NCBI GenBank assembly: GCA_000403335.2
Contig: KE159617.1
Location: forward strand, 849,757 to 913,756
Direction: 5' to 3'
Length of the DNA stretch: 64,000 bases
Source: Lachnospiraceae bacterium MD335
GTDB lineage: Bacteria > Bacillota > Clostridia > Lachnospirales > Lachnospiraceae
Numbering within the stretch: position 1 is the stretch's first letter; each line of letters opens with the position of its first letter. Below, piece by piece: positions 1 through 64,000 of this stretch. A program made the position numbers and the translations under genes. The notes beneath the pieces are model-generated. The model searched no databases. It was not told where the DNA came from and saw nothing but the letters and a program-made list of their open reading frames with translations.

Positions 1-588
1 AGTCAATTTATAGATAAGTTAGTTGTTTCGACAGACAGTGGTGAGATTGCTAAAGTATGTGAAGCATATGGTGTAAAAGTTCCCCAATTGCGACCGGATT
101 ATTTAGCTACAGATAATGCCTCATCAATGGATGTGTTGGAGTATACGATTCAAAACGAAGAGAACGATGGCTGCGTGTATGATTATATCATGCTGTTGGA
201 GCCTACTTCACCTTTGCGTAAGAAGGGGGACCTTGATAATATTATCAAGTTAGCAGGAGATAATCCGACCAGGGATGGAGTGATCTCAGTTGGAGAGGTA
301 CAACTGGAGCATCCGATGATCGTTAAAAAAATTGCGGAAAATGGCGCAATTATTCCATATCTTTCAGAGAATATAAAGATATATCAAAGACAGCAGTATG
401 ACGAAGCCTTGTTTCCATATGGTGTCGGTTATTTAATTAAAAATTCCGCGTTTAGAAAGGCGCATACAATTTATACAGATAATGTGATCCCTTATTTTAT
501 AGAACGATGGCAGAATTATGAAATAGATGATATTTATGATTTTAAATGCGTTGAAACAATTATGCAGATGGAGATGGATAAAATATGA
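1..588 (+). CDS. Acylneuraminate cytidylyltransferase family protein (5' partial)
   Basis: The reading frame is open from the first base, so the N-terminus, including the nucleotide-binding P-loop, lies outside the window. Visible blocks VVSTDSGEIAK, TDNASSMDVLEYTI and MLLEPTSPLRKKGDLDN are typical of CMP-sialic/legionaminic/pseudaminic acid synthetases, cytoplasmic enzymes that load a nonulosonic acid with CMP before glycan assembly. The stop overlaps the next gene by 4 bp (ATGA), so the two are translationally coupled. The family call is firm; which sugar is activated cannot be decided here, because no NeuB-type synthase is visible. The TTG at 88 is only an internal codon. Confidence 0.85.
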   Translation, partial: SQFIDKLVVSTDSGEIAKVCEAYGVKVPQLRPDYLATDNASSMDVLEYTIQNEENDGCVYDYIMLLEPTSPLRKKGDLDNIIKLAGDNPTRDGVISVGEVQLEHPMIVKKIAENGAIIPYLSENIKIYQRQQYDEALFPYGVGYLIKNSAFRKAHTIYTDNVIPYFIERWQNYEIDDIYDFKCVETIMQMEMDKI

Positions 589-1586
589 AAAATTATTTAA
601 TAATCGGATTAGGGTCTATGGGGAAAAGAAGGATTAGGTGTTTAAAAGCCTTGGGAATAGATTCACAAAATATTTATGGAATAGATAAGAGAGAAGACAG
701 ACGTATTGAATCAAAAACAAAATATGGGATAAATGTGGCTGAAGAAGAAAGTGATATAGATTTCAATGGAATAAATGCAGTTATTGTTTCGCTGCCTCCG
801 GACAAACACTATGAAGGAGTCGAAATTGCATTCAGATATAAAAAGCCGGTTTTTGTTGAAGCCAGCGTTGTGTTGGCAGATGCTAAAAAGATTGAAAATA
901 ACAATATAGACCATATATTTGTTGCACCTTCCTGTACATTTTTGTTTCATCCGGTATTAAAAGAAGTTAAAAAAATTGTAGCATCTAAAATGTATGGAAA
1001 AGTCTGTAATTTTTCCTATCATAGTGGACAGTATCTTTTGGATTGGCATCCTTGGGAAGAAGTAAATGCATTTTATGTAAGTAACAGGATGACTGGAGGT
1101 GCAAGGGAGATTGTGCCTTTTGAGTTGACATGGATTGTTGATGTAATGGGATATCCAAAAGAAGTAAAAGGATATTTTAAGAAAACAAGAGACCTAGGAT
1201 GTGACATCGAGGACAGTTATGCATGTCTGTTGAATTATGAGGACATGGTGGGAAATTTAATGGTAGATGTTATAGGGCGGAATGCTTTGAGAAATTTAGT
1301 TATTAATTTTGAAGAAGCGCAGCTTCAGTGGCGTTGTGATGCGGACAGTCTTGAAGTTTATGAAGCCCAGACAGGCACATGGAGGTCGATTGTACTGGAA
1401 AATATGATACACGAAGAAGGATACAGTAAAACAATTAATGAAAATATGTATATAGACGAGATAAATGCTTTTTTACAAGGGATACAGAATAGACAGTGTT
1501 ACCCAAATACGATAGAGAAAGATATTCATGTATTGGAGCTGCTTGAGCAGATAGAAAATTCCGATGGTGGATTTTACAGAAAGTAA
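585..1586 (+). CDS. Gfo/Idh/MocA family NAD(P)-dependent oxidoreductase
   Basis: A 333-aa protein of normal family length. The N-terminal Rossmann fold has the glycine motif IIGLGSMGKRR (about residues 5-15), and an EASVVLAD-like segment follows where the family usually has EKP. The C-terminal half would be the dimerising alpha/beta domain. These enzymes oxidise or reduce sugars, often nucleotide-linked ones. The 4-bp overlap with the cytidylyltransferase suggests it modifies the same sugar branch. The substrate is not inferable from sequence. Confidence 0.85.
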   Translation: MKNYLIIGLGSMGKRRIRCLKALGIDSQNIYGIDKREDRRIESKTKYGINVAEEESDIDFNGINAVIVSLPPDKHYEGVEIAFRYKKPVFVEASVVLADAKKIENNNIDHIFVAPSCTFLFHPVLKEVKKIVASKMYGKVCNFSYHSGQYLLDWHPWEEVNAFYVSNRMTGGAREIVPFELTWIVDVMGYPKEVKGYFKKTRDLGCDIEDSYACLLNYEDMVGNLMVDVIGRNALRNLVINFEEAQLQWRCDADSLEVYEAQTGTWRSIVLENMIHEEGYSKTINENMYIDEINAFLQGIQNRQCYPNTIEKDIHVLELLEQIENSDGGFYRK

Positions 1587-1618
1587 AAGAAAACACGAGA
1601 AATCTTAGGAGATATCAC

Positions 1619-3445
1619 ATGCAATCTATAAATATGCACTTACTGTGTTGTGATTCAGATAAGGAATTAATGCAATTAAAAAGTATTTGCAAGTCAGATT
1701 ATATAGTGGCAACAGGTAAATATTCATTTTACAGAAAAATAAAAGAAGCGGAAAAACAAGTTATTTTTTTGGAGTCAGATGAGATTAATCCTTATGAAAC
1801 CGTATGGGACATTTTGGATCAGATTAATCATGTTGTTGACGATAAGGAGAATGCATATAAGTATACGAGCTTGTTTGACTTTTCATATGATATTGAGGGA
1901 GGATTTCCGACAAGAGTCGCTTGCATGATAAATAATCTAAAGCTTATTCATCATATTGTTGAAAATTATTCGGTTGACAATATTTTCATTTTTGATAATG
2001 AAGAAAATTGGGCGATTAATGAAAGTATTTTTTTATATGCGGCATTTAATAAAATACCATGCCATATCTTTGACGGGAAAAACGGGACTGTGGCAGAGGG
2101 GTTAAAAACACTGAAAAGAATGGGAATGCAGATTGAGGATATAAAGAACAGTGAGCTGTCTATGGAAGAAAAGTTAAAGATTAGTGATATTCGGACAAAA
2201 GCGGCAAACATTACTTTTAATCGTGTCTTCTGCGAAGAAGAAATAGGAATCCTCTATTGCTATCCATGCCTAAATAGGAAACATGTGCAATGGATACTGA
2301 AAAAAACTAAAGCGATTGGAGATGATGTAAGAGTAATCTGCTATTATGATAACGAGGCAATCCAAAAATTTCACGACGCAGGGATACAGGCAGACTGCCT
2401 TGAAGACTATTTTTCATTAGAGGATTTTTCGGTGAGTTATCAGGAGCTGCAAAGAGAAAGAGACAGTATTTTACAGCAAATTAAAAATAAAGTGCATGTT
2501 GAGTACTTAGGTATTGACTTATCGCAATATTTAGTTATGAAAATAACAAATTATTATTATCGAGAGTCGGTTAATAAATTATATATCAATATATGTGCTC
2601 ATAATTATTTTAAGAGTCATAATTTTAGATATATACATATTTGGGGGGATTCCAACTTTTGGGAAACAAGGATTTGTTATGACAATACAAGAAATATTAA
2701 TACAAAGTTATTTTATATTGATATGAATCATATGATTAAAGTTAGAGAAAAACACCCATATTCAGATATAATATCGGCTGTATTTGTACCCAACAAAAGA
2801 CAATTTGAGAACAGCTGGTTTGGAGAGAAGTACATGGGAAGGGTATTTCTTGTCCGCGATTTGGTTTGGGGAGAGAAGTGCAAAGAGGAAGTCAGTTCTA
2901 TAAAATTGAATAATATTAAGACCATTGCAATTCTTCCAACAGGTGTATTAAGCGGATATACAACATGCTATTTTTATTATAGTGTATTAATTCCAATAAT
3001 AGGCAGACTTTTGAGGAATGATTTTAAGGTGATTTTAAAAAATCATCCAGGATATGATGATTGTTGGGAGAGAGATATAAAGGCTGCGTATGAAAATAAT
3101 GATAAATTTATATATTTAGGTTCCAACCAGTCTGTCGAGGATGCGTTAAGTGAATGTCAAATGGTGCTTACGGATATATCCAGTGTAGCTTTTGATGCGG
3201 CAGCGGCACAGAAAGCTGTATTTTGTCTTGTAGATGATCAAGGTTATGACTTACTGATACATGATGAAAAAGGTTTTTTTATAACCAAAGATATAGATAC
3301 TGCGATGAAAGAAATAAAAACTGTATCAGACAACTTAGAGATATATAAGAGGATGATAGAAAAACAGAATGATTATATGGCAGTATTGATGGGGAGTAAC
3401 ATTAATATGGATGGATTGATTAAAAATTTTTTACATAGCATATAG
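1619..3445 (+). CDS. CDP-glycerol glycerophosphotransferase-like glycan transferase
   Basis: A 608-aa protein with an AGGAGATATC ribosome binding site just upstream of ATG 1619. The C-terminal 200 residues resemble CDP-glycerol:poly(glycerophosphate) glycerophosphotransferases: ILPTGVLSGY, VILKNHPGYDD and VLTDISSVAFDAAA match the donor-binding region with its conserved Asp-(Ile)-Ser-Ser. The N-terminal 350 residues are not recognised and have no clear membrane segment. It probably adds a glycerol- or ribitol-phosphate group, or another sugar, to the surface glycan. The family call rests on the C-terminal half only. Confidence 0.6.
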   Translation: MQSINMHLLCCDSDKELMQLKSICKSDYIVATGKYSFYRKIKEAEKQVIFLESDEINPYETVWDILDQINHVVDDKENAYKYTSLFDFSYDIEGGFPTRVACMINNLKLIHHIVENYSVDNIFIFDNEENWAINESIFLYAAFNKIPCHIFDGKNGTVAEGLKTLKRMGMQIEDIKNSELSMEEKLKISDIRTKAANITFNRVFCEEEIGILYCYPCLNRKHVQWILKKTKAIGDDVRVICYYDNEAIQKFHDAGIQADCLEDYFSLEDFSVSYQELQRERDSILQQIKNKVHVEYLGIDLSQYLVMKITNYYYRESVNKLYINICAHNYFKSHNFRYIHIWGDSNFWETRICYDNTRNINTKLFYIDMNHMIKVREKHPYSDIISAVFVPNKRQFENSWFGEKYMGRVFLVRDLVWGEKCKEEVSSIKLNNIKTIAILPTGVLSGYTTCYFYYSVLIPIIGRLLRNDFKVILKNHPGYDDCWERDIKAAYENNDKFIYLGSNQSVEDALSECQMVLTDISSVAFDAAAAQKAVFCLVDDQGYDLLIHDEKGFFITKDIDTAMKEIKTVSDNLEIYKRMIEKQNDYMAVLMGSNINMDGLIKNFLHSI

Positions 3446-3462
3446 GGAGATAAAGGAGATAT

Positions 3463-4518
3463 ATGACAATTATAATATGGGGAATAGGAAATATGTCCTG
3501 TCTAATAGAGGAATATATAAAACATGATGTGATAATTGCTGCATATGTCGATAATAATGCAAAAAATGCGGGAGGGGGGTATGTGAATGCGCACGAACGT
3601 AAAACGCGTATTGTGAGTGCTGATGAGGTTAAAGATATTGCGTTCGATTTCTGTGTTATTGCGGTAAAAGACTCTCAAACAATAGTACAGCAATGCTTGA
3701 AAGATCTTAAAATACCGAAAGAAAAAATTTTAGAGATAGTAAAACTTACAGAGTGGGATATAGACTTGCGTAATCGTATTTTTAATGAAAGGATAGTTGA
3801 TAATTCGAGGAATTATGTGATTGAGGGTGTTTGTATTGATTTAGGGGAAGGTCATGCATTGCCGTCTTATCAGAAATATTTTAAAATGTATGACAGGTTT
3901 ATTCCATATTTAGCGAAAATGACACAGGAAAAAACAGGAAAATATATTATTGATATTGGTGCGAACGTTGGAGATACATTAGCGGCGATGCTGAATCATA
4001 CAGATGATAATTTTTTATGTATTGAACCTGTTGGACAGTTTTTCAACCTTTTGGCAAGTAATATTCAACATTTCGATAATCCAAACAGGATTTGGCTTGA
4101 GCAGGCATTTATTACAGATAAGATGAGTGAAACTTATGAAGCCATCATTTCGGATAAAGGGACGGCAGCCAAAATGCCAACAGATTCAAATACGACTTCG
4201 CGAATTCCCAGTAAGTCGGTAGATTACTTACTTGAGGAAAGGAATATAACTTATGAAGAGGTAGATTTATTAAAGATAGACACGGATGGGTTTGATGCTG
4301 ATTGTATAATTTCTGCGAGTAAATTGTTAGAAAAGGGCAGTGCATTCATTTACTGGGAAAACTATAATGAAACGTATGATCAATATATCAAGTATTTGAA
4401 CGCATACAGATTATTAAATGAAAATGGATATTCTGTATTCTTTGTTTTTGACAATTATGGCAATTATTTGTGCAAAGGCGGAATTGATGTTTTAAATTCT
4501 ATTTTGGATTATGTGTAA
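3463..4518 (+). CDS. FkbM-type SAM methyltransferase with N-terminal Rossmann-like module
   Basis: A 351-aa, two-domain protein. Residues 1-105 form a nucleotide-binding-like module starting TIIIWGIGNMSCLIEEYI, which recurs in three other genes of this locus. Residues about 150-330 are an FkbM methyltransferase: YIIDIGANVGDT (SAM loop), CIEPVGQFF and LLKIDTDGFDADCI. It likely O-methylates a glycan sugar. GGGAGATAAAGGAG precedes ATG 3463. The frame stays open for 45 codons after the TAA and that stretch looks like the family C-terminus, so the protein may be truncated by a nonsense codon (see the next entry). A G6 run lies at 3574-3579. Confidence 0.75.
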   Translation: MTIIIWGIGNMSCLIEEYIKHDVIIAAYVDNNAKNAGGGYVNAHERKTRIVSADEVKDIAFDFCVIAVKDSQTIVQQCLKDLKIPKEKILEIVKLTEWDIDLRNRIFNERIVDNSRNYVIEGVCIDLGEGHALPSYQKYFKMYDRFIPYLAKMTQEKTGKYIIDIGANVGDTLAAMLNHTDDNFLCIEPVGQFFNLLASNIQHFDNPNRIWLEQAFITDKMSETYEAIISDKGTAAKMPTDSNTTSRIPSKSVDYLLEERNITYEEVDLLKIDTDGFDADCIISASKLLEKGSAFIYWENYNETYDQYIKYLNAYRLLNENGYSVFFVFDNYGNYLCKGGIDVLNSILDYV

Positions 4519-4656
4519 AGAGCGCATACTGGTTGTATTGGAAATACTTTTAAATATTTTGATGTACTTACTTGTAAGATGAATGACGTTGAGAAATGTG
4601 AAAGGTATATTACGCAGTATTTAGATCAATATTTATTACATAGAATCAGTTGGTAA
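4519..4656 (+). pseudogene. In-frame C-terminal tail of the FkbM gene, cut off by TAA at 4516
   Basis: Directly after the TAA at 4516-4518 the same frame continues for 45 codons to a second TAA at 4654. The product would include TFKYFDVLTCKMNDVEKC, which from memory resembles the usual end of FkbM proteins (a YFDVL-type strand followed by a helix). No start codon with a ribosome binding site exists for it as a separate gene. The simplest reading is a recent nonsense mutation, a sequencing error or programmed readthrough. The similarity claim is recalled, not computed. Confidence 0.5.
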
Positions 4657-4680
4657 GACAAAGCAAGCAGGGAGAATAGA

Positions 4681-5805
4681 ATGGATTTTATACCAGTAAA
4701 TGAACCATTGTTAGATGGAAATGAAAAAAAATATTTATGCGAATGTATTGATACTGGATGGATTTCTTCGGAAGGACCATTTGTGAAAGAATTTGAGCAG
4801 AAGATGAGTGCAACGGTGGACAGAGCGTATGGGATCGCGGTTTCTAATGGTACGGCGGCATTGGAAGTTGCGGTTCAGGCATCGGGGATAGGAGAGGGCG
4901 ATGAAGTAATTATGCCCGCATTTACGATTATCTCCTGCGCGATGGCTGTTACGAAAGTAGGGGCTGTACCTGTATTAATTGACAGTGACTTGCATACTTG
5001 GAATATGTGTGTAGATGAGATTGAAGCAAAGATAACGCCGAGAACAAAAGCTATTATGATAGTCCATTTGTACGGGCTTCCGGTTGAAGTAGACAGAGTT
5101 CTTGCATTGGCAAAAAAGTATAGCTTGAAAGTGATAGAAGATGCGGCAGAGATGCATGGACAGACATATAAGGGAAAGCCTTGCGGAAGTTTTGGCGATA
5201 TTAGCACATTCAGCTTTTATCCAAATAAGCATATTACAACGGGTGAGGGTGGAATGCTTGTGACGGATGATGATGAACTTGCTCAAAGATGCAGGCTGCT
5301 TAGAAATTTGTGTTTTAGAAAAGACGTCAGATATGTCCATGATGAAATTAGTGATAACTATCGGTTTACTAATTTGCAAGCAGCAGTTGGACTTGCCCAA
5401 CTGGAACGTTTAGAGGAGTTTGTAGAACGAAAAAGAGCGATGGGGAGGTATTATACTGAGAAGCTGCGAAATATACAGGGATTAATGCTTCCGATTGAAA
5501 AAATGGAATATGCTGATAATATTTATTGGGTTTATGGAATTGTATTAGACAGCGAAATTCAGGCTGATAATATAACAATGCAGAAACTTTTGGCAAAAGA
5601 AGGTATTGGTTCAAGAACTTTTTTTTGGTGTATGCATGAACAGCCGATATATCAAAAACAGGGATTGTTTTTGAATGAAGCATATCCGAATGCAGAATAT
5701 CTTGCAAGAAAAGGTTTTTATATTCCCAGTGGACTTGCATTGACAGAGAAGCAGATGGATAAAGTTGTGACAGGGTTATTAAAGGTAATGAATAGTATTC
5801 GATAA
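4681..5805 (+). CDS. DegT/DnrJ/EryC1/StrS family sugar aminotransferase
   Basis: A 374-aa PLP-dependent aminotransferase of full family length. Visible blocks are TGWISSEGPFV, SNGTAALEVAV (phosphate binding), VIEDAAEMHG (the Asp that contacts the PLP nitrogen) and FSFYPNKHITTGEGG, with Lys183 as the Schiff-base lysine. Such enzymes convert a 4-keto (or 3-keto) nucleotide sugar to the amino sugar; the sequence feels closest to perosamine synthase-like members. GCAGGGAG precedes ATG 4681. No dehydratase partner is visible in the window, so it may lie to the left. Confidence 0.9.
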   Translation: MDFIPVNEPLLDGNEKKYLCECIDTGWISSEGPFVKEFEQKMSATVDRAYGIAVSNGTAALEVAVQASGIGEGDEVIMPAFTIISCAMAVTKVGAVPVLIDSDLHTWNMCVDEIEAKITPRTKAIMIVHLYGLPVEVDRVLALAKKYSLKVIEDAAEMHGQTYKGKPCGSFGDISTFSFYPNKHITTGEGGMLVTDDDELAQRCRLLRNLCFRKDVRYVHDEISDNYRFTNLQAAVGLAQLERLEEFVERKRAMGRYYTEKLRNIQGLMLPIEKMEYADNIYWVYGIVLDSEIQADNITMQKLLAKEGIGSRTFFWCMHEQPIYQKQGLFLNEAYPNAEYLARKGFYIPSGLALTEKQMDKVVTGLLKVMNSIR

Positions 5806-5829
5806 ACGGTAGGTGCAGCAGGGGACAAA

Positions 5830-7041
5830 ATGACAAATAGAGAAGAAAGGACCACTATGGAGAACAATAAAAAAACAGGCATTGATATGCGGGGGGGGGG
5901 TATTGATGCTGATAAAAGTTCTAATTATATTCAGGAAAAAGTAAAAGATATCAATGCAAGATTATGCGCTTTACAAGGCGTTTCAAATATTGTTATTTGG
6001 GGAGCGGGAATACACACTGCAAAGCTATTTGAAAAAACGAATATACTTTCTTATAGTATTGCAAATATCGTGGATATAGATGAGAGAAAACAGAACGAGA
6101 AATACTTCGGATACATCATAAGAAATCCAAGAGAAATATCATGGAGCGGTGTGAATGCTGTCATAATTTCTGTGTGCGGTAAAGAAAAGCAAATTATGAA
6201 AAGTTTGACAGAATTAGGGTATTTAGGAAGTATCGTTCGACTGTATTCAGATGAAGAAACGACACCATTTTATTTGTTATATGATAAAAGAATATCCCAA
6301 AATATTATAGGTGGGGATTATGATAATTGGACAGATGCTTGTAATGCGAGCAGTGGCTATGATGATAAAAATATTATAGCGAAAGTAGCTGACTCAATGC
6401 AGAAGGTGCTATCAGGTGACGCTGTATGGGAAAGGGATGGCTGTTTATTTTATGAACAAAAATTCGTATATCCAATTTGCGCAGCCATCTTAAGATGCGC
6501 ATTACAAAATGATAATAAGGGTGTGCGGGTATTGGATATAGGTGGATCGTTAGGAAGTACATATATTCAAAACAGGGAGTATTTACGCTATGTGAAAAAC
6601 TTAGAGTATATCGTTGCCGAGCAGAAATGCTTTGCGGAGTATGGACATAAAAACTTAGAGAATCAAGTTTTAAAGTTTATTAATAGTGGAGATGATTATA
6701 GTAATTATGCCGGGGTTGATATCGTACTGCTGTCAGGAAGTTTACAATATATTTATCCATATGAGAAACTGATTGATAAAATAACAGAAATAAGACCGCA
6801 TTATATTATTATTGATAGGGTTATGATTAGCAATAGAATGCGGATATGCAGACAAGTTGTATCAAAAGAAGAAATATATCAAGCCAGTTTGCCAATAACA
6901 ATTTTTAGCGAGTCTTGGATTAATAGCTGCTTTTCTCCTGAATATAAATTAGTAGAAAAGAATGCTGCAAGTGTTTTAGAATATGCGTACTTTACAGATG
7001 ATAAAGCGGATGCCAGATTTTATGTTTTTGAAAGAAACTGA
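5830..7041 (+). CDS. TIGR04325-type methyltransferase with Rossmann-like module and G10 tract
   Basis: A 403-aa protein. Residues about 45-150 carry the locus-specific Rossmann-like module (NIVIWGAGIHTAKLFE). Residues about 160-400 resemble the TIGR04325 putative methyltransferase family: WTDACNASSGYDD, VLDIGGSLGSTYIQNR and VLLSGSLQYIYPY. A run of exactly ten G (5891-5900) lies in codons 21-24 (Arg-Gly-Gly-Gly). With ten G the frame is open; nine or eleven would give an early stop within about 20 codons. GCAGGGG precedes ATG 5830. A second ATG at 5857 also lies before the tract, so start choice does not change the argument. Confidence 0.75.
   Translation: MTNREERTTMENNKKTGIDMRGGGIDADKSSNYIQEKVKDINARLCALQGVSNIVIWGAGIHTAKLFEKTNILSYSIANIVDIDERKQNEKYFGYIIRNPREISWSGVNAVIISVCGKEKQIMKSLTELGYLGSIVRLYSDEETTPFYLLYDKRISQNIIGGDYDNWTDACNASSGYDDKNIIAKVADSMQKVLSGDAVWERDGCLFYEQKFVYPICAAILRCALQNDNKGVRVLDIGGSLGSTYIQNREYLRYVKNLEYIVAEQKCFAEYGHKNLENQVLKFINSGDDYSNYAGVDIVLLSGSLQYIYPYEKLIDKITEIRPHYIIIDRVMISNRMRICRQVVSKEEIYQASLPITIFSESWINSCFSPEYKLVEKNAASVLEYAYFTDDKADARFYVFERN
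5891..5900 (+). repeat. Homopolymeric G10 tract inside a coding region
   Basis: Ten consecutive G near the 5' end of the TIGR04325-type methyltransferase gene, in otherwise AT-rich coding sequence. This is the hallmark of slipped-strand contingency loci in surface-glycan genes. The current length keeps the gene in frame. Confidence 0.85.
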
Positions 7042-7064
7042 TGTAATATAAGGGAGAAAATAAA

Positions 7065-7499
7065 GTGGGACAAATTGAAGAAGTAAAGAAAAAAAATAAG
7101 TTATTGGCTATGATTATTCGTAACAATTATGTATGCGAGGGCGTGGATTTTATTACACCAAACGAATACTCGCAACAGGTAGCATATATGCATCACCCGA
7201 CGGGAAAAGTAATTGATGCGCATGTACATAATTTGGTTCACAGAAATGTAGTGATGACCCAAGAAGTTTTGCTCATAAAAAAGGGAGCTTTAAGAGTTGA
7301 TTTTTATGATGAGTATGAAGATTATTTGGAAAGCAGAAATCTGTATGCGGGAGATATTATATTGCTTGTTTCAGGAGGACATGGTTTTAGGGTATTAGAA
7401 GAAGTTGAGATGATAGAGGTGAAGCAGGGACCGTATGCGGGAGAACAGGATAAAAAACGATTTGCTGGTATCGAGGAAACGCAGATTAGGTATGTATAA
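7065..7499 (+). CDS. Small cupin-like protein of the glycan locus
   Basis: A 144-aa protein starting at GTG 7065 with AAGGGAG upstream. Residues 40-130 read as a single cupin barrel: DAHVHNLVHRNV supplies candidate metal or substrate His residues, followed by GALRVDFYDE, LYAGDIILLVSGGHGFRV and VKQGPYAG. Small cupins in such loci are often sugar 3,4-ketoisomerases or binding proteins, but the function here is open. It sits 16-30 bp from its neighbours on the same strand, consistent with one operon. Confidence 0.6.
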   Translation: MGQIEEVKKKNKLLAMIIRNNYVCEGVDFITPNEYSQQVAYMHHPTGKVIDAHVHNLVHRNVVMTQEVLLIKKGALRVDFYDEYEDYLESRNLYAGDIILLVSGGHGFRVLEEVEMIEVKQGPYAGEQDKKRFAGIEETQIRYV

Positions 7500-7529
7500 C
7501 AGAAGACAGGAAGAATGAGGAAAGTGGAT

Positions 7530-8288
7530 ATGGAAGTATTTCATGATTACGCATATTATTATAATGCTTTTTACAGAGATAAAGATTATGTAAGGGAAGC
7601 AAAACAAGTTGATATATTGTTAAGAAAATATGGAAGCAATGTTAAACAGGTCATTAATTTTGGATGCGGTACAGGGATGCATGACATAGAATTGGCGCGT
7701 ATGGGATACTCATGTACAGGTATTGATATAAGTCCAATAATGATAGAGATTGCAAAAAAGAATAATAAAAAACAAGCAGGGAATATTTCATTTTCGGTTT
7801 CTGATATCCGTAGTTATAGAGCGGAGAGGAAATTTGATGCGGTGATTTCCTTGTTTCATGTTATGAGTTATCAAAATACAAATGAGGAAATACTGGATGC
7901 ATTTTGTTCTGCAAGAAAAGCATTGAATAAAGGAGGCGTGTTTTTATTTGATGTTTGGTATGGCCCAGGGGTTTTGAGTGACAAACCAGCGGTTCGCGTA
8001 AAGGAAGTTCAGGATGATAAATATAAACTCATACGAGTAGCCAAACCGACTATGCATGACAAAACGAATGTTGTAGAAGTTTCTTATGATGTCTTGGTTG
8101 TTGATACAAAATCAAACACTGCAAAGGCAATAAATGAAGTACATAATATGAGATATTTTTTCAGACCAGAACTGGAATTTTATTTGAAAGAATCCGGATT
8201 TGACTTGATTGACAATTTGGACTGTGCAACACTTGGTCAAACTGGATATGATTCGTGGACAAGCTATTTCATAGCGACAGCCATTTAG
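7530..8288 (+). CDS. Class I SAM-dependent methyltransferase
   Basis: Motif I is VINFGCGTGMHDIELA; motif II is CTGIDISPIMIEIAKK; VSDIRSYRAERKFDAVISLFHV covers the post-I and motif IV region. The fold and length (about 250 aa) fit small-molecule or sugar methyltransferases found in glycan loci. ATG 7530 is preferred because GAGGAAAG lies at good spacing; ATG 7515 in the same frame is the alternative. The methyl acceptor is unknown. Confidence 0.8.
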   Translation: MEVFHDYAYYYNAFYRDKDYVREAKQVDILLRKYGSNVKQVINFGCGTGMHDIELARMGYSCTGIDISPIMIEIAKKNNKKQAGNISFSVSDIRSYRAERKFDAVISLFHVMSYQNTNEEILDAFCSARKALNKGGVFLFDVWYGPGVLSDKPAVRVKEVQDDKYKLIRVAKPTMHDKTNVVEVSYDVLVVDTKSNTAKAINEVHNMRYFFRPELEFYLKESGFDLIDNLDCATLGQTGYDSWTSYFIATAI

Positions 8289-8300
8289 ACAGGTGATTGT

Positions 8301-9452
8301 ATGGGGAAAAAAATTGTTGTTGTGTTGGAAACGGATCCAGAATGGGGAGGACAGCATCAGTATGCATTAATGCTGATGGAATGCTTGTTGGAAATGGCAG
8401 ACATTGATTTGGATGTGAATGCAATATGTTGTAGCAGATATTGGCGAAAATGGTGTAGAGAGAATAAAATACACGTTTTGGATACATCATGGCTTTCTTT
8501 GTGTGAGAGGGAACAGCAGTATCATATTAAGCATTCGTTGCTTTCAAGGATATATTGCACATTTATGAGTGAGATTGGAAAGACACTTCGGAAAGAGAAA
8601 GTAGAGGCAGTATTATGTACAACACAAGGGATGTTCATTCCTAATCTGAATACAAAGGTTATTGTGCCGGTGCATGATTTGATGCACCGCTATGAGGGAC
8701 AGTTTCCAGAAGTGAAAAGTGAATATAAAAAAAGGGAATTGATTTTTGGCTCGAAAGCGAAATATGCATGGTGTGTGTTGACAGACTCTAAATTGGGAAA
8801 AGAACAGTTCCGGGAGTCTTATTCGAACTGTATGACAAGAGGATTGCCGCATATTGTAAGCTTGCCATTTGTAGTATCAAAGCATATTGCGAGGTGTGAA
8901 GAAGCATTTGTGGATGTTCCTTCGAAATATGTGTTTTATCCTGCTCAATTTTGGGAACATAAAAACCATATTCATTTACTTGAGGCGGTTGCGCTTCTCA
9001 AGGATGTTATACCAAATATTCATTTGGTGTTAGTTGGCTCGGAAAAAAATAATGGAAGAAAAATTCAAACATATATATCGGAACATGAATTGGGTGAGAA
9101 TGTTACAATTAAAGGGTTTGTAAGCGATGAAAATATAACATATTTATATAGACATGCGGTTGGAATGATTATGCCGTCATATTTCGGGCCAACCAACATA
9201 CCGCCGCTTGAAGCGATGGCTTTAGGATGTCCCGTTGCAGTGTCTGATAAGTATGCAATGCCTGAGCAGGTAGGAGATGCGGGACTTTTGTTTAATCCTG
9301 ACTCACCAAAGGAAATAGCGGAGTGCATCAGGAAAATGTGGTGTGATGAAAAATTAAGGCAACAAATGATAAAAAAAGGCTACGAGAGGGTTAATAGATG
9401 GACGAAGAAAAAGTTCTGCAAAAGGCTTGAAAAAATTATAGAGAAACTATAG
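8301..9452 (+). CDS. Glycosyltransferase family 4
   Basis: A 383-aa GT-B glycosyltransferase. The C-terminal donor domain shows YVFYPAQFWEHKNH, LVLVGSEKNN, VTIKGFVSDENITYLY and FGPTNIPPLEAMALGCPV, the last holding the E-x7-E-type retaining motif region, then GDAGLLFNPDSP. It is cytoplasmic and likely adds one sugar to the lipid-linked repeat unit. AGGTGAT precedes ATG 8301, 12 bp after the upstream gene. Donor and acceptor cannot be predicted. Confidence 0.88.
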   Translation: MGKKIVVVLETDPEWGGQHQYALMLMECLLEMADIDLDVNAICCSRYWRKWCRENKIHVLDTSWLSLCEREQQYHIKHSLLSRIYCTFMSEIGKTLRKEKVEAVLCTTQGMFIPNLNTKVIVPVHDLMHRYEGQFPEVKSEYKKRELIFGSKAKYAWCVLTDSKLGKEQFRESYSNCMTRGLPHIVSLPFVVSKHIARCEEAFVDVPSKYVFYPAQFWEHKNHIHLLEAVALLKDVIPNIHLVLVGSEKNNGRKIQTYISEHELGENVTIKGFVSDENITYLYRHAVGMIMPSYFGPTNIPPLEAMALGCPVAVSDKYAMPEQVGDAGLLFNPDSPKEIAECIRKMWCDEKLRQQMIKKGYERVNRWTKKKFCKRLEKIIEKL

Positions 9453-9507
9453 AACCTTAGTAAGGAATGTGTTTCATTTTGGAAAATCATGTTTGGGAGG
9501 ATTTTGA

Positions 9508-9990
9508 ATGAAAAAAGGAATAATTTCAATTGTATCAGCATTAATAGGAGCGGCGCTTGGAGCAGGCGCTGTGGGAAAGGCTATTGGAGAAACGGTCAGT
9601 AAGAGCCAAAGTAAGTCGGATAAACATTTGGCGCTTTATCTAATGATGAATCAGTGGGTAAAGATAAAACAGGAAGGAAAAAGCCTGGCTGTATATTTTG
9701 AAAAAAACGGATATGAAAGGATTGCGATATATGGCATGAGCTATGCCGGAAAAACGCTGATAAATGAATTGAAAGATACAAACATAACTGTTGTTTATGG
9801 GATTGATCAAAAAGCAGATTTCGTTTATTCAGGGGCAGATATTGATATTGTGTCAGCAGACAATGATTTGGAGTCAGTGGATGCTGTTGTAGTGACGGCA
9901 ATTACATTTTTTGAGGAAATTGAGGAAAAACTCTCACTTAAAATAGATTGCCCGATATTATCGTTAGAAGATATTTTATATGAATTGTAA
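9508..9990 (+). CDS. Small membrane-anchored protein with Rossmann-like module
   Basis: A 160-aa protein. The N-terminus (IISIVSALIGAALGAGAVG) is a glycine-rich hydrophobic segment with a zipper look. Residues about 45-160 form the same nucleotide-binding-like module seen in neighbours (IAIYGMSYAGKTLINEL, VVYGIDQKADF, DAVVVTAITFFEEI). I do not recognise a catalytic domain. TTGGGAGGATTTTG precedes ATG 9508. Similar short proteins are often seen in clostridial exopolysaccharide loci (recalled). A role in organising or sensing the pathway is conjecture. Confidence 0.55.
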   Translation: MKKGIISIVSALIGAALGAGAVGKAIGETVSKSQSKSDKHLALYLMMNQWVKIKQEGKSLAVYFEKNGYERIAIYGMSYAGKTLINELKDTNITVVYGIDQKADFVYSGADIDIVSADNDLESVDAVVVTAITFFEEIEEKLSLKIDCPILSLEDILYEL

Positions 9991-10045
9991 GTTGTTTTAG
10001 AAATAGAATGGCAGAAAATATAAGTTTGTAAAGGAACGAAAGAAT

Positions 10046-10927
10046 ATGAACATTGTTAGAATATCGGATGGATTAGGAAACCAGATGTTTCAATATGCTT
10101 ATGCGAGAAAAATAAGTATATTGTCAAGGCAAAGGACATATCTTGATATTCGGTTTATTAATAATGAGGATTTGGTAAAAAAAGGAAATCATGTTCAATT
10201 TAGAAAAAAGTTAGGACATAGAAAATATGGATTATCTCATTTTAATGTATCACTTCAGATAGCAGATCTAAAAATGCTTTCGCACTGGGAATATTTAATA
10301 CAGTCTAATTGTATGCAACAGCTTATTTATAGTCTTTCGATGCAGGATAAATGGATTTGGAGGTATCGACATGAAGAAGTCAACTATGATGGAATGTTGT
10401 CAAAAGTCGAGTTGCTGTTTCCCACATATTATCAGGGATATTTTTTTGCATTAAAATATTATGATGATATAAAACATATTCTACAACATGATTTTTCCTT
10501 AAAGGATAAAATGAAATTGTTGCCAGAATTGCGCGATGCTTTATATAATAGAAATACGATTTCTTTGCATGTACGCAGAGGAGATTTTTTAGAAATTAAT
10601 CGTGATATCAGCGGTTCTGAATACTATGAAAAGGCAGTTCAGATGATTGGAAGTAAGGTAGAATCCCCTATATTTTTAATATTCTCAGATGATATTGAGT
10701 GGGTAAAGGAACATATTCGGATACCAAATGATAAAATTTATGTTAGTGGGATAGGATATGAAGATTATGAGGAATTAACGATTATGAAGCATTGCAAACA
10801 TAATATCATTGCAAATAGTACATTTAGTTATTGGGCTGCGTATTTAAATTCTAATAAAGATAAGATAGTGATTTGTCCAAAGCATTGGAGGGAGCGTATT
10901 ATTCCCAAAGATTGGATTTGCATATAA
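10046..10927 (+). CDS. Alpha-1,2-fucosyltransferase-like glycosyltransferase (GT11)
   Basis: A 293-aa protein with the GT11 hallmarks: ISDGLGNQMFQYAYARKI at the N-terminus, SLHVRRGDF at residues 173-181 (the HxRRxD motif that binds GDP-fucose) and IIANSTFSYWAAYLN near the C-terminus. It is an inverting, metal-independent transferase adding fucose, or occasionally a related 6-deoxysugar. Its stop is immediately followed by the ATG codon at 10928, so it is cotranscribed with the GT2 gene. Confidence 0.9.
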   Translation: MNIVRISDGLGNQMFQYAYARKISILSRQRTYLDIRFINNEDLVKKGNHVQFRKKLGHRKYGLSHFNVSLQIADLKMLSHWEYLIQSNCMQQLIYSLSMQDKWIWRYRHEEVNYDGMLSKVELLFPTYYQGYFFALKYYDDIKHILQHDFSLKDKMKLLPELRDALYNRNTISLHVRRGDFLEINRDISGSEYYEKAVQMIGSKVESPIFLIFSDDIEWVKEHIRIPNDKIYVSGIGYEDYEELTIMKHCKHNIIANSTFSYWAAYLNSNKDKIVICPKHWRERIIPKDWICI

Positions 10928-10975
10928 ATGGAATTTGGGAATGATGTTATAGAAGAAGGAGTCATAAAGAGAAAA

Positions 10976-12223
10976 ATGGTAGTAGTTTCAATTATTATTC
11001 CTGTTTATAATGCACAACAATATATAAAAGCGTGTATAGACAGTCTATTGAGACAGACATATCCATATTTTGAAATTATATGTGTCGATGATGGTTCGCA
11101 GGATCAGTCATATGAGGTATTAAAGGAATATGCAGAACGTGACGACAGAATAACAGTTATTACACAGGAGAATCAGTTTGCAGGAGCTGCGAGAAATATC
11201 GGAATGGAAAGAGCAAAAGGAAAATACCTTTTATTTTTAGATGCGGATGATTTTTTCTGTGGGGATATGTTGGAATGTATAGTGGATAAAGCGGAGAAAG
11301 AGTGCGCTGAAATTGTAGTATTTGATGCTTATATGTATGATGATGTGTCGGATAAAGTGACAAATGCCTCGTGGAACGTGTTGCAAAAGGGACTTTTTGG
11401 TGAAGGAATAAAGTCGGCGAAAGAACTTTCAAAAGTTATTTTTAATTTTACGGTTCCGGCATCATGGAATAAGCTGTTTTTAAAAGCTTATGTTACTCAA
11501 AATAACTTGCGATTTCAAAATATTAAGAGAACAAATGATTTGTATTTTACATATTCAGCACTTTCTTGTGCAAAACGGATCGGAATATTGAATAAAAAAC
11601 TAATCTATTATCGGCGTAATAACATGAAAAGCCTTCAGGGAAGCGCTCATGAGACGCCTGCGGTATTTGTGCAGGCGTTGTATGCTTTACGTGATTTTTT
11701 AATGGATAGAAATCTTTGGAAAATGTACCAAAGTAGTTTTAGTCATATGGCAGCAGATATTTGTATTAGTAATTTGGGTAATATGAAATCTGTTGATGCA
11801 TATAAACAGTTATGTGAAACGTTGAAGAAAGAAATAATGCCAAATTTAAAGCTGGAATTGGACAAAGCAGGGGAAGAATTAAAAAGTTCAATTTATCGTT
11901 GGGAAAAATTAATGGTATATGGTGCCGGAAAAATGGCGACAACATTTGTAAACTTTTTGCTATTACAATGCGGATATAAAAAAGAAAAGATAACAATAGC
12001 AGTTACAGACATCTCATGTGCTGCAAAACAAATCTGTGGCATAAGGGTACACGAAATAGATAAGGCAGATAAGGAGAGGAAGGGCGGCTTGGTAGTAATT
12101 GCCATTGCGGAAAAAGCAATACAGAATGAAGTGGAGAATAATTTGCGTGATAGGGATTATAAAATGATTTCAAAAGTAGGCTACGAAGAAATGTTGGACT
12201 TGTTGCAGACGTTTGAACGGTAG
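10976..12223 (+). CDS. Glycosyltransferase family 2 with C-terminal Rossmann-like module
   Basis: The N-terminal GT-A domain shows VSIIIPVYNAQQYIKACIDS, VDDGSQDQS, AAGAARNIG-type spacing and LLFLDADDFF (DxD-like metal site). The last 110 residues are the recurring module LMVYGAGKMATTFVNFLL, so this is a fusion. ATG 10976 gives a standard GT2 N-terminus, with AAGAAGGAG upstream at slightly long spacing. An ATG at 10928 abutting the previous stop would add 16 residues. This is the last gene of the glycan locus and a terminator follows. Confidence 0.85.
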   Translation: MVVVSIIIPVYNAQQYIKACIDSLLRQTYPYFEIICVDDGSQDQSYEVLKEYAERDDRITVITQENQFAGAARNIGMERAKGKYLLFLDADDFFCGDMLECIVDKAEKECAEIVVFDAYMYDDVSDKVTNASWNVLQKGLFGEGIKSAKELSKVIFNFTVPASWNKLFLKAYVTQNNLRFQNIKRTNDLYFTYSALSCAKRIGILNKKLIYYRRNNMKSLQGSAHETPAVFVQALYALRDFLMDRNLWKMYQSSFSHMAADICISNLGNMKSVDAYKQLCETLKKEIMPNLKLELDKAGEELKSSIYRWEKLMVYGAGKMATTFVNFLLLQCGYKKEKITIAVTDISCAAKQICGIRVHEIDKADKERKGGLVVIAIAEKAIQNEVENNLRDRDYKMISKVGYEEMLDLLQTFER

Positions 12224-12252
12224 TAACAACCGTATATTATGCAAAAAAAATT

Positions 12253-12286
12253 CCAGTGTAATATATTTATTACATTGGGATTTTTA
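12253..12286 (+). terminator. Rho-independent terminator closing the glycan locus
   Basis: The stem CCAGTGTAATA pairs with TATTACATTGG (one G-T wobble), with loop TATT, followed by GATTTTT. It lies 30 bp after the GT2 stop. Confidence 0.8.
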
Positions 12287-12656
12287 TATTCCTGACATTC
12301 TTACAAAACTGTTAGATTTTATTGCTTAATTGAAAGAATACCGAAAGATTTCTATGAGATACTTTGTATGGCGGATATTGACACCCGCATTAAAAAGTTG
12401 TATATTTTTATCTGTACTAACCGTATTAATACGGATAAAAACTGTATTTTATAAAACAAAAAGAATATATTTATAAATCTTTTATAAAAACAGAATAACT
12501 TTTATAAAATTTTAAGATGTCACAAATTAAACTAAAATTAAGAAATTATTAAAGACAAAATAAACTATCAGTGCTATGATAAAAAACTAAGAAAACAATG
12601 CAATTTTGTGCTCAGGGCATAAATTCGCAGACTGAGAAGGGAGCATGGTTATTAAA
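12287..12656 (+). promoter_or_regulatory. AT-rich intergenic region with repeated palindromes before the ABC operon
   Basis: No gene is seen in this stretch. It contains the perfect 14-bp palindrome CCGTATTAATACGG (12421-12434) and three copies of TTTTATAAAA at 12447, 12480 and 12500, spaced 33 and 20 bp, close to whole helical turns. A TATGAT hexamer at about 12577 could be a -10 box, but no convincing -35 is seen. The region plausibly holds the promoter and operator of the export operon. Confidence 0.4.
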
Positions 12657-13472
12657 ATGGAAAATACCTTAATTGAAATCAGCGATATGCATAAGATTTA
12701 TAACCCCGGCGAAAACGAGGTACGCGCGCTCGACGGCGTGGACCTTACAATCTGCGAGCGGGAGTTTGTCGCGATCATCGGACATTCGGGTTCGGGAAAG
12801 TCAACGCTTATGAATATGCTTGGCTGTCTTGACGTGCCAACGACAGGCACTTATACGCTGCACGGCATTGATGTGTCGGATATGAATGACGATGAACTTT
12901 CGGATGTCAGGAACAGGGAAATCGGTTTTATTTTTCAGGGGTTTAATCTGATACAAAATCTGACCGCTGTGGAGAATGTCACGCTGCCGCTGATTTATCG
13001 CGGTGTTGGCAAAAAGGAGCGGGAACAGCTTGCTTTAAATGCGCTTGAAAAGGTGGGGCTGGCGCACAGGCTTGACCATAAACCGGCACAGATGTCGGGC
13101 GGGCAGCAGCAGAGAGTGGCGATTGCAAGGGCGATTGCACAGGCGCCGCCGATTATTCTTGCCGACGAGCCGACCGGTAATTTGGATTCCAATTCGACAA
13201 AAGAAATTATGCAGATATTGCGGGAGCTGCACAGCGAGGGAAGAACGGTTATCCTGATTACACATGATAATGAGATTGCGGAGCAGGCGGACCGGGTAAT
13301 CAAAATACGGGACGGAAAAATTGTTTCCGATACAAAACAGCTGGCGGTGCCAAAGCTGGAAACTGTTTGTCAGGAAATCGAAAATCAGGAACAGGAAAAC
13401 AGAAAACAGGTAATTGCAACTGACGAAGAAACAATTCAGGAAAATATAATGGAGGACACAGACAATGCGTAA
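12657..13472 (+). CDS. MacB-type ABC transporter ATP-binding protein
   Basis: Walker A GHSGSGKSTLMN, Q-loop region FIFQGFNLIQNLTAVENV, signature MSGGQQQRVAIARAIA and Walker B PIILADEPTGNLD place it in the LolD/MacB/FtsE branch. A Gln/Glu-rich tail of about 45 residues follows the core. It energises a three-gene export system with the adaptor and permease downstream. ATG 12657 has GAAGGGAG 13 bp upstream; ATG 12645 sits too close to that site but is in frame. The 3' end overlaps the adaptor gene by 8 bp. Confidence 0.92.
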   Translation: MENTLIEISDMHKIYNPGENEVRALDGVDLTICEREFVAIIGHSGSGKSTLMNMLGCLDVPTTGTYTLHGIDVSDMNDDELSDVRNREIGFIFQGFNLIQNLTAVENVTLPLIYRGVGKKEREQLALNALEKVGLAHRLDHKPAQMSGGQQQRVAIARAIAQAPPIILADEPTGNLDSNSTKEIMQILRELHSEGRTVILITHDNEIAEQADRVIKIRDGKIVSDTKQLAVPKLETVCQEIENQEQENRKQVIATDEETIQENIMEDTDNA

Positions 13473-15096
13473 GGGAGAGAAAAAAGGAAAAAATTTGGAA
13501 GGCGTTAAGAATGGTAAAAAGCGGAAAAAGAAGTGGTTAAAAATTGCCATTCCGATAGTGATTGTGCTTATCATTATCGTGCGCAGCGTTATTTCATCAA
13601 AGAACGCGGCAGCAGGCATTCCGGTGTATACACAGAATGTATCAACAGGTGACATTGATACGCAGCTTAGCATCAGCGGCAAGGTTATGGCGGAGGAGTC
13701 TATGACGTTTTTTGCGCCTGCGGACGCAAAGGTTGAGGAAATCGAAGTGGATAAAGGCGATGTTGTGAGAGCGGGCGATATATTGCTTTGCTTTGACAAG
13801 GAAGCAGTCGCTTATGCAAAGCAAAAAAGCGAGCTGGAGGGCAAAATCAGCTCGGCGGATTACAATTCCACCGTACAGTACAACAATGAGCAGCGCGCAA
13901 AGCTGACGCAGGCGGAGGCGGACATCGCAACGTATCAGGCGACAGTTGACCGTTATGAGCAGTACATAGACGATTTGACGAACGGTATTACGGATGTGAC
14001 GGCACTCAGAAGAGCGGACTTGTATGCAAAGATCTACAGTGTCGAAAAAGAGATGAACGGATATGATTTGGCGATGCAGATACCGGAGGAGGATACGGAC
14101 TTTGATGCATTGACACGCAAAAAGGTAGAAAAGCAAAATGAACTGAATAAGCTGAACAATGAGTTAAGTCTGCTTTCGGACTATAAGACGGATTACGGTT
14201 GGGAGGATTTGCTGACACAGGCAAAGAAAGATCTTGCGGATTACGAGGAGCTGCTCACCGAGGCGAAAAGCGCGAAATCGAGCGCAGAGGCGGCGCTGGA
14301 AAATGGTACAAAAATGGCGGGATATGAGCTGAACAGGGAAAAGGCGGCACTGGAGAGCGAGGACGCGCAGAAGAAATATGAAAAGGCATTAAACGGTTTT
14401 ACGGCAGGTTTTAACGGCGTTGTTTCGGAGCTGAGTATTGAGGAAGGAGCACCTGTGCAGGAGGGTACAAAATGTCTTGTTCTTGAGAGCATTGACAATG
14501 TCTGCGTGGAGTTTCAGGCATCGAAATATGCATTAGAGACGCTTGCAATCGGACAGCCTGCGGAGATTACCATATCGGGCAAAGAATATACCGGATCGGT
14601 TACCAAAATTAATCATATTGCCGAAGAAAATTCGTCCGGAACCGCGACGGTTGCGGCGAGGGTACATATTGACAATCCCGACGAAAACATTTACCTGGGA
14701 CTTGACGCAAAGCTTAAGATTTTGACGGCAAGCGAGAAAGGTGTTTTGCAGGCTCCGGTGGAGGCGGTCAATATGGACAGTCAGGGTGCATTCTGCTATC
14801 TGATTGAAAATGGCGTGCTTGTCAAGAAATATGTCACAATCGGCATTTCTTCGGAGGCTTATATACAGATTTTGGACGGTCTTTCACAAGGACAGGAGAT
14901 TGTGACAGCCGCTGTTTCCGGAATGGGACTTGACGAGGGCATGGCGGTGACGGGAATGCCGATGCCTGACATGAGCGGCGCGGGCATGGAAGGCGCTGAA
15001 ACAGGAACAGATGTAAGCACCGATACACAGCCTGCGACGCAGGAAGACGCTGCGGCATCTCAGACACAGACGGAGGATGAAACAGACAATGGCTAG
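13465..15096 (+). CDS. MacA/HlyD-type periplasmic-adaptor-like subunit of ABC exporter
   Basis: A 543-aa protein: a basic N-terminus and one membrane anchor (KIAIPIVIVLIIIVRSVI, about 27-45), a beta-barrel/lipoyl half starting QLSISGKVMAEESMTFFAP, a long coiled-coil hairpin (about 110-290), then the second lipoyl half (GFNGVVSELSIEEGAPVQEG). A low-complexity Met/Gly/Thr-rich tail ends it. In Gram-positives such proteins link the permease to extracellular export of peptides or drugs. Its ATG overlaps the ATPase stop, so the two are coupled. Confidence 0.9.
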   Translation: MRKGEKKGKNLEGVKNGKKRKKKWLKIAIPIVIVLIIIVRSVISSKNAAAGIPVYTQNVSTGDIDTQLSISGKVMAEESMTFFAPADAKVEEIEVDKGDVVRAGDILLCFDKEAVAYAKQKSELEGKISSADYNSTVQYNNEQRAKLTQAEADIATYQATVDRYEQYIDDLTNGITDVTALRRADLYAKIYSVEKEMNGYDLAMQIPEEDTDFDALTRKKVEKQNELNKLNNELSLLSDYKTDYGWEDLLTQAKKDLADYEELLTEAKSAKSSAEAALENGTKMAGYELNREKAALESEDAQKKYEKALNGFTAGFNGVVSELSIEEGAPVQEGTKCLVLESIDNVCVEFQASKYALETLAIGQPAEITISGKEYTGSVTKINHIAEENSSGTATVAARVHIDNPDENIYLGLDAKLKILTASEKGVLQAPVEAVNMDSQGAFCYLIENGVLVKKYVTIGISSEAYIQILDGLSQGQEIVTAAVSGMGLDEGMAVTGMPMPDMSGAGMEGAETGTDVSTDTQPATQEDAAASQTQTEDETDNG

Positions 15097-16336
15097 AGTG
15101 ATGGAATATGTAAAAATAGCCCTCATGAATATCAAAAGCAACAAAGCGCGCTCCTTTTTGACCATGCTTGGCATTATCATCGGTATTTCGTCCGTTATCT
15201 TAATTGTGTCGGCAGGAAACGGCTTTAAGGTCGGCATCAGCGGACAGCTTGACGCGCTGGTCGGCGGATTTATCCAAATTTACGCGGACGTTCCTGCGGA
15301 CGAGGCGGACAGCATTATGTTTAATAACGACGACATTGACGCGATTTACGAAAAGGTGCCGCACGTTAAGGGCGCGACGGATATTTGGCGGATGGGCGCA
15401 AACGGCAGCGCGCAGACGACTAAGGGAACATTTAGCGTTGCACCGATGTTTGGCAACGAATCCATGCAGTTTTACGATGGCGCGCCGATTGCGAAAGGGC
15501 GTTATTTCAACAAGACCGAGAGTCAGAGCGGCGCAAAAGTCTGCGTTATTAACGAGCGCGGCGCGAAAAAGCTGTTTGGTACGACGGACGTCGTGGGGCT
15601 GGAATTGAGCATGAGCATGTGGGGCGTCACGGAGGATTTTACGATTGTTGGCGTCAAAAGGGACGAGGATTCCCTTGCAAAAGATATGACAATGGGTACC
15701 TACGGTGATGTGACGATGGAAATTCCGATTACGCTGTTGGAGGAACTGTACGGATATTATACGGAGGAGTTCAGTATGTTTATCATTTTTGCCGATTCTT
15801 CCGAGTATGTGACGGATATTTCAAGGCAGGTGCAAAGCCTGCTTGAGGCGAGATACAATGTGCGCGGAAAAGATTACATACAGAGTATGGATATGGCAAG
15901 CCAGGTCGGCATGATCAGCGATATTTTAAACTATGTTACCATTTTCATCATGCTTGTGGCGGGCATTGCGCTGATTGTAGGCGGTATCGGCGTTATGAAT
16001 ATCATGCTGGTGTCCGTGACGGAGCGTACGAAGGAAATTGGTATCCGAAAGGCGCTCGGCGCCAAAACCGGTTCGATTTTATTCCAGTTTCTGATGGAGG
16101 CGGTGATTATTACGCTGATTGGCGGTTTTGTCGGGATTGTGCTTGGTATTTTGGGCGCGAGGGGAATTTGCGGACTGGCGTCGAGTATGGGAATGGGTGA
16201 TATGCAGGCAGTCATTGACCCTAAGGTCATTCTTGTCGCAACCGGATTTTCGTCGCTGATCGGTATCTTCTTTGGTATTTATCCCGCAAGAAAGGCGGCA
16301 AAACTCAGCCCGATTGAGGCACTGCGTCATGAATAA
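15089..16336 (+). CDS. MacB/FtsX-type ABC transporter permease
   Basis: One N-terminal membrane helix (ARSFLTMLGIIIGISSVILIVS), a large extracytoplasmic MacB-PCD-type domain (about 45-270), then three C-terminal helices of the FtsX core with the conserved GGIGVMNIMLVSVTERTKEIGIRKALGA motif region and a C-terminal IYPARKAAKLSPIEALRHE. ATG 15089 is chosen because GGAGG at 15072 is well placed for it; ATG 15077 directly abuts that site. A terminator follows. The substrate is unknown; such trios often export antimicrobial peptides. Confidence 0.92.
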   Translation: MARVMEYVKIALMNIKSNKARSFLTMLGIIIGISSVILIVSAGNGFKVGISGQLDALVGGFIQIYADVPADEADSIMFNNDDIDAIYEKVPHVKGATDIWRMGANGSAQTTKGTFSVAPMFGNESMQFYDGAPIAKGRYFNKTESQSGAKVCVINERGAKKLFGTTDVVGLELSMSMWGVTEDFTIVGVKRDEDSLAKDMTMGTYGDVTMEIPITLLEELYGYYTEEFSMFIIFADSSEYVTDISRQVQSLLEARYNVRGKDYIQSMDMASQVGMISDILNYVTIFIMLVAGIALIVGGIGVMNIMLVSVTERTKEIGIRKALGAKTGSILFQFLMEAVIITLIGGFVGIVLGILGARGICGLASSMGMGDMQAVIDPKVILVATGFSSLIGIFFGIYPARKAAKLSPIEALRHE

Positions 16337-16354
16337 GAAAAACAATACGTAAAC

Positions 16355-16400
16355 AAAAAAGAAGGCATTTTTCATCATTTGAAAGACAGCCTTCTTTTTT
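16355..16400. terminator. Bidirectional terminator between convergent genes
   Basis: AAAAAAGAAGGC pairs perfectly with GCCTTCTTTTTT. It serves the ABC operon on + and the NYN-domain gene on -, whose stop is at 16404. Confidence 0.9.
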
Positions 16401-16403
16401 GCG

Positions 16404-17363
16404 TTAGTTCACATTTGCATTTTTTAAGGAAATATTCTTACTCGCATTGGAGAGCTTACACTCCTTAAAATCCCCCACCATTTTGGAAAATTTTGCATAG
16501 CCGTAGCTTGCAATGTTGAAGTCGGGGTATTTGCGCATCAGCTTTTGGTTAAGTTCGCCTACATTCATGACATTGTTGTCACAGTTCTTTAATATGGAAA
16601 TAACTTCTTTGCGGATGTCGTCAAGCGTTACATTGCTTGTCTGAAGATACGCGGTAACCGTGCTTTCCGAGAATTTGAGCGAGATGGATTTCTTGAATTC
16701 AGCCGCCTCAAGAAATTTGGAAAACTTCGTGTACTCATAGTTTCTGACATCAAAGGAAGGATACATCTTGGAAAGCCTGCTTCCAAGCTCGCCGATGTCC
16801 ATTGACGTACCGTCGTCGCCGTTATCGCTGATAATGCGGATGATTGCCTGTTCAATTTCAGAGAGCGGCGTGAGGGCGTCTTCCATCGCGGCGGATTTTT
16901 TCGCTGCCGCAGAGGTCTGTGCCGATTCCACGTTGGCTAAGAGGTCAAGGAGCACAAACTTCTCACATGCCGAGCGGAACGGCTCGGGCGTTTTGCGCTC
17001 TCCCATGCCGATGACATACATGCCCGATTCCCGAAGGCGCATTGCGAGGCGTGTAAAATCACTGTCGCTTGAGGCAAGACAGAACCCGCTGACGTGACCG
17101 GAATACAAAATATCCATCGCGTCGATAATCATTGCGGAATCCGTGGCATTTTTGCCGCTTGTATAGCTGTACTGCTGCACGGGATTAATGGAGTTTGCCA
17201 AAAGCACATCCTTCCACTTTGCGGCATTTGAGCGCGTCCAGTCTCCGTAGATACGCTTGTAGGTTACAGTACCGTACTTGGAAAGCTCGTCGAGAATAAG
17301 CTTAATATAACCGGCGCTGATATTGTCGCTGTCAATCAGCAATGCAAATTTTTTTTCTTCCAT
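16404..17363 (-). CDS. NYN (PIN-like) domain protein with two OST-HTH/LOTUS-like domains
   Basis: A 319-aa cytoplasmic protein. Residues 1-140 are a NYN/LabA-type PIN-like domain with conserved acids in FALLIDSDNIS (Asp11, Asp13), MIIDAMDIL (Asp81) and CLASSDSDFTRL (Asp100, Asp102). Two similar helical domains of about 65 residues follow (about 168-235 and 246-315), each with a Y-x-Y-x-KF-SK signature (NYEYTKFSKF, SYGYAKFSKM), fitting the RNA-binding OST-HTH/LOTUS family. A role in RNA cleavage or RNA binding is likely; targets are unknown. ATG 17363 has GAAGGGAAG at good spacing; longer in-frame starts upstream lack one. Confidence 0.85.
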   Translation of the reverse strand: MEEKKFALLIDSDNISAGYIKLILDELSKYGTVTYKRIYGDWTRSNAAKWKDVLLANSINPVQQYSYTSGKNATDSAMIIDAMDILYSGHVSGFCLASSDSDFTRLAMRLRESGMYVIGMGERKTPEPFRSACEKFVLLDLLANVESAQTSAAAKKSAAMEDALTPLSEIEQAIIRIISDNGDDGTSMDIGELGSRLSKMYPSFDVRNYEYTKFSKFLEAAEFKKSISLKFSESTVTAYLQTSNVTLDDIRKEVISILKNCDNNVMNVGELNQKLMRKYPDFNIASYGYAKFSKMVGDFKECKLSNASKNISLKNANVN

Positions 17364-17684
17364 TTTATACTTCCCTTCTTTTTTCATTCCCGCGGGCAAT
17401 AAGCCAAGTACCATGCCCGTTTGGGCATTTGGCAAATGACACGGGATATTTGTCTAATAACAGTGTATCACAAAACGATGGCGAAAAAAATCGTTTGCGA
17501 AAAAAGCGGTCATGACAAAATAAATAGAAATTTTTACCAATTTTTGTGGGAATTGCCACCACTTGTATGCAAAGAAGCCCAAATGTGGTAGAGAAAATTT
17601 GTTTGCGGCACTATATTTAGCGGAAACAGAACATTGTTTCAGGGCAAAACGTCATCCGTTGAATTTTAATCGTGAAATAAACAC
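17364..17684. other. Intergenic region upstream of the dcw cluster
   Basis: No gene is seen. The only structure noticed is a short hairpin ATGCCC-GTTT-GGGCAT near 17414-17429, upstream of the divergent NYN-domain gene. The dcw promoter begins at its right edge. Confidence 0.4.
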
Positions 17685-17713
17685 TTGTTATTTTGCTGCA
17701 TTTCATGTAAGAT
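17685..17713 (+). promoter_or_regulatory. Sigma-A promoter of the dcw cluster
   Basis: -35 TTGTTA (17685-17690), a 17-bp spacer and -10 TAAGAT (17708-17713), placed about 80 bp before mraZ and just upstream of the MraZ boxes. Confidence 0.75.
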
Positions 17714-17721
17714 AATACTTG

Positions 17722-17768
17722 AAAGTGGTAAAAAGTGGGTAAAAGTGGAGCGAAGTGGTGTACAGTGA
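17722..17768 (+). promoter_or_regulatory. MraZ-box array (10-bp period)
   Basis: AAGTGG recurs at 17723, 17733, 17743 and 17753 at exactly 10-bp steps (TAAA, GTAA, AGCG and TGTA between), with a weaker CAGTGA at 17763. MraZ is known to bind AAAGTG/TGGG direct repeats of this period in front of its own operon. The array sits just after the -10 box, so it can serve autorepression. Confidence 0.8.
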
Positions 17769-17789
17769 CACAGGTTGGTGGTGATTGGC

Positions 17790-18221
17790 ATGTTTAAGGG
17801 TGAATACAATCATACGATAGACACCAAGGGCAGGCTGATTATTCCTTCAAAGTTCCGCGAGATTTTAGGAGAGAATTTCGTAGTGACGAAGGGACTTGAC
17901 GGCTGTCTGTTTGTGTACGGCAACACAGAGTGGTCCGCTTTTGAAGCGACACTCAAAACCTTACCGCTTGCAAATAAAGATTCCCGGAAATTTAGCCGCT
18001 TTTTCCTCGCCGGTGCAGTTGACGTGGAGGTGGATAAGCAAGGGAGAATACTGATACCGTCCGTGTTAAGGGAGTTTGCAGCTTTGGAAAGCCAAGTAGT
18101 TCTTTTAGGAGTAGGGGAACGAATCGAAATCTGGAGCAAAGATAGATGGGAGGATGCCTCGGAATACGACGATATGGATGATATCGCAGAACATATGTCA
18201 GAGCTGGGACTCATGATCTAA
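17790..18221 (+). CDS. mraZ: Transcriptional regulator MraZ
   Basis: A 143-aa protein with two SpoVT-AbrB-like halves: MFKGEYNHTIDTKGRLIIPSKFRE and GAVDVEVDKQGRILIPSVLRE, each with the conserved DxKGR or DxQGR. It forms a ring-shaped oligomer and controls the dcw operon. ATG 17790 gives the family's normal N-terminus and length; a TTG at 17775 is in frame but not needed. GGTGGTGATT is the likely ribosome binding site. It is first in the cluster, with its own boxes upstream. Confidence 0.97.
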   Translation: MFKGEYNHTIDTKGRLIIPSKFREILGENFVVTKGLDGCLFVYGNTEWSAFEATLKTLPLANKDSRKFSRFFLAGAVDVEVDKQGRILIPSVLREFAALESQVVLLGVGERIEIWSKDRWEDASEYDDMDDIAEHMSELGLMI

Positions 18222-18384
18222 AGCTGGGGGGCTTTATCGTGACACGGAATTTGGGAGAATTCCAATTATGAGTTTTAAGGGGACAGATGAATGAATATTA
18301 CCAAAATGAAGGGAAGGTATTATTCAAAGAGTTAAGCCGACGGAACCTACAAACAACGATTCAAGCAAAAAATGGGGAAACAAC

Positions 18385-19320
18385 ATGGAGTTTAAACATA
18401 CGTCAGTATTACTTAACGAAACAATTGATTCACTGCACATTAAGCCTGAGGGTGTATACTTGGACGGTACCCTCGGCGGCGGTGGACACGCCTATGAGGT
18501 GTGCAGGAGGCTCGGTGACAAAGGCAGACTGTTCGGCATTGACCAGGACGGCGATGCAATTGACGCTGCAAAGAAGCGGCTGGAGGAATTTGGCAGCAAA
18601 GTTACGATTATCAGAAACAATTACTGCAATGCAAAGGAAGCGCTGAAGGAGTATGGCGTGGACAAGGTTGACGGCATTGTGCTCGATTTGGGCGTATCGT
18701 CGTATCAGCTTGACAATGCAGAAAGGGGATTTACTTATAAATACGATACACCGCTTGACATGCGTATGGATCAGCGGCAGAACCTTACGGCAAGAGATAT
18801 TGTGAACGAGTACGAGGAGTGGGAGCTTTACCGGATTATCAGGGATTACGGCGAGGATCAGTTTGCGAAAAATATTGCAAAGCACATTGTTTTGGCGCGT
18901 GCAGAGAAGCCGATTGAGACGACATTTGAGTTAAATGAAATCATAAAAGCGGCAATACCCGCAAAAATGCGCGCTGTGGGCGGACATCCCTCAAAACGGA
19001 CGTTTCAGGCAATCCGGATTGCGTGCAATCACGAGCTTGATGTGCTTTCGGAAGCGCTCGAGGATATGATTGACCTGTTAAATCCCTGGGGAAGACTTTG
19101 TATTATTACATTCCATTCTTTGGAAGACCGGATTGTAAAGAATTTTTTCAGGGAAATGGAAAATCCCTGTAAGTGTCCGGCAGAGTTTCCGGTATGCGTG
19201 TGCAAAAAAGTACCGTATGGAAGAGCAGTGCCGAGAAAGGCAATTCTTCCTTCCGAGAAGGAGCTGGAGGAAAATGCAAGGTCTAAGAGCGCAAAGCTTC
19301 GGGTATTTGAGAGAATTTAG
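18385..19320 (+). CDS. rsmH: 16S rRNA (cytosine1402-N4)-methyltransferase RsmH
   Basis: A 311-aa protein. [14 protein letters not shown] and [12 protein letters not shown] (SAM loop) at the N-terminus, [14 protein letters not shown] mid-protein, then [14 protein letters not shown] and [18 protein letters not shown] near the C-terminus are diagnostic. It methylates C1402 of 16S rRNA in the decoding centre. ATG 18385 follows GGGGAAACAAC. It lies directly after mraZ as in most Firmicutes; the 163-bp gap between them holds no supported gene. Confidence 0.97.
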
Positions 19321-19347
19321 AGCAGTTTTATTTGGCAGGGAAGGACG

Positions 19348-19812
19348 TTGGAAAGAATGAGAGAGAATGCACGGTATTATGTGGACGGAAGTGCGGCAAG
19401 ACAGTTAAGACCGCAGGAGGATAAATATGCCCGCCGCAGACAGACACCGCAAACAAGAAGAGCGCATTCGCACCGCAGAGTTGTGAAGGCTGCCCCGATG
19501 AATAAAGGCTATATCGCCGTTATGGCAGCGGCATTTCTGATTGTCTGCGTTGTACTTACGGGTTATGTTAAGTTACAGTCAAACATCACCAGCCATATTA
19601 AAAATATTTCCGATTTGGAGCGTCAGCTCAATGAGATGAAGCTTGCCAATGACGAGACATATACAAAGATTATGAGCAGTGTGGATTTGGAAGAGATAAA
19701 GCGTATCGCAGTCAGTGAACTGGGTATGAAGTATGCAAAGGAAGGGCAGGTAGTGCAGTACACAGGAGAAGGAAACGACTATGTGCGTCAATACAGTGAC
19801 ATCCCGCAATGA
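19348..19812 (+). CDS. ftsL: FtsL-like cell division protein
   Basis: A 154-aa bitopic membrane protein: an Arg-rich cytoplasmic tail (1-50), one helix (about 54-74, IAVMAAAFLIVCVVLTGYV), then a coiled coil (about 75-115) and a YAKEGQVVQY segment typical of FtsL/DivIC. It would join FtsQ/DivIB at the septum. AGGGAAGG precedes TTG 19348; ATG 19357 is an alternative. The call rests on topology and position between rsmH and the PBP gene. Confidence 0.85.
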   Translation: MERMRENARYYVDGSAARQLRPQEDKYARRRQTPQTRRAHSHRRVVKAAPMNKGYIAVMAAAFLIVCVVLTGYVKLQSNITSHIKNISDLERQLNEMKLANDETYTKIMSSVDLEEIKRIAVSELGMKYAKEGQVVQYTGEGNDYVRQYSDIPQ

Positions 19813-19838
19813 CGGATATCTTTATATAGGGTGATTGG

Positions 19839-22082
19839 ATGGCAGTTCAGAAGAACAGGAAAAGAAAATTTAAGAATATAAACCTGCAAAAGGTTAAAAC
19901 AATGAAGCTGGCAGTTATGATGTTAATCATTCTGCTGGCTTTTGCAGGGTTGGGGGCACGGCTCTATTTTCTGACACGCGACAACCGCAATGATTATCAG
20001 AAAAAAATCTTATCACATTTGGATTATAACAGCAAAACGCTGCCGTTTAAACGGGGGAGTATTTTAGATGCGAACGGCACAATTCTTGCTGCAAGTGAAA
20101 AGGTTTACAACGTGGTATTGGACTGCAAGGTGATGCTGGACGATAAGAAGAATGAGGAGCCGATGCTTGCGGCGCTTTCCGAGTGCTTCGGATTGGACCG
20201 AGCGGAACTTTCAAAGTACGTCAGGGATAATCCCACATCGCAGTATTATGTACTCAAACGCAGGATTTCTTATGATGAAAGGCAGGTGTTTGAGGATTAC
20301 AAAAAAGAGTACAATGAACAGGCAAAAACGCACAATGCAAAAGCCGCCGACAGCGAAAGGATGGGGATGATTAATGACGGTATTTGGTTTGATGAGGAGT
20401 ATATCAGGCGCTATCCCAACAATCGTCTTGCCTGCGACGTAATCGGCTTTACCGGGACAGACAACAATGGACAGTTTGGCTTGGAGGAGTATTACAACGA
20501 TATTTTAAACGGCACAAACGGAAGAGAGTACGGATACCTCAACGATGACGCGATACTGGAACGGACAACCGTGGCTGCGATGGACGGAAATACGCTTGTG
20601 TCAACGATTGATGCAAACATACAGGCAATTGTCGAAAAGTATATCAGGCAGTTTAATGACGAACATATGAACGAGTTTCGGGATGGGTTAGGCGCCTATA
20701 ACATCGGTTTTATTGTTATGGACTGCAATAACGGAAATGTGCTTTCGATGGCAAGCTATCCTGACTTTGATCTAAACAATCCGCGGGATTTAACCGGATA
20801 TTATACGCAGGAGCAGATTGAGCAGCTTCAGGAGGAGGGCGATGAGGCGTATTACGAAGCGCTCAATGCGCTATGGAGAAATTTTTGTGTTTCGGACACG
20901 TTTGAGCCTGGTTCGACGGTGAAGGCGCTGACTCTTGCGACAGGAATTGAGACAGGAAGAATTGTGGGGAACGAGACATATGAATGCGGCGGAATGCTTA
21001 CGGTGGCGGATCATGACATCAACTGTAATGTAACGTCGGGTCACGGAACGCTTGATGTGAGCGGCTCTTTGGGACAGTCCTGCAATGTGGCTTTTATGAA
21101 AATGGGAGAAGCGATAGGGGTCAAAAATTTAGTGCAATTCCAAAGAATTTTTGGTATTGGCTTGAAAACCAACATTGACCTTGCAGGGGAACCGAAAACG
21201 GAGGGGGTAGTGTACAGTGAAGATACGATGAGGGCGGCGGAGCTTGCAACCGCGTCGTTTGGACAAGGTTACAACGTAACGATGATTGAGATGGCGGCGG
21301 CATTTTCTTCCGTAATAAACGGAGGATATTATTATGAGCCGCATATGGTAAGTAAAATTATCAATTCAAACGGTGACACGGTAAGAAATATTGAGCCGCG
21401 TGTGCTCAAGCAGACAATATCGGCAACAACCTCGGAACAGATGCGTCAGTATCTGTATTTGGCGGTTGCTGAGGGTACGGGAAGATCGGCGCGTCCAGCA
21501 GGATATGCCATAGGAGGAAAGACAGGAACGGCTGAGATGGTGCCAAGAGATAAGACAAACTATGTTGTTTCTTTTATTGGCTTTGCACCCGCAGATGACC
21601 CGCAGATTGTGGTATACTGTGTCATTGACCGTCCGAATGTGGCAGACCAGCCGCATGCGTCCTATGCTACGGCAATTGTGAAAAACGTTCTGACGGAGGT
21701 TCTTCCGTATATGCATATTGGCAGGACGGAGGAGATGACCATTACCGAGCAGGAGGAAGCAGATAATCTGCTTGGAAACATCATTGCCGAAGAAAATAAG
21801 GACAACGAAGACGACGGCGAAAACGGTGACGGCGAAAACGGTGACGCCGAGGACGGGGATAAAAAGGATGACGAGGGGCAGGAAAACGGCGACGCGGAAA
21901 ATGGCGGCAGCGATGAGGACGCAGGAACCGGAAAACCGCGCTACATTGTCGATCCGGATACAGGAGAGCTTATCGATTCGGAAACGGGAGAAAAGGCAGA
22001 GTTGAATTATAACTACGATGGCGGCAGCGCCGAAGCGCAAAGCGATGCAGGGGCGCCCGAGGGCGACGGCAGCGCCGAGTAA
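19839..22082 (+). CDS. Class B penicillin-binding protein, FtsI/PBP2B-type, with acidic tail
   Basis: A 747-aa protein: a basic cytoplasmic N-terminus, a membrane anchor (about 24-45), a PBP dimerisation domain starting PFKRGSILDANGTILAAS, then a transpeptidase domain with all three motifs: SxxK at Ser359 (PGSTVKALTL), SxN at Ser414 (GQSCNVAF) and KTG at Lys561 (GGKTGTAEM). It crosslinks septal peptidoglycan. After about residue 640 comes an unusual tail of repeated Asp/Glu/Gly/Asn (GENGDGENGDAEDGD) ending in a Gly/Ala/Ser-rich stretch. AGGGTGATTGG precedes the ATG. Confidence 0.92.
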   Translation: MAVQKNRKRKFKNINLQKVKTMKLAVMMLIILLAFAGLGARLYFLTRDNRNDYQKKILSHLDYNSKTLPFKRGSILDANGTILAASEKVYNVVLDCKVMLDDKKNEEPMLAALSECFGLDRAELSKYVRDNPTSQYYVLKRRISYDERQVFEDYKKEYNEQAKTHNAKAADSERMGMINDGIWFDEEYIRRYPNNRLACDVIGFTGTDNNGQFGLEEYYNDILNGTNGREYGYLNDDAILERTTVAAMDGNTLVSTIDANIQAIVEKYIRQFNDEHMNEFRDGLGAYNIGFIVMDCNNGNVLSMASYPDFDLNNPRDLTGYYTQEQIEQLQEEGDEAYYEALNALWRNFCVSDTFEPGSTVKALTLATGIETGRIVGNETYECGGMLTVADHDINCNVTSGHGTLDVSGSLGQSCNVAFMKMGEAIGVKNLVQFQRIFGIGLKTNIDLAGEPKTEGVVYSEDTMRAAELATASFGQGYNVTMIEMAAAFSSVINGGYYYEPHMVSKIINSNGDTVRNIEPRVLKQTISATTSEQMRQYLYLAVAEGTGRSARPAGYAIGGKTGTAEMVPRDKTNYVVSFIGFAPADDPQIVVYCVIDRPNVADQPHASYATAIVKNVLTEVLPYMHIGRTEEMTITEQEEADNLLGNIIAEENKDNEDDGENGDGENGDAEDGDKKDDEGQENGDAENGGSDEDAGTGKPRYIVDPDTGELIDSETGEKAELNYNYDGGSAEAQSDAGAPEGDGSAE

Positions 22083-22153
22083 GCGGGGGTAAGAATATAT
22101 CCGTACCGGTATTCATAAAATAGTAGCAATCCTTTTGAATAACGGTGATTTGT

Positions 22154-23893
22154 ATGTCTGCTGTAAACAGCACTGCAAAGCGCAATATGACGGTACAGAA
22201 GAAAAAAACGTTTATATTATGCGTGATGTCGGTAATTGCGCTTTTAGCGTTGTGTGTGCGTGTTGGTTATCTTATGATAGGGCGCTCGGAATACTATACC
22301 GAACAGGCGCAGGAGCTTCACGAGCGTGAGCGCGATATTAAGGCGGCGCGCGGCAGAATTATTGATGCAACGGGAACGGTGCTTGCCGACAATAAGACTG
22401 TATGTACCATATCGGTCATACGCAGTCAGATTAAAGAGCCCGAGAAGGTGATTGCGGTTTTAAGCAAAGAGCTTGGACTTTCTGAGGAGTATGTGAAAAA
22501 GCAGGTGGAGAAGCGCAGCTCGCGTGAACGTATTAAGAGCAATGTAGACAAGGAAACAGGCGATAAAATAAGAAATTTGGACCTTGCGGGCGTAAAGGTG
22601 GATGAAGATTACAAGCGTTATTATCCGTACGGAGAGCTTGCATCAAAGGTGCTTGGCTTTACAGGGGGAGACAATCAGGGGATTATCGGTCTTGAGGTCA
22701 ATTATGAGAAATATCTGACGGGCACAAAAGGAAAAATTCTGACGCTCACCGACGCAAGGGGCATTGAGATTGACGGCATGGGAGAGCGGCGCAGGGAGCC
22801 GATTGCGGGCAGTGATCTGCATGTCAGCATTGACATCAATATCCAAAAGTATGCGACACAGCTTGCAAAGCAGGCATATGAGACGAAACAGGCAAAAGGT
22901 GTCTCGATTATTGTTATGAATGTAAACAACGGAGAAATCCTTGCCATGACGGATGTCCCGGAATTTGATTTGAATGAGCCGTTTGTACTGACCGCGGAGT
23001 TTGCGGGGCAGGAGGAAACACAGGATACCTTTAATCAGATGTGGCGAAACGGCTGTATCAACGATACATATGAGCCGGGATCTACGTTTAAGATTATCAC
23101 GGCAGCGGCAGGGCTCGAGAGCGGCGCCGTGTCGTTAAATGACAATTTTTCCTGTCCGGGTTTTATTATCGTTGATGACAGGAGAATACGCTGTCATAAG
23201 GCGGGCGGACACGGAGCGGAGGATTTTACGCATGCCGTAATGAATTCGTGCAATCCGGTATTTATCACGGTGGGTCTGCGCATTGGAACGCAGCGCTATT
23301 ATGAATATTTTACAAAGTTCGGACTGCGCCAAAAAACGGGGATTGACCTGCCCGGCGAGGCGGCGACGATTATGCATCAGCCCGATAAAATCGGCGAGGT
23401 GGAGCTTGCAACCATATCGTTTGGGCAGTCCTTTCAGATAACGCCGATACGGTTAATGGCAACCGTGTCCGGTCTGATTAACGGCGGAAAGGTCGTAACG
23501 CCGCATTTTGGCGTGAAGGCGGTCAATGAAGGAAACGCGACGATAGAAGAGTTCGTTTATCCGGTTTCCGATGAAATTGTTTCGGAAGATACCACCCAAA
23601 AGCTGCGGTATGTGTTGGAGCAGGTTGTGGAAAACGGTGGTGGAAAAAACGGATATGTAGAGGGCTTTCGCGTGGGCGGAAAGACGGCGACAAGTCAGAC
23701 GCTTCCGCGGGGTACGGGAAGATACATTGCTTCCTTTTTGGGATTTGCGCCTGCAAACGATCCGAAAATTATGGCGCTTGCGATAATTGACACGCCGCAG
23801 GGAACTTATTACGGCGGTCAGATTGCGGCGCCTGTAGTAAGACAGCTGTTTGAAAATATCCTTCCTTATTTGGAAGAAAGAGGCTATTATTAG
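22154..23893 (+). CDS. Second class B penicillin-binding protein, SpoVD-like
   Basis: A 579-aa protein: one N-terminal helix (ILCVMSVIALLALCVRVGYLMI), dimerisation domain (AARGRIIDATGTVLADNKT) and transpeptidase motifs SxxK at Ser310 (PGSTFKIITA) and SxN at Ser365 (NSCNPVF). The third motif reads KTA (Lys510, GGKTATSQT) instead of KTG. No PASTA domains are present. A tandem ftsI-spoVD arrangement is usual in spore formers, where SpoVD makes cortex peptidoglycan. ATG 22154 has GGTGA at good spacing; GTG 22145 is in frame. It could equally be a second vegetative PBP. Confidence 0.85.
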   Translation: MSAVNSTAKRNMTVQKKKTFILCVMSVIALLALCVRVGYLMIGRSEYYTEQAQELHERERDIKAARGRIIDATGTVLADNKTVCTISVIRSQIKEPEKVIAVLSKELGLSEEYVKKQVEKRSSRERIKSNVDKETGDKIRNLDLAGVKVDEDYKRYYPYGELASKVLGFTGGDNQGIIGLEVNYEKYLTGTKGKILTLTDARGIEIDGMGERRREPIAGSDLHVSIDINIQKYATQLAKQAYETKQAKGVSIIVMNVNNGEILAMTDVPEFDLNEPFVLTAEFAGQEETQDTFNQMWRNGCINDTYEPGSTFKIITAAAGLESGAVSLNDNFSCPGFIIVDDRRIRCHKAGGHGAEDFTHAVMNSCNPVFITVGLRIGTQRYYEYFTKFGLRQKTGIDLPGEAATIMHQPDKIGEVELATISFGQSFQITPIRLMATVSGLINGGKVVTPHFGVKAVNEGNATIEEFVYPVSDEIVSEDTTQKLRYVLEQVVENGGGKNGYVEGFRVGGKTATSQTLPRGTGRYIASFLGFAPANDPKIMALAIIDTPQGTYYGGQIAAPVVRQLFENILPYLEERGYY

Positions 23894-23913
23894 CAGGATG
23901 GAGGACGAAGCGG

Positions 23914-25290
23914 ATGAATATCAATGGACAAAAGGTAATCGTGGTGGGTACCGGAAAAAGCGGAATCGGTTCTGCAGTACTGCTTGAACAAAACGGCGCC
24001 CTGCCGATTCTGTATGACGGAAATGATAAAGTAAATATAGAGGAAGTGAAGAAAACGCTTACGCATAAGCTTGGATTTGATACAAAGGCGGAGATTGCGG
24101 CAGGTGCGTTCCCAAAGGAGATTACGGATGGCGTGCGTCTTTGCGTACTAAGTCCCGGCGTGCCGGTGGACGCTGATTTCGTCGTATACATGAAGGAACA
24201 GGGGATTCACATATGGGGAGAGATTGAGCTTGCATACAATTTTGCGAAGGGAAGCGTGCTTGCAATTACCGGAACGAACGGGAAGACAACGACAACCTCG
24301 CTTGTAGGTCAGATTATGCAGGAGTATTTTGACAGTGTGTATATTGTCGGAAATATCGGCAATCCGTATACGGAGGCAGCGCCGCTTATGACGGAGGATA
24401 CGGTTTCGGTCGCAGAGATTTCAAGCTTTCAATTAGAAACCATTGAGCATTTTCACCCCAAGGTATCGGCGATTTTAAATATTACGCCTGACCATTTGAA
24501 CCGTCATCATACGATGGAAAATTATGTGGCGGCAAAGGAAGCGGTTACCTTAAACCAAACAAAGCAAGACGTCTGCGTTCTGAATTATGAGAATGCGTAC
24601 ACAAGAGAATTCGGGGAGCGCTGTCCTGCAGGTGTCGTGTATTTTTCCTCGGCGCGCAGGCTTGACGACGGGATTTTTTACGAGGGCGATTCGATTTATC
24701 ATGCAAAAGACGGTAATGCGCAGCGGCTTATGAATGTTAAGACGGATATGAATCTTGTGGGGATCTGCAACATTGAGAATGTTATGGCGGCAATCGGCAT
24801 CAGCATGAGTGCGGGTGTGCCTATGGAAAACATTCTTGCGACAATCAAACGCTTTGTGGCGGTGGAGCACAGAATTGAGTTTGTGGCGGAGAAGAACGGC
24901 GTGGTATATTATAATGACTCAAAAGCAACGAATACCGATGCGGCAATTCAGGGAATTAAGGCGATGGACCGACCGACCGTTTTGATTGGCGGCGGATATG
25001 ATAAGGGCAGTGAATACGACGATTGGATTAACAGTTTTGACAATAAGGTAAAAAAGCTGGTTTTGATCGGACAGACGAGGGAAGCGATCGCGGCGTGCGC
25101 CGTAAAGTGCGGCTTTTTGAAGGATAATATTCTCTTTGCGGACAGCTTTTTGGAAGCGCTTGATATTTGTGTGAGAGAGGCATCTGCGGGCGACGCGGTG
25201 CTTTTGTCGCCAGCCTGCGCAAGCTGGGGAATGTTTCCTAATTACGAGGTCAGGGGAGAGCAGTTTAAGGAGTATGTAAACAGCCTATAA
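23914..25290 (+). CDS. murD: UDP-N-acetylmuramoylalanine--D-glutamate ligase MurD
   Basis: A 458-aa cytoplasmic Mur ligase that adds D-Glu to UDP-MurNAc-L-Ala. The N-terminal UDP-binding fold (VIVVGTGKSGIGSA), the ATP loop GTNGKTTTTSL at about residue 120, the central EISSFQLETI and NITPDHLNRHH, and the C-terminal YYNDSKATNTDA and LIGGGYDKGSEYDDW are diagnostic of MurD. It starts 20 bp after the SpoVD-like gene; mraY, often found between them, is absent. Confidence 0.97.
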   Translation: MNINGQKVIVVGTGKSGIGSAVLLEQNGALPILYDGNDKVNIEEVKKTLTHKLGFDTKAEIAAGAFPKEITDGVRLCVLSPGVPVDADFVVYMKEQGIHIWGEIELAYNFAKGSVLAITGTNGKTTTTSLVGQIMQEYFDSVYIVGNIGNPYTEAAPLMTEDTVSVAEISSFQLETIEHFHPKVSAILNITPDHLNRHHTMENYVAAKEAVTLNQTKQDVCVLNYENAYTREFGERCPAGVVYFSSARRLDDGIFYEGDSIYHAKDGNAQRLMNVKTDMNLVGICNIENVMAAIGISMSAGVPMENILATIKRFVAVEHRIEFVAEKNGVVYYNDSKATNTDAAIQGIKAMDRPTVLIGGGYDKGSEYDDWINSFDNKVKKLVLIGQTREAIAACAVKCGFLKDNILFADSFLEALDICVREASAGDAVLLSPACASWGMFPNYEVRGEQFKEYVNSL

Positions 25291-25315
25291 ATATGAAGGA
25301 TAGAGGAGTGGTATT

Positions 25316-26449
25316 GTGGCAAAAAAACAGGTGCAAATCCGCCGCAGCAGACACAATATGGACTATGTTCTGCTGACGGTGGTCATGTTTTTGATTGTCT
25401 TTGGACTTTTAATGATTTATTCTACAAGCTCGTATGAGTCGGGGGATCTTTACCTGAAAAAGCAGGCGCAGTCTACGGTAATCGGTATTTTGGGTCTGAT
25501 CTTCATGATTAAGCTGCCGTATAAATACTTACAGAAGTTTGACTTTTTGGCAGTGGTTGTGTCCGCCGTGCTGTTGCTGCTTGTTCTTACGCCGCTTGGA
25601 ATGGAGAGAAACCATGCGAGGCGGTGGATTGACTTAAAGTTTATCAGTTTTCAGCCTGCCGAGGTGGCAAAAATCGGTGTGATTGTCTATCTTGCCAGTA
25701 TTATTCAAAAGCTTGAGAGCGTAGGAAAGAACATTATCCGTACGCCCAAGGGAATTGCAATCGTTATGGTTCCGCCTACCATTATTGCGGCGCTGATTTA
25801 TGTTATTACCAAAAATTTAAGTTCTGCCATTATTGTGATGGGGATCGCGGTCGCGATGCTGTTTGTGGCGGTGCCGGACTATAAGTGGTTTGTGGCGGCG
25901 GGAGGCGGTGTGCTTGCGGTTGCGGCGGCGGTTGTGATGTATGTGGCGAATGCGGATGCCGCGACGGCAAGCTTTCGTCTCGGACGTGTCAGGGCGTGGC
26001 TTGATCCGGAATCGTACAGTACCGACAAGGCATTTCAGACCCTGCAGGCGCTGTATGCCATAGGCTCCGGCGGCATTTGGGGGAAAGGGCTTGGGCAGAG
26101 TATGCAGAAGATGGGATTTCTTCCCGAGGCGCAAAATGACATGATTTTCTCGATTATCTGCGAGGAGCTTGGACTGTTCGGCGCAATGGCGATTATACTG
26201 CTCTTTATTATTTTGATTTGGAGCTGTATGGTGATTGCAAATAAAACAGTGGACCGTTTTGGGTCGCTTTTGGTTGTCGGCGTGATGGCGCACTATGCGA
26301 TACAGGTTATTTTGAATATTGCCGTGGTAACAAATACGATACCCAATACGGGTATTACACTGCCGTTTATCAGTTACGGCGGTACCGCGACGCTCTTTTT
26401 GCTTGCGGAAATCGGAATTGTACTGAACGTCAGCAAGAGCTGCAAATAA
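25316..26449 (+). CDS. ftsW: FtsW/RodA/SpoVE-family peptidoglycan polymerase
   Basis: A 377-aa SEDS protein with about ten membrane helices. Conserved blocks are STSSYES, WIDLKFISFQPAEVAKIG (catalytic region), GSGGIWGKGLGQSMQKMGFLPEAQNDMIFS and the C-terminal TGITLPFISYGGTA. It is a glycosyltransferase that polymerises lipid II together with a class B PBP; two such PBPs lie just upstream. GTG 25316 is preceded by TAGAGGAG. SpoVE and FtsW cannot be separated from sequence alone. Confidence 0.93.
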   Translation: MAKKQVQIRRSRHNMDYVLLTVVMFLIVFGLLMIYSTSSYESGDLYLKKQAQSTVIGILGLIFMIKLPYKYLQKFDFLAVVVSAVLLLLVLTPLGMERNHARRWIDLKFISFQPAEVAKIGVIVYLASIIQKLESVGKNIIRTPKGIAIVMVPPTIIAALIYVITKNLSSAIIVMGIAVAMLFVAVPDYKWFVAAGGGVLAVAAAVVMYVANADAATASFRLGRVRAWLDPESYSTDKAFQTLQALYAIGSGGIWGKGLGQSMQKMGFLPEAQNDMIFSIICEELGLFGAMAIILLFIILIWSCMVIANKTVDRFGSLLVVGVMAHYAIQVILNIAVVTNTIPNTGITLPFISYGGTATLFLLAEIGIVLNVSKSCK

Positions 26450-26512
26450 AGTAATATCAGGAATAAAAGCCGCATATAATATCGTAATTCATACTTTTAT
26501 GTGGTGAAACAT

Positions 26513-27841
26513 ATGGCTTATGACAGTCAAAGCAATGCGTCAATATGCAATGCATCAATATGCATGGAGGGAGGGAAACGTTTAACAGGAACGGTACGGA
26601 TACAGGGGTCTAAAAACGCGGCGCTTCCGGTGCTTGCGGCAAGCGTACTGATTCCGGATACATGCGTATTTCAGAATGTTCCGTATATTACCGATATTGG
26701 ATGCATGGAAAATCTGCTTCGGAGCACGGGGGCGGTATTGGAAAAGAGGGAAGCGGTCATGGAGCTTTGCATTGATGCAAGGAATATACGGGAATACAGG
26801 CTTCCGGCAAGGTATGTCAGCGCAATGCGCTCGTCAGTCGTGCTGATGGGAGCGCTGCTTGGACGGATTGGCGAGGCGCTGGTAGATTATCCCGGAGGCT
26901 GTGTCATAGGAAAGAGACCGATTGATCTGCATTTGTTCGGGCTCGAGAAGCTGGGCGCGCAGATTTGGACAGATAAAAACCGTATTCACGCGTATGCTGA
27001 CGAGCTTCGGGGCGCGCTGATTCGGTTTCCGTTTCCAAGTGTAGGTGCGACGCAGAATACGATTCTTGCCGCAGTGACGGCGCGCGGTACGACGGTCATT
27101 CAAAATGCCGCAAGAGAGCCGGAGGTGACGGCGCTTTGTGAATTTTTAAACAAAGCGGGTGCGGACATTGTAATTGGTCATGATTTTATTGCGACGGGAA
27201 GAATTGTCATTCATGGGGTGGATGTAAGCTGTCTGCATGGAGTGACATATACCGTCATACCGGACAGGATTGTCGCGGGAACTTATATGTTTGCGGCGCT
27301 TTGTGCGGGAGGCAGCGTTGCGCTTGAAAATGCGCCTGTTTCACAGCTTCGCAGTGTGTGCGATCTTTTGCGGCGTATGGGGGGGAACGTTGTGTTTGAT
27401 GAGGAGCATGACAGGCTTTTGGTCGATACGGATGAAAAAAGGAGAATCAAAAATATTCCTTTTGTGGAGACGGGTGTGTATCCGGAGTTTCCGACGGACC
27501 TGCAGTCGCCGCTGCTTGCCTGCGCCTGCGTGAGCGGCGGGGAGCTTGTCTTAAAGGAGCGCATTTTTTCAAGCCGCTTTAAAGTGGTGGAGGAGCTTGT
27601 CAGAATGGGTGCGGACATTGCGGTTTTGGATGATGAGAGCGTGCGGGTAAGAGGCGTGGAAAAATTGGAGGGAAGGACCGTGATTGCACGGGAGCTTCGC
27701 GGCGGCGCCGCACTTGTGATTGCAGGACTTGCCGCAAAAGGAATTACGACAGTGGCGGACATCCGCTATATCAGAAGAGGCTATCAGGATATTGTAGGGG
27801 ATTTGAAGGGGCTTGGAGCGAGGATAAGCTATGTTGATTAA
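26513..27841 (+). CDS. murA: UDP-N-acetylglucosamine 1-carboxyvinyltransferase MurA
   Basis: Catalyses the first committed step of peptidoglycan synthesis (enolpyruvyl transfer to UDP-GlcNAc). IQGSKNAALPVLAAS at the N-terminus, YPGGCVIGKRPIDLHLFGL with catalytic Cys130, and the C-terminal VYPEFPTDLQSPLLA block are diagnostic. ATG 26513 has GGTGAAAC upstream; a GTG at 26501 is also in frame. The first residues contain an exact pentapeptide repeat (NASIC twice) from a 15-bp tandem duplication. It overlaps divIB by 11 bp. Confidence 0.95.
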   Translation: MAYDSQSNASICNASICMEGGKRLTGTVRIQGSKNAALPVLAASVLIPDTCVFQNVPYITDIGCMENLLRSTGAVLEKREAVMELCIDARNIREYRLPARYVSAMRSSVVLMGALLGRIGEALVDYPGGCVIGKRPIDLHLFGLEKLGAQIWTDKNRIHAYADELRGALIRFPFPSVGATQNTILAAVTARGTTVIQNAAREPEVTALCEFLNKAGADIVIGHDFIATGRIVIHGVDVSCLHGVTYTVIPDRIVAGTYMFAALCAGGSVALENAPVSQLRSVCDLLRRMGGNVVFDEEHDRLLVDTDEKRRIKNIPFVETGVYPEFPTDLQSPLLACACVSGGELVLKERIFSSRFKVVEELVRMGADIAVLDDESVRVRGVEKLEGRTVIARELRGGAALVIAGLAAKGITTVADIRYIRRGYQDIVGDLKGLGARISYVD

Positions 27842-28604
27842 CAGAAAGAAGGAGAAAAAGAGCGGCGGCATTACAAATATTCCGGATACGGGAAAAAAGA
27901 TCCGCATCATTATTGTATTGTGCGTGATCAATGTACTGCTGCTGCTTTCCTATTTTCTACTGGCGCATTTTGCGGTAAAAAATGTCATTGTGGATGGAAA
28001 TAAGCATTATACCGCAAAAGAAATTCAATCGATGATTATGACAGGTTACCTTGGCGACAATTCATTGTACCTGTCATTAAAATACAAGAATAAGGAAGTG
28101 CAGGGGATTCCCTTTGTGGAGACAATGGACGTGGTTGTCCAATCCAACGACACGATTAAAATCACGGTCTATGAAAAAGCGCTTGCCGGATATGTGGAAT
28201 ATCTTGGAAGATACTTGTATTTTGACAATGAGGGCGTGGTCGTGGAGGTCGCAAAAGTAACGACAAAGGGAATTCCGCAGGTGACCGGATTAAAGTTTGA
28301 TCATGTCATTCTTTATGACAAGCTTCCGGTGGAAAATAATGAGATTTTTCAAAATATTCTGACGATTACAAAACTTTTAAATAAGTATGACGTGATCTGC
28401 GATAAAATCCAGTTTGACGCAAACTATCATGTCACACTGGGGTATGGCGGCGTGAAGGTCAACATCGGGGCGCTTGAAAACCTTGATGAAAAGATTATGC
28501 AATTGCCGAGAATCCTGCCTTCGCTTGAGGGAGAGAAGGGTGTGCTGGATTTACAGAATTATTCGTCGGATAAAAAAACGACTTCCTTTGAGCGGGAGAA
28601 ATAA
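27831..28604 (+). CDS. ftsQ: Cell division protein FtsQ/DivIB
   Basis: A 257-aa bitopic protein: a charged cytoplasmic tail, one helix (about 24-46, IRIIIVLCVINVLLLLSYFL), a POTRA domain (AVKNVIVDGNKHYTAKEIQ to about residue 115) and the FtsQ/DivIB beta domain. It acts at the septum with FtsL/DivIC to license septal synthesis. The start overlaps the end of murA, implying coupled translation. Confidence 0.9.
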   Translation: MLINRKKEKKSGGITNIPDTGKKIRIIIVLCVINVLLLLSYFLLAHFAVKNVIVDGNKHYTAKEIQSMIMTGYLGDNSLYLSLKYKNKEVQGIPFVETMDVVVQSNDTIKITVYEKALAGYVEYLGRYLYFDNEGVVVEVAKVTTKGIPQVTGLKFDHVILYDKLPVENNEIFQNILTITKLLNKYDVICDKIQFDANYHVTLGYGGVKVNIGALENLDEKIMQLPRILPSLEGEKGVLDLQNYSSDKKTTSFEREK

Positions 28605-28639
28605 AATCAGGCAAAAATCAATAAATGTGAAAAAATAGG

Positions 28640-28668
28640 TTGATAAATTGCGAAAAAAATTATATGAT
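28640..28668 (+). promoter_or_regulatory. Sigma-A promoter of ftsZ
   Basis: -35 TTGATA (28640-28645), a 17-bp A-rich spacer and -10 TATGAT (28663-28668), 55 bp before the preferred ftsZ start. This gives ftsZ a promoter of its own in addition to dcw readthrough. Confidence 0.7.
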
Positions 28669-28722
28669 AAGTTAGATGGATTTTTTTAGTGGACAGGACA
28701 AATTATGAAGGAGGAAGGAAAC

Positions 28723-29946
28723 TTGCTCGAGATTAGATCAAACGAAACGGATGCGGCAGCAAGAATTATTGTAGTAGGGGTAGGCGGAGCAGGAAATAAT
28801 GCCGTAAACCGAATGATAGATGAGGCAATTACAGGGGTAGAATTTATTGGAGCCAATACGGACAAGCAGGCATTAAAGCTCTGCAAAGCGCCGAAGTGCT
28901 TACAGATAGGGGAAAAGCTTACCAAGGGACTTGGCGCGGGAGCAAAGCCCGAGGTTGGCGAGAAGGCGGCTGAGGAAAGCTCAGAGGAAATCAAGGAAGC
29001 CATCAAGGGAGCTGACATGGTGTTTGTCACCTGCGGTATGGGAGGCGGTACCGGTACAGGAGCTGCGCCTATCGTGGCGGCAATTGCAAAGGAAATGGGG
29101 ATCCTGACGGTCGGCGTGGTGACAAAGCCCTTTGGTTTTGAGGCAAAGAAGCGTATGACAAACGCGCTTTCGGGGATAGAAAAGCTAAAAGAACATGTGG
29201 ACACGCTTATCATTATTCCGAATGATAAGCTTCTTGAGATTGTTGACAGACGGACAACCATGCCAGAGGCATTAAAGAAGGCAGATGAGGTATTGCAGCA
29301 GTCCGTACAGGGAATTACGGACTTAATTAATGTGCCTTCGCTGATTAACCTTGATTTTGCGGATATTCAGACTGTTATGAAGGACAAGGGCATTGCGCAT
29401 ATCGGTATCGGATACGGCAAGGGTGAAACGAAGGCTGCGGATGCAATCAGGATGGCGGTGGAATCTCCGCTTCTTGAGACGACCATCAGCAGTGCAACGG
29501 ATGTTATTTTGAATATTTCAGGTGATATTTCAATCTTTGATGCAAATGATGCCGCAAACTACATACGTGAGCTTGCGGGCGATGACATTAATGTCATTTT
29601 GGGTGCGATGTACAATGAAGACATGGCGGATACCTGTACGGTTACGGTTATCGCAACCGGTATTCAGGAAGTAGTGCCTGTTGTATCGCCGATGAATGCA
29701 ATCGGTAAGATGAACAACAGCTTTTCAATGCCAAAGCCTACGGTCAGTCCGCAGCCTTCTCAGGTTGTAAGACCGGTCAGACCGCAGGCGCCGCAGGGAT
29801 TAAACGTGATACAGCCGAACCAAAATCCAAACGCGGGTGTAAATCCTTCCGCGCCGCAAAAGCCGCTTCAGGGAATTCGCCCGACAGGCGATTTGAGCAG
29901 CAATGTGCGGGAAAAAACCTTAAAAATACCGGATTTTTTGAAGTAA
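28723..29946 (+). CDS. ftsZ: Cell division GTPase FtsZ
   Basis: Tubulin-like GTPase that forms the Z-ring. [17 protein letters not shown] at the N-terminus, the tubulin signature [10 protein letters not shown] (residues 107-116) and a C-terminal peptide KIPDFLK that docks FtsA/SepF partners. A Pro/Gln/Asn-rich linker of about 70 residues separates core and tail. TTG 28723 is preferred: AAGGAGG lies 9 bp before it and it yields the normal short N-terminus; ATG 28705 in the same frame overlaps that site. No ftsA is adjacent, as is common in Clostridia. Confidence 0.98.
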
Positions 29947-30006
29947 TCCGTTTAGAAAATGTTTAGAAAAAAGAATAAAAGAAAAGTCGAAAAATAAATG
30001 GAATTT

Positions 30007-30043
30007 AGTCTCATGCTTTGACAAAAAAAGCATGAGACTTTTT
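30007..30043 (+). terminator. Terminator after ftsZ
   Basis: AGTCTCATGCTTT pairs perfectly with AAAGCATGAGACT (13 bp), followed by four T. It separates the dcw cluster from the sporulation genes. Confidence 0.85.
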
Positions 30044-30085
30044 GTATACTGATTATGTTGCCCGACACGGGTGGAGGTGATTGCG

Positions 30086-30853
30086 ATTTATGAGGTATAC
30101 ATTGATGTTTATTTCGTAGAAAATGTGCTGCTTGACATGCTTATCCTTTTGTCTGTGGCGCTTTTGCTTGGAAAGAAGCCCGTGCTATGGCGGATGATTG
30201 CGGCGTCTGTTTTAGGCGGAGTGGGAGCGGTGCTGATTCTGTTTTTGGGAGGCGGTTACGGAGCTGCTTACATTTTGTCGGTGCTGGCGCTTGATGCGGC
30301 AATGTGTCTGCTGCTATTCGGCGATATTGGGCAGATACCGCTTCAGGTGCTGTATTTCCTTGGAATCGGTTTTGTTTATACAAAAATCGGAAACTGCATG
30401 ACTGCGCTTGGCGTCGGGCGGTTTGTCAGGATTGCGGCGTCAGGTTTGCTTGTGGCATCGGTGCTTTTTATCAGCGCTTACAGAAGGCGGGTTGAGAAAA
30501 AGCGGCTGTACACCGTGCGAATCGTGGAGGGCGGGAAGGAACTGGATGTTTTGGCGCTCTTTGATACGGGTAACGTCCTGACCGACCCGTATACGGGAAA
30601 GCCGGTGTCAATCGTTGAGGAAAATGACGAGGTGCTTTGCTGGATGCATGAAAAACCGCAGAAATACCGTATTATTCCCTTTCGCAGTATCGGGAAGGAA
30701 GACGGCATTTTGGAGGGAACGGAGGTTGATGCGCTGATTATCTGCGGTAAGGAGGGTCAGAAAATAGAGAAGGATGCCGTAATCGCGCTTTATAAAGGGC
30801 GCTTATCGGGGGACGGTTCCTTTCAGATGATATTGAATCAGGGTTTGTTTTGA
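30086..30853 (+). CDS. spoIIGA: Sigma-E processing aspartic peptidase SpoIIGA (apparent ATT start)
   Basis: A membrane protease that cleaves pro-sigma-E in the mother cell. Five N-terminal helices cover about residues 8-140; the C-terminal half has the aspartic protease motif ALFDTGNVLTDP (Asp160). It stands directly before sigE, as in all spore formers. GGAGGTGA at 30073-30080 is 8 bp before an ATT codon (30086) that would give the expected N-terminus YEVYIDVYFVEN. The only conventional in-frame option, GTG 30071, lies on top of that ribosome binding site and has none of its own. Function is firm; start is moderate. Confidence 0.9.
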   Translation: MYEVYIDVYFVENVLLDMLILLSVALLLGKKPVLWRMIAASVLGGVGAVLILFLGGGYGAAYILSVLALDAAMCLLLFGDIGQIPLQVLYFLGIGFVYTKIGNCMTALGVGRFVRIAASGLLVASVLFISAYRRRVEKKRLYTVRIVEGGKELDVLALFDTGNVLTDPYTGKPVSIVEENDEVLCWMHEKPQKYRIIPFRSIGKEDGILEGTEVDALIICGKEGQKIEKDAVIALYKGRLSGDGSFQMILNQGLF

Positions 30854-30876
30854 GAACGTGATAGGAGGAAAAAAGA

Positions 30877-31608
30877 ATGATCATCAAACTGTATCTGCCG
30901 GGAAAAATGAGGCTGTCCCTAACCAAAAACAACCAAAAAAACACGGCAAATAATGAAATCCATTATATCGGGGGTTCCGAAGTGCTTCCTGCTCCGCTTG
31001 ACAGCGAGGAGGAAAACGAGATGATAAACGGGCTTGAGGGTGAAAACGCAAACAAGGCGCGTGCGACGTTGATTGAGCACAATCTAAGGCTGGTAGTGTA
31101 CATTGCAAAGAAGTTCGACAATACGGGCGTGGGCGTGGAGGATTTGATTTCCATCGGAACGATAGGGCTGATTAAGGCGATTAACACGTTTAACAGGGAT
31201 AAAAACATCAAGCTTGCGACATACGCTTCAAGATGCATTGAGAATGAAATATTAATGTATCTTAGGAGGAATAATAAGACAAAGCTTGAAGTGTCCATCG
31301 ACGAACCGCTGAATGTGGATTGGGACGGAAATGAGCTGCTATTGTCTGATATTCTCGGAACGGACGAGGATGTGATTTACCGCGATGTTGAGAATGAGGT
31401 TGAGCGAAAGCTGCTGCGCAAGGCAATTGGAAGGCTTGGAGAGCGTGAAAAGACGATCATTATGCTGCGGTTTGGATTAAATAATCCAAATGACACGGAA
31501 ATGACGCAAAAGGAGGTCGCGGACTACCTTGGGATTTCGCAGTCCTATATTTCAAGATTGGAAAAGAAAATTATGAAGCGTCTGAAAAAGGAGCTTGTTA
31601 CATATTAA
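30877..31608 (+). CDS. sigE: RNA polymerase sporulation sigma factor SigE
   Basis: A 243-aa mother-cell sigma factor made as a pro-protein. An N-terminal pro-like segment of about 25 residues precedes [13 protein letters not shown]. Region 2 reads [37 protein letters not shown], and region 4 ends [34 protein letters not shown] precedes ATG 30877, 23 bp after spoIIGA, whose product activates it. Confidence 0.97.
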
Positions 31609-31694
31609 TCTGCAAAATTACCTTTTGTATACATATGTCCGGTACCGGCAAAAGCGGGTGCGTGAGGCATAAGGATATAGGAGGTATTTTTGTT

Positions 31695-32477
31695 ATGGCA
31701 ATTGGAAAAGTGGAAATATGCGGTGTAAATACGTCAAAGCTGCCGATTTTGAAAAATGAGGAGAAAGAGGAGCTGTTTGCAAGGATAGAGAATGGTGACA
31801 AAGAGGCAAGGGAAGAGTATATCAGGGGAAACTTACGTTTGGTTTTGAGCGTAATTAAACGGTTTTCGCAGTCAAATGAGAATGTGGACGATTTGTTTCA
31901 GATTGGCTGCATCGGTTTAATCAAAGCGATTGATAATTTTGACAGCAGCCTGAATGTGAAGTTTTCCACATATGCCGTGCCTATGATCATAGGAGAGATC
32001 AGACGTTTTCTGCGGGATTCGAGCAGTCCGATCAGGGTAAGCCGTTCTCTGAAAGATACGGCATATAAAGCGATTTATGCAAAGGAGAATTTGACCAAGA
32101 GAAATCTGCGCGAGCCGACAATTATGGAAATTTCGGAGGAAATCGGTATTCCGAAAGAGGATATTGTCTATGCGCTTGACGCCATTCAAAATCCGATGAG
32201 TCTCTATGAGCCTGTTTATACGGAGGGCGGCGATACGCTGTATGTCATGGACCAAATCAGCGATAAGAAGTGCAAGGAAGAGAACTGGATTGAAAATATT
32301 TCGCTCAGCGAGGCGATGAAACGGCTTGACGAGCGGGAGAACGAGATTATTGTGCTGCGGTTTTTTGAGGGAAAGACACAGATGGAGGTGGCGGAATATA
32401 TTGGAATTTCACAGGCGCAGGTATCGCGGCTTGAGAAAAACGCGCTTCGGACCATGAAAAAATATTTGGTGTATTAG
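31695..32477 (+). CDS. sigG: RNA polymerase sporulation sigma factor SigG
   Basis: A 260-aa forespore sigma factor, the same length as in Bacillus subtilis. The N-terminus KVEICGVNTSKLPILKNEE is diagnostic of SigG. Region 2 (NLRLVLSVIKRFSQ, DDLFQIGCIGLIKAIDNFD), YAVPMIIGEIRRFLRD and region 4 (EVAEYIGISQAQVSRLEK) are intact. ATG 31695 follows ATAGGAGG; an upstream in-frame ATG at 31635 is less likely. It follows sigE by 86 bp, the classical order. Confidence 0.97.
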   Translation: MAIGKVEICGVNTSKLPILKNEEKEELFARIENGDKEAREEYIRGNLRLVLSVIKRFSQSNENVDDLFQIGCIGLIKAIDNFDSSLNVKFSTYAVPMIIGEIRRFLRDSSSPIRVSRSLKDTAYKAIYAKENLTKRNLREPTIMEISEEIGIPKEDIVYALDAIQNPMSLYEPVYTEGGDTLYVMDQISDKKCKEENWIENISLSEAMKRLDERENEIIVLRFFEGKTQMEVAEYIGISQAQVSRLEKNALRTMKKYLVY

Positions 32478-32586
32478 AAATAAGAAGAAAGTCAGAAAAG
32501 ATACGCTATTGACGAAATTCGAAAAACAATTTAAAATAGAAATAGTAACAAAAACTTGATGTAAAGAGATTTATAAAGCTTTCCTG

Positions 32587-32722
32587 CCCCTGCAGTGATA
32601 TGCAGGGGTCGCTTTTGATGCGCAGACCCGTGCAGAGGAAGTATGCCGCTAAGGCGGCGCACGGGTCGCGCGGCGAGTAGGGGAAGATGGCTCTTCCCTG
32701 CTCGATTGTACAGCTATACAAT
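32587..32722 (+). other. Four consecutive hairpins between sigG and the phosphopantetheinyl transferase
   Basis: Hairpin 1: CCCCTGCA/TGCAGGGG (32587-32608), then TCGCTTTT, so it may terminate sigG. Hairpin 2: GACCCGTGC/GCACGGGTC (32625-32667) with an inner GCCGC/GCGGC stem. Hairpin 3: arms at 32674-32687 and 32692-32704 (GGGAAGA/TCTTCCC core, CGAG/CTCG base). Hairpin 4: ATTGTA/TACAAT (32705-32722), just before the ribosome binding site. I do not recognise a known riboswitch. Confidence 0.6.
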
Positions 32723-32745
32723 GAGGAAGGGACGGAAAAAAGCAT

Positions 32746-33447
32746 ATGAAGATTTATGCCGCAAAGGTCTGTGGGATACCGGATGAATGCTGTAAGCGTA
32801 TTTGCTCACTGCTTGATACAAAGCGGCGCGAAAAGGCTGCCGCGTTAAAGCATGAGAAGGAACGGCTGCGAAGCATTTATGCGGGACTTCTTTTACGGCA
32901 TGCATTTTTAGCGCAGGGGTATTCCCAGGCAGTATGGCAGCAGATCCAAATTGCGCAGGGGAGTTACGGAAAACCGTATCTTTCAAATTGCGGGACGTTT
33001 TTTTATTCCCTGTCGCACTCTGGAGACTGGGTAATCTGCGCTGTGGATGACAGGGAGACGGGCGCGGACATTCAGGCGGTAGGAAAGCTGAAAATGACAG
33101 TTGCAAAAAGGTTCTATGCGGACGAAGAGTATGAGAGGCTTTTGCTGTATGCGTCCGATACGGATAGGCAAACCACGGAATTGTACAGAATTTGGGCTGC
33201 AAAAGAGAGCTGTGTCAAGTTTACGGGAAGAGGGATAGGCGCCGGAATTGAGCGGTATGTTACGGACAGCGCCTATACGCATATTATGGATATGGAGGAG
33301 GGCAGCCGCTTTTTTATCAGGCTGTATGAATGTATACCAAATTATATTATCTGTGTATGCAGCAGCTGCGCCCGGTTTCCGGAAGACATTATCATAACGG
33401 ACATAGCCAGGAGTATATTCAACATGGAGGGAGAAAAGACATGTTAA
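32746..33447 (+). CDS. 4'-phosphopantetheinyl transferase, Sfp type
   Basis: A 233-aa enzyme that moves phosphopantetheine from CoA to a carrier-protein serine. Family signatures are FYSLSHSGDWVICAV, TGADIQ with Asp108 (Mg/CoA site) and RIWAAKESCVKFTGRG with Trp150, Lys153, Glu154 and Lys158. No carrier-protein, NRPS or PKS gene is visible nearby. GAGGAAGGGA lies before ATG 32746. Its stop overlaps the next start by 7 bp, so the two are translationally coupled. It may be the cell's general holo-ACP synthase or serve a pathway elsewhere. Confidence 0.88.
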   Translation: MKIYAAKVCGIPDECCKRICSLLDTKRREKAAALKHEKERLRSIYAGLLLRHAFLAQGYSQAVWQQIQIAQGSYGKPYLSNCGTFFYSLSHSGDWVICAVDDRETGADIQAVGKLKMTVAKRFYADEEYERLLLYASDTDRQTTELYRIWAAKESCVKFTGRGIGAGIERYVTDSAYTHIMDMEEGSRFFIRLYECIPNYIICVCSSCARFPEDIIITDIARSIFNMEGEKTC

Positions 33448-35762
33448 AAGAAAATGGAAAGAATGCCGTCAAAAAGGGTGAAGTGATATTCACGAAGGGC
33501 GAGAAGATAACGCAGGTCGGTATTGTGCTTGCGGGAAAGGTTGTAATGCAGGGTGCAAGCTACCGGATTGTAAGACCGCAGGGGACGTATCTGGCGTTAA
33601 ACCGAATGAATGATGAGGTTTACAATGCTACGTATACGGCAATTGAGGATTCCGTAATTTACGCGCTTCCCGTACAAGGAGAGGAAACGCTTCGCAATAT
33701 TATCGCAAAGAATGCGGATTATCGTGCCATCATGATTTCCTCACAGTTTAAAAATGCGGTAGAGCTTTATCGTATTAAGTCCAGCCTTACCGACAGGGCA
33801 GAACGTCTTTTCAATTTCGTAAAAAAGAGCTATGAGGAGTACAAAGCCTTCTGTAAAGAGTTCGGTGTGGCGGTGATGGGACTTGCGGAGCTTGAGGAGC
33901 TTCAGCCGTATGAGGCGCTTATGGATATTAACGAGTATAGAATGCCTTATTATGAAGAAGGCGCGAAAATTCCCTTGAGCGCAAATAAGCTGTATTTTTC
34001 ATACAGTGAGGAAATGGTAAATTTTCAGGTAAATGAGATTATGACGCTGGTAGCATCCTTCCGTGAGGATTGTGCGGCGATGATTGAGTACATAAAGGGA
34101 ATTATACAGGTTTTAGGACTTCAGCCAAGACAGAATTTATTTGAGTATATCTGTGCAAAGGCGCAGGAGGTTAAGAAGAAGGATGACCTTCCGACAGATC
34201 TGCATGTTCTTTTGAACAATATTATAAAAGAGTTATCCTTTCAGTATGATGCGCTGCGGCAGCAGATGGAGGGAATGCCGAAACTGGATATTTCGCACTT
34301 AACGGACAGCATGGCATCACTTGCCGGTAAGGAAGTGATTGCCAAGGAGGAGAAGACAAAGGAAGAGCGTGAGAAGGAGATTGAACGCGATGTGGCATCA
34401 CTTTCCAATTCGCTTGACCAAATCTTAAAGTATGCGCCGATTAGCGACGAGGATAGAGAGAAATTAAAGACTAATATTGACCATCTTGTGGAGGTGCCGG
34501 ACCGGCTTTCGGTAGAGGACGATGTCAAGAAAGCGAAAAAGACAATTACGCCGCTGATTTTCAAGCTCTATCTTGCATGTTACCACAAAATCAGAGAGGG
34601 ACTTATCGCACCGCCGAAGGCAGTGGAGCTGTTTATGAATTACGGCTACATTGACGAGCGGCTTTTAGATCCGGAGCATCTTGAATTTTTATGCGGAATT
34701 GAGTATGAGGAAAATGAAGGTCCGTGTAAGGTTGTCAGCATGATGGAATGGCTTGACATGATTAAAGAGGGCAAGCGCGAGCCGTCGAAGAGCGAGTTTG
34801 ACGAGGATTATGTTGAGAATCTGCGTTCGCTGAAAAAGCAGGGTGAGATTACGGAGAAAGAGCAGAAGACTTTGCTGAATGATATGAACAGGCGCGTGGA
34901 GTACGAGGTTATGAACATGTTTATGAGCAACATGCGTACCCTTTACGGTCAGCCGTCGGCGTATATGCCAATTCTTTATAAGGAGGCAATCTTCGGTTAT
35001 CTTGATAAAATTCTCGTTACAAAGCGCATTATTAATGAGAGTGTAAAGAATTTGGTAAAATTGGATTATTCTGTATTTTACAGGGAGGTTATTTATTCGA
35101 ATGCGGACCTCAAGATTGTAAACGAGACGGTTATGAAAAATGTATTTCCCGATGTCATTTTGTTCCCGCTCTTTGGAACCAATGCTTCCATGTGGCAGGA
35201 AATCGGCGGAAAGAACAAGGGGACGCCGGCACGTTTCTGCTTCCCGGTAATGACGAGCACGAATATTGATGAACTTATGGTGAAGATGTTCGGGCGCTTC
35301 CGCTGGGAAATCTGCCGCTGTATACAGGGTATGGCATGGAATGACGTGAAGGTGAAGTCGCTGACATCCGAGTATATGGATTATATTCAGTTTTACAGAA
35401 AGAACCGCGACCTTTCCGACGAGGCGCGCGAGAAGGTAAAGCTTCAAATTCAGAAGGCGCGAAACAATTCGCGTGAGATTTTCCTGATAGATTATGAGGC
35501 GTGGATTAAGAATGAGGCGAACGGTTCGATGAAGATGAACAAGGTGGCAAGAGAAATTATTGCGACATACTGTCCGTTTGAGAGGTCACTCCGGACGAAG
35601 CTGAATGTGCAGCGTCCGTACGAGGTGGCGCAGGCGAGAAGTATCCGCAATGCGCAGAAGAAGAAACAGGAGTTCGAATTAAAGATTAAGGCATTGCAGA
35701 AGGTAACGGATGAGATACCGGATGAGATGATGAATACGTATAAGTTTTTTGCTGAGATGTAA
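33441..35762 (+). CDS. Large protein with N-terminal cyclic-nucleotide-binding-like domain, function unknown
   Basis: 773 residues. Residues about 1-125 look like a CRP-type cNMP-binding jelly roll (KKGEVIFTKGEKITQVGIVLAGKVVMQ, PQGTYLALNRMNDE). There is no recognisable C-terminal HTH; the remaining 650 residues are mostly charged and helical with a Glu/Lys-rich stretch (about 285-330), and I do not recognise any other domain. There is no signal peptide or membrane helix. ATG 33441 has GGAGGGAG at ideal spacing and overlaps the phosphopantetheinyl transferase stop. It could be a cytoplasmic scaffold or sensor; this is conjecture. Confidence 0.7.
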   Translation: MLKENGKNAVKKGEVIFTKGEKITQVGIVLAGKVVMQGASYRIVRPQGTYLALNRMNDEVYNATYTAIEDSVIYALPVQGEETLRNIIAKNADYRAIMISSQFKNAVELYRIKSSLTDRAERLFNFVKKSYEEYKAFCKEFGVAVMGLAELEELQPYEALMDINEYRMPYYEEGAKIPLSANKLYFSYSEEMVNFQVNEIMTLVASFREDCAAMIEYIKGIIQVLGLQPRQNLFEYICAKAQEVKKKDDLPTDLHVLLNNIIKELSFQYDALRQQMEGMPKLDISHLTDSMASLAGKEVIAKEEKTKEEREKEIERDVASLSNSLDQILKYAPISDEDREKLKTNIDHLVEVPDRLSVEDDVKKAKKTITPLIFKLYLACYHKIREGLIAPPKAVELFMNYGYIDERLLDPEHLEFLCGIEYEENEGPCKVVSMMEWLDMIKEGKREPSKSEFDEDYVENLRSLKKQGEITEKEQKTLLNDMNRRVEYEVMNMFMSNMRTLYGQPSAYMPILYKEAIFGYLDKILVTKRIINESVKNLVKLDYSVFYREVIYSNADLKIVNETVMKNVFPDVILFPLFGTNASMWQEIGGKNKGTPARFCFPVMTSTNIDELMVKMFGRFRWEICRCIQGMAWNDVKVKSLTSEYMDYIQFYRKNRDLSDEAREKVKLQIQKARNNSREIFLIDYEAWIKNEANGSMKMNKVAREIIATYCPFERSLRTKLNVQRPYEVAQARSIRNAQKKKQEFELKIKALQKVTDEIPDEMMNTYKFFAEM

Positions 35763-35783
35763 AGTATGTTGATTGAATAAGAA

Positions 35784-35811
35784 CAGCCCGCGCTAATGCG
35801 CGGGTTGTTTT
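35784..35811. terminator. Bidirectional terminator between convergent genes
   Basis: CAGCCCGCGC pairs with GCGCGGGTTG (one G-T wobble), with loop TAAT and TTTT after it. The stop codon of the MATE gene on the - strand (35793-35795) lies within the structure. Confidence 0.85.
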
Positions 35812-37145
35812 ATGCCTCCGACACTGCTTTCGCGTCCGTAAATAACCGCTGAAAATCCAGCCGATACAAACTCCGTAAAGCAGAATGCATACCAAACCCC
35901 GTTGGCATCATAAAACCGGCTAAACAGATACGCGGCAGGGATAATAACAATTACATACCGCAGCAGTGAGATAAACAGTGACTGGTATCCTTTTCCCAAT
36001 CCCTCCAGTGCACCGGAACAGGTAATGGAGACAGCGGACACGACAAAGCCGAGACTGATGCTGTGCAGTGCCGTAACCCCGATTTGGATCGTTTCGTTGT
36101 TGTCCGTAAACAAACCAATCAGCCATTCGGGAACAATCCACGATAAAAGCAGACCGACTGCCATGATTGCGGCATTCATAAGCAATGCCGTGCGATAAAT
36201 TTTTTTCACGCGCTCCTGTTCTCCGGCTCCGAAATTGTAGCCCATAAGCGGTCGGATTCCCTGAATAATTCCATTTGCGGTCAGATAAATAAATGTCTGC
36301 AGTTTATAATACACGCCAAGCACAAGAACATATTTCTCCGAAAATTCCGCGAGCAGTCCGTTTAAGACGGAAATCAGCAGAGAGGGCAGCGCCAAATTGA
36401 GCGCTGCCGAAATGCCGATTGTGTACAACCGCTGAATGATAGCGCGGTCGGGACGCAGATACGTTCTGCGTATTTGAACGGGAGTTTTACAAACTGCATA
36501 AATCAGCAAATACATCACAAGAGTAACACATTGTCCGATTCCGGTTGCGTAAGCCGCGCCTGCAATTCCCAACGCGGGGAATATCCCGATTCCAAAAATC
36601 ATCAGCGGATCTAAAATAATGTTTACGACACAGCCGCACATCATGCTGAACATCGAAACCTTCATTTTGCCGACAGACTGAAAAATTTTCTCGTAAGCCA
36701 AGCCTAAATTGATAACGGGAGAAAACAGAAACGCCCTGCCTGCGTAGAGCAGCGCCAATTCGGTAATTTGAGCATCGGATGAAAAGTGTTTTAAAAACAG
36801 GGGCATTCCGGCGATGCAGATCATTGCGAGCAGCACGCCGTGCAGAAAGCTTAATAAAAGTCCCTGCGTTGCCGCTTTGTCTGCTCGTGTTTGGTCGCCT
36901 GCGCCTAAATAAAATGCGATAATTGCATTCATTCCGATTCCGAAGCCAATGGCGATGGCATTAATCAGGTTTTGTACGGGATATACAAGCGCCAAAGCAG
37001 TCATGGCGTCTTCGCTTACCTTTGCTACAAAATAGCTGTCGATGATATTGTAGAGCGAATTGACAGCCATAGAGATTACCATTGGAAGAGACATGGATAA
37101 TACCAGCGGCAGGATTCTTTTTTCTTTCATAAATGTTTGATTCAT
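35793..37145 (-). CDS. MATE family efflux transporter
   Basis: A 450-aa protein with twelve hydrophobic segments in two homologous halves. MSLPMVISMAVNSLYNIIDSYFVA, NAIAIGFGIGMNAIIAFYLGAG and GIIQGIRPLMGYNFGAGEQERV are typical of the MATE/NorM-DinF superfamily. It exports cationic drugs or metabolites in exchange for Na+ or H+. ATG 37145 follows AAGGAGG by 8 bp. A promoter and a leader terminator upstream suggest attenuation control. The substrate is unknown. Confidence 0.92.
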   Translation of the reverse strand: MNQTFMKEKRILPLVLSMSLPMVISMAVNSLYNIIDSYFVAKVSEDAMTALALVYPVQNLINAIAIGFGIGMNAIIAFYLGAGDQTRADKAATQGLLLSFLHGVLLAMICIAGMPLFLKHFSSDAQITELALLYAGRAFLFSPVINLGLAYEKIFQSVGKMKVSMFSMMCGCVVNIILDPLMIFGIGIFPALGIAGAAYATGIGQCVTLVMYLLIYAVCKTPVQIRRTYLRPDRAIIQRLYTIGISAALNLALPSLLISVLNGLLAEFSEKYVLVLGVYYKLQTFIYLTANGIIQGIRPLMGYNFGAGEQERVKKIYRTALLMNAAIMAVGLLLSWIVPEWLIGLFTDNNETIQIGVTALHSISLGFVVSAVSITCSGALEGLGKGYQSLFISLLRYVIVIIPAAYLFSRFYDANGVWYAFCFTEFVSAGFSAVIYGRESSVGGIKQPAH

Positions 37146-37181
37146 AATTGTTGCCTCCTTATCAAGCATATTTTTTTGCAC

Positions 37182-37216
37182 AAAAAACCACACAACTACA
37201 TTTTGTAATTGTGTGG
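37182..37216 (-). terminator. Leader terminator (attenuator) upstream of the MATE gene
   Basis: Read on -, CCACACAA pairs with TTGTGTGG, extended by inner A-T pairs, and is followed by TTTTTTG. It sits between the promoter at 37272-37300 and the start at 37145, so transcripts should stop before the gene unless the hairpin is prevented. Confidence 0.65.
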
Positions 37217-37271
37217 CGAAAAAAAGAAAAATTCTTGAAAAAATCCACTCCTGTTAAGGTTTTATAAGATT

Positions 37272-37300
37272 CTTATATCATATTTTTTTAAAACTGTCAA
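37272..37300 (-). promoter_or_regulatory. Sigma-A promoter of the MATE gene
   Basis: On the - strand: -35 TTGACA (37300-37295), a 17-bp spacer and -10 TATAAG (37277-37272). It is one of the best promoter matches in the window and gives a leader of about 120 nt. Confidence 0.75.
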
Positions 37301-37301
37301 T

Positions 37302-37471
37302 ACTAGTGTACTGACTCGTTCATATTCAGGCAAACCTCCTTGCCTATTTCCCTGATAGCACTACTTCCCAAGCCTCGCCGTAGCCACCGCTACGCCTGCG
37401 TTTGTAAAGCAGCACTCTCAGGAAAATATTCTGCGGAGTTTTACCAAATATGAAGCGGTCAGTACACTAGT
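37302..37471. mobile_element. 170-bp structured element with 25-bp terminal inverted repeats (MITE-like)
   Basis: Outer arms 37302-37326 and 37447-37471 are inverted repeats matching at 22 of 25 positions, beginning ACTAGTGTACTGAC. Inside are AGGCAA/TTGCCT (37328-37345), an imperfect stem between 37351-37364 and 37409-37422, and GTAGC/GCTAC (37380-37393). No protein is encoded. The right arm includes the stop codon of the CorC-like gene. It resembles a non-autonomous miniature element or a mobile structured RNA. No target duplication was established. Confidence 0.6.
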
Positions 37472-38795
37472 CGCTGTCTTCTTTGCCTTGTGCGTTGTCC
37501 TCCAGCACATGCTCCGCAGCGGCCTCGTTTTCATCCTCTTCAGGAGGCGGGAGAACGATGACGACCGTTTCAATACGGTTATTGTCAACCTTGGTTGCGG
37601 TAATGGACACGCCGTCTTCTGTGACGACTTCTTCCCCTTCCGTCGGGAAGCGGTCCAAAAGTTCTATCATAATACCGCCGATTGAATCGTAATCCTCTGA
37701 TTCAAAGGTGGTGTTTAAGGCGTCGTTGATGTCGCTCAGCTTCATGCTGCCTCCGACCTCATATTTGAAATCGTCGAGCTTTTTGAGCAGCTCCGCCTCG
37801 TCCTCATCGTACTCGTCGCGGATTTCTCCTACGATTTCCTCAAGCAAATCTTCTATCGTAATCATGCCGACGGTTGCACCGTATTCGTTTAAGACAAGCG
37901 CCACGTTGGATGTGATGCGGCGCATTTCAAGCAGCAAGTCGGCAGTTCCCTTATATTCATACGTATAGTACCCTTCCCGTATAATATCGCGGATTTGGAA
38001 GGCGCTCTTATCCGTTACCAAAAGAAAGTCCTTTACATTCACGAAACCGATAATATTGTCGATCTCGTTTTCGTATACCGGAATACGGGTGTACATCGAC
38101 TCGCTGAAAATAGCAAGCAGCTCGTCGTAAGCAGCGTTCACATCGACAGTTGTCATACTGATGCGCGGGATCATAACATCCTTTGCCACGGAATCGCCAA
38201 ATTCAAACACGTTGTATATCAGCTTTTTTTCTTCCTGCTCAATCACACCGTCCTCGTGGCTCACATCCACATATGTTTTCAGCTCTGTTTCCGTCATTGC
38301 GGAACGGCTGGACGGATCAATATGCATCAGCTTTAAGAAAAAGCCTGAAATTTTGTCTACAATGAAAATTACGGGTGTGAGTACGGTCATCAGAAAATAA
38401 ATTACATTCGCATAGGCAAGGGAAAGCTTTTCATTGTTGCACATTGCCCATGTTTTGGGAACAATTTCACCAAATATGAGAACGAACAGTGTGAGAATAC
38501 CGGTACCGATACCGACAGCCGCATTTCCCCACAAACGAATGACAAGTGAAGTCATCAGGGAAGACGCGCTGATATTAACGATATTGTTTCCGATTAAAAC
38601 GGCGCTAATCAGCTTGCCTTTGTTATCGAGAATTTTTTGAAGTGTGAGCACCCGCCCTTTGGGGTTTTCCTCCACCATTGCGCGGATTTTGACGGCGCTG
38701 ATGGTCGTAAGGGCAGTCTCTGCCGATGAGAAAAATGCAGACAGCACTAAGAGCACTGCAAGAATAACAAGTTGTATGACACCAGGGGTATCCAA
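37467..38795 (-). CDS. CNNM/CorC/HlyC-type membrane protein with CBS pair
   Basis: A 442-aa protein. An N-terminal DUF21/CNNM region of four hydrophobic segments (residues 1-170; FFSSAETALTTISAVKIRAM and LIGNNIVNISASSL), two CBS motifs (about 195-320; MIPRISMTTVDVNAAYDEL) and a C-terminal CorC_HlyC domain (about 335-420). The family is linked to Mg2+/Co2+ transport or efflux; the hemolysin name is historical. Start TTG 38795 follows AAAGGAGTGA. The last residues are acidic, and the TAG stop lies inside the right arm of the adjacent inverted-repeat element. Confidence 0.9.
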   Translation of the reverse strand: MDTPGVIQLVILAVLLVLSAFFSSAETALTTISAVKIRAMVEENPKGRVLTLQKILDNKGKLISAVLIGNNIVNISASSLMTSLVIRLWGNAAVGIGTGILTLFVLIFGEIVPKTWAMCNNEKLSLAYANVIYFLMTVLTPVIFIVDKISGFFLKLMHIDPSSRSAMTETELKTYVDVSHEDGVIEQEEKKLIYNVFEFGDSVAKDVMIPRISMTTVDVNAAYDELLAIFSESMYTRIPVYENEIDNIIGFVNVKDFLLVTDKSAFQIRDIIREGYYTYEYKGTADLLLEMRRITSNVALVLNEYGATVGMITIEDLLEEIVGEIRDEYDEDEAELLKKLDDFKYEVGGSMKLSDINDALNTTFESEDYDSIGGIMIELLDRFPTEGEEVVTEDGVSITATKVDNNRIETVVIVLPPPEEDENEAAAEHVLEDNAQGKEDSD

Positions 38796-38952
38796 AGTAA
38801 AATCACTCCTTTAAAAAATTATTTTATAATATTGTATTTATACGCTTGATACTGCCATAAATTAGCATATCAAAAAACATATTAGCATAGATTATATCAG
38901 CGATGGTTTAATAATACAAGATACTTAATAAAATTTTTATGGAGGAATGAAT

Positions 38953-39324
38953 ATGAAAAGCGGATTGGTAACGGAACGGCTGGTTGCGCTGCTCAAATGC
39001 CTGTTGGCGGCATATCTGATAACAGGTATTCTGCTCGTTGTCGTGGCAGGGCTGTTGTACAAGTTTTCGTTGGGTGAAAATGTGGTGGATGTTGGCATTA
39101 TTGTCGTATACTGCCTTTCGTCATTGCTTGCAGGGCTGTTTTTCTCAAAAGGCGCGGCAAGCCGCAGGTTTTTATGGGGCATGGCGGCGGGAGCGGTGTA
39201 TTTTTTTGTGATCTGCGCGGTGACGTTTGTGGTGGAGGGGCAGCTTCATTTGATGAGCAGTTCCTGTATTACGACGCTTTTTATCTGCACAGGCAGCGGA
39301 ATGCTTGGGGGAATGCTCGGTTAA
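38953..39324 (+). CDS. TIGR04086-type small membrane protein
   Basis: A 123-aa protein with four hydrophobic segments (LVALLKCLLAAYLITGILLV; VGIIVVYCLSSLLAGLFFS; FLWGMAAGAVYFFVICAVTFV; ITTLFICTGSGMLGGMLG). Length, topology and the Gly-rich last helix fit the TIGR04086/YrzE group of unknown function. ATG 38953 lies 7 bp after GGAGG; ATG 38947 is too close to it. Confidence 0.75.
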   Translation: MKSGLVTERLVALLKCLLAAYLITGILLVVVAGLLYKFSLGENVVDVGIIVVYCLSSLLAGLFFSKGAASRRFLWGMAAGAVYFFVICAVTFVVEGQLHLMSSSCITTLFICTGSGMLGGMLG

Positions 39325-39423
39325 TATTTGGAAAATGAACTTTTGCTTAGCTTAATGTCTGTGACGGGAAGATAAAGACGGAACTGCTTCTGTAAAGATA
39401 TGTAAAATGAAAAAAAAAGTACA

Positions 39424-39434
39424 TTTTGTCGAAA
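39424..39434 (+). promoter_or_regulatory. Candidate Spo0A box upstream of the lysozyme gene
   Basis: TTTTGTCGAAA matches the Spo0A box consensus TTTTGTCRAA. It lies about 65 bp before the GH25 gene, beside a perfect inverted repeat AAAAGTAT-GAT-ATACTTTT (39433-39451). No strong -35 is seen, which fits an activator-dependent promoter with TATACT (39443-39448) as -10. Confidence 0.5.
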
Positions 39435-39499
39435 AAGTATGATATACTTTTCAGCGTAACGATAAATTAACGAAGAAACAACATGAGGAGAGAAGGAGA

Positions 39500-40522
39500 A
39501 TGAAACACTTTAAGACGAGAGCAAAAGCTCTAATTATGGCAGTTGTAATGCTTGCCATGACAATCGTACCCCAAACGGTTGTGCAGGCGGCTCCAAATGA
39601 GGTGCCGATGGCATCGCTTGGCATTGACGTATCGCGTTATCAGGGATTGATTAACTGGGATATGGTAGCAGCGTCGGGCGTGCAGTTTGCAATGATACGC
39701 GTGGGTTACCGCACACAGGGAACGGGAGTTCTGAATGAGGACCCGTATGCAAGATATAACCTGCAGGAGGCTAACCGTGTGGGCATTAAGACCGGTGCGT
39801 ATTTCTTTTCAACGGCAGTAAATGCACAGGAGGCAATGGAGGAGGCGCTGTTTACGGCAAACCTGCTTGACAAGTACAAAATCACGTTCCCTGTTGCATA
39901 CGACTGCGAGGGATTTAAGAACGCGACGAGCCGTCAGTATATTTTGGGTAAGGATATTCGTACGGCGTTGGCGGTGATTTTTCTTGATACAATCGCGGCA
40001 AGAGGCTATACGCCGATGTTCTACAGTTCAAGAAACGATATGGAAGGCAGCTCATACTGGGATATGAATATCTTAAATAAGTACAAAGTGTGGGCGGCAT
40101 GGTATCCTGCGGAGCCGTTTCCGATTACACCGGCATGTACATACACAGGTGTTCATGCAATGTGGCAGTATACGCACCAGGCGGCGCTTCCCGGAATTGC
40201 GGGAACGGTGGATATGAATGTCGCGTATTTTGGGTATGACGGCATTGCGGAGCCAAAAGACCCGTCGGGCGCTCCGCACATCGACATGGCAGCGGCAGCA
40301 ATGGTGCAGTATACCGATGTCAGCGAGGTGGTAACGCCGAACACGGCGGATTTGAATTTGCGGACAGTTCCGAGTACGGCAAGCCCTGACACGATTGTTG
40401 TGCCAATCAATCCGGGCGATATGATACTGCGTACGGGAATCGGCAATAACGGCTGGTCGAGGGTTGTGCTCGGCGATCAGGTACTGTACGCGTATACGGC
40501 ATATTTGGATAAAGTGATGTAA
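39500..40522 (+). CDS. Secreted GH25 lysozyme (N-acetylmuramidase) with C-terminal SH3-like domain
   Basis: 340 residues. A signal peptide (about 1-30, ALIMAVVMLAMTIVPQTVVQA) is followed by a GH25 barrel: SLGIDVSRYQGLINW with Asp43, and AYDCEGF with Asp135 and Glu137 as candidate catalytic acids, then MFYSSRND, WAAWYPAEPF and MWQYTHQAALPGIAGTVDMNVA. Residues about 275-340 look like a bacterial SH3 domain (NTADLNLRTVPST). It cleaves peptidoglycan outside the cell. GAGGAGAGAAGGAGA precedes the ATG. A Spo0A-like box upstream hints at stationary-phase or sporulation control. Confidence 0.93.
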   Translation: MKHFKTRAKALIMAVVMLAMTIVPQTVVQAAPNEVPMASLGIDVSRYQGLINWDMVAASGVQFAMIRVGYRTQGTGVLNEDPYARYNLQEANRVGIKTGAYFFSTAVNAQEAMEEALFTANLLDKYKITFPVAYDCEGFKNATSRQYILGKDIRTALAVIFLDTIAARGYTPMFYSSRNDMEGSSYWDMNILNKYKVWAAWYPAEPFPITPACTYTGVHAMWQYTHQAALPGIAGTVDMNVAYFGYDGIAEPKDPSGAPHIDMAAAAMVQYTDVSEVVTPNTADLNLRTVPSTASPDTIVVPINPGDMILRTGIGNNGWSRVVLGDQVLYAYTAYLDKVM

Positions 40523-40643
40523 AAAAATGATGTAAAAAATGAAAAACCCCCTTTTCTTGCGCAAAATTATGTGCTATACTACTTGGAGCTAATGCTTTTT
40601 AAGCGCTGTAAGCGATAATTCGGATAAGGAGGCATATTATAAA

Positions 40644-40787
40644 ATGAAACACATCAAAACATTAACAACAAGAGACTATAAGGAGTCCATGAAAAAGGGC
40701 GGATGCGGAGAATGTCAGACATCCTGCCAGTCAGCTTGTAAAACATCCTGCACAGTTGGAAACCAAAGCTGCGAAAATACAAAATAA
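40644..40787 (+). CDS. scfA: SCIFF ranthipeptide precursor (six Cys in about 45 residues)
   Basis: A 47-aa peptide starting MKHIKTLTTRDYKESMKKG, with six cysteines at positions 21, 24, 28, 32, 36 and 43 in a Gly/Gln/Ser/Thr-rich C-terminal core. This is the SCIFF family (TIGR03973), substrate of a radical SAM maturase that makes thioether crosslinks to Thr or other residues (known for CteA/CteB of Clostridium thermocellum). AAGGAGG lies 11 bp upstream. The cognate maturase begins at 41354, separated by three tandem 144-bp repeats. Its role is unsettled; a quorum or housekeeping signal has been proposed. Confidence 0.95.
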   Translation: MKHIKTLTTRDYKESMKKGGCGECQTSCQSACKTSCTVGNQSCENTK

Positions 40788-40821
40788 CAGGTGTTATACA
40801 GTTGACATGTTACAATAGAAA

Positions 40822-40965
40822 GAACTTGAGTAATGGTTCAGCACAGGATTTTGCACTTGCTGCAAAATCCGTATAAAAACGTGGTGGACGTAAAGCATCA
40901 ACTCAACCACGAAGTGGTTTTTGAATGGGTTGATGCTCATAACTATGAAGGTATTGAATAGTTAC
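40822..40965 (+). repeat. 144-bp tandem repeat, copy 1
   Basis: Begins GAACTTGAGTAATGGTTC. Contains hairpin GGATTTTGCA/TGCAAAATCC and a larger hairpin GCATCAAC...GTTGATGC enclosing CCACGAAGTGG. A 42-codon reading frame (ATG 40832, TAG near 40958) spans most of it. It has the same sequence as copy 2 apart from one base seen (CTTGC versus CTTGT). Confidence 0.95.
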
Positions 40966-41109
40966 GAACTTGAGTAATGGTTCAGCACAGGATTTTGCAC
41001 TTGTTGCAAAATCCGTATAAAAACGTGGTGGACGTAAAGCATCAACTCAACCACGAAGTGGTTTTTGAATGGGTTGATGCTCATAACTATGAAGGTATTG
41101 AATAGTTAC
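40966..41109 (+). repeat. 144-bp tandem repeat, copy 2
   Basis: Direct head-to-tail copy of 40822-40965. Both hairpins and the 42-codon reading frame are kept. Confidence 0.95.
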
Positions 41110-41253
41110 GAACTTGAGTAATGGTTCAGCACAGGATTTTGCACTTGTTGCAAAATCCGTATAAAAACGTGGTGAAAGTAAAGCATCAACCCAACCACGA
41201 AGTGGTTTTTGAATGGGTTGATGCTCGCAACTATGAAGGTACTGAATAGTTAC
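41110..41253 (+). repeat. 144-bp tandem repeat, copy 3 (slightly diverged)
   Basis: Third copy with a few substitutions (GGTGAAAG for GGTGGACG, CCC for CTC, CGC for CAT, ACT for ATT). The length is still exactly 144 bp, and the 42-codon frame and stems survive; CTC to CCC turns a G-T wobble into a G-C pair. The first seven bases of a fourth copy (GAACTTG) follow at 41254. Confidence 0.95.
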
Positions 41254-41263
41254 GAACTTGTTT

Positions 41264-41295
41264 AAGCAGCGATTGTTACAGGTCGCTGCTTTATA
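41264..41295 (+). terminator. Possible terminator after the tandem repeats
   Basis: AAGCAGCGA pairs perfectly with TCGCTGCTT (9 bp), followed by a weak tail TATAT. It may end the SCIFF transcript or attenuate readthrough into the maturase gene. Confidence 0.5.
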
Positions 41296-41353
41296 TCTGT
41301 CTTGCAAAAAGATATTTTGAACAATAGAAATGAGAAAAAGGAACGGTTGAAAA

Positions 41354-42736
41354 TTGATACATCAATATAAAAATAACGGCTATAATATCGTGCTGGACGT
41401 CAACAGCGGTTCGGTGCATGTTGTGGACGATAAGGTCTACGATGTGATTGCGCGTATGGCAGAGGACAGGCTGGAACATGCGGACAGGGACGCCATTTTA
41501 ACAGCATTGCGCGGAGAAAATACAGATGATGCGGAATTAACGGAAATGGTCGATGAAATCATCGAACTGCGTGACGACGGAATGCTGTTTACGGAGGATA
41601 TTTACGAAAAAAGCATTGACGCGTTTCAAAACCGTGAGACGGTCGTGAAAGCGTTGTGTTTACATATTGCCCACGACTGCAATTTAAAGTGTCAGTATTG
41701 CTTTGCGGAGGAGGGCGAGTATCATGGAAGGCGCGCGTTGATGTCCTTTGAGGTTGGAAAGAAGGCGCTTGATTTTTTGGTTGCAAATTCGGGACACCGT
41801 GTCAATTTGGAGGTGGATTTCTTCGGCGGAGAGCCGCTGATGAACTGGCAGGTGGTAAAGGATTTGGTGGCATACGGCAGAAGTCTTGAAAAGCCTCATA
41901 ATAAGAAGTTTCGTTTTACACTTACCACAAACGGAGTGCTTTTAGACGACGACATCATTGCCTTTGCAAATAAAGAAATGGCAAACATTGTGCTGAGTGT
42001 TGACGGCAGAAAGGAAGTCCATGACAAAATGCGCCCGATGGCGGGCGGTCAGGGAAGCTATGACCTGATCATACCGAAGTTCCAAAAGGTTGCAGAGAGC
42101 CGCAATCAGACCAATTATTATGTCAGGGGGACATTCACGCACTTTAACAAGGATTTCGCCGCAGATGTCTGCCATTTGGCGGATTTGGGCTTTCGGCAGA
42201 TTTCCGTGGAGCCTGTGGTTGCGCCCGAAAGCGCGCCGTATGCGCTTTCGGAGGCGGATTTGCCCGCGCTTCTTGCGGAGTATGATAAGCTTGCCGCGGA
42301 AATGATAAAACGCAAAAAAGAAGGAAATACTTTCAATTTCTTTCATTTTATGATAGATTTAAAAGGTGGTCCCTGCGTGTACAAGCGTCTGTCGGGCTGC
42401 GGTTCCGGTACGGAGTATCTTGCGGTTACTCCGTGGGGAGACTTTTACCCCTGTCATCAGTTTGTGGGGCAGGAAGAGTTTCTTATGGGAAATGTGGATG
42501 ATGGGATTACAAACACTGACATCCGCGAAGCATTTAAGACATGTAATGTGTATTCAAAGGAGAAGTGCAAAAACTGCTTTGCGAAATTTTACTGCAGCGG
42601 CGGCTGCGCGGCAAATTCCTACAATTTTCACGGAAGCATTCATGATGCCTATGACTTGGGCTGTGAGCTTCAGAGAAAGCGAGTTGAGTGTGCAATCATG
42701 TTGAAGGCGGCATTTGCCGAAAAAGACACAGAATAG
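41354..42736 (+). CDS. scfB: SCIFF thioether maturase, radical SAM/SPASM
   Basis: A 460-aa enzyme that installs thioether crosslinks in the SCIFF peptide. An N-terminal RiPP-recognition-like part (about 1-90) leads to the radical SAM site HDCNLKCQYC (Cys109, Cys113, Cys116), FFGGEPLMNW and TTNGVLL. The C-terminal SPASM region holds auxiliary-cluster cysteines: LSGCGSGTEYLAVTPWG, DFYPCHQFVG, CNVYSKEKCKNCFAKFYC, SGGCAAN and DLGCELQRKRVEC. Start TTG 41354 is the second codon after an in-frame stop, so no longer form exists. secDF follows 18 bp later, a known conserved neighbourhood. Confidence 0.95.
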   Translation: MIHQYKNNGYNIVLDVNSGSVHVVDDKVYDVIARMAEDRLEHADRDAILTALRGENTDDAELTEMVDEIIELRDDGMLFTEDIYEKSIDAFQNRETVVKALCLHIAHDCNLKCQYCFAEEGEYHGRRALMSFEVGKKALDFLVANSGHRVNLEVDFFGGEPLMNWQVVKDLVAYGRSLEKPHNKKFRFTLTTNGVLLDDDIIAFANKEMANIVLSVDGRKEVHDKMRPMAGGQGSYDLIIPKFQKVAESRNQTNYYVRGTFTHFNKDFAADVCHLADLGFRQISVEPVVAPESAPYALSEADLPALLAEYDKLAAEMIKRKKEGNTFNFFHFMIDLKGGPCVYKRLSGCGSGTEYLAVTPWGDFYPCHQFVGQEEFLMGNVDDGITNTDIREAFKTCNVYSKEKCKNCFAKFYCSGGCAANSYNFHGSIHDAYDLGCELQRKRVECAIMLKAAFAEKDTE

Positions 42737-42754
42737 AAAAGGAGTAATCGAACG

Positions 42755-44998
42755 ATGAAAAAGAGTAAAGGGATTTTAACCTTAGTCCTGACGCTTGTGA
42801 TTATGGCGGCGTTGGGATATGTGGCTGTTTTTGGTATCGGTACGGAAAAAGCAGGCGCAGCGTCGGAAATTAAGCAGGGACTTGACCTTGCGGGCGGCGT
42901 GAGTATAACATATCAGGTTGTGGGTGATGAAAAGCCGTCGCCTGAGGATATGAGCGATACGATTTATAAGCTGCAAAAGCGTGTACAGGTATACAGTACG
43001 GAAGCGCAGGTTTATCAGGAGGGCGACGACCGTATCAATATCGAAATCCCCGGTGTATCGGACGCGAACACGATTTTGGAGGATTTGGGAAGACCGGGTG
43101 CGTTGTATTTTATCGCGCAGACGGACGCAGACGGCAATGAGAACTATTCTTATACAGGCTCAGGTGAAACAGGCTATTCTTTAAATAAGACGATTGACGA
43201 GCTGCTTGCCGACGGCAGCATCGTGCTTGAAGGTACGGATGTTGCTGCCGCGCAGGGCGGTACGGGCAGCGACTCGCTTGGCAACAGCCAGTTTGTGGTA
43301 GATTTGGTTTTTACGGACGCAGGTACGACGAAGTTTGGTGACGCGACGACAAAGGCGTATGCAAACGGTCAGTCGATTGGTATTTATTATGACCAGGATT
43401 TTATCAGCGTGCCGAATGTACAGGCTGCGCTGACGGACGGTAAGGCGCAGATTACCGGTATGGGCAGCTTTGAGGATGCGGAAAAGCTTGCAAGTCAGAT
43501 TCGTATCGGTGGATTGAAGCTTGAGCTTGAGGAGCTGCGTTCAAACGTGGTCGGTGCACAGCTTGGTGCGGAGGCGATTAACACAAGCCTTACGGCGGCT
43601 TTGATTGGTTTGATTATCATTGCGGTATTTATGATTATTGTTTACCGCATTCCGGGATTTTCATCAGTGCTTGCGCTGGTTATTTATACGATTTTAACAG
43701 TGCTTTGCCTCAATATGTTTGAGATTACGCTGACACTGCCCGGTATCGCGGGTATTATCCTTTCGATTGGTATGGCAGTCGACGCGAACGTTATCATATT
43801 CGCACGTATCCGCGAGGAAATTACGGCGGGCAAATCGGTCAGAAGCGCGATCGACGACGGATTTAAAAAGGCGCTTTCCGCGATTGTTGACGGTAACGTG
43901 ACGACTTTGATTGCAGCTTTGGTGCTTGCGCTCAAGGGCTCCGGTTCGGTAAAGGGCTTTGCGTACACACTTGCGCTTGGTATCGTGATTTCGATGTTTA
44001 CGGCGCTTGTGGTGACAAGACTGATTTTGAAGGCATTCTTTGCAATCGGCTTAAAGGATGTCAAGTTCTACGGAATGAACAGGGAAAGAAAGACGGTCAA
44101 TTTCCTTGCAAAGAAAAATCTGTTCTTTGGCATTTCCATTGCGGCGATTGTTGCGGGATTCGTATTTATGGGGATTAACGGTGCGTCAACCGGCAAGATT
44201 TTGAATTACAGCCTTGACTTTGTCGGCGGTACTTCAACGAATGTGACATTTAACGAGGATATGGATTTGGCGCAGATTGATTCGACGGTTGTGCCGGTTT
44301 TCAGTAATATAACGGGTGACGGTGCCGTGCAGGTGCAGAAGGTTGCAGGCTCGAATGAGGTTATTTTTAAGACGAGAGAGCTGAATGTGGACGAGAGACA
44401 GCAGCTGGAACAGGATTTGGTGGATAACTTCGGTGTCAACAAGGATCTGATTACGGCGGAGACGATTAGCTCGACCATCAGTTCGGAGATGAAGGCGGAC
44501 GCGATTGTTGCGGTTGTGATTGCGACAATCTGTATGCTGATTTATATTTGGTTCCGGTTTAAGGACATTCGCTTTGCGGCAAGCTCTGTTGCGGCATTAG
44601 TCCACGACGTTTTGGTGGTGCTTGCGTTTTACGCGATTGCGAAGGTGTCCGTGGGCAGTACGTTTATTGCGTGTATGCTGACGATTGTCGGTTATTCGAT
44701 TAACGCAACGATTGTTATTTTTGACCGTATCAGGGAAAACCTTGGGGGAATGCTCAAGAAGGACAGCCTTGACGAGCTTGTAAACAGAAGTATCAGTCAG
44801 ACGCTTTCGAGAAGTATTTTTACGTCTCTTACGACGTTTGTTATGGTGGCGGCGCTGTTTGTGCTTGGCGTGACGTCAATCAGAGAGTTTGCGCTTCCGC
44901 TGATGGTTGGTATTGTGTGCGGTACGTACTCTTCGGTATGCATTACGGGTGCGCTGTGGTATGTACTGAGAACGAAGATTGCAAAAAAGAAGGCATAA
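42755..44998 (+). CDS. secDF: Fused protein-export translocase subunit SecDF
   Basis: A 747-aa fusion. The SecD half (about 1-440) has an N-terminal helix, GLDLAGGVSITYQV and a five-helix block (GIAGIILSIGMAVDANVIIFARIREE). The SecF half begins near residue 453 (KKNLFFGISIAAIVAGFVFM), with YSLDFVGGTSTNVTF and a second block (MLTIVGYSINATIVIFDRIREN). The proton-driven complex aids late steps of Sec export. AAAGGAGTAATCG precedes the ATG. SecDF is fused in many Firmicutes. It may be needed for the ranthipeptide or merely sit next to it. Confidence 0.97.
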   Translation: MKKSKGILTLVLTLVIMAALGYVAVFGIGTEKAGAASEIKQGLDLAGGVSITYQVVGDEKPSPEDMSDTIYKLQKRVQVYSTEAQVYQEGDDRINIEIPGVSDANTILEDLGRPGALYFIAQTDADGNENYSYTGSGETGYSLNKTIDELLADGSIVLEGTDVAAAQGGTGSDSLGNSQFVVDLVFTDAGTTKFGDATTKAYANGQSIGIYYDQDFISVPNVQAALTDGKAQITGMGSFEDAEKLASQIRIGGLKLELEELRSNVVGAQLGAEAINTSLTAALIGLIIIAVFMIIVYRIPGFSSVLALVIYTILTVLCLNMFEITLTLPGIAGIILSIGMAVDANVIIFARIREEITAGKSVRSAIDDGFKKALSAIVDGNVTTLIAALVLALKGSGSVKGFAYTLALGIVISMFTALVVTRLILKAFFAIGLKDVKFYGMNRERKTVNFLAKKNLFFGISIAAIVAGFVFMGINGASTGKILNYSLDFVGGTSTNVTFNEDMDLAQIDSTVVPVFSNITGDGAVQVQKVAGSNEVIFKTRELNVDERQQLEQDLVDNFGVNKDLITAETISSTISSEMKADAIVAVVIATICMLIYIWFRFKDIRFAASSVAALVHDVLVVLAFYAIAKVSVGSTFIACMLTIVGYSINATIVIFDRIRENLGGMLKKDSLDELVNRSISQTLSRSIFTSLTTFVMVAALFVLGVTSIREFALPLMVGIVCGTYSSVCITGALWYVLRTKIAKKKA

Positions 44999-45004
44999 AG
45001 CATA

Positions 45005-45032
45005 AGCCGCGGCGATGGCAGCCGCGGCTTTT
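45005..45032 (+). terminator. Terminator after secDF
   Basis: AGCCGCGGC pairs with GCCGCGGCT (9 bp), followed by TTTT. This argues against the longer in-frame start at 45015 for the next gene. Confidence 0.8.
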
Positions 45033-45065
45033 CCGATTGTGGGATTGAATGAAAGTGAACGATAT

Positions 45066-45755
45066 ATGAGAGAACGGTTTGGAATTTCGGCGGCGGTTTT
45101 AAAGTGGATTGCGGTGGTCAGCATGGTGATTGACCATTTTGCGTGTTCGGTCTATCCTTGTTTGAACGGGTATGATATAGAGGTTTATCATATCCTTCGG
45201 GGAATCGGGCGGATTGCGTTTCCAATCTACTGTTATTTATTGGCGGAGGGCTTTTTCCTTACGAAGAATGTATGGCGGTATTTGCGGAATCTCCTGCTGT
45301 TTGCGGCAGTTTCGGAAATACCGTTTAATATGGCGGTTTTCGGGCATGTTTTTTATCCGCAGGGGCAGAATGTGTACTGCGCGCTTGCGATTGGGATTTG
45401 TGCGATGATGCTGTTAAAGCGCGTTGACGGGTTTCGCGTTTGGCAGCTTTTGGCGCAGGGTGTGGTGATTGCAGTCTTTCTGTTTTTGGGAGAAGTTCTT
45501 GAAGTGGATTACCATTGGAAGGGAATTGCATTTATCGTTTTGTTCTATTATTTGCGGAAACTGCGGTTTCGCCAGGAGGTTACGGCGGTTGTGGGCGCCG
45601 TGGCGTTTGGCATCTATGAGCGGGCGGCGGTCTTTGCGTTCCTGCCGTTATATTTATACAACGGAAAGCGCGGACGGCAGGCAAAGTATGTGTTTTATGC
45701 AATTTATCCATTGCATTTGCTTTTGTTTGGGGTGCTGCGGCTTTGGCTTAGCTGA
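45066..45755 (+). CDS. TraX family membrane protein
   Basis: A 229-aa protein with several membrane helices. ISAAVLKWIAVVSMVIDHFACSVYP matches the TraX/acyltransferase-3-like N-terminus (WIA-MxxDH), followed by LRGIGRIAFPIYCYLLAEGFFLT and NVYCALAIG. TraX proteins acetylate the F pilin in conjugative plasmids, but chromosomal homologues in gut Firmicutes have no known substrate. ATG 45066 is chosen because it lies after the secDF terminator and gives a standard N-terminus. Confidence 0.82.
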   Translation: MRERFGISAAVLKWIAVVSMVIDHFACSVYPCLNGYDIEVYHILRGIGRIAFPIYCYLLAEGFFLTKNVWRYLRNLLLFAAVSEIPFNMAVFGHVFYPQGQNVYCALAIGICAMMLLKRVDGFRVWQLLAQGVVIAVFLFLGEVLEVDYHWKGIAFIVLFYYLRKLRFRQEVTAVVGAVAFGIYERAAVFAFLPLYLYNGKRGRQAKYVFYAIYPLHLLLFGVLRLWLS

Positions 45756-45843
45756 TTGCGCCTTTAGCGTTTGGTGCATGAAAAGCTATGAGAATGCCTG
45801 ATATTTGCAGGTTAGAAAAGAAAAACGGAGGATTAAATAACGT

Positions 45844-46557
45844 ATGTATTCATATGAGATTCGTGCAGGCTACAGTGCGGTAGATGAGGCGTTTCAGATG
45901 AAAGTGACGTCAATGCTTGACTGCTTTCAGGATGCAGCGATTTTTGAGGCGGAGAACGGTGGGAAGATTAATACGCAGTATTTGAATGAAAAGGGGCTTG
46001 TGTGGCTTTTGAGTGCATGGCAGATTGTAATTGACAGGCGTCCAAAGTTAAACGAGCGCATTCGGATTACGACTTCACCGTATGATTTTAAGGGTTTTTT
46101 GGGATACCGGAATTTTATGATAACGGACGCACAGGATGAGGTAATTGTGAAGGCGGCTTCGATTTGGACACTGCTTGATACCGTGAAGGGATTGCCCGCA
46201 AAGCCGACGCAGGAATTGCTTGACGGATATGAGTTGGCGCCGAAGCTTGCGATGGAGTATGCGCCGCGAAAAATTGCCGTTTTGGGCGAGGGCGTGCAGC
46301 AGGCACCGTTTCCGGTGCGCAGGTGGCAGATTGATTCGAATAAGCATGTAAACAACGTGGCATATGTTCGTATGGCGCTGGAGTTTGTGGAGACACAGGA
46401 GCGTATCAGGGAGCTGCGGGTGGAGTATAAGCGGGCGGCGCATTACGGGGATATGATTGTGCCCGTGGTGTATCAAAGTGACAAAAAGACGCAGGTGCAG
46501 TTAAAGGACGAGACGGGCGGATTGTTTGCTCTGGTAGAGTGTAGTGTGAAATCGTGA
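45844..46557 (+). CDS. Acyl-[acyl-carrier-protein] thioesterase
   Basis: A 237-aa protein made of two hot-dog folds. VDEAFQMKVTSMLDCFQDAA and the second-half block DSNKHVNNVAYVRMALE match the FatA/FatB family, the Asn/His being the expected catalytic-site residues. It hydrolyses acyl-ACP to free fatty acid. CGGAGGATTAAATAACGT precedes the ATG. It is 90 bp from the TraX gene and 50 bp before recJ, possibly cotranscribed with recJ. Confidence 0.88.
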   Translation: MYSYEIRAGYSAVDEAFQMKVTSMLDCFQDAAIFEAENGGKINTQYLNEKGLVWLLSAWQIVIDRRPKLNERIRITTSPYDFKGFLGYRNFMITDAQDEVIVKAASIWTLLDTVKGLPAKPTQELLDGYELAPKLAMEYAPRKIAVLGEGVQQAPFPVRRWQIDSNKHVNNVAYVRMALEFVETQERIRELRVEYKRAAHYGDMIVPVVYQSDKKTQVQLKDETGGLFALVECSVKS

Positions 46558-46608
46558 AGGGTGCGTTTTTCAGTTTTCAGTTATTAACGTGGCAGGGAGG
46601 CTTGGAGT

Positions 46609-48390
46609 ATGGCAAATTGGAGAGTGGCTGCAAAGCGGGCGGATTTCAACGCGATTGCCCAAAAATATAACATAACACCCGTTCTTGCGCGGATTATCAG
46701 AAACAGGGATATTGTCGCGGACGCGGATATTGATAAATTCCTAAACGGCAGTATCCGTGATTTATATTCGCCGCTTCTGTTAAAGGATTTGGAAAAGGCG
46801 GTTGATTTGCTGCTGTTGAAAATTAAGGAGAACAAGAAAATCCGCATTATCGGGGACTACGATATTGACGGGATTTGTTCGACATACATATTGTATCGGG
46901 GGCTTTGCGAGTGCGGGGCGGTGGTGGACACGGCAATACCGCATCGAATGCATGACGGATACGGACTGAATGAGCATTTGATTGATAAGGCGCATGAGGC
47001 AGGTACGGATACGGTGCTGACGTGTGATAACGGGATTGCGGCGCATCCGCAGATTGCGTATGCGAATACGCTTGGAATGACGGTGATTGTGACGGATCAT
47101 CATGAGGTGCCTTATGAGGAACAGGACGGCGTGCGGAATTATAAAATCCCTCCGGCATACGCGGTCGTTGACCCGAAGCAGGAGGACTGTACGTACCCGT
47201 TTCCGGAAATCTGCGGCGCGGTGGTGGCATATAAGCTTGTGCTGGTGCTTTTGGCAAAGTATTTTGGGAGCACATGGCAGGAGATTTTGCAATCAGAGCT
47301 TGGATATGCGCTTCTGGAGCTTGCGGCGTTTGCGACAATCGGCGACGTGATGGAGCTAAAGGACGAGAACCGCATTATTGTAAGGTGCGGTTTGGAGCTG
47401 ATGAAAAACACGCGCAATATCGGGCTTCGGGCGTTGATGGACGTGACGGAAATCCAAGCGGAGCATATCAAGCCCTATACGATTGGCTTTGTGCTGGGAC
47501 CGTGCCTGAATGCAACGGGAAGACTGGACACGGCGGCAAACGCGCTGGAGCTTTTTTGCGCGCAGGATACGCAAACCGCCGTGCAGATAGCAGGCGACCT
47601 AAAGGCAATGAACGACAGCAGGAAGGAGCTTACCAACAAGGGCGTTGAGGGAGCGGTAAACTTGATTGAACACAGCGGGATTATAAACGACAAGGTGCTT
47701 GTGGCATATCTGCCGGATGTGCATGAAAGCCTTGCGGGGATTATCGCGGGACGCATTCGGGAAAAGTACGGAAAGCCGACATTTGTGCTGACGGACGCGG
47801 AGGACGGCGTGAAGGGCTCGGGGCGATCAATTGAAGCGTTTCACATGTATGATGAGATGACGAAGTGCAAAGAGCTTTTTACAAAGTACGGCGGGCATAA
47901 GCTTGCGGCGGGGCTTTCGCTTCCAAAAGAGAACGTAGAGCCATTTCGCAAGGCATTAAATAACAACTGTGCTCTTACAGATGAAGACTTTGAGGAGAAG
48001 GTGCTGATTGACGTGCCGATGCCGATGGATTATGCTTCCATTCAATTGGTGGAGGAGCTTGCGCTTTTGGAGCCGTTTGGGAATGGCAATCCGAAGCCGC
48101 AGTTCGCGCACAAGGATGTGAGGCTGCTGTCCGGAAGAATTTTGGGCGTGAATAAAAATGTGGGCAAGTATGTTGTCGAGAGTGAGAGCGGGAAGCGGTT
48201 TGACATGATATATTTCGGAGATTTAGAGGCGTTTAACACGTTTTTATGCAATAAATTTGGGGCGGAGCAGGCGGAGCGTCTGTATGAGGGCGGCGTTGAC
48301 GGTATGACAGTTTCGGTTGTGTATTATCCCGATATGAATGAGTTTCGCGGCAGGAAGTCACTGCAGATGGTGATGAAGCATTATCAATGA
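46609..48390 (+). CDS. recJ: Single-stranded-DNA-specific exonuclease RecJ
   Basis: A 593-aa DHH-family phosphoesterase. GDYDIDGICSTYIL (about 82-95) and VTDHHEVPYEE (Asp163-His-His) are the metal-binding motifs; the DHHA1 region shows GRIREKYGKPTFVLTD, KGSGRSIEAF and KYGGHKLAAG, and an OB-like C-terminus ends it. It degrades ssDNA 5' to 3' in recombination and mismatch repair. GGCAGGGAGG precedes ATG 46609. Confidence 0.95.
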   Translation: MANWRVAAKRADFNAIAQKYNITPVLARIIRNRDIVADADIDKFLNGSIRDLYSPLLLKDLEKAVDLLLLKIKENKKIRIIGDYDIDGICSTYILYRGLCECGAVVDTAIPHRMHDGYGLNEHLIDKAHEAGTDTVLTCDNGIAAHPQIAYANTLGMTVIVTDHHEVPYEEQDGVRNYKIPPAYAVVDPKQEDCTYPFPEICGAVVAYKLVLVLLAKYFGSTWQEILQSELGYALLELAAFATIGDVMELKDENRIIVRCGLELMKNTRNIGLRALMDVTEIQAEHIKPYTIGFVLGPCLNATGRLDTAANALELFCAQDTQTAVQIAGDLKAMNDSRKELTNKGVEGAVNLIEHSGIINDKVLVAYLPDVHESLAGIIAGRIREKYGKPTFVLTDAEDGVKGSGRSIEAFHMYDEMTKCKELFTKYGGHKLAAGLSLPKENVEPFRKALNNNCALTDEDFEEKVLIDVPMPMDYASIQLVEELALLEPFGNGNPKPQFAHKDVRLLSGRILGVNKNVGKYVVESESGKRFDMIYFGDLEAFNTFLCNKFGAEQAERLYEGGVDGMTVSVVYYPDMNEFRGRKSLQMVMKHYQ

Positions 48391-48721
48391 TGTCAGGATG
48401 ATTTATCTTTTATTTATAAAAATAATTGTTTTTTTAGTAATTAAACACAATTTGGACACATTTATACTTTATAGTAGTATACAGATAGTTGAGCACTCAC
48501 TATCTCCCCCCTCATAAGAAAATAGGAACGAAACCCGAGAAATCGGGTTTCGTTGCGTTTGGCGTTAAAGTAAGATTGTGTTTATTGTGATGCAGGAAGG
48601 ATGAGAAAGTACGTATAAATAATAGTGAAAATTATAAAAGAGTGTGTTATACTAAAAAAAACAGAAACTAAGTGAATTAAGTGAAAAGTTTTAGAGATGA
48701 TGGGAAGGAGCAGTGCATCGT
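48391..48721 (+). promoter_or_regulatory. Intergenic region: terminator and -10-like box before the PepSY gene
   Basis: No gene is seen. It holds an AT-rich stretch, an imperfect stem at about 48486-48505, the hairpin at 48527-48554, and TATACT at 48648-48653 as a possible -10 without a clear -35. Confidence 0.35.
48527..48558 (+). terminator. Hairpin with GAAA tetraloop after recJ
   Basis: AACGAAACCCGA pairs perfectly with TCGGGTTTCGTT around the loop GAAA. The T tail is weak (GCGTTT), so termination is likely but not certain. Confidence 0.6.
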
Positions 48722-49393
48722 ATGAAGAAACGGTTTAAGGGAGTATTAACATGGGGGTTATGCATCGTGCAAACGCTTATCATATTGGGAGGCTCGGCAG
48801 GATGTGCAGCAAGAACGGATGGCGCCGCACGGCAGGAGCAGCCTGCGAGTAATGAAACGCGGCAGGAGCAGCTTCCTGCAAGTCAGGTTCAATCAGAGAC
48901 ACAAGCACAAAATACAGAGAAGACGGCGCCAAATGCAGGCGGGCAGATTAGTCTTGACGATGCTAAAACAGCGGCGCTTACGGATGCCGGAGTAATGGCT
49001 TCGGATGTGCGTTATACAAAAGAAAAGCTGGACTATGAGGATGGTATTGCAGTATACGAGCTCGAATTTTATGCGGGCAATGCAGAGTACGAGTATGAAA
49101 TTAACGCCGAAACAGGTGCAGTATATAGCAAGGATATAGATGTACACCAAGTAAAAACGGAGCACGGTCATTATGGCGGTTCTGAACAAAATGACATTGG
49201 CGCGGAGCAGGCAAAATCAATTGCGCTTGCTCAGGCAGGCTTTGCGGAGGCGGAGGTTACGCTGCTGCAGTGTGAATTTGACGTGGATGACGGGCAGACG
49301 GTGTATGAGGTAGAATTTATTAAGGATGGCAGACAATATGAATATAAGATCAGCGCGTTGGACGGTTCGATTCTTTCGTATGAGATGGACTGA
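48722..49393 (+). CDS. PepSY-domain lipoprotein
   Basis: A 223-aa protein. The signal peptide ends in a lipobox-like GSAGC with Cys28, then comes a Gln/Ala/Thr-rich linker (about 29-77) and two PepSY domains (about 78-145 and 158-223): QISLDDAKTAALTDAG...YELEFYAGNAEYEYEINAETG and IGAEQAKSIALAQAG...YEVEFIKDGRQYEYKISALDG. PepSY proteins may inhibit proteases or bind ligands outside the cell. ATG 48722 has AAGGAG at 11 bp; GTG 48713 is too close to it. The histidine kinase gene follows 120 bp later. Confidence 0.88.
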   Translation: MKKRFKGVLTWGLCIVQTLIILGGSAGCAARTDGAARQEQPASNETRQEQLPASQVQSETQAQNTEKTAPNAGGQISLDDAKTAALTDAGVMASDVRYTKEKLDYEDGIAVYELEFYAGNAEYEYEINAETGAVYSKDIDVHQVKTEHGHYGGSEQNDIGAEQAKSIALAQAGFAEAEVTLLQCEFDVDDGQTVYEVEFIKDGRQYEYKISALDGSILSYEMD

Positions 49394-49512
49394 AGCGCAA
49401 ACATTGATTTTTCAAAATACAGGTAGTATAATATTATAAAAATATCGTTTTCCCAGTAGCGGAGATACCGGCTGAAATGGCGAAGATGTACGGATTTAGG
49501 AGGAAGCTTTAA

Positions 49513-52500
49513 ATGAAAGAAAAGAAATCGTTACAGGAAATTATATATGTCGTATTTCTTTTAATAGCCATTGTTATTTTATTTCACTGGTATACGACGC
49601 AGAGCAGGATTCGGATTGAGGAGCGAAACAAAAATTATGCGGCAGATTCCGCCTGGCAGACGGCGGTTAAGATAAACGAAGAGTTAAATAATGCGCTGGA
49701 TTTGATTAAAACGTATACATATTTTATCGGGGAAAGCCTTACAGAGCCGGTAATCAATCCGCAGATGCTTGCGGATTTGGAAAAAAATTCAATGTTTGAC
49801 GCCTGCATTTACACGGATGCGGACGGTAGAAACTATGCTTCTGACGGACGAACTACCGCTGCGGACACGCATGAATATTTTCTAAATGGAATAAAGGGAG
49901 AAGACGGTATAACTGTTGTTTTTGATTCCGACTTTTTTGATGAGACGATGGTAAGCTTTTATGCACCTGTGCGCTACGAGGGTGATATTATCGGCGTTTT
50001 GCGCGGAACGTATTTGGCAGAAGAGTATTTGAAGGATATGCTTGCCACCACTTATTTCGGCGAGGCTGCTGATGTGTATCTGTGCATGCCGGACGGGCAA
50101 ATTGTCGCAAGCTCCAACGGCAACGAGAGCGATGTTGATTTGCTGGATATGCTTACGGATACAGGCGTCATTGACATGGACACGGCAAAGTCGGCAAGAG
50201 AAATTCTTACAAACGGCGGAAGAGGCGCTTTTGTCTGTTCTTCTGACAGCAAAACGGATAATATTTGTGTTATGGCGCTTCCTGACAGCAAGTATTTTTT
50301 GGTGCAGACATTTCCGAAGTCTGTGACGCAGACGATGATACGGGATGAAAATATTGTAGGTGTTCAATTAGAAGCGATGCTGATTGGGCTGTTTGCCGTT
50401 TATGTTGTGATTTTGCTGATTCGGGCAGGGCGCGAAAAGAAGCTGTTAGAGGCAGCGAACAGGGAAATGGGGTATATTATTAACGGTGTCAGTACGCTGT
50501 TTCCCCGTTTTGCAATGGCGGACTTTGAGGAAAATACGTATCAATATTTGTCAGGAACAAGACCGGAGAACGACGCGCTTGCAATTAAGGGCGATTATGA
50601 ACAGTTAAGGAAGCATTTAAGCTCCATTCAAAATGATGAGGAGCAACGTGCGGAGTTTGCAAAGCAGATTGAGCGGGGTGCCATTATCGAAGCGCTTATG
50701 GAACACAGTGACTTGCGTTTTGAATGTCATGTGGCGCGCGGCGGCAAGCTGGAATGGGAACATATGAATATTATCTGTTTGGAGCGCAAAGAAGGCAGGG
50801 CAGCTAAGGTTCTTATTATCCGGCAGAATATTACGGAGGTCAAGGAGAAAGAGCTGCGCATTCAGGCAGAGATGGCGATTGCGGACCGCAAGGACCGGCA
50901 GTACCGGATTGCGATTATGTCCAATGCGTTCTGCACATATGAATTTAATCTGACACAGGACTGGGTTGAAAACGATATTGTGAGCGAGCTTAACGGACAG
51001 CAAATATCGTTTTTGGAAAGAGCGGGGCTGAAAGCGCCGTGCAAAGCGTCGGAATATTTTGAGAAATGGAAGTCCAATATTTTAGAGGAATCCATAGAAG
51101 ATTATAGTAATGTCGTAAATATTGCGCATTTAAAAGAATGCTTCGAGCAGGGAGATGCAGAAGTGGAAGTGGATTATTGGGCAAATGTCACTCCGGAAGA
51201 GCAAATGTGTGTTCGCCAGTCCTTTATTATGACAAAGGATTATGATACGGATGACATTATGGTTATGGTTGTGTCCAAGGAGATTACCGAGCAGGTGCAA
51301 AAGCAGCGGGAGCAGACACAGGCATTACAGGATGCCTTGATGCAGGCGCAGCATGCGAACAGGGCAAAAACCACATTCCTCTCCAATATGTCGCATGACA
51401 TCCGTACGCCGATGAACGCGATTATCGGTTTTGCCACAATTGCGGCAAGCCATATTGACAATAAGGACCAAGTGCGTGACTGTTTACAGAAAGTGCTTTC
51501 TTCGAGCAATCACCTGCTTAGCCTGATAAACGATATTCTTGACATGAGCAGGATTGAGAGCGGAAGAGTGCAGATTAAAGAGCAGGAGTGCAATATTTCC
51601 GAGCTGATGCACAATCTTGTCAATATTATTCAGCCGCAGGTAAAGGCAAAGCAGCTGGAACTGTTTATTGATACATTTGAGGTTGTAAATGAGGACGTGA
51701 TTGCGGATTCGCTGAAATTAAATCAGGTGTTTATCAATCTTTTGAGCAATGCCGTAAAATATACGCCGGCAGGGGGAACGGTGACGTTCCGTATTATGCA
51801 GAAGACGACATTCCGTCATGGGTACGGTGATTATGTATTTATTATTAAAGACAACGGCATCGGCATGTCGAAGGAATTTGTGCAGCATATCTTCGAGCCG
51901 TTTGAGCGTGAAGTAACGGTAACGCAGTCCGGTATTCAGGGTACGGGACTTGGCATGGCGATTACAAAGAATATTGTTGAGATGATGAACGGTACGATTG
52001 ACGTTGAAAGCGAGGCAGGAAAGGGAAGTACTTTTACGGTACAGCTGACACTCAGGCTGCAGGATGTGGAAAAGAATGCGGAGCAGCTGCGCGAATTAAG
52101 CGGTTTGCGTGCCTTGGTGGTGGATGATGACTTTAATGTCTGCGACAGCGTGAGCAAAATGCTCAAGCAGATTGGCATGCGTTCCGAGTGGACGACATCC
52201 GGCAGGGAGGCGGCATACCGCGCAAAGGTTGCATATGAAGAGGGGGATTCGTACCACACGTATATTATCGACTGGCAGATGCCGGAGCTAAGCGGTGTGG
52301 AGACGGCAAGGAAAATCCGCAAAGCGGTCGGAGACGAAGCGCCGATTATTATTCTGACGGCGTACGACTGGACGGATATTGAGGACGAGGCAAAGGCTGC
52401 GGGAATTACCGCATTCTGTGCAAAACCGTTGTTTATGTCCGACCTAAAATCAGCGCTGCTTGCGGCAAACAATCTGACGGACAAGGACGGGGAATCTGCC

Positions 52501-52905
52501 GCGGCATGGACGTTGGCGGATTTTGGCGGAAAACGTGTTCTTTTGGTAGAAGATATTGAGTTAAACCGCGAGATTGCGGAAGTAATTTTGACAGAGGCAG
52601 GTTTCCTTGTCGAGACGGCTCCGGATGGAACGGACGCGGTTTCTATGGTGAGCAAATCGGAAGAAAATTATTATGATGCCATTTTAATGGATGTGCAGAT
52701 GCCGATTATGGACGGATATGAGGCAACGAGAACCATTCGTAATATGGCGAGAAAGGATGTTAAGGATTTGCCGATTATTGCAATGACGGCGAATGCATTG
52801 GAGGAAGATAAGGAGGCGGCGCTCAAGAACGGAATGAACGCGCATATTGCAAAGCCGATTGATATGGACATTTTTATTTCGGTATTGCATCAGTATCTTG
52901 ATTAG
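49513..52905 (+). CDS. Hybrid sensor histidine kinase with two receiver domains
   Basis: 1130 residues: helix 1 (about 8-25), an extracytoplasmic Cache-like sensor (about 26-285), helix 2 (about 288-308), a linker and PAS-like region (to about 600), HisKA (FLSNMSHDIRTPMNAIIGF, His628), HATPase (NQVFINLLSNAVKYTP, IKDNGIGMS, GTGLGMAITKNIVEMM), REC1 (Asp920, IIDWQMPELSG) and REC2 (Asp1060, ILMDVQMPIMDGYEA). There is no C-terminal Hpt, so phosphotransfer must use a protein elsewhere. Such hybrids are frequent in Lachnospiraceae. AGGAGGAAGC precedes the ATG. Confidence 0.93.
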   Translation: MKEKKSLQEIIYVVFLLIAIVILFHWYTTQSRIRIEERNKNYAADSAWQTAVKINEELNNALDLIKTYTYFIGESLTEPVINPQMLADLEKNSMFDACIYTDADGRNYASDGRTTAADTHEYFLNGIKGEDGITVVFDSDFFDETMVSFYAPVRYEGDIIGVLRGTYLAEEYLKDMLATTYFGEAADVYLCMPDGQIVASSNGNESDVDLLDMLTDTGVIDMDTAKSAREILTNGGRGAFVCSSDSKTDNICVMALPDSKYFLVQTFPKSVTQTMIRDENIVGVQLEAMLIGLFAVYVVILLIRAGREKKLLEAANREMGYIINGVSTLFPRFAMADFEENTYQYLSGTRPENDALAIKGDYEQLRKHLSSIQNDEEQRAEFAKQIERGAIIEALMEHSDLRFECHVARGGKLEWEHMNIICLERKEGRAAKVLIIRQNITEVKEKELRIQAEMAIADRKDRQYRIAIMSNAFCTYEFNLTQDWVENDIVSELNGQQISFLERAGLKAPCKASEYFEKWKSNILEESIEDYSNVVNIAHLKECFEQGDAEVEVDYWANVTPEEQMCVRQSFIMTKDYDTDDIMVMVVSKEITEQVQKQREQTQALQDALMQAQHANRAKTTFLSNMSHDIRTPMNAIIGFATIAASHIDNKDQVRDCLQKVLSSSNHLLSLINDILDMSRIESGRVQIKEQECNISELMHNLVNIIQPQVKAKQLELFIDTFEVVNEDVIADSLKLNQVFINLLSNAVKYTPAGGTVTFRIMQKTTFRHGYGDYVFIIKDNGIGMSKEFVQHIFEPFEREVTVTQSGIQGTGLGMAITKNIVEMMNGTIDVESEAGKGSTFTVQLTLRLQDVEKNAEQLRELSGLRALVVDDDFNVCDSVSKMLKQIGMRSEWTTSGREAAYRAKVAYEEGDSYHTYIIDWQMPELSGVETARKIRKAVGDEAPIIILTAYDWTDIEDEAKAAGITAFCAKPLFMSDLKSALLAANNLTDKDGESAAAWTLADFGGKRVLLVEDIELNREIAEVILTEAGFLVETAPDGTDAVSMVSKSEENYYDAILMDVQMPIMDGYEATRTIRNMARKDVKDLPIIAMTANALEEDKEAALKNGMNAHIAKPIDMDIFISVLHQYLD

Positions 52906-52923
52906 TATATGGTAAAGGATAAT

Positions 52924-52954
52924 AAAAAAGCGCTGACGCGGACGGCGCTTTTTT
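52924..52954 (+). terminator. Terminator after the hybrid kinase
   Basis: AAAAAAGCGC pairs with GCGCTTTTTT around a short loop. This is a strong intrinsic terminator. Confidence 0.9.
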
Positions 52955-53133
52955 GTTGTTATACACACGGAAGGATCTATGGATGAAGCTTAACGGCGGG
53001 TTGACAGGTATCTGTCATGCAGGGCAAAAGATTTTATAAAAATTTTGAAGAAAATATGAGAAACCAATCGTTATATAGTATGTAAGACGATATCGAAATT
53101 ACAAAAACAGTCAAAAAGGAGGAGGCGGATAAA

Positions 53134-53670
53134 ATTAACGATCAGGAATATTTATCGTATTGTATTGATACGTATCAAAATCTGATATTCAGCATTTGTT
53201 ATAAATTTACCGGCAATTATTTTGACGCGGAAGATTTGACGCAGGATACATTTTTATCCGCATACAAAAATTTCTCTAAATTTGACGGAACAAATGAAAA
53301 AGCGTGGCTTGCGCGGATTGCAACAAACAAATGTTTAGACTATCAAAAGAAAAGTGCAAGAGGCGAAGTGCCGACGGAAGACACATTTTTTGTAAAACAG
53401 CCGCAGACACAGAAAACGGATAATACGTGTGAGGAATGCTATATGCAGAAGTATGTTTTGGAAGAATTAAAACGCTGCTGTGAGATGCTGAAACCGCCGT
53501 ATGACGAGGTTGCCGAGAAGTATTTTTATCGGGAGATGAGTGTTAGCGAAATTGCTGGTGTATTGGGGCGGAACGAGAAAACCGTACAGACACAGGTATA
53601 CCGCGCAAAGGCAATGCTGCGCAAGCTATACCAAAAAGCGGGATACAGGGAAAGGAGGAGCGGCATATGA
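53134..53670 (+). CDS. ECF-type RNA polymerase sigma factor (apparent ATT start)
   Basis: Region 2 reads FSICYKFTGNYFDAEDLTQDTFLSAY and DYQKKSAR; region 4 reads SVSEIAGVLGRNEKTVQTQVYRAKAMLRKL. The frame has no ATG, GTG or TTG between a stop at 53083 and TTG 53236, and starting at 53236 would remove the first half of region 2. AGGAGGAGG at 53117-53125 sits 8 bp before ATT 53134, giving a normal 178-aa ECF protein. It overlaps the next gene by 4 bp; that gene may encode its anti-sigma factor. Family call firm, start inferred. Confidence 0.85.
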   Translation: MNDQEYLSYCIDTYQNLIFSICYKFTGNYFDAEDLTQDTFLSAYKNFSKFDGTNEKAWLARIATNKCLDYQKKSARGEVPTEDTFFVKQPQTQKTDNTCEECYMQKYVLEELKRCCEMLKPPYDEVAEKYFYREMSVSEIAGVLGRNEKTVQTQVYRAKAMLRKLYQKAGYRERRSGI

Positions 53671-54044
53671 GACAGATGACGGATTATGAATTGGAATGCC
53701 TGATTGCGGAAACGCAAGCGGAAGGACTATTGCAGGCGCCGGGCAGGATGAAAAGCGAAATTATGGAAAAGAGCGGCAGGATACAGACAAGAGCGGTGCG
53801 GCAGATGACAAGGACATCCGTCAGGCTGGAGCTGCTGCTTTATGGGGTAAAGACCGCCGCGGCAGTTGCGACAGCAATTTTTCTGTTTGGTGTTGTCAGT
53901 CATCCCGCGCTGCAATCTGCGATTGAACAAAATGATGTGTGGGCGCAGGAGGAGGACGGAGGGCATTTCGGTGATGTCTTCTCCGATGCGTTGAATCGGA
54001 TTAACAGAAACCTTTGGCAGGGTATGGGCGGATATCAGGAGTAG
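53667..54044 (+). CDS. Single-pass membrane protein, candidate anti-sigma factor
   Basis: 125 residues: a cytoplasmic N-terminal part (1-55, ELECLIAETQAEGLLQAP), one hydrophobic helix (about 60-80, AAAVATAIFLFGVVSHPAL) and a short acidic outer tail. No zinc-type HxxxCxxC motif is seen. AAGGAGG lies 8 bp before the ATG, and the start overlaps the sigma factor stop. Topology and coupling suggest that it holds the sigma factor at the membrane; this is inference. Confidence 0.6.
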   Translation: MRQMTDYELECLIAETQAEGLLQAPGRMKSEIMEKSGRIQTRAVRQMTRTSVRLELLLYGVKTAAAVATAIFLFGVVSHPALQSAIEQNDVWAQEEDGGHFGDVFSDALNRINRNLWQGMGGYQE

Positions 54045-54109
54045 TGCAGTTCAAATGATGATGTAAAAGTTGCAATATAATAACATAAAGGGAAAGAATG
54101 GAGGTTCTT

Positions 54110-54670
54110 ATGAGTAAAAAAAGTGGTTTTCTTCGGTTTATATTTTCGCTGCTTCCAGGAGCAGGGGAGATGTATATGGGATTTATGAAGCAGGGGGTAA
54201 CACTGATGGTATTGTTTTGGGGCACTATTTTTTTCGGCGGGTGTCTCAATGTTCCGCTGATTATGTTTCCATTGCCTGTGATTTGGGCATACAGTTTTTT
54301 CCATGTGCATAATTTGGCAGGATTGAGTGATGAAGAGTTTTATGCGCAGGAGGACAGTTTGCTGTTTGACTGGAATTTGTTCGGGCAGATTGAGCCGAAG
54401 AAGGGCAGAAAGATTTTAGCGTGGGTACTGATTTTTATTGGAGTGTCGGTTTTGTGGAATTTTATGAAGGGCATGGTTTTTATGGTGCTTGATATGTTGA
54501 ATGTACCGACATACTTTTGGGATCGGGTTACGCGGTCAGTGCCGCAGGTTGTCTTTGCGTTTCTGATGATATACCTTGGCGTGATTTTGATTCGGGGCAA
54601 GAAGAAGGCGCTGGAGCAGCAGCTCATTGAGGCGCAGTCAAAGGAGGGAGATGATTCGTATGACGCATAA
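54110..54670 (+). CDS. Multi-pass membrane protein of unknown function
   Basis: 186 residues with four to five hydrophobic segments. The N-terminus FIFSLLPGAGEMYMGFMKQG resembles a TM2-like hairpin, followed by VLFWGTIFFGG, LIMFPLPVIWAYSFFHV, VLIFIGVSVLWNF and VFAFLMIYLGVILI, then a charged tail. ATG 54110 has GGAGG 5 bp upstream; ATG 54098 is an alternative. It sits in the sigma factor operon and overlaps the next gene, suggesting an envelope-stress membrane module. Confidence 0.6.
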   Translation: MSKKSGFLRFIFSLLPGAGEMYMGFMKQGVTLMVLFWGTIFFGGCLNVPLIMFPLPVIWAYSFFHVHNLAGLSDEEFYAQEDSLLFDWNLFGQIEPKKGRKILAWVLIFIGVSVLWNFMKGMVFMVLDMLNVPTYFWDRVTRSVPQVVFAFLMIYLGVILIRGKKKALEQQLIEAQSKEGDDSYDA

Positions 54671-54956
54671 GGTTGGAACGATTACGCTCGGCGTGACGAT
54701 GGTCGCAATCGGGGTGTTGTATTTAGCGCAGATTTTCTTTGGTGTGGCAGAGTATGGGTGGATTTGTAAACTGTGGCCGGTTATTTTTATTCTGCTTGGC
54801 GTGGAGATTTTGCTTGCGAACGCGAGAAAAAACGGGGAGTTTATTTATGATAAGACAGGCATTGTACTGACGTTTGTGCTGACGTTTTTTGCGTTTGTGC
54901 TTGCGGCAGTACAGCAGGCGGTTGAGATAAGTGTGCGGTATGGGTGGCGGATGTAG
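54660..54956 (+). CDS. Small membrane protein with LiaI/LiaF-like (DUF5668-like) transmembrane region
   Basis: 98 residues with three hydrophobic segments. GWICKLWPVIFILLGVEILL is typical of DUF5668/LiaI-LiaF-like helices, which occur in envelope-stress proteins. ATG 54660 has AAGGAGG at about 12 bp; ATG 54651 is closer to it. It overlaps the preceding gene by 11 bp and closes the sigma-factor operon. Confidence 0.65.
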   Translation: MTHKVGTITLGVTMVAIGVLYLAQIFFGVAEYGWICKLWPVIFILLGVEILLANARKNGEFIYDKTGIVLTFVLTFFAFVLAAVQQAVEISVRYGWRM

Positions 54957-55047
54957 GAGCCGCGCTTGGTGTAAAATGTATCTGACCGGTTAAAATAAGA
55001 TTTCAAACAGGGCAATTTCTATTAAGACTGTTTTTGGCGGAGTGTGT

Positions 55048-55053
55048 TATAAT
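55048..55053 (+). promoter_or_regulatory. Possible -10 box upstream of araC-clpP
   Basis: A perfect TATAAT inside the small palindrome GTGTGTTATAATACAC. No good -35 is visible, so an activator may be needed. Confidence 0.4.
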
Positions 55054-55118
55054 ACACCAAAAGGCTTGCGGTTTTCGCTTTCGGGAATTCGCAGGTGCAT
55101 CAGGAATGGAGGAATTTT

Positions 55119-55487
55119 ATGAAAGGCGGAAACATTGTAAAATGCATTACGGATTATATAGAGGCGCACCTGGACGAGGATCTGTCGCTCGAGGGGATTG
55201 CGGAAAGCCTGCATTATTCCAAGTTTTATATGGCGAGAATGTTTGCACAGGAGACGGGGGATACGATTGGAAAGTATATTCAGCGGCGAAGGCTGGAGCT
55301 GGCGGCAAAACAGTTAGTGGAAACAAACATACCGATTGTTGAAATCGCCTGTGAGGCACATTACAATTCGCAGCAGGCATTTACGCTTGCGTTTAGACGC
55401 CTGTATTTGTGCACTCCGCAGGTATACCGTAAAAGAGGACGCTCTGATATGCAAAGCTGTGCATGGATTGGGGGGATTGCGGTATGA
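55119..55487 (+). CDS. Stand-alone AraC-family HTH regulator
   Basis: 122 residues, almost only the two-HTH DNA-binding domain: [33 protein letters not shown] (HTH1) and [33 protein letters not shown] (HTH2). It has no ligand-binding domain. ATG 55119 follows ATGGAGGA by 7 bp. The stop overlaps the clpP start (ATGA), so the regulator and protease subunit are made together. Confidence 0.88.
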
Positions 55488-56074
55488 GTACAATTCCTTA
55501 CGTGGTGGAACAGACGAGCCGCGGCGAACGCAGCTACGATATTTTTTCACGGCTTTTGTCAGACCGGATTATCTTTTTAGGTGAGGAAGTCAGCAATACG
55601 ACGGCAAGTCTGATTGTGGCGCAAATGCTGTTTTTGGAAGCGCAGGACCCCGGGAAGGATATTCAGCTATACATCAACAGTCCGGGCGGCTCGGTGACGG
55701 CGGGGTTCGCCATTTATGACACGATGCAGTATGTCAAGTGTGATGTTTCCACAATCTGTATCGGACTTGCGGCGAGCTTTGGCGCGTTTTTGCTTGCGGG
55801 CGGCGCTAAAGGAAAGCGAATCGCGCTTTCAAATGCAGAGATTATGATTCATCAGCCTGCGATTCACGGAAACGGCGTACAGGGACAGGCGACGGATATT
55901 CAAATTGTGTCGGATCATATGCAAAAAAGCAAGGAACGGCTCAACCGTATTTTGGCACAGAACACGGGAAGGTCCGTGGATCAGATCAGGGAGGATACGG
56001 AGCGCGATCATTATATGTCTGCAAACGAAGCGCTGGCATATGGGCTGATTGATAAAGTGATTGAAAAGCGATAA
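55484..56074 (+). CDS. clpP: ATP-dependent Clp protease proteolytic subunit ClpP (probable paralogue)
   Basis: 196 residues, full ClpP length. [20 protein letters not shown], catalytic Ser98 in [15 protein letters not shown], His123 in [11 protein letters not shown] and the Asp of [11 protein letters not shown] complete the triad. The usual Ser-Met is Ser-Phe here. No clpX or tig lies beside it, and it is fused by a 4-bp overlap to an AraC regulator, so it is likely a second ClpP rather than the housekeeping copy. ATG 55484 is chosen over an upstream in-frame TTG. Confidence 0.92.
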
Positions 56075-56078
56075 ACAT

Positions 56079-56127
56079 AAATACCTTATTTATGCTGTGA
56101 CGGATATAAATAGGGTATTTTTGTTTT
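56079..56127 (+). terminator. Terminator after clpP
   Basis: AAATACC-TATTTAT pairs with ATAAATA-GGTATTT, with single unpaired bases, followed by TTGTTTT. Confidence 0.8.
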
Positions 56128-56141
56128 GCCTGAAATTAACC

Positions 56142-56185
56142 TTTACAAACCCGCTTCCGATATATTACAATAGGAGATATTGTAA
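56142..56185 (+). promoter_or_regulatory. Promoter and overlapping palindrome upstream of glnS
   Basis: -35 TTTACA (56142-56147) and -10 TACAAT (56166-56171) with an 18-bp spacer. The -10 lies within a perfect inverted repeat TTACAATA-GGAGA-TATTGTAA (56165-56185), which could be an operator. No T-box structure was recognised. Confidence 0.5.
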
Positions 56186-56256
56186 AGAATACTGGAAATC
56201 AGGAGAAAGGTTGAAAATTAAATTTTCAGCTTGTAAAAAGGAGTGTAGCTATAAAA

Positions 56257-57966
56257 ATGAGTGAACCAGAAATCAATAAAAACGAGGCGGCAGACGGGGA
56301 AAAGGAAGTCGTTTCGAGGAATTTTATCGAGCAGATGATTGACAAGGATCTTGCGGAGGGCGTATACAATACGGTACACACCCGGTTTCCGCCTGAGCCG
56401 AACGGATACCTTCATATCGGTCATGCGAAAGCAATTCTTGTAAACTACAATTTGGCAAAGCAGTACGGCGGAAAGTTCAACATGCGCTTTGACGATACGA
56501 ACCCGACAAAGGAGGATATTGAGTTTGTCGAGTCCATCAAGGCGGATGTGGAATGGCTTGGCGCGGACTGGGAGGACAGACTGTTTTTTGCCTCTGATTA
56601 TTTCGAGCAGATGTACGAATGCGCTGTAAAGCTGATTAAGAAGGGCAAGGCGTATGTGTCGGATCTTTCGGCGGAGGAAATCAAAGCGTATCGCGGTTCG
56701 TTTACCGAGCCGGGAAAGGAAGACCCTTCGGCCGCGCGCTCCATTGAGGAAAACTTACGGTTTTTTGAGGAGATGAAGAACGGTAAGTATGCGGACGGCG
56801 AGAAGGTGCTGCGCGCCCGCATTGACATGAGTTCGCCCAACATTAATATGAGAGACCCCGTGATTTACCGTGTGGCGCATATGTCGCACCACAATACGGG
56901 AGACAAGTGGTGCATTTATCCGATGTATGACTTTGCACATCCGATAGAGGACGCGATTGAAGGAATTACACATTCGATTTGTACGCTGGAGTTTGAGGAC
57001 CACAGACCGCTTTATGACTGGGTGGTGCGCGAGTTAGAGTTTCCGAACCCGCCCCGTCAGATTGAGCAGGCAAAAATGTATCTGACAAATGTGGTAACCG
57101 GAAAGCGTTATATTAAGAAGCTTGTGCAGGACGGAATAGTGGACGGCTGGGACGACCCGCGTCTTGTCTCAATTGCAGCGCTTAGAAGGCGCGGCTTTAC
57201 GCCGGAATCCATTCAGCGTTTTGTAGAGCTTTGCGGAGTGAGCAAAGCAAATTCTTCGACGGATTACGCGATGCTTGAGTACTGCATCAGAGAGGATTTG
57301 AAGCTGAAAAAGCCTAGAATGATGGCTGCGCTTGATCCGATTAAGCTTGTGATTGACAATTACCCTGAGGGGCAGGTAGAATACCTTGAAGTGCCAAATA
57401 ACCTGGAAAACGAGTCGCTTGGCACAAGGGAGGTTCCTTTTTGCAGGGAGCTTTATATAGACCGCGATGACTTTATGGAGGAGCCGCCGAAAAAGTATTT
57501 CCGGCTTTTCCCGGGAAACGAGGTCCGCTTAATGAGCGCTTATTTTGTGAAGTGTGTAAGCTTTGAGAAGGACGACAATGGAAACGTGACGGTGGTGCAT
57601 TGTACGTATGACCCTGAAACAAAACAGGGCAGCGGCTTTACGGGCAGAAAGGTTAAAGGAACCATTCACTGGGTGCCTGCGCCTTTTGCGGTGAAAGCGG
57701 AGGTCAGACTGTATGAGAACCTGATTGACGAGGAGAAGGGTGTGTACAATGAGGACGGTTCGCTGAACTTAAATCCGAATTCGCTGACGATACTAAAGGA
57801 ATGCTATGTGGAGCCTGCGCTGAAGGATGCAAAGGCGTATGAGAGTTTTCAGTTTGTACGGCAGGGCTTTTTCAATGTGGACTGCCATGACTCAAAGCCG
57901 GATGCGCTTGTTTTTAACCGCATTGTGTCGCTGAAAAGTTCGTTTGTTTTACCAAAAACAGTGTAA
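56257..57966 (+). CDS. glnS: Glutaminyl-tRNA synthetase
   Basis: 569 residues. Class I HIGH motif in [33 protein letters not shown], then [21 protein letters not shown] and a C-terminal anticodon-binding beta-barrel pair. The region where GlnRS carries the MSKR (KMSKS-type) loop reads [13 protein letters not shown], keeping Lys-Arg but not Met-Ser. It charges tRNA-Gln directly, so the cell does not rely only on GatCAB. AAAGGAGTGTAGC precedes the ATG. Confidence 0.95.
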
Positions 57967-58032
57967 AAAAGATGTTCTAAGGCAAACGCAAGGACGGTGT
58001 TCTTTGCATAGTATGAAAGGTTGGGAGAACAC

Positions 58033-58686
58033 ATGAAATACAAATGTCTGATACTTGACCATGATGATACGGTGGTGAACAGTACCGCGACGATTCATCA
58101 TCCCGCTTTTTTGGAGGCGCTGAAGGTTCTGCGTCCCGGTGTGACCATATCACTTGAGGATTATTTCCGCGAGAATTTTCACCCGGGCTTTACGGAATAC
58201 TGTACGGGGAAGCTTGGCATGACGAATGAGGAGCTGGATATAGAGGTAGGGCTTTGGCGCGATTACGTGGAAAAGCATGTTCCGAACGTGTATGGCGGAA
58301 TGAAGGAAATTATAGAGCGGCAGAAGGCGGAGGGCGGCATTGTCTGTGTTGTGTCGCATTCGTATGATTTTAATATTAAGCGGGATTATGCGGCGAATAA
58401 TCTGCCCGAGCCGGACTTGATTTTCGGGTGGGAGTGTCCGCCAGAACTTAGAAAGCCAAGTACGTATGCATTGGAGCAGATTGCAAAACGTTATGATTTA
58501 GCGCCTTCGGATATGGTTATGGTGGATGACTTGAAGCCCGGTTTTGATATGGCGCGGGCGTTTGGCGCGTTTTTTGCGGGAGCGGGCTGGGCGAATGATG
58601 TTGTGGAGATTCGGGAGTTCATGAAGCATAACAGTGATGTGTATTTTACGAAAGTGGAGGAGCTGGCACGGTTTTTGTTTGATTAA
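58033..58686 (+). CDS. HAD-superfamily hydrolase
   Basis: 217 residues. Motif I LILDHDDTVVNSTA with the nucleophile Asp and second Asp, motif II VVSHS, and motif IV MVMVDDLKPGFDMARAFGAFFAGAGWA. The cap domain is helical (about 20-100). It likely dephosphorylates a small metabolite, in the phosphoglycolate-phosphatase-like group. ATG 58033 follows GGGAGA; TTG 58021 is also in frame. Confidence 0.88.
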   Translation: MKYKCLILDHDDTVVNSTATIHHPAFLEALKVLRPGVTISLEDYFRENFHPGFTEYCTGKLGMTNEELDIEVGLWRDYVEKHVPNVYGGMKEIIERQKAEGGIVCVVSHSYDFNIKRDYAANNLPEPDLIFGWECPPELRKPSTYALEQIAKRYDLAPSDMVMVDDLKPGFDMARAFGAFFAGAGWANDVVEIREFMKHNSDVYFTKVEELARFLFD

Positions 58687-58704
58687 TAATAGAAGTAAAA
58701 TTAT

Positions 58705-58749
58705 AAAGAACACAAGCTGTTTTATGCGAACGGCATGTGTTCTTTTTAT
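58705..58749 (+). terminator. Terminator after the HAD gene
   Basis: AAAGAACACA pairs perfectly with TGTGTTCTTT around a 21-nt loop, followed by TTATT. Confidence 0.8.
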
Positions 58750-58781
58750 TTGCTTTATGATTAAAATTATAAAGAAACAAA

Positions 58782-58810
58782 TTGCGATTGGAAACAAATC
58801 ATGCTAAAAT
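58782..58810 (+). promoter_or_regulatory. Sigma-A promoter upstream of the TtcA-like gene
   Basis: -35 TTGCGA (58782-58787), 17-bp spacer, -10 TAAAAT (58805-58810), 67 bp before the ATG. Confidence 0.65.
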
Positions 58811-58876
58811 GATACCAATCATTTTCTCCGCAGACAAAAAAGAACAGAAAACAAAGCAGAAAGGCAGTCAATTACA

Positions 58877-59788
58877 ATGAACGAAAATATGACACAAGTG
58901 TCAGAAAATGAAATGGATTATCTTGAGATAGAGCAGGATTTAAGAAAGCGGCACAGAAAAAAGTTATGGTGCAGGTTTACAAAGGCAATACGCGAGTATG
59001 ACCTTGTACAGGAGGGGGACAAAATCGCGGTCTGCATATCGGGCGGCAAGGATTCCATGCTGATGGCAAAGCTTTTTCAGGAACTCAGGCGCCATAACAA
59101 GTTTGATTTTGACTTGGAGTTTCTTGTGATGGATCCCGGATATATGCCGCAGAACAGAGCGTTAATTGAAAATAACGCAAAGAGGCTCAATATTCCGATT
59201 ACGGTCTTTGAAACCAATATTTTTGAATCGGTTTACAATATTGAAAATTCTCCGTGTTATTTGTGTGCGCGTATGCGGCGCGGGTATCTCTACAGCAAGG
59301 CACACGCGCTTGGCTGCAATAAAATCGCGCTCGGCCATCATTTTGACGATGTGATTGAAACGATTTTAATGGCAATGCTTTACGGGGGGCAGGTGCAGAC
59401 GATGATGCCAAAGCTTCACAGTACAAATTTTGAAGGAATGGAATTAATCCGTCCGATGTATCTGATACGGGAGGAAAGCATCAAGGCATGGCGCGATTAT
59501 CACAATCTGACATTTTTACAGTGTGCGTGCAAATTCACGCAAAACAGTGTGTTTGTGAACGAGCATGAAAATTCTTCCAAGCGAAAAGAGGTCAAGCAGC
59601 TCATTAAACAGCTCAAAAAGGTCAATCCGTTTGTGGAAAACAATATCTTTAAAAGTGTGGAAAACGTGAATCTTAGCACGGTGATTGCATATAAGCAGGA
59701 CGGCGTGAAGCATCACTTTTTGGACAATTATGCAGATATAAAACCGGAGATTTGGACAAGGGATACAGGAGGTGCTGATTTTGAATAA
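58877..59788 (+). CDS. ttcA: TtcA-like tRNA 2-thiocytidine biosynthesis ATPase
   Basis: 303 residues. PP-loop IAVCISGGKDSMLMAKLF (Ser55 start), two paired Cys in SPCYLCARMRRGYL (Cys127, Cys130), IALGHHFDDVIETILM and CACKFTQ near the end fit the TtcA/TtuA family, which thiolates tRNA using an Fe-S cluster. The first 25 residues are extra and are partly encoded by a palindrome (TGACACAAGTGTCA) also found twice downstream. Overlaps the next gene by 8 bp. Confidence 0.85.
   Translation: MNENMTQVSENEMDYLEIEQDLRKRHRKKLWCRFTKAIREYDLVQEGDKIAVCISGGKDSMLMAKLFQELRRHNKFDFDLEFLVMDPGYMPQNRALIENNAKRLNIPITVFETNIFESVYNIENSPCYLCARMRRGYLYSKAHALGCNKIALGHHFDDVIETILMAMLYGGQVQTMMPKLHSTNFEGMELIRPMYLIREESIKAWRDYHNLTFLQCACKFTQNSVFVNEHENSSKRKEVKQLIKQLKKVNPFVENNIFKSVENVNLSTVIAYKQDGVKHHFLDNYADIKPEIWTRDTGGADFE
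58890..58903 (+). repeat. Palindromic motif TGACACAAGTGTCA, copy 1
   Basis: TGACAC-AA-GTGTCA followed by GAAAATG, within codons 5-9 of the TtcA-like gene. Confidence 0.8.
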
Positions 59789-60527
59789 TGCGTTTTCAAG
59801 GACGGCGCTTCTTGTGGGCGATGAGGGAATGGAAAAGCTGAAAAACGCAAAGGTTGCCGTGTTTGGCGTTGGCGGTGTTGGCGGATATGTTGTGGAGGCG
59901 CTTGCGCGCAGCGGTATCGGAACATTGGAGCTGATTGATAACGACAGGGTCAGCCTGACGAACATCAACCGTCAGATTATTGCCGCACACAGCACGATAG
60001 GACGTTATAAGGTGGATGTGGCAAAGGAGCGTATTTTGGACATCAATCCTGCGGCAGCAGTCAATACGCATCAAACCTTTTTTCTGCCGGAAACAGCATC
60101 GGAGTTCAACTTTTACGACTATGATTATGTCGTGGATGCAATTGATACGGTGGCAGGGAAAATTGCGCTTGTCATGGAGGCGCACAGGACAAACACACCG
60201 ATAATCAGTTCAATGGGTGCCGGAAATAAGCTGGATGCGGCTTCTTTTATGGTGGCGGATATTTATGAAACGAGCGTCTGCCCGCTTGCAAAAGTGATGC
60301 GCAGGGAGTTGAAAAAGAGAGGGATTGATAAACTCAAGGTTGTGTATTCACGGGAAAAACCGTTGACGCCGCAAAGTGATACGGATGTCATGAATGAAAT
60401 AAATGACGTGAATGAAAATGACACAAGTGTCAGAAAAAGGCAGACTCCTGGCAGTGTTTCCTTTGTGCCTTCCGTAGCGGGACTAATCCTTGCGGGTGAG
60501 GTTATCAGGGAGATTGCAGGAATATAA
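59781..60527 (+). CDS. tcdA: ThiF/TcdA-family tRNA threonylcarbamoyladenosine dehydratase
   Basis: 248 residues. FSRTALLVGDEGMEKL, the ATP-binding VFGVGGVGGYVVEALARSG and DNDRVSLTNINRQIIA, and KRQTPGSVSFVPSVAGLILAGEVI near the end fit TcdA (YgdL/CsdL), which cyclises t6A37 of tRNAs. TTG 59781 is chosen because GGAGG lies 8 bp upstream; GTG 59772 overlaps that site. Residues around DVMNEINDVNENDTSVRKR look like an insertion compared with relatives (recalled) and include palindrome copy 2. It is coupled to the TtcA-like gene, giving a tRNA-modification pair. Confidence 0.88.
   Translation: MNNAFSRTALLVGDEGMEKLKNAKVAVFGVGGVGGYVVEALARSGIGTLELIDNDRVSLTNINRQIIAAHSTIGRYKVDVAKERILDINPAAAVNTHQTFFLPETASEFNFYDYDYVVDAIDTVAGKIALVMEAHRTNTPIISSMGAGNKLDAASFMVADIYETSVCPLAKVMRRELKKRGIDKLKVVYSREKPLTPQSDTDVMNEINDVNENDTSVRKRQTPGSVSFVPSVAGLILAGEVIREIAGI
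60419..60432 (+). repeat. Palindromic motif TGACACAAGTGTCA, copy 2
   Basis: Same 14 bp as copy 1, within the TcdA-like coding sequence and read in a different frame from copy 1; flanks GAAAA and GAAAAA are also shared. Confidence 0.8.
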
Positions 60528-60533
60528 CAAAAA

Positions 60534-60547
60534 TGACACAAGTGTCA
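60534..60547 (+). repeat. Palindromic motif TGACACAAGTGTCA, copy 3
   Basis: Same 14 bp in the 52-bp gap between the TcdA-like gene and the DUF815 gene, flanked by CAAAAA and TAAAA. Confidence 0.8.
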
Positions 60548-60579
60548 TAAAATACATTGGAAGGAACGGAGGTTTTTAA

Positions 60580-61905
60580 ATGTATCGGGAAATCGCAAAA
60601 TTAATTATGTACGGTGATATGGATGAGGAGTGTATTCTTTATCAGATAGGGGAGATTTTCCGCCGCTATGAGGAGCAGACAAGCTCAAAGCCGGCATTAA
60701 TCAAGGACATTTACACGCAGTTAAAAAGGCTCTTAATCGTGGCGACGGATTATGGCTTTAATTATAATCTATGGCACAACTATCTGACGTTCTTTCTTGT
60801 GACAAACGAAAATCCGTTCAGCATCACTTGTGAAAAAGTAGGAGCAAACGACGGCAGCGTCAATCATTTTGCCAAAAATGATTTCAAGGTATTCCGCAAT
60901 CTGTTTCATTTTGATTTTTCTCAGATTGAACAGGAGCTTGGGATTGACTGTTTTTCGCATTTGTCGCACTATAAGGCAATCGGAAAGCCGGAGCTGATGT
61001 ACAATAAAAATGTCAGTGAAAAGATTATTGCGCTGAGCGCCGAGTTGGAGATGGCGGCGGACGAGGACGAGTTTTTTGACAGTGTGACGGCATTTTATAA
61101 GGATTACGGCGTGGGCATGTTCGGACTGAATAAGGCGTTTCGCATTAAGGAGAGCAGTCGGGAAGCAGACGTTTCGTTTGTCGCAATCAACAATATGGAC
61201 AAGGTTATGCTGGATGATTTAATCGGCTATGAAATCCAAAAGAAGAAGCTGATTGACAATACAAGGGCATTTGTCGAGGGAAGAAAGGCGAATAATGTCC
61301 TGCTGTTTGGCGACAGCGGCACAGGAAAATCCACCAGTATCAAGGCGATTGTCAATGCGTTTTACCCGCAGGGGCTGCGCATGATTGAGATTTACAAGCA
61401 TCAATTCAAAGATTTGTCGAACGTGATTGCGCAGATTAAAAACAGGAATTACCGGTTTATTATATACATGGATGACCTGTCGTTTGAGGAGTTTGAGACG
61501 GAGTACAAGTTTTTGAAGGCGGTGATAGAGGGCGGTGTGGAAACAAAGCCCGAAAATATTTTGATTTACGCGACTTCAAACCGCAGGCATTTAATCAAGG
61601 AAACGTGGAATGACAGAAGCGACGTAAAGGTTCAAAACGGAATGCACCAGTCCGATACAATGGAGGAAAAGCTTTCTTTGGTAAACCGCTTTGGTGTCAC
61701 CATTAACTATTCAAAGCCGTCGCAGAAGGAATACTTCCACATTGTGACACAGCTTGCGCACAGGCAGGGCATTACCATGTCAGACGAAGAGCTGCGCGCC
61801 GAAGCAAACAAATGGGAGCTTAGCCACGGCGGTATTTCAGGGCGTACGGCGCAGCAGTTTGTCAATTACCTTGCGGGATTTGACGAACTGCCGGCAACAG
61901 TTTAG
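60580..61905 (+). CDS. DUF815-family AAA+ ATPase
   Basis: 441 residues. The N-terminal half (1-190) is unassigned; residues about 190-430 are an AAA+ domain with LIGYEIQKKKLIDNT, Walker A LLFGDSGTGKSTSIKAIV, Walker B RFIIYMDDLSFEEF, sensor LIYATSNRRHLIKE and a lid with SHGGISGRTAQQFVNY. This matches DUF815 proteins, whose cellular role is not established. GGAACGGAGG lies before ATG 60580. A diverged copy of the structured repeat begins at its stop codon. Confidence 0.88.
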   Translation: MYREIAKLIMYGDMDEECILYQIGEIFRRYEEQTSSKPALIKDIYTQLKRLLIVATDYGFNYNLWHNYLTFFLVTNENPFSITCEKVGANDGSVNHFAKNDFKVFRNLFHFDFSQIEQELGIDCFSHLSHYKAIGKPELMYNKNVSEKIIALSAELEMAADEDEFFDSVTAFYKDYGVGMFGLNKAFRIKESSREADVSFVAINNMDKVMLDDLIGYEIQKKKLIDNTRAFVEGRKANNVLLFGDSGTGKSTSIKAIVNAFYPQGLRMIEIYKHQFKDLSNVIAQIKNRNYRFIIYMDDLSFEEFETEYKFLKAVIEGGVETKPENILIYATSNRRHLIKETWNDRSDVKVQNGMHQSDTMEEKLSLVNRFGVTINYSKPSQKEYFHIVTQLAHRQGITMSDEELRAEANKWELSHGGISGRTAQQFVNYLAGFDELPATV

Positions 61906-62050
61906 CCCAGGACTTCTCACTACGCTGCGAATTATGGCTTACAAGCCACGTGAGAAAACATAGTGGTTGAGATGTATCAAGCCAACCGCGAAGCGGTTTT
62001 TGCATGGCTTAATGCTTGTAACAGGAAGCCGAAGGCTGGACTGTTACAAC
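61896..62050 (+). repeat. Diverged single copy of the 144-bp structured repeat family
   Basis: CAGTTTAGCCCAGGACTTCTC aligns with the start of the 144-bp units (GGTTCAGCACAGGATTTTG). The main hairpin is rebuilt with different bases: CAAGCC/GGCTT outside and ACCGCGAAGCGGT inside, versus CAACTC/GGGTT and ACCACGAAGTGGT. An extra stem TGGCTTAC/AAGCCA and CTCAC/GTGAG occur upstream. It overlaps the last codons of the DUF815 gene. Confidence 0.65.
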
Positions 62051-62211
62051 ATCTGAATACAAAAGAACAGGAATAGGACACAGAAAAAACACAAATTCAT
62101 CATACTTTAATCAAATTTTGTGCATACAATGGTAAACGATACAGATACTGGAAAATCGTATTGAAAAGACGAAAGAGGCAGAATATGAAACTGTATCAGG
62201 GAGGCATTGCA
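62051..62211 (+). other. Gap before the ABC transporter
   Basis: No gene supported. A TTGTGC hexamer near 62119 might be a -35, but no matching -10 was found. Confidence 0.3.
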
Positions 62212-63249
62212 TTGATTGAAGTAAAAAACTTAACAAAAAAATATGGAAACCATACAGCCGTAAATGACTTGTCTTTTTGTGTGGAAAAAGGCATGATTTA
62301 CGGCTTTTTGGGTCCAAATGGCGCGGGTAAATCCACGACTATGAATATTATGACCGGCTATATTGCGGCAACCGGCGGTTCTGTGCGCATAAACGGATAT
62401 GATATTTTAAAAGAGCCGAAAAAAGCAAAAAAGTGCATTGGTTATCTGCCGGAGCTGCCGCCGGTTTATCCGGATATGACGGTTTGGGAGTATTTAAACT
62501 TTGCGGCAGAGCTAAAACAAGTCAGAAAGCCGCAGCGTATGGGGCAGCTTGAACGCATCATGGAACAGACTAAAATTTCGGATGTAAAAGACCGGTTAAT
62601 TAAAAATCTTTCAAAAGGTTACAGACAGAGAGTCGGGCTTGCACAGGCGATTATCGGGTATCCGGAGGTAATCATACTGGATGAGCCGATGGCAGGATTG
62701 GACCCGAAGCAGATTATTGAAATCAGAACGCTGATCAGGGAACTTGCGCAGGACCATACCGTAATACTAAGCTCGCATATCCTCTCGGAAGTGAGTGCGG
62801 TGTGTGACCATATTCTGATTATTTCCAAGGGGAAGCTTGCGGCAAGCGATACGCCGCAAGGGTTAATGACGCTGATGAAAGGCGGAACGCGGCTTGAGCT
62901 GTGTGTGTGCGGAACACAGGAAAAATTTTGTGAAATTATAAACAATATCAGGGATATTGACAGCTATCAGATTGAAAGGGGCAAAAACGAGGATCAATGC
63001 CATGCCGTAATCAGGACGCGTGCGGAGGCTGACATCAGAAAGGAGCTGTTTTACAGACTTGCGTCGGCAGATATGCCGATTATGCAGCTTGGCATATCCG
63101 AGAAATCGCTGGAGGATGTTTTCCTGGAGCTTACGGGGGAAACGCTGCAGTCAAAGGACAACGAAAGCGAACCGCGGGTAAACGAAACAGAACAAAGTGA
63201 AGCGGATGAGACAGAAACGGAGGTGACGGAACATGACGGCAATCTTTAA
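62212..63249 (+). CDS. GldA-like ABC transporter ATP-binding protein
   Basis: Walker A FLGPNGAGKSTTMNIMTGY, signature NLSKGYRQRVGLAQAI, Walker B VIILDEPMAGLDPKQ and switch His in LSSHILSEV. The C-terminal part includes an ABC-2-associated regulatory stretch and an acidic Glu/Asp/Asn tail of about 35 residues. TTG 62212 gives the standard N-terminus (IEVKNLTKKYG) with GGGAGG 7 bp upstream; ATG 62185 is the alternative and adds nine residues. It overlaps the permease by 17 bp. The export substrate is unknown. Confidence 0.9.
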   Translation: MIEVKNLTKKYGNHTAVNDLSFCVEKGMIYGFLGPNGAGKSTTMNIMTGYIAATGGSVRINGYDILKEPKKAKKCIGYLPELPPVYPDMTVWEYLNFAAELKQVRKPQRMGQLERIMEQTKISDVKDRLIKNLSKGYRQRVGLAQAIIGYPEVIILDEPMAGLDPKQIIEIRTLIRELAQDHTVILSSHILSEVSAVCDHILIISKGKLAASDTPQGLMTLMKGGTRLELCVCGTQEKFCEIINNIRDIDSYQIERGKNEDQCHAVIRTRAEADIRKELFYRLASADMPIMQLGISEKSLEDVFLELTGETLQSKDNESEPRVNETEQSEADETETEVTEHDGNL

Positions 63250-64000
63250 AAAAGAATTCAGGTCTTACCTGCATTCCGTCACAGGATGGATTTTTATGGC
63301 GGTTACGGTGTGCTTTTTTGCGATGTATTCGTCCGTGTATAACCTTGCATACGGAACACCTTACATAGCTTTTTCATTTGACGCGGTTTTAATTTTATTT
63401 TTTATTACGGTTCCGCTGCTTTCCATGCGGATTATGGCAGAGGAACGCAGGCAGAAAACAGACCAGCTGCTGATTACGTCGCCCGTGTCCGTAGGGAAAA
63501 TCGTGCTTGGAAAGTATCTTGCAATGGCGGCAGTTTTTTTGATACCGCTGTTATTCTTTAGCTTTTTGCCGCTTTTTTTAAGCAGTTATGGTACGGTGCC
63601 GATGGCGGAAAATTTTGTGGCAATTCTTGCGTTTGCGCTGTACGGGCTTGCCGCGATTGCTGTGGGACTGTTTTTGTCCAGTCTCACCGAAAACGTAGTG
63701 ATTGCGGCTGTTTTGACGTTTATCGTCCTGTTTTTGACCTATATGATGCAGGGAATTGAGAGCCTGATTTCTACGACAGGAAATATGGTGACAAAAATTT
63801 TAAGCGCATTTGACTTTTATACGCATTACGGCACAATGATCCGTTCCGTGTCGGATGTTGCGGGAAACAGCAGGCTTACCACGGTCTTTGACCTTACAGG
63901 GATTGTATATTTTTTGTCGGTGATTGTGCTGATGCTGTTTTTGACGACACAGTCCGTTCAGAAACGGCGTTATACGATGTCGGTGAAAACATTTGCGATG
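63233..64000 (+). CDS. ABC-2 type permease, GldF-like (3' partial)
   Basis: ATG 63233 follows GGAGGTGACGGAAC. The frame stays open to the window edge (256 codons). It begins MTAIFKKEFRSYLHSVTGWI, has about six membrane helices (for example FDAVLILFFITVPLLSMRIM and FLIPLLFFSFLPLFLSSYG) and the family block EERRQKTDQLLITSPVSVGKIVLGKYLA. It pairs with the upstream ATPase in the manner of GldA-GldF; a GldG-like gene would be expected to the right. Confidence 0.9.
   Translation, partial: MTAIFKKEFRSYLHSVTGWIFMAVTVCFFAMYSSVYNLAYGTPYIAFSFDAVLILFFITVPLLSMRIMAEERRQKTDQLLITSPVSVGKIVLGKYLAMAAVFLIPLLFFSFLPLFLSSYGTVPMAENFVAILAFALYGLAAIAVGLFLSSLTENVVIAAVLTFIVLFLTYMMQGIESLISTTGNMVTKILSAFDFYTHYGTMIRSVSDVAGNSRLTTVFDLTGIVYFLSVIVLMLFLTTQSVQKRRYTMSVKTFAM

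Follow-up and report, generated by a model that had tools for sequence, protein, structure and literature searches.

The locus considered here raises the question of whether ten consecutive G near the start of a methyltransferase gene of Lachnospiraceae bacterium MD335 act as a switch of that gene. Judging from the sequence of the window, i.e. the whole 64,000-nucleotide stretch of DNA that was analysed, and from its comparison with related genomes, the G10 run is very probably a slipped-strand phase-variation switch of the translational contingency type. In the proposed mechanism, slipped-strand mispairing at replication would add or remove a G: ten G would allow the methyltransferase to be made; with nine or eleven, a stop 13 or 1 codons beyond the tract, together with the lack of a start nearby, would leave no enzyme, and the cells of a single clone would bear a surface glycan with or without the methyltransferase modification. 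We infer slippage as the cause, switching at the window tract and the effect on the glycan; changes in length were seen at tracts of relatives only.

The tract in its gene and locus

The initial annotation had proposed poly-G phase variation for a TIGR04325-type gene with the run in codons 21-24, 403 open codons at ten G, a TAA about 17 codons on at nine G, an immediate TGA at eleven G and no in-frame start soon after the tract. The observation was confirmed (Table 1): the G9 allele is shut 13 codons past the tract and the G11 allele after 1 codon, the candidate starts (ATG 5830, ATG 5857 and ATG 5887) all lie upstream of the tract, and the first in-frame ATG beyond it is at 6196 (codon 123). 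The run is longer than the homopolymer of at least 7-8 bases within an ORF that marks poly-G phase-variable genes and, as in such genes, a change of one base shuts the frame early without a nearby restart. That such a run is unexpected in this place, as was also claimed, holds for its flanks and not for its count: dinucleotide shuffles of the window contain 0.05 G10 matches on average, with at least one match in 5 of 100 shuffles. By count alone the G10 is only mildly unusual and is weak evidence; it goes beyond chance because of its sequence context. The 15-mer at this position reads TGCGGGGGGGGGGTA, with TGC where the pattern TACNGGGGGGGGGTA has TAC. GGG is the rarest glycine codon of the window (44 of 306 in 14 ORFs, tract excluded).

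Table 1. Position of the tract, its frame-closing codons and the neighbouring genes in the window
Feature	Position	Strand	Remarks
Cytidylyltransferase gene	1-588	+	begins upstream of the window; Pfam CTP_transf_3; PseF-like at 123 bits, below the 205.7-bit cut-off
FkbM-family methyltransferase gene	3463-4518	+	same locus
Interrupted motif copy TGCGGGAGGGGGGTA	3567-3581	+	within the FkbM gene; the A inside the G run makes a synonymous GGA codon
DegT/DnrJ/EryC1 sugar aminotransferase gene	4681-5805	+	best NCBIfam match LegC-like, 335 bits, under the 420-bit cut-off
TIGR04325-family methyltransferase gene	5830-7041	+	403 codons, open through the assembled tract; NCBIfam match
Leader of 32 codons carrying the tract	5830-5925	+	start apart, not present in the G022 homolog (31% identical)
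Motif TGC-G10-TA	5888-5902	+	exact match to TRCGGGGGGGGGGTA, 1 base from TACNGGGGGGGGGTA
G10 homopolymer, proposed slippage switch	5891-5900	+	codons 21-24, CGG GGG GGG GGT
TGA closing the frame at tract +1 base	5904-5906	+	
TAA closing the frame at tract -1 base	5942-5944	+	
First in-frame start codon after the tract, GTG	6070-6072	+	codon 81
Cupin-like gene	7065-7499	+	downstream; WbuC-like, below cut-off
Methyltransferase gene	7515-8288	+	downstream

The family assignment was borne out by an NCBIfam score of 161.7 bits, over the curated cut-off of 80, and the match is restricted to residues 161-378; ahead of it the window protein has the leader with the tract and an N-terminal part that is unassigned. 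A Pfam scan of this protein gave zero matches at E 0.001. The gene occurs in its own genome and in one other among 60 genomes (59 others, 35 of them of the genus). This homolog, in G022, is 31% identical and begins just at residue 33 of the window protein, from where the two align at 30%. The 32-residue leader thus lies outside the shared enzyme, and we propose from this comparison that it can tolerate the tract. A search of genome contigs by protein gave no relatives, and the searches of the 60 genomes and of these contigs did not turn up the window tract a second time.

Besides the genes of Table 1, the neighbours of the TIGR04325 gene include a family 2 glycosyltransferase and, upstream of the window, NeuB (N-acetylneuraminate synthase; 411.9 bits vs a cut-off of 399.65), LicD, a PglD-like protein and further aminotransferase genes. 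From these predicted functions the locus is read as one of the surface-glycan type, of the nonulosonic-acid kind: NeuB, the cytidylyltransferase, LicD and the glycosyl- and methyltransferases fit a surface structure, as predicted from the genes alone. The two downstream genes at 7065-8288 are probably co-transcribed, and no terminator-like site was found in 4400-7600.

The annotation had further pointed to a G6 run in the FkbM gene. The G run is present, but it is really the 15-mer of the tract with one A in it; this copy looks like a frozen tract, which the A should stabilise. A broken copy of this kind also suits the view that the window tract is itself stable, a chance or drifted glycine stretch devoid of a switching role, as do a G10 that is not rare enough alone, the presence of MutS1 and the equal length of most matched tracts (see below). 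The context shared across the genus, the out-of-frame and promoter members and the single-base differences described in the following sections nevertheless argue against a stable tract, and we hold it to be quite improbable.

A common DNA context in the genome and the genus

The window tract belongs to a set of poly-G tracts in its genome, most of the long ones being placed on the context T[AG]C-N(0-2)-Gn-TA, in which T[AG]C ends 0-2 bases before the run and TA follows directly. The genome (G000; 4.96 Mb, 19 contigs) holds 19 runs of at least 8 G, the flanks of which were all read, and 11 of these have at least 9 G. The context is found in nine of the 19 runs, one more has CA for TA, and nine are without it, two of these being in a phage-like region on contig C13; among the 11 runs of at least 9 G, eight have the context and one further run is one base off. 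The two runs in the phage-like region, both without the flanking context, are a G9 and a G10 (L023 3845 and 5356, G000:C13).

Six of the ten tracts with the context or a near context are clustered in 8.7 kb of contig C12 (L021, G000:C12:780000-797000, 3987-12652). They are G8-G10 tracts, three per strand, carried by genes for DUF6056, GT2-GtrA, sulfatase-type and FkbM proteins and for one unassigned product, with one tract before an unassigned ORF; from its predicted products this is a glycan/wall cluster. As assembled, one tract is out of frame, and in one gene the stop comes a single codon after the tract. Three other tracts lie 40, 45 and 84 codons into ORFs of at least 993, 752 and 1,071 codons in the fetched stretches; one of these ORFs has Fn3-associated matches above the cut-off, another has a fibronectin match that falls short of it, and the remaining one has no match. 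The tenth is the window tract. By predicted product, the set in this genome lies in genes for glycan, wall and very long proteins.

This context extends to the genus. The pattern TACNGGGGGGGGGTA has 65 matches, spread over 19 of 116 genomes; 6 of the matches are in the window's own genome. Of these 19 genomes, 18 belong to the window's genus, which is represented by 38 genomes, own included; its reversed form has 0 matches in the 116 genomes. Among the runs of at least 9 G in the 38 genus genomes, picked regardless of their near flanks (only A or T was required at both ends of the 23-mer), TA follows 101 of 137 and the full context surrounds 68 of 137. By comparison, TA follows 8.7% of the G4 runs in the fetched loci (n=1,064) and 8.1% of the G6 runs (n=37), with the full context in about 0.6% and 2.7%, respectively; the fetched regions are centred on found tracts, so that rows for G8 and longer come from loci biased to the motif. 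The maximum in the genus is 25 runs of at least 9 G in one genome (G016). The 109 runs of at least 9 G in the fetched loci are mostly G9 or G10 (93), with nine G11, four G12 and three longer; two of the three longest are in an odd stretch of L330. Among viral contigs, 88 stretches with the pattern were found among 2.9 million.

Of the 117 tracts, 72 were counted as in frame, 15 as open at a different length only and 15 as having a perfect TTGACA, and 15 remained unclassed. The in-frame class rests on loose criteria, in that just 4 codons upstream and 50 downstream of the tract are required: L339 passed by a start 7 codons upstream, though its 146-codon frame is closed, and the criterion alone placed the promoter copies L310, L315 and L340 out of frame. 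Tracts with a perfect -35 are in the promoter class by definition. The context is present in 45 of the 72 in-frame tracts, its frames being split 19, 15 and 11. Its presence in all three frames makes it a feature of the DNA and not of the peptide, and selection, if any, would act on the DNA. A peptide motif T-G-G-G-Y was rejected on the same finding.

Since the context does not depend on the frame, a site of binding or exchange could also be envisaged, in which a recombinase or other DNA-binding protein would recognise ATAC-Gn-GTAT with the G run as its core and in which sites in both orientations, as in the 8.7 kb of the C12 cluster, could invert gene ends. The consensus is near-palindromic (ATAC / GTAT). 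Beyond TRC/TA, however, the arms pair at 0.61 vs 0.66 expected at the first position and at 0.19-0.35 vs 0.25-0.30 at later ones, and both pairs of loci that differ in length differ by a single tract base; we consider such a site very improbable. A hairpin or strict palindrome was likewise unsupported, as the arms beyond the core pair no more than column composition predicts.

The genes with in-frame tracts were surveyed by hmmscan (70 of the 72, with at least 100 codons; L339 included). Among the 25 of 47 Pfam families listed at E 1e-5 are methyltransferases (6), BspA-type LRR (5), acyltransferase 3 family (5), sulfatase (5), DUF285 (4), FkbM (3), radical SAM (3), AMP-binding (2) and GT2 (2), and among the 25 of 201 NCBIfam families listed are PARCEL surface proteins (4) and DltA-type ligases (2). 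In this plain tally over 70 proteins, many of the listed families are predicted to concern the surface, the wall or glycans.

Promoter-spacer tracts and changes in tract length

In N. meningitidis, the poly-G tract of porA sits in the promoter spacer, and tracts are found in the same place in relatives of MD335. The pattern TTGACA-N(4-12)-G7-N(0-6)-TATAAT has 15 matches in 6 of the 38 genus genomes and none in the window's own, and the reversed pattern has 0 in all 38. The hexamers of the 15 matches are 16-21 apart (19 in 7 of 15) and the G run is interrupted in three. Among the fetched tracts, 15 have a perfect -35, and 11 of these an exact TATAAT; an ORF of at least 90 aa begins 16-229 nt on in 13 of 14 fetched copies, L317:8685, which is inside an ORF, being excluded. 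By sequence, these tracts thus lie between the -35 and -10 of putative promoters upstream of genes, as in porA, and their length would set promoter strength. Sigma-70-type promoters with a spacing above 17-18 are usually weak, and since the spacing is often above this value, many of the poly-G promoters may be low as assembled.

Nine of the 13 promoter-tract products were scanned, giving six LysM proteins, one BspA-type LRR protein and two without match. The six LysM proteins (L310, L315, L318, L320, L324 and L340) have signal-peptide-like starts, and the family looks, from this arrangement, set for mix-and-match expression. The converse idea, that coding tracts are hidden promoters, was rejected, as a perfect TTGACA is found at only 2 of 74 first-called in-frame tracts. 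Of these two, L324 was assigned to the promoters, given the signal-peptide-like ORF that begins 61 nt on, and L317:8685 to the coding tracts.

Differences in length were sought in seven cross-genome pairs of tracts with matched flanks, of which two differ and five are equal; two within-genome pairs were excluded, and the loci of three of the seven pairs come from one promoter set or a fixed-length find. The equal length in the pair L048/L060 weighs little, as L044-L073 were found by a fixed-length pattern. The loci L304 and L339 are 98.82% identical over 3,558 bp, with 41 mismatches and a single 1-base gap, which lies in the tract (G9 vs G10); their AMP-binding gene is open in L304 (146 codons before and 370 after the tract), whereas in L339 its frame ends 7 codons beyond the tract. 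The loci L054 (G10) and L086 (G11) are 94.8% identical over 2,070 bp with 4 gaps, and their methyltransferase gene, which has a weak PglD-like N-terminal match, is open in L054 (40 codons before, 292 after) and closed 3 codons past the tract in L086. The main caveat on both differences is that homopolymer lengths can be miscalled in assemblies.

These findings also bear on transcriptional slippage or programmed frameshifting, by which both alleles would give some protein and the tract would tune its dose. Slippage-prone runs are described as affecting RNA polymerases too (PMC9187656), and the longer open frame is on the G strand in 98 of 102 non-promoter tracts, a count that includes an in-frame class defined on that strand. 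Against this, the same element is found in promoter spacers, where translation has no part, and at tracts without a conserved reading frame, and lengths differ between genomes at the DNA level; we regard such dosage control as improbable. The phase-variation reading is supported by the frame logic, the leader missing from the homolog and the like tracts throughout the genus, and also by the out-of-frame tracts, the promoter-spacer tracts and the single-base differences between near-identical loci. Counted against a switch are the equal length in five of the seven pairs, the G10 that is not far beyond chance in shuffles, the full context missing from 69 of 137 genus runs and from nine of 19 long runs of the own genome, two in the phage-like region, and a full-length MutS1 in the genome, unlike the Campylobacter genome examined.

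Tract genes were also set beside tract-less homologs. Among the 22 alignments listed, most are at 27-59% identity, and in 10 there is no length change at the tract site, the codons there being mostly otherwise unrelated. In L350, the paralogs at 2305 and 3841 share DNIRGGGGVF, one with a G10 and the other with mixed glycine codons; the L350 tract lacks the 3' TA. L022 and L055 have kept the tract at 55% protein identity, L055 itself having been found by the motif.

Known systems, mismatch repair and other lineages

Discussion of phase variation in gut Clostridia centres mostly on DNA inversion, as in papers on Clostridioides difficile. The Campylobacter phasome consists of poly-G/C tracts in or near ORFs (cut-off of at least 7 G), and its three largest groups of poly-G genes are tied to flagellin modification (PMC6321876). 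The tracts described here are similar in lying within ORFs and in the 3' TA, which is common in Campylobacter too, but they often combine this TA with a 5' T[AG]C, in a Gram-positive gut genus that has MutS1. The nearest case found in a gut Gram-positive is the pilus of Bifidobacterium breve, which has an intragenic G tract (G10, G11) with replication slippage detected by maximum depth sequencing (PMC9187656); unlike the sortase-pilus tracts described there, the present tracts occur in many gene families and in promoters, many with a common flank. The porA promoter tract alters the level of expression in N. meningitidis (PMC3639595), and the spacer copies of this genus differ from it in sharing flanks with coding copies. 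Homopolymers, chiefly of A and T, have been treated as a general switch (PMC2831843), and phase variation of Clostridium flagellar sugars is mentioned elsewhere by reference to C. jejuni (PMC13317340). A literature search on phase variation, Lachnospiraceae and poly-G or homopolymeric tracts turned up only a paper on AB5 toxins and gut bacteria; broader searches brought up work on Campylobacter, Neisseria, Helicobacter, Bordetella, Treponema, Bifidobacterium and others, and no description of conserved flanks around poly-G tracts was found in the literature searched. The slippage mechanism is already known. As far as searched, the novelty lies in the host lineage, in how large the set is, in its occurrence in codons as well as promoter spacers and in the DNA frame common to many of the G runs. 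If these tracts switch, the surface of the genus would be a mixture within each clone, with consequences for phage escape, IgA binding and strain typing; genome annotation would also take live genes for broken ones.

Mismatch repair would damp slippage. A loss of this repair was rejected as far as MutS1 is concerned, since each of the 13 genus genomes checked has the full-length protein with a score above the cut-off; in the Campylobacter genome (G116) the MutS1 search gave a single weak match, taken for MutS2. The shared flanks make it testable why some homopolymers are hypermutable despite MutS1. We can conceive, at a low probability, of T[AG]C-N(0-1)-G9-10-TA(T) as a dedicated cis-element and more than a slippery run: a short DNA frame of fixed form, read by a trans-acting factor or the polymerase, that would site poly-G switches and keep them unstable despite MutS1. 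A single genus of Lachnospiraceae would use it in codons and promoter spacers, and Selenomonadaceae, Treponema and some Bacilli would share it through convergence or common descent.

A motif confined to the genus was rejected, as like contexts are present in Selenomonadaceae, Treponema and Bacilli, and the 3' TA in Campylobacter. Among the matches listed, in genomes chosen for at least one match, TAC-Gn-TA is frequent in Selenomonadaceae, Treponema and a Bacilli species; TA follows 63 of 150 listed runs in Campylobacter, or 49 of 130 without repeats. In a class-wide draw of 245 genomes, 71 have a run of at least 9 G (with A or T at the ends of the pattern), and for genomes that have one or two runs in the list, TA follows in 15 of 60 hand-picked rows. 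In another Clostridia genus (f41 g95; G168, G203, G257, G347 and G388), TA follows 28 of 35 listed G9 tracts, the 5' flank mostly ending in TC. From these counts, the 3' TA seems to be a wider mark of poly-G tracts and T[AG]C to be typical of some lineages. Two further genomes have flanks of their own among the matches listed: the Bacilli genome G129 (that of L138) carries 16 [AT]GTTTAC-Gn-TAGCT tracts that are nearly identical and may be repeats of a promoter or a gene start, and in the Candidatus Ancillula genome G136 (that of L104) there are several ACAAGCA-Gn-TGCTA tracts, in which AGCA and TGCT form inverted arms.
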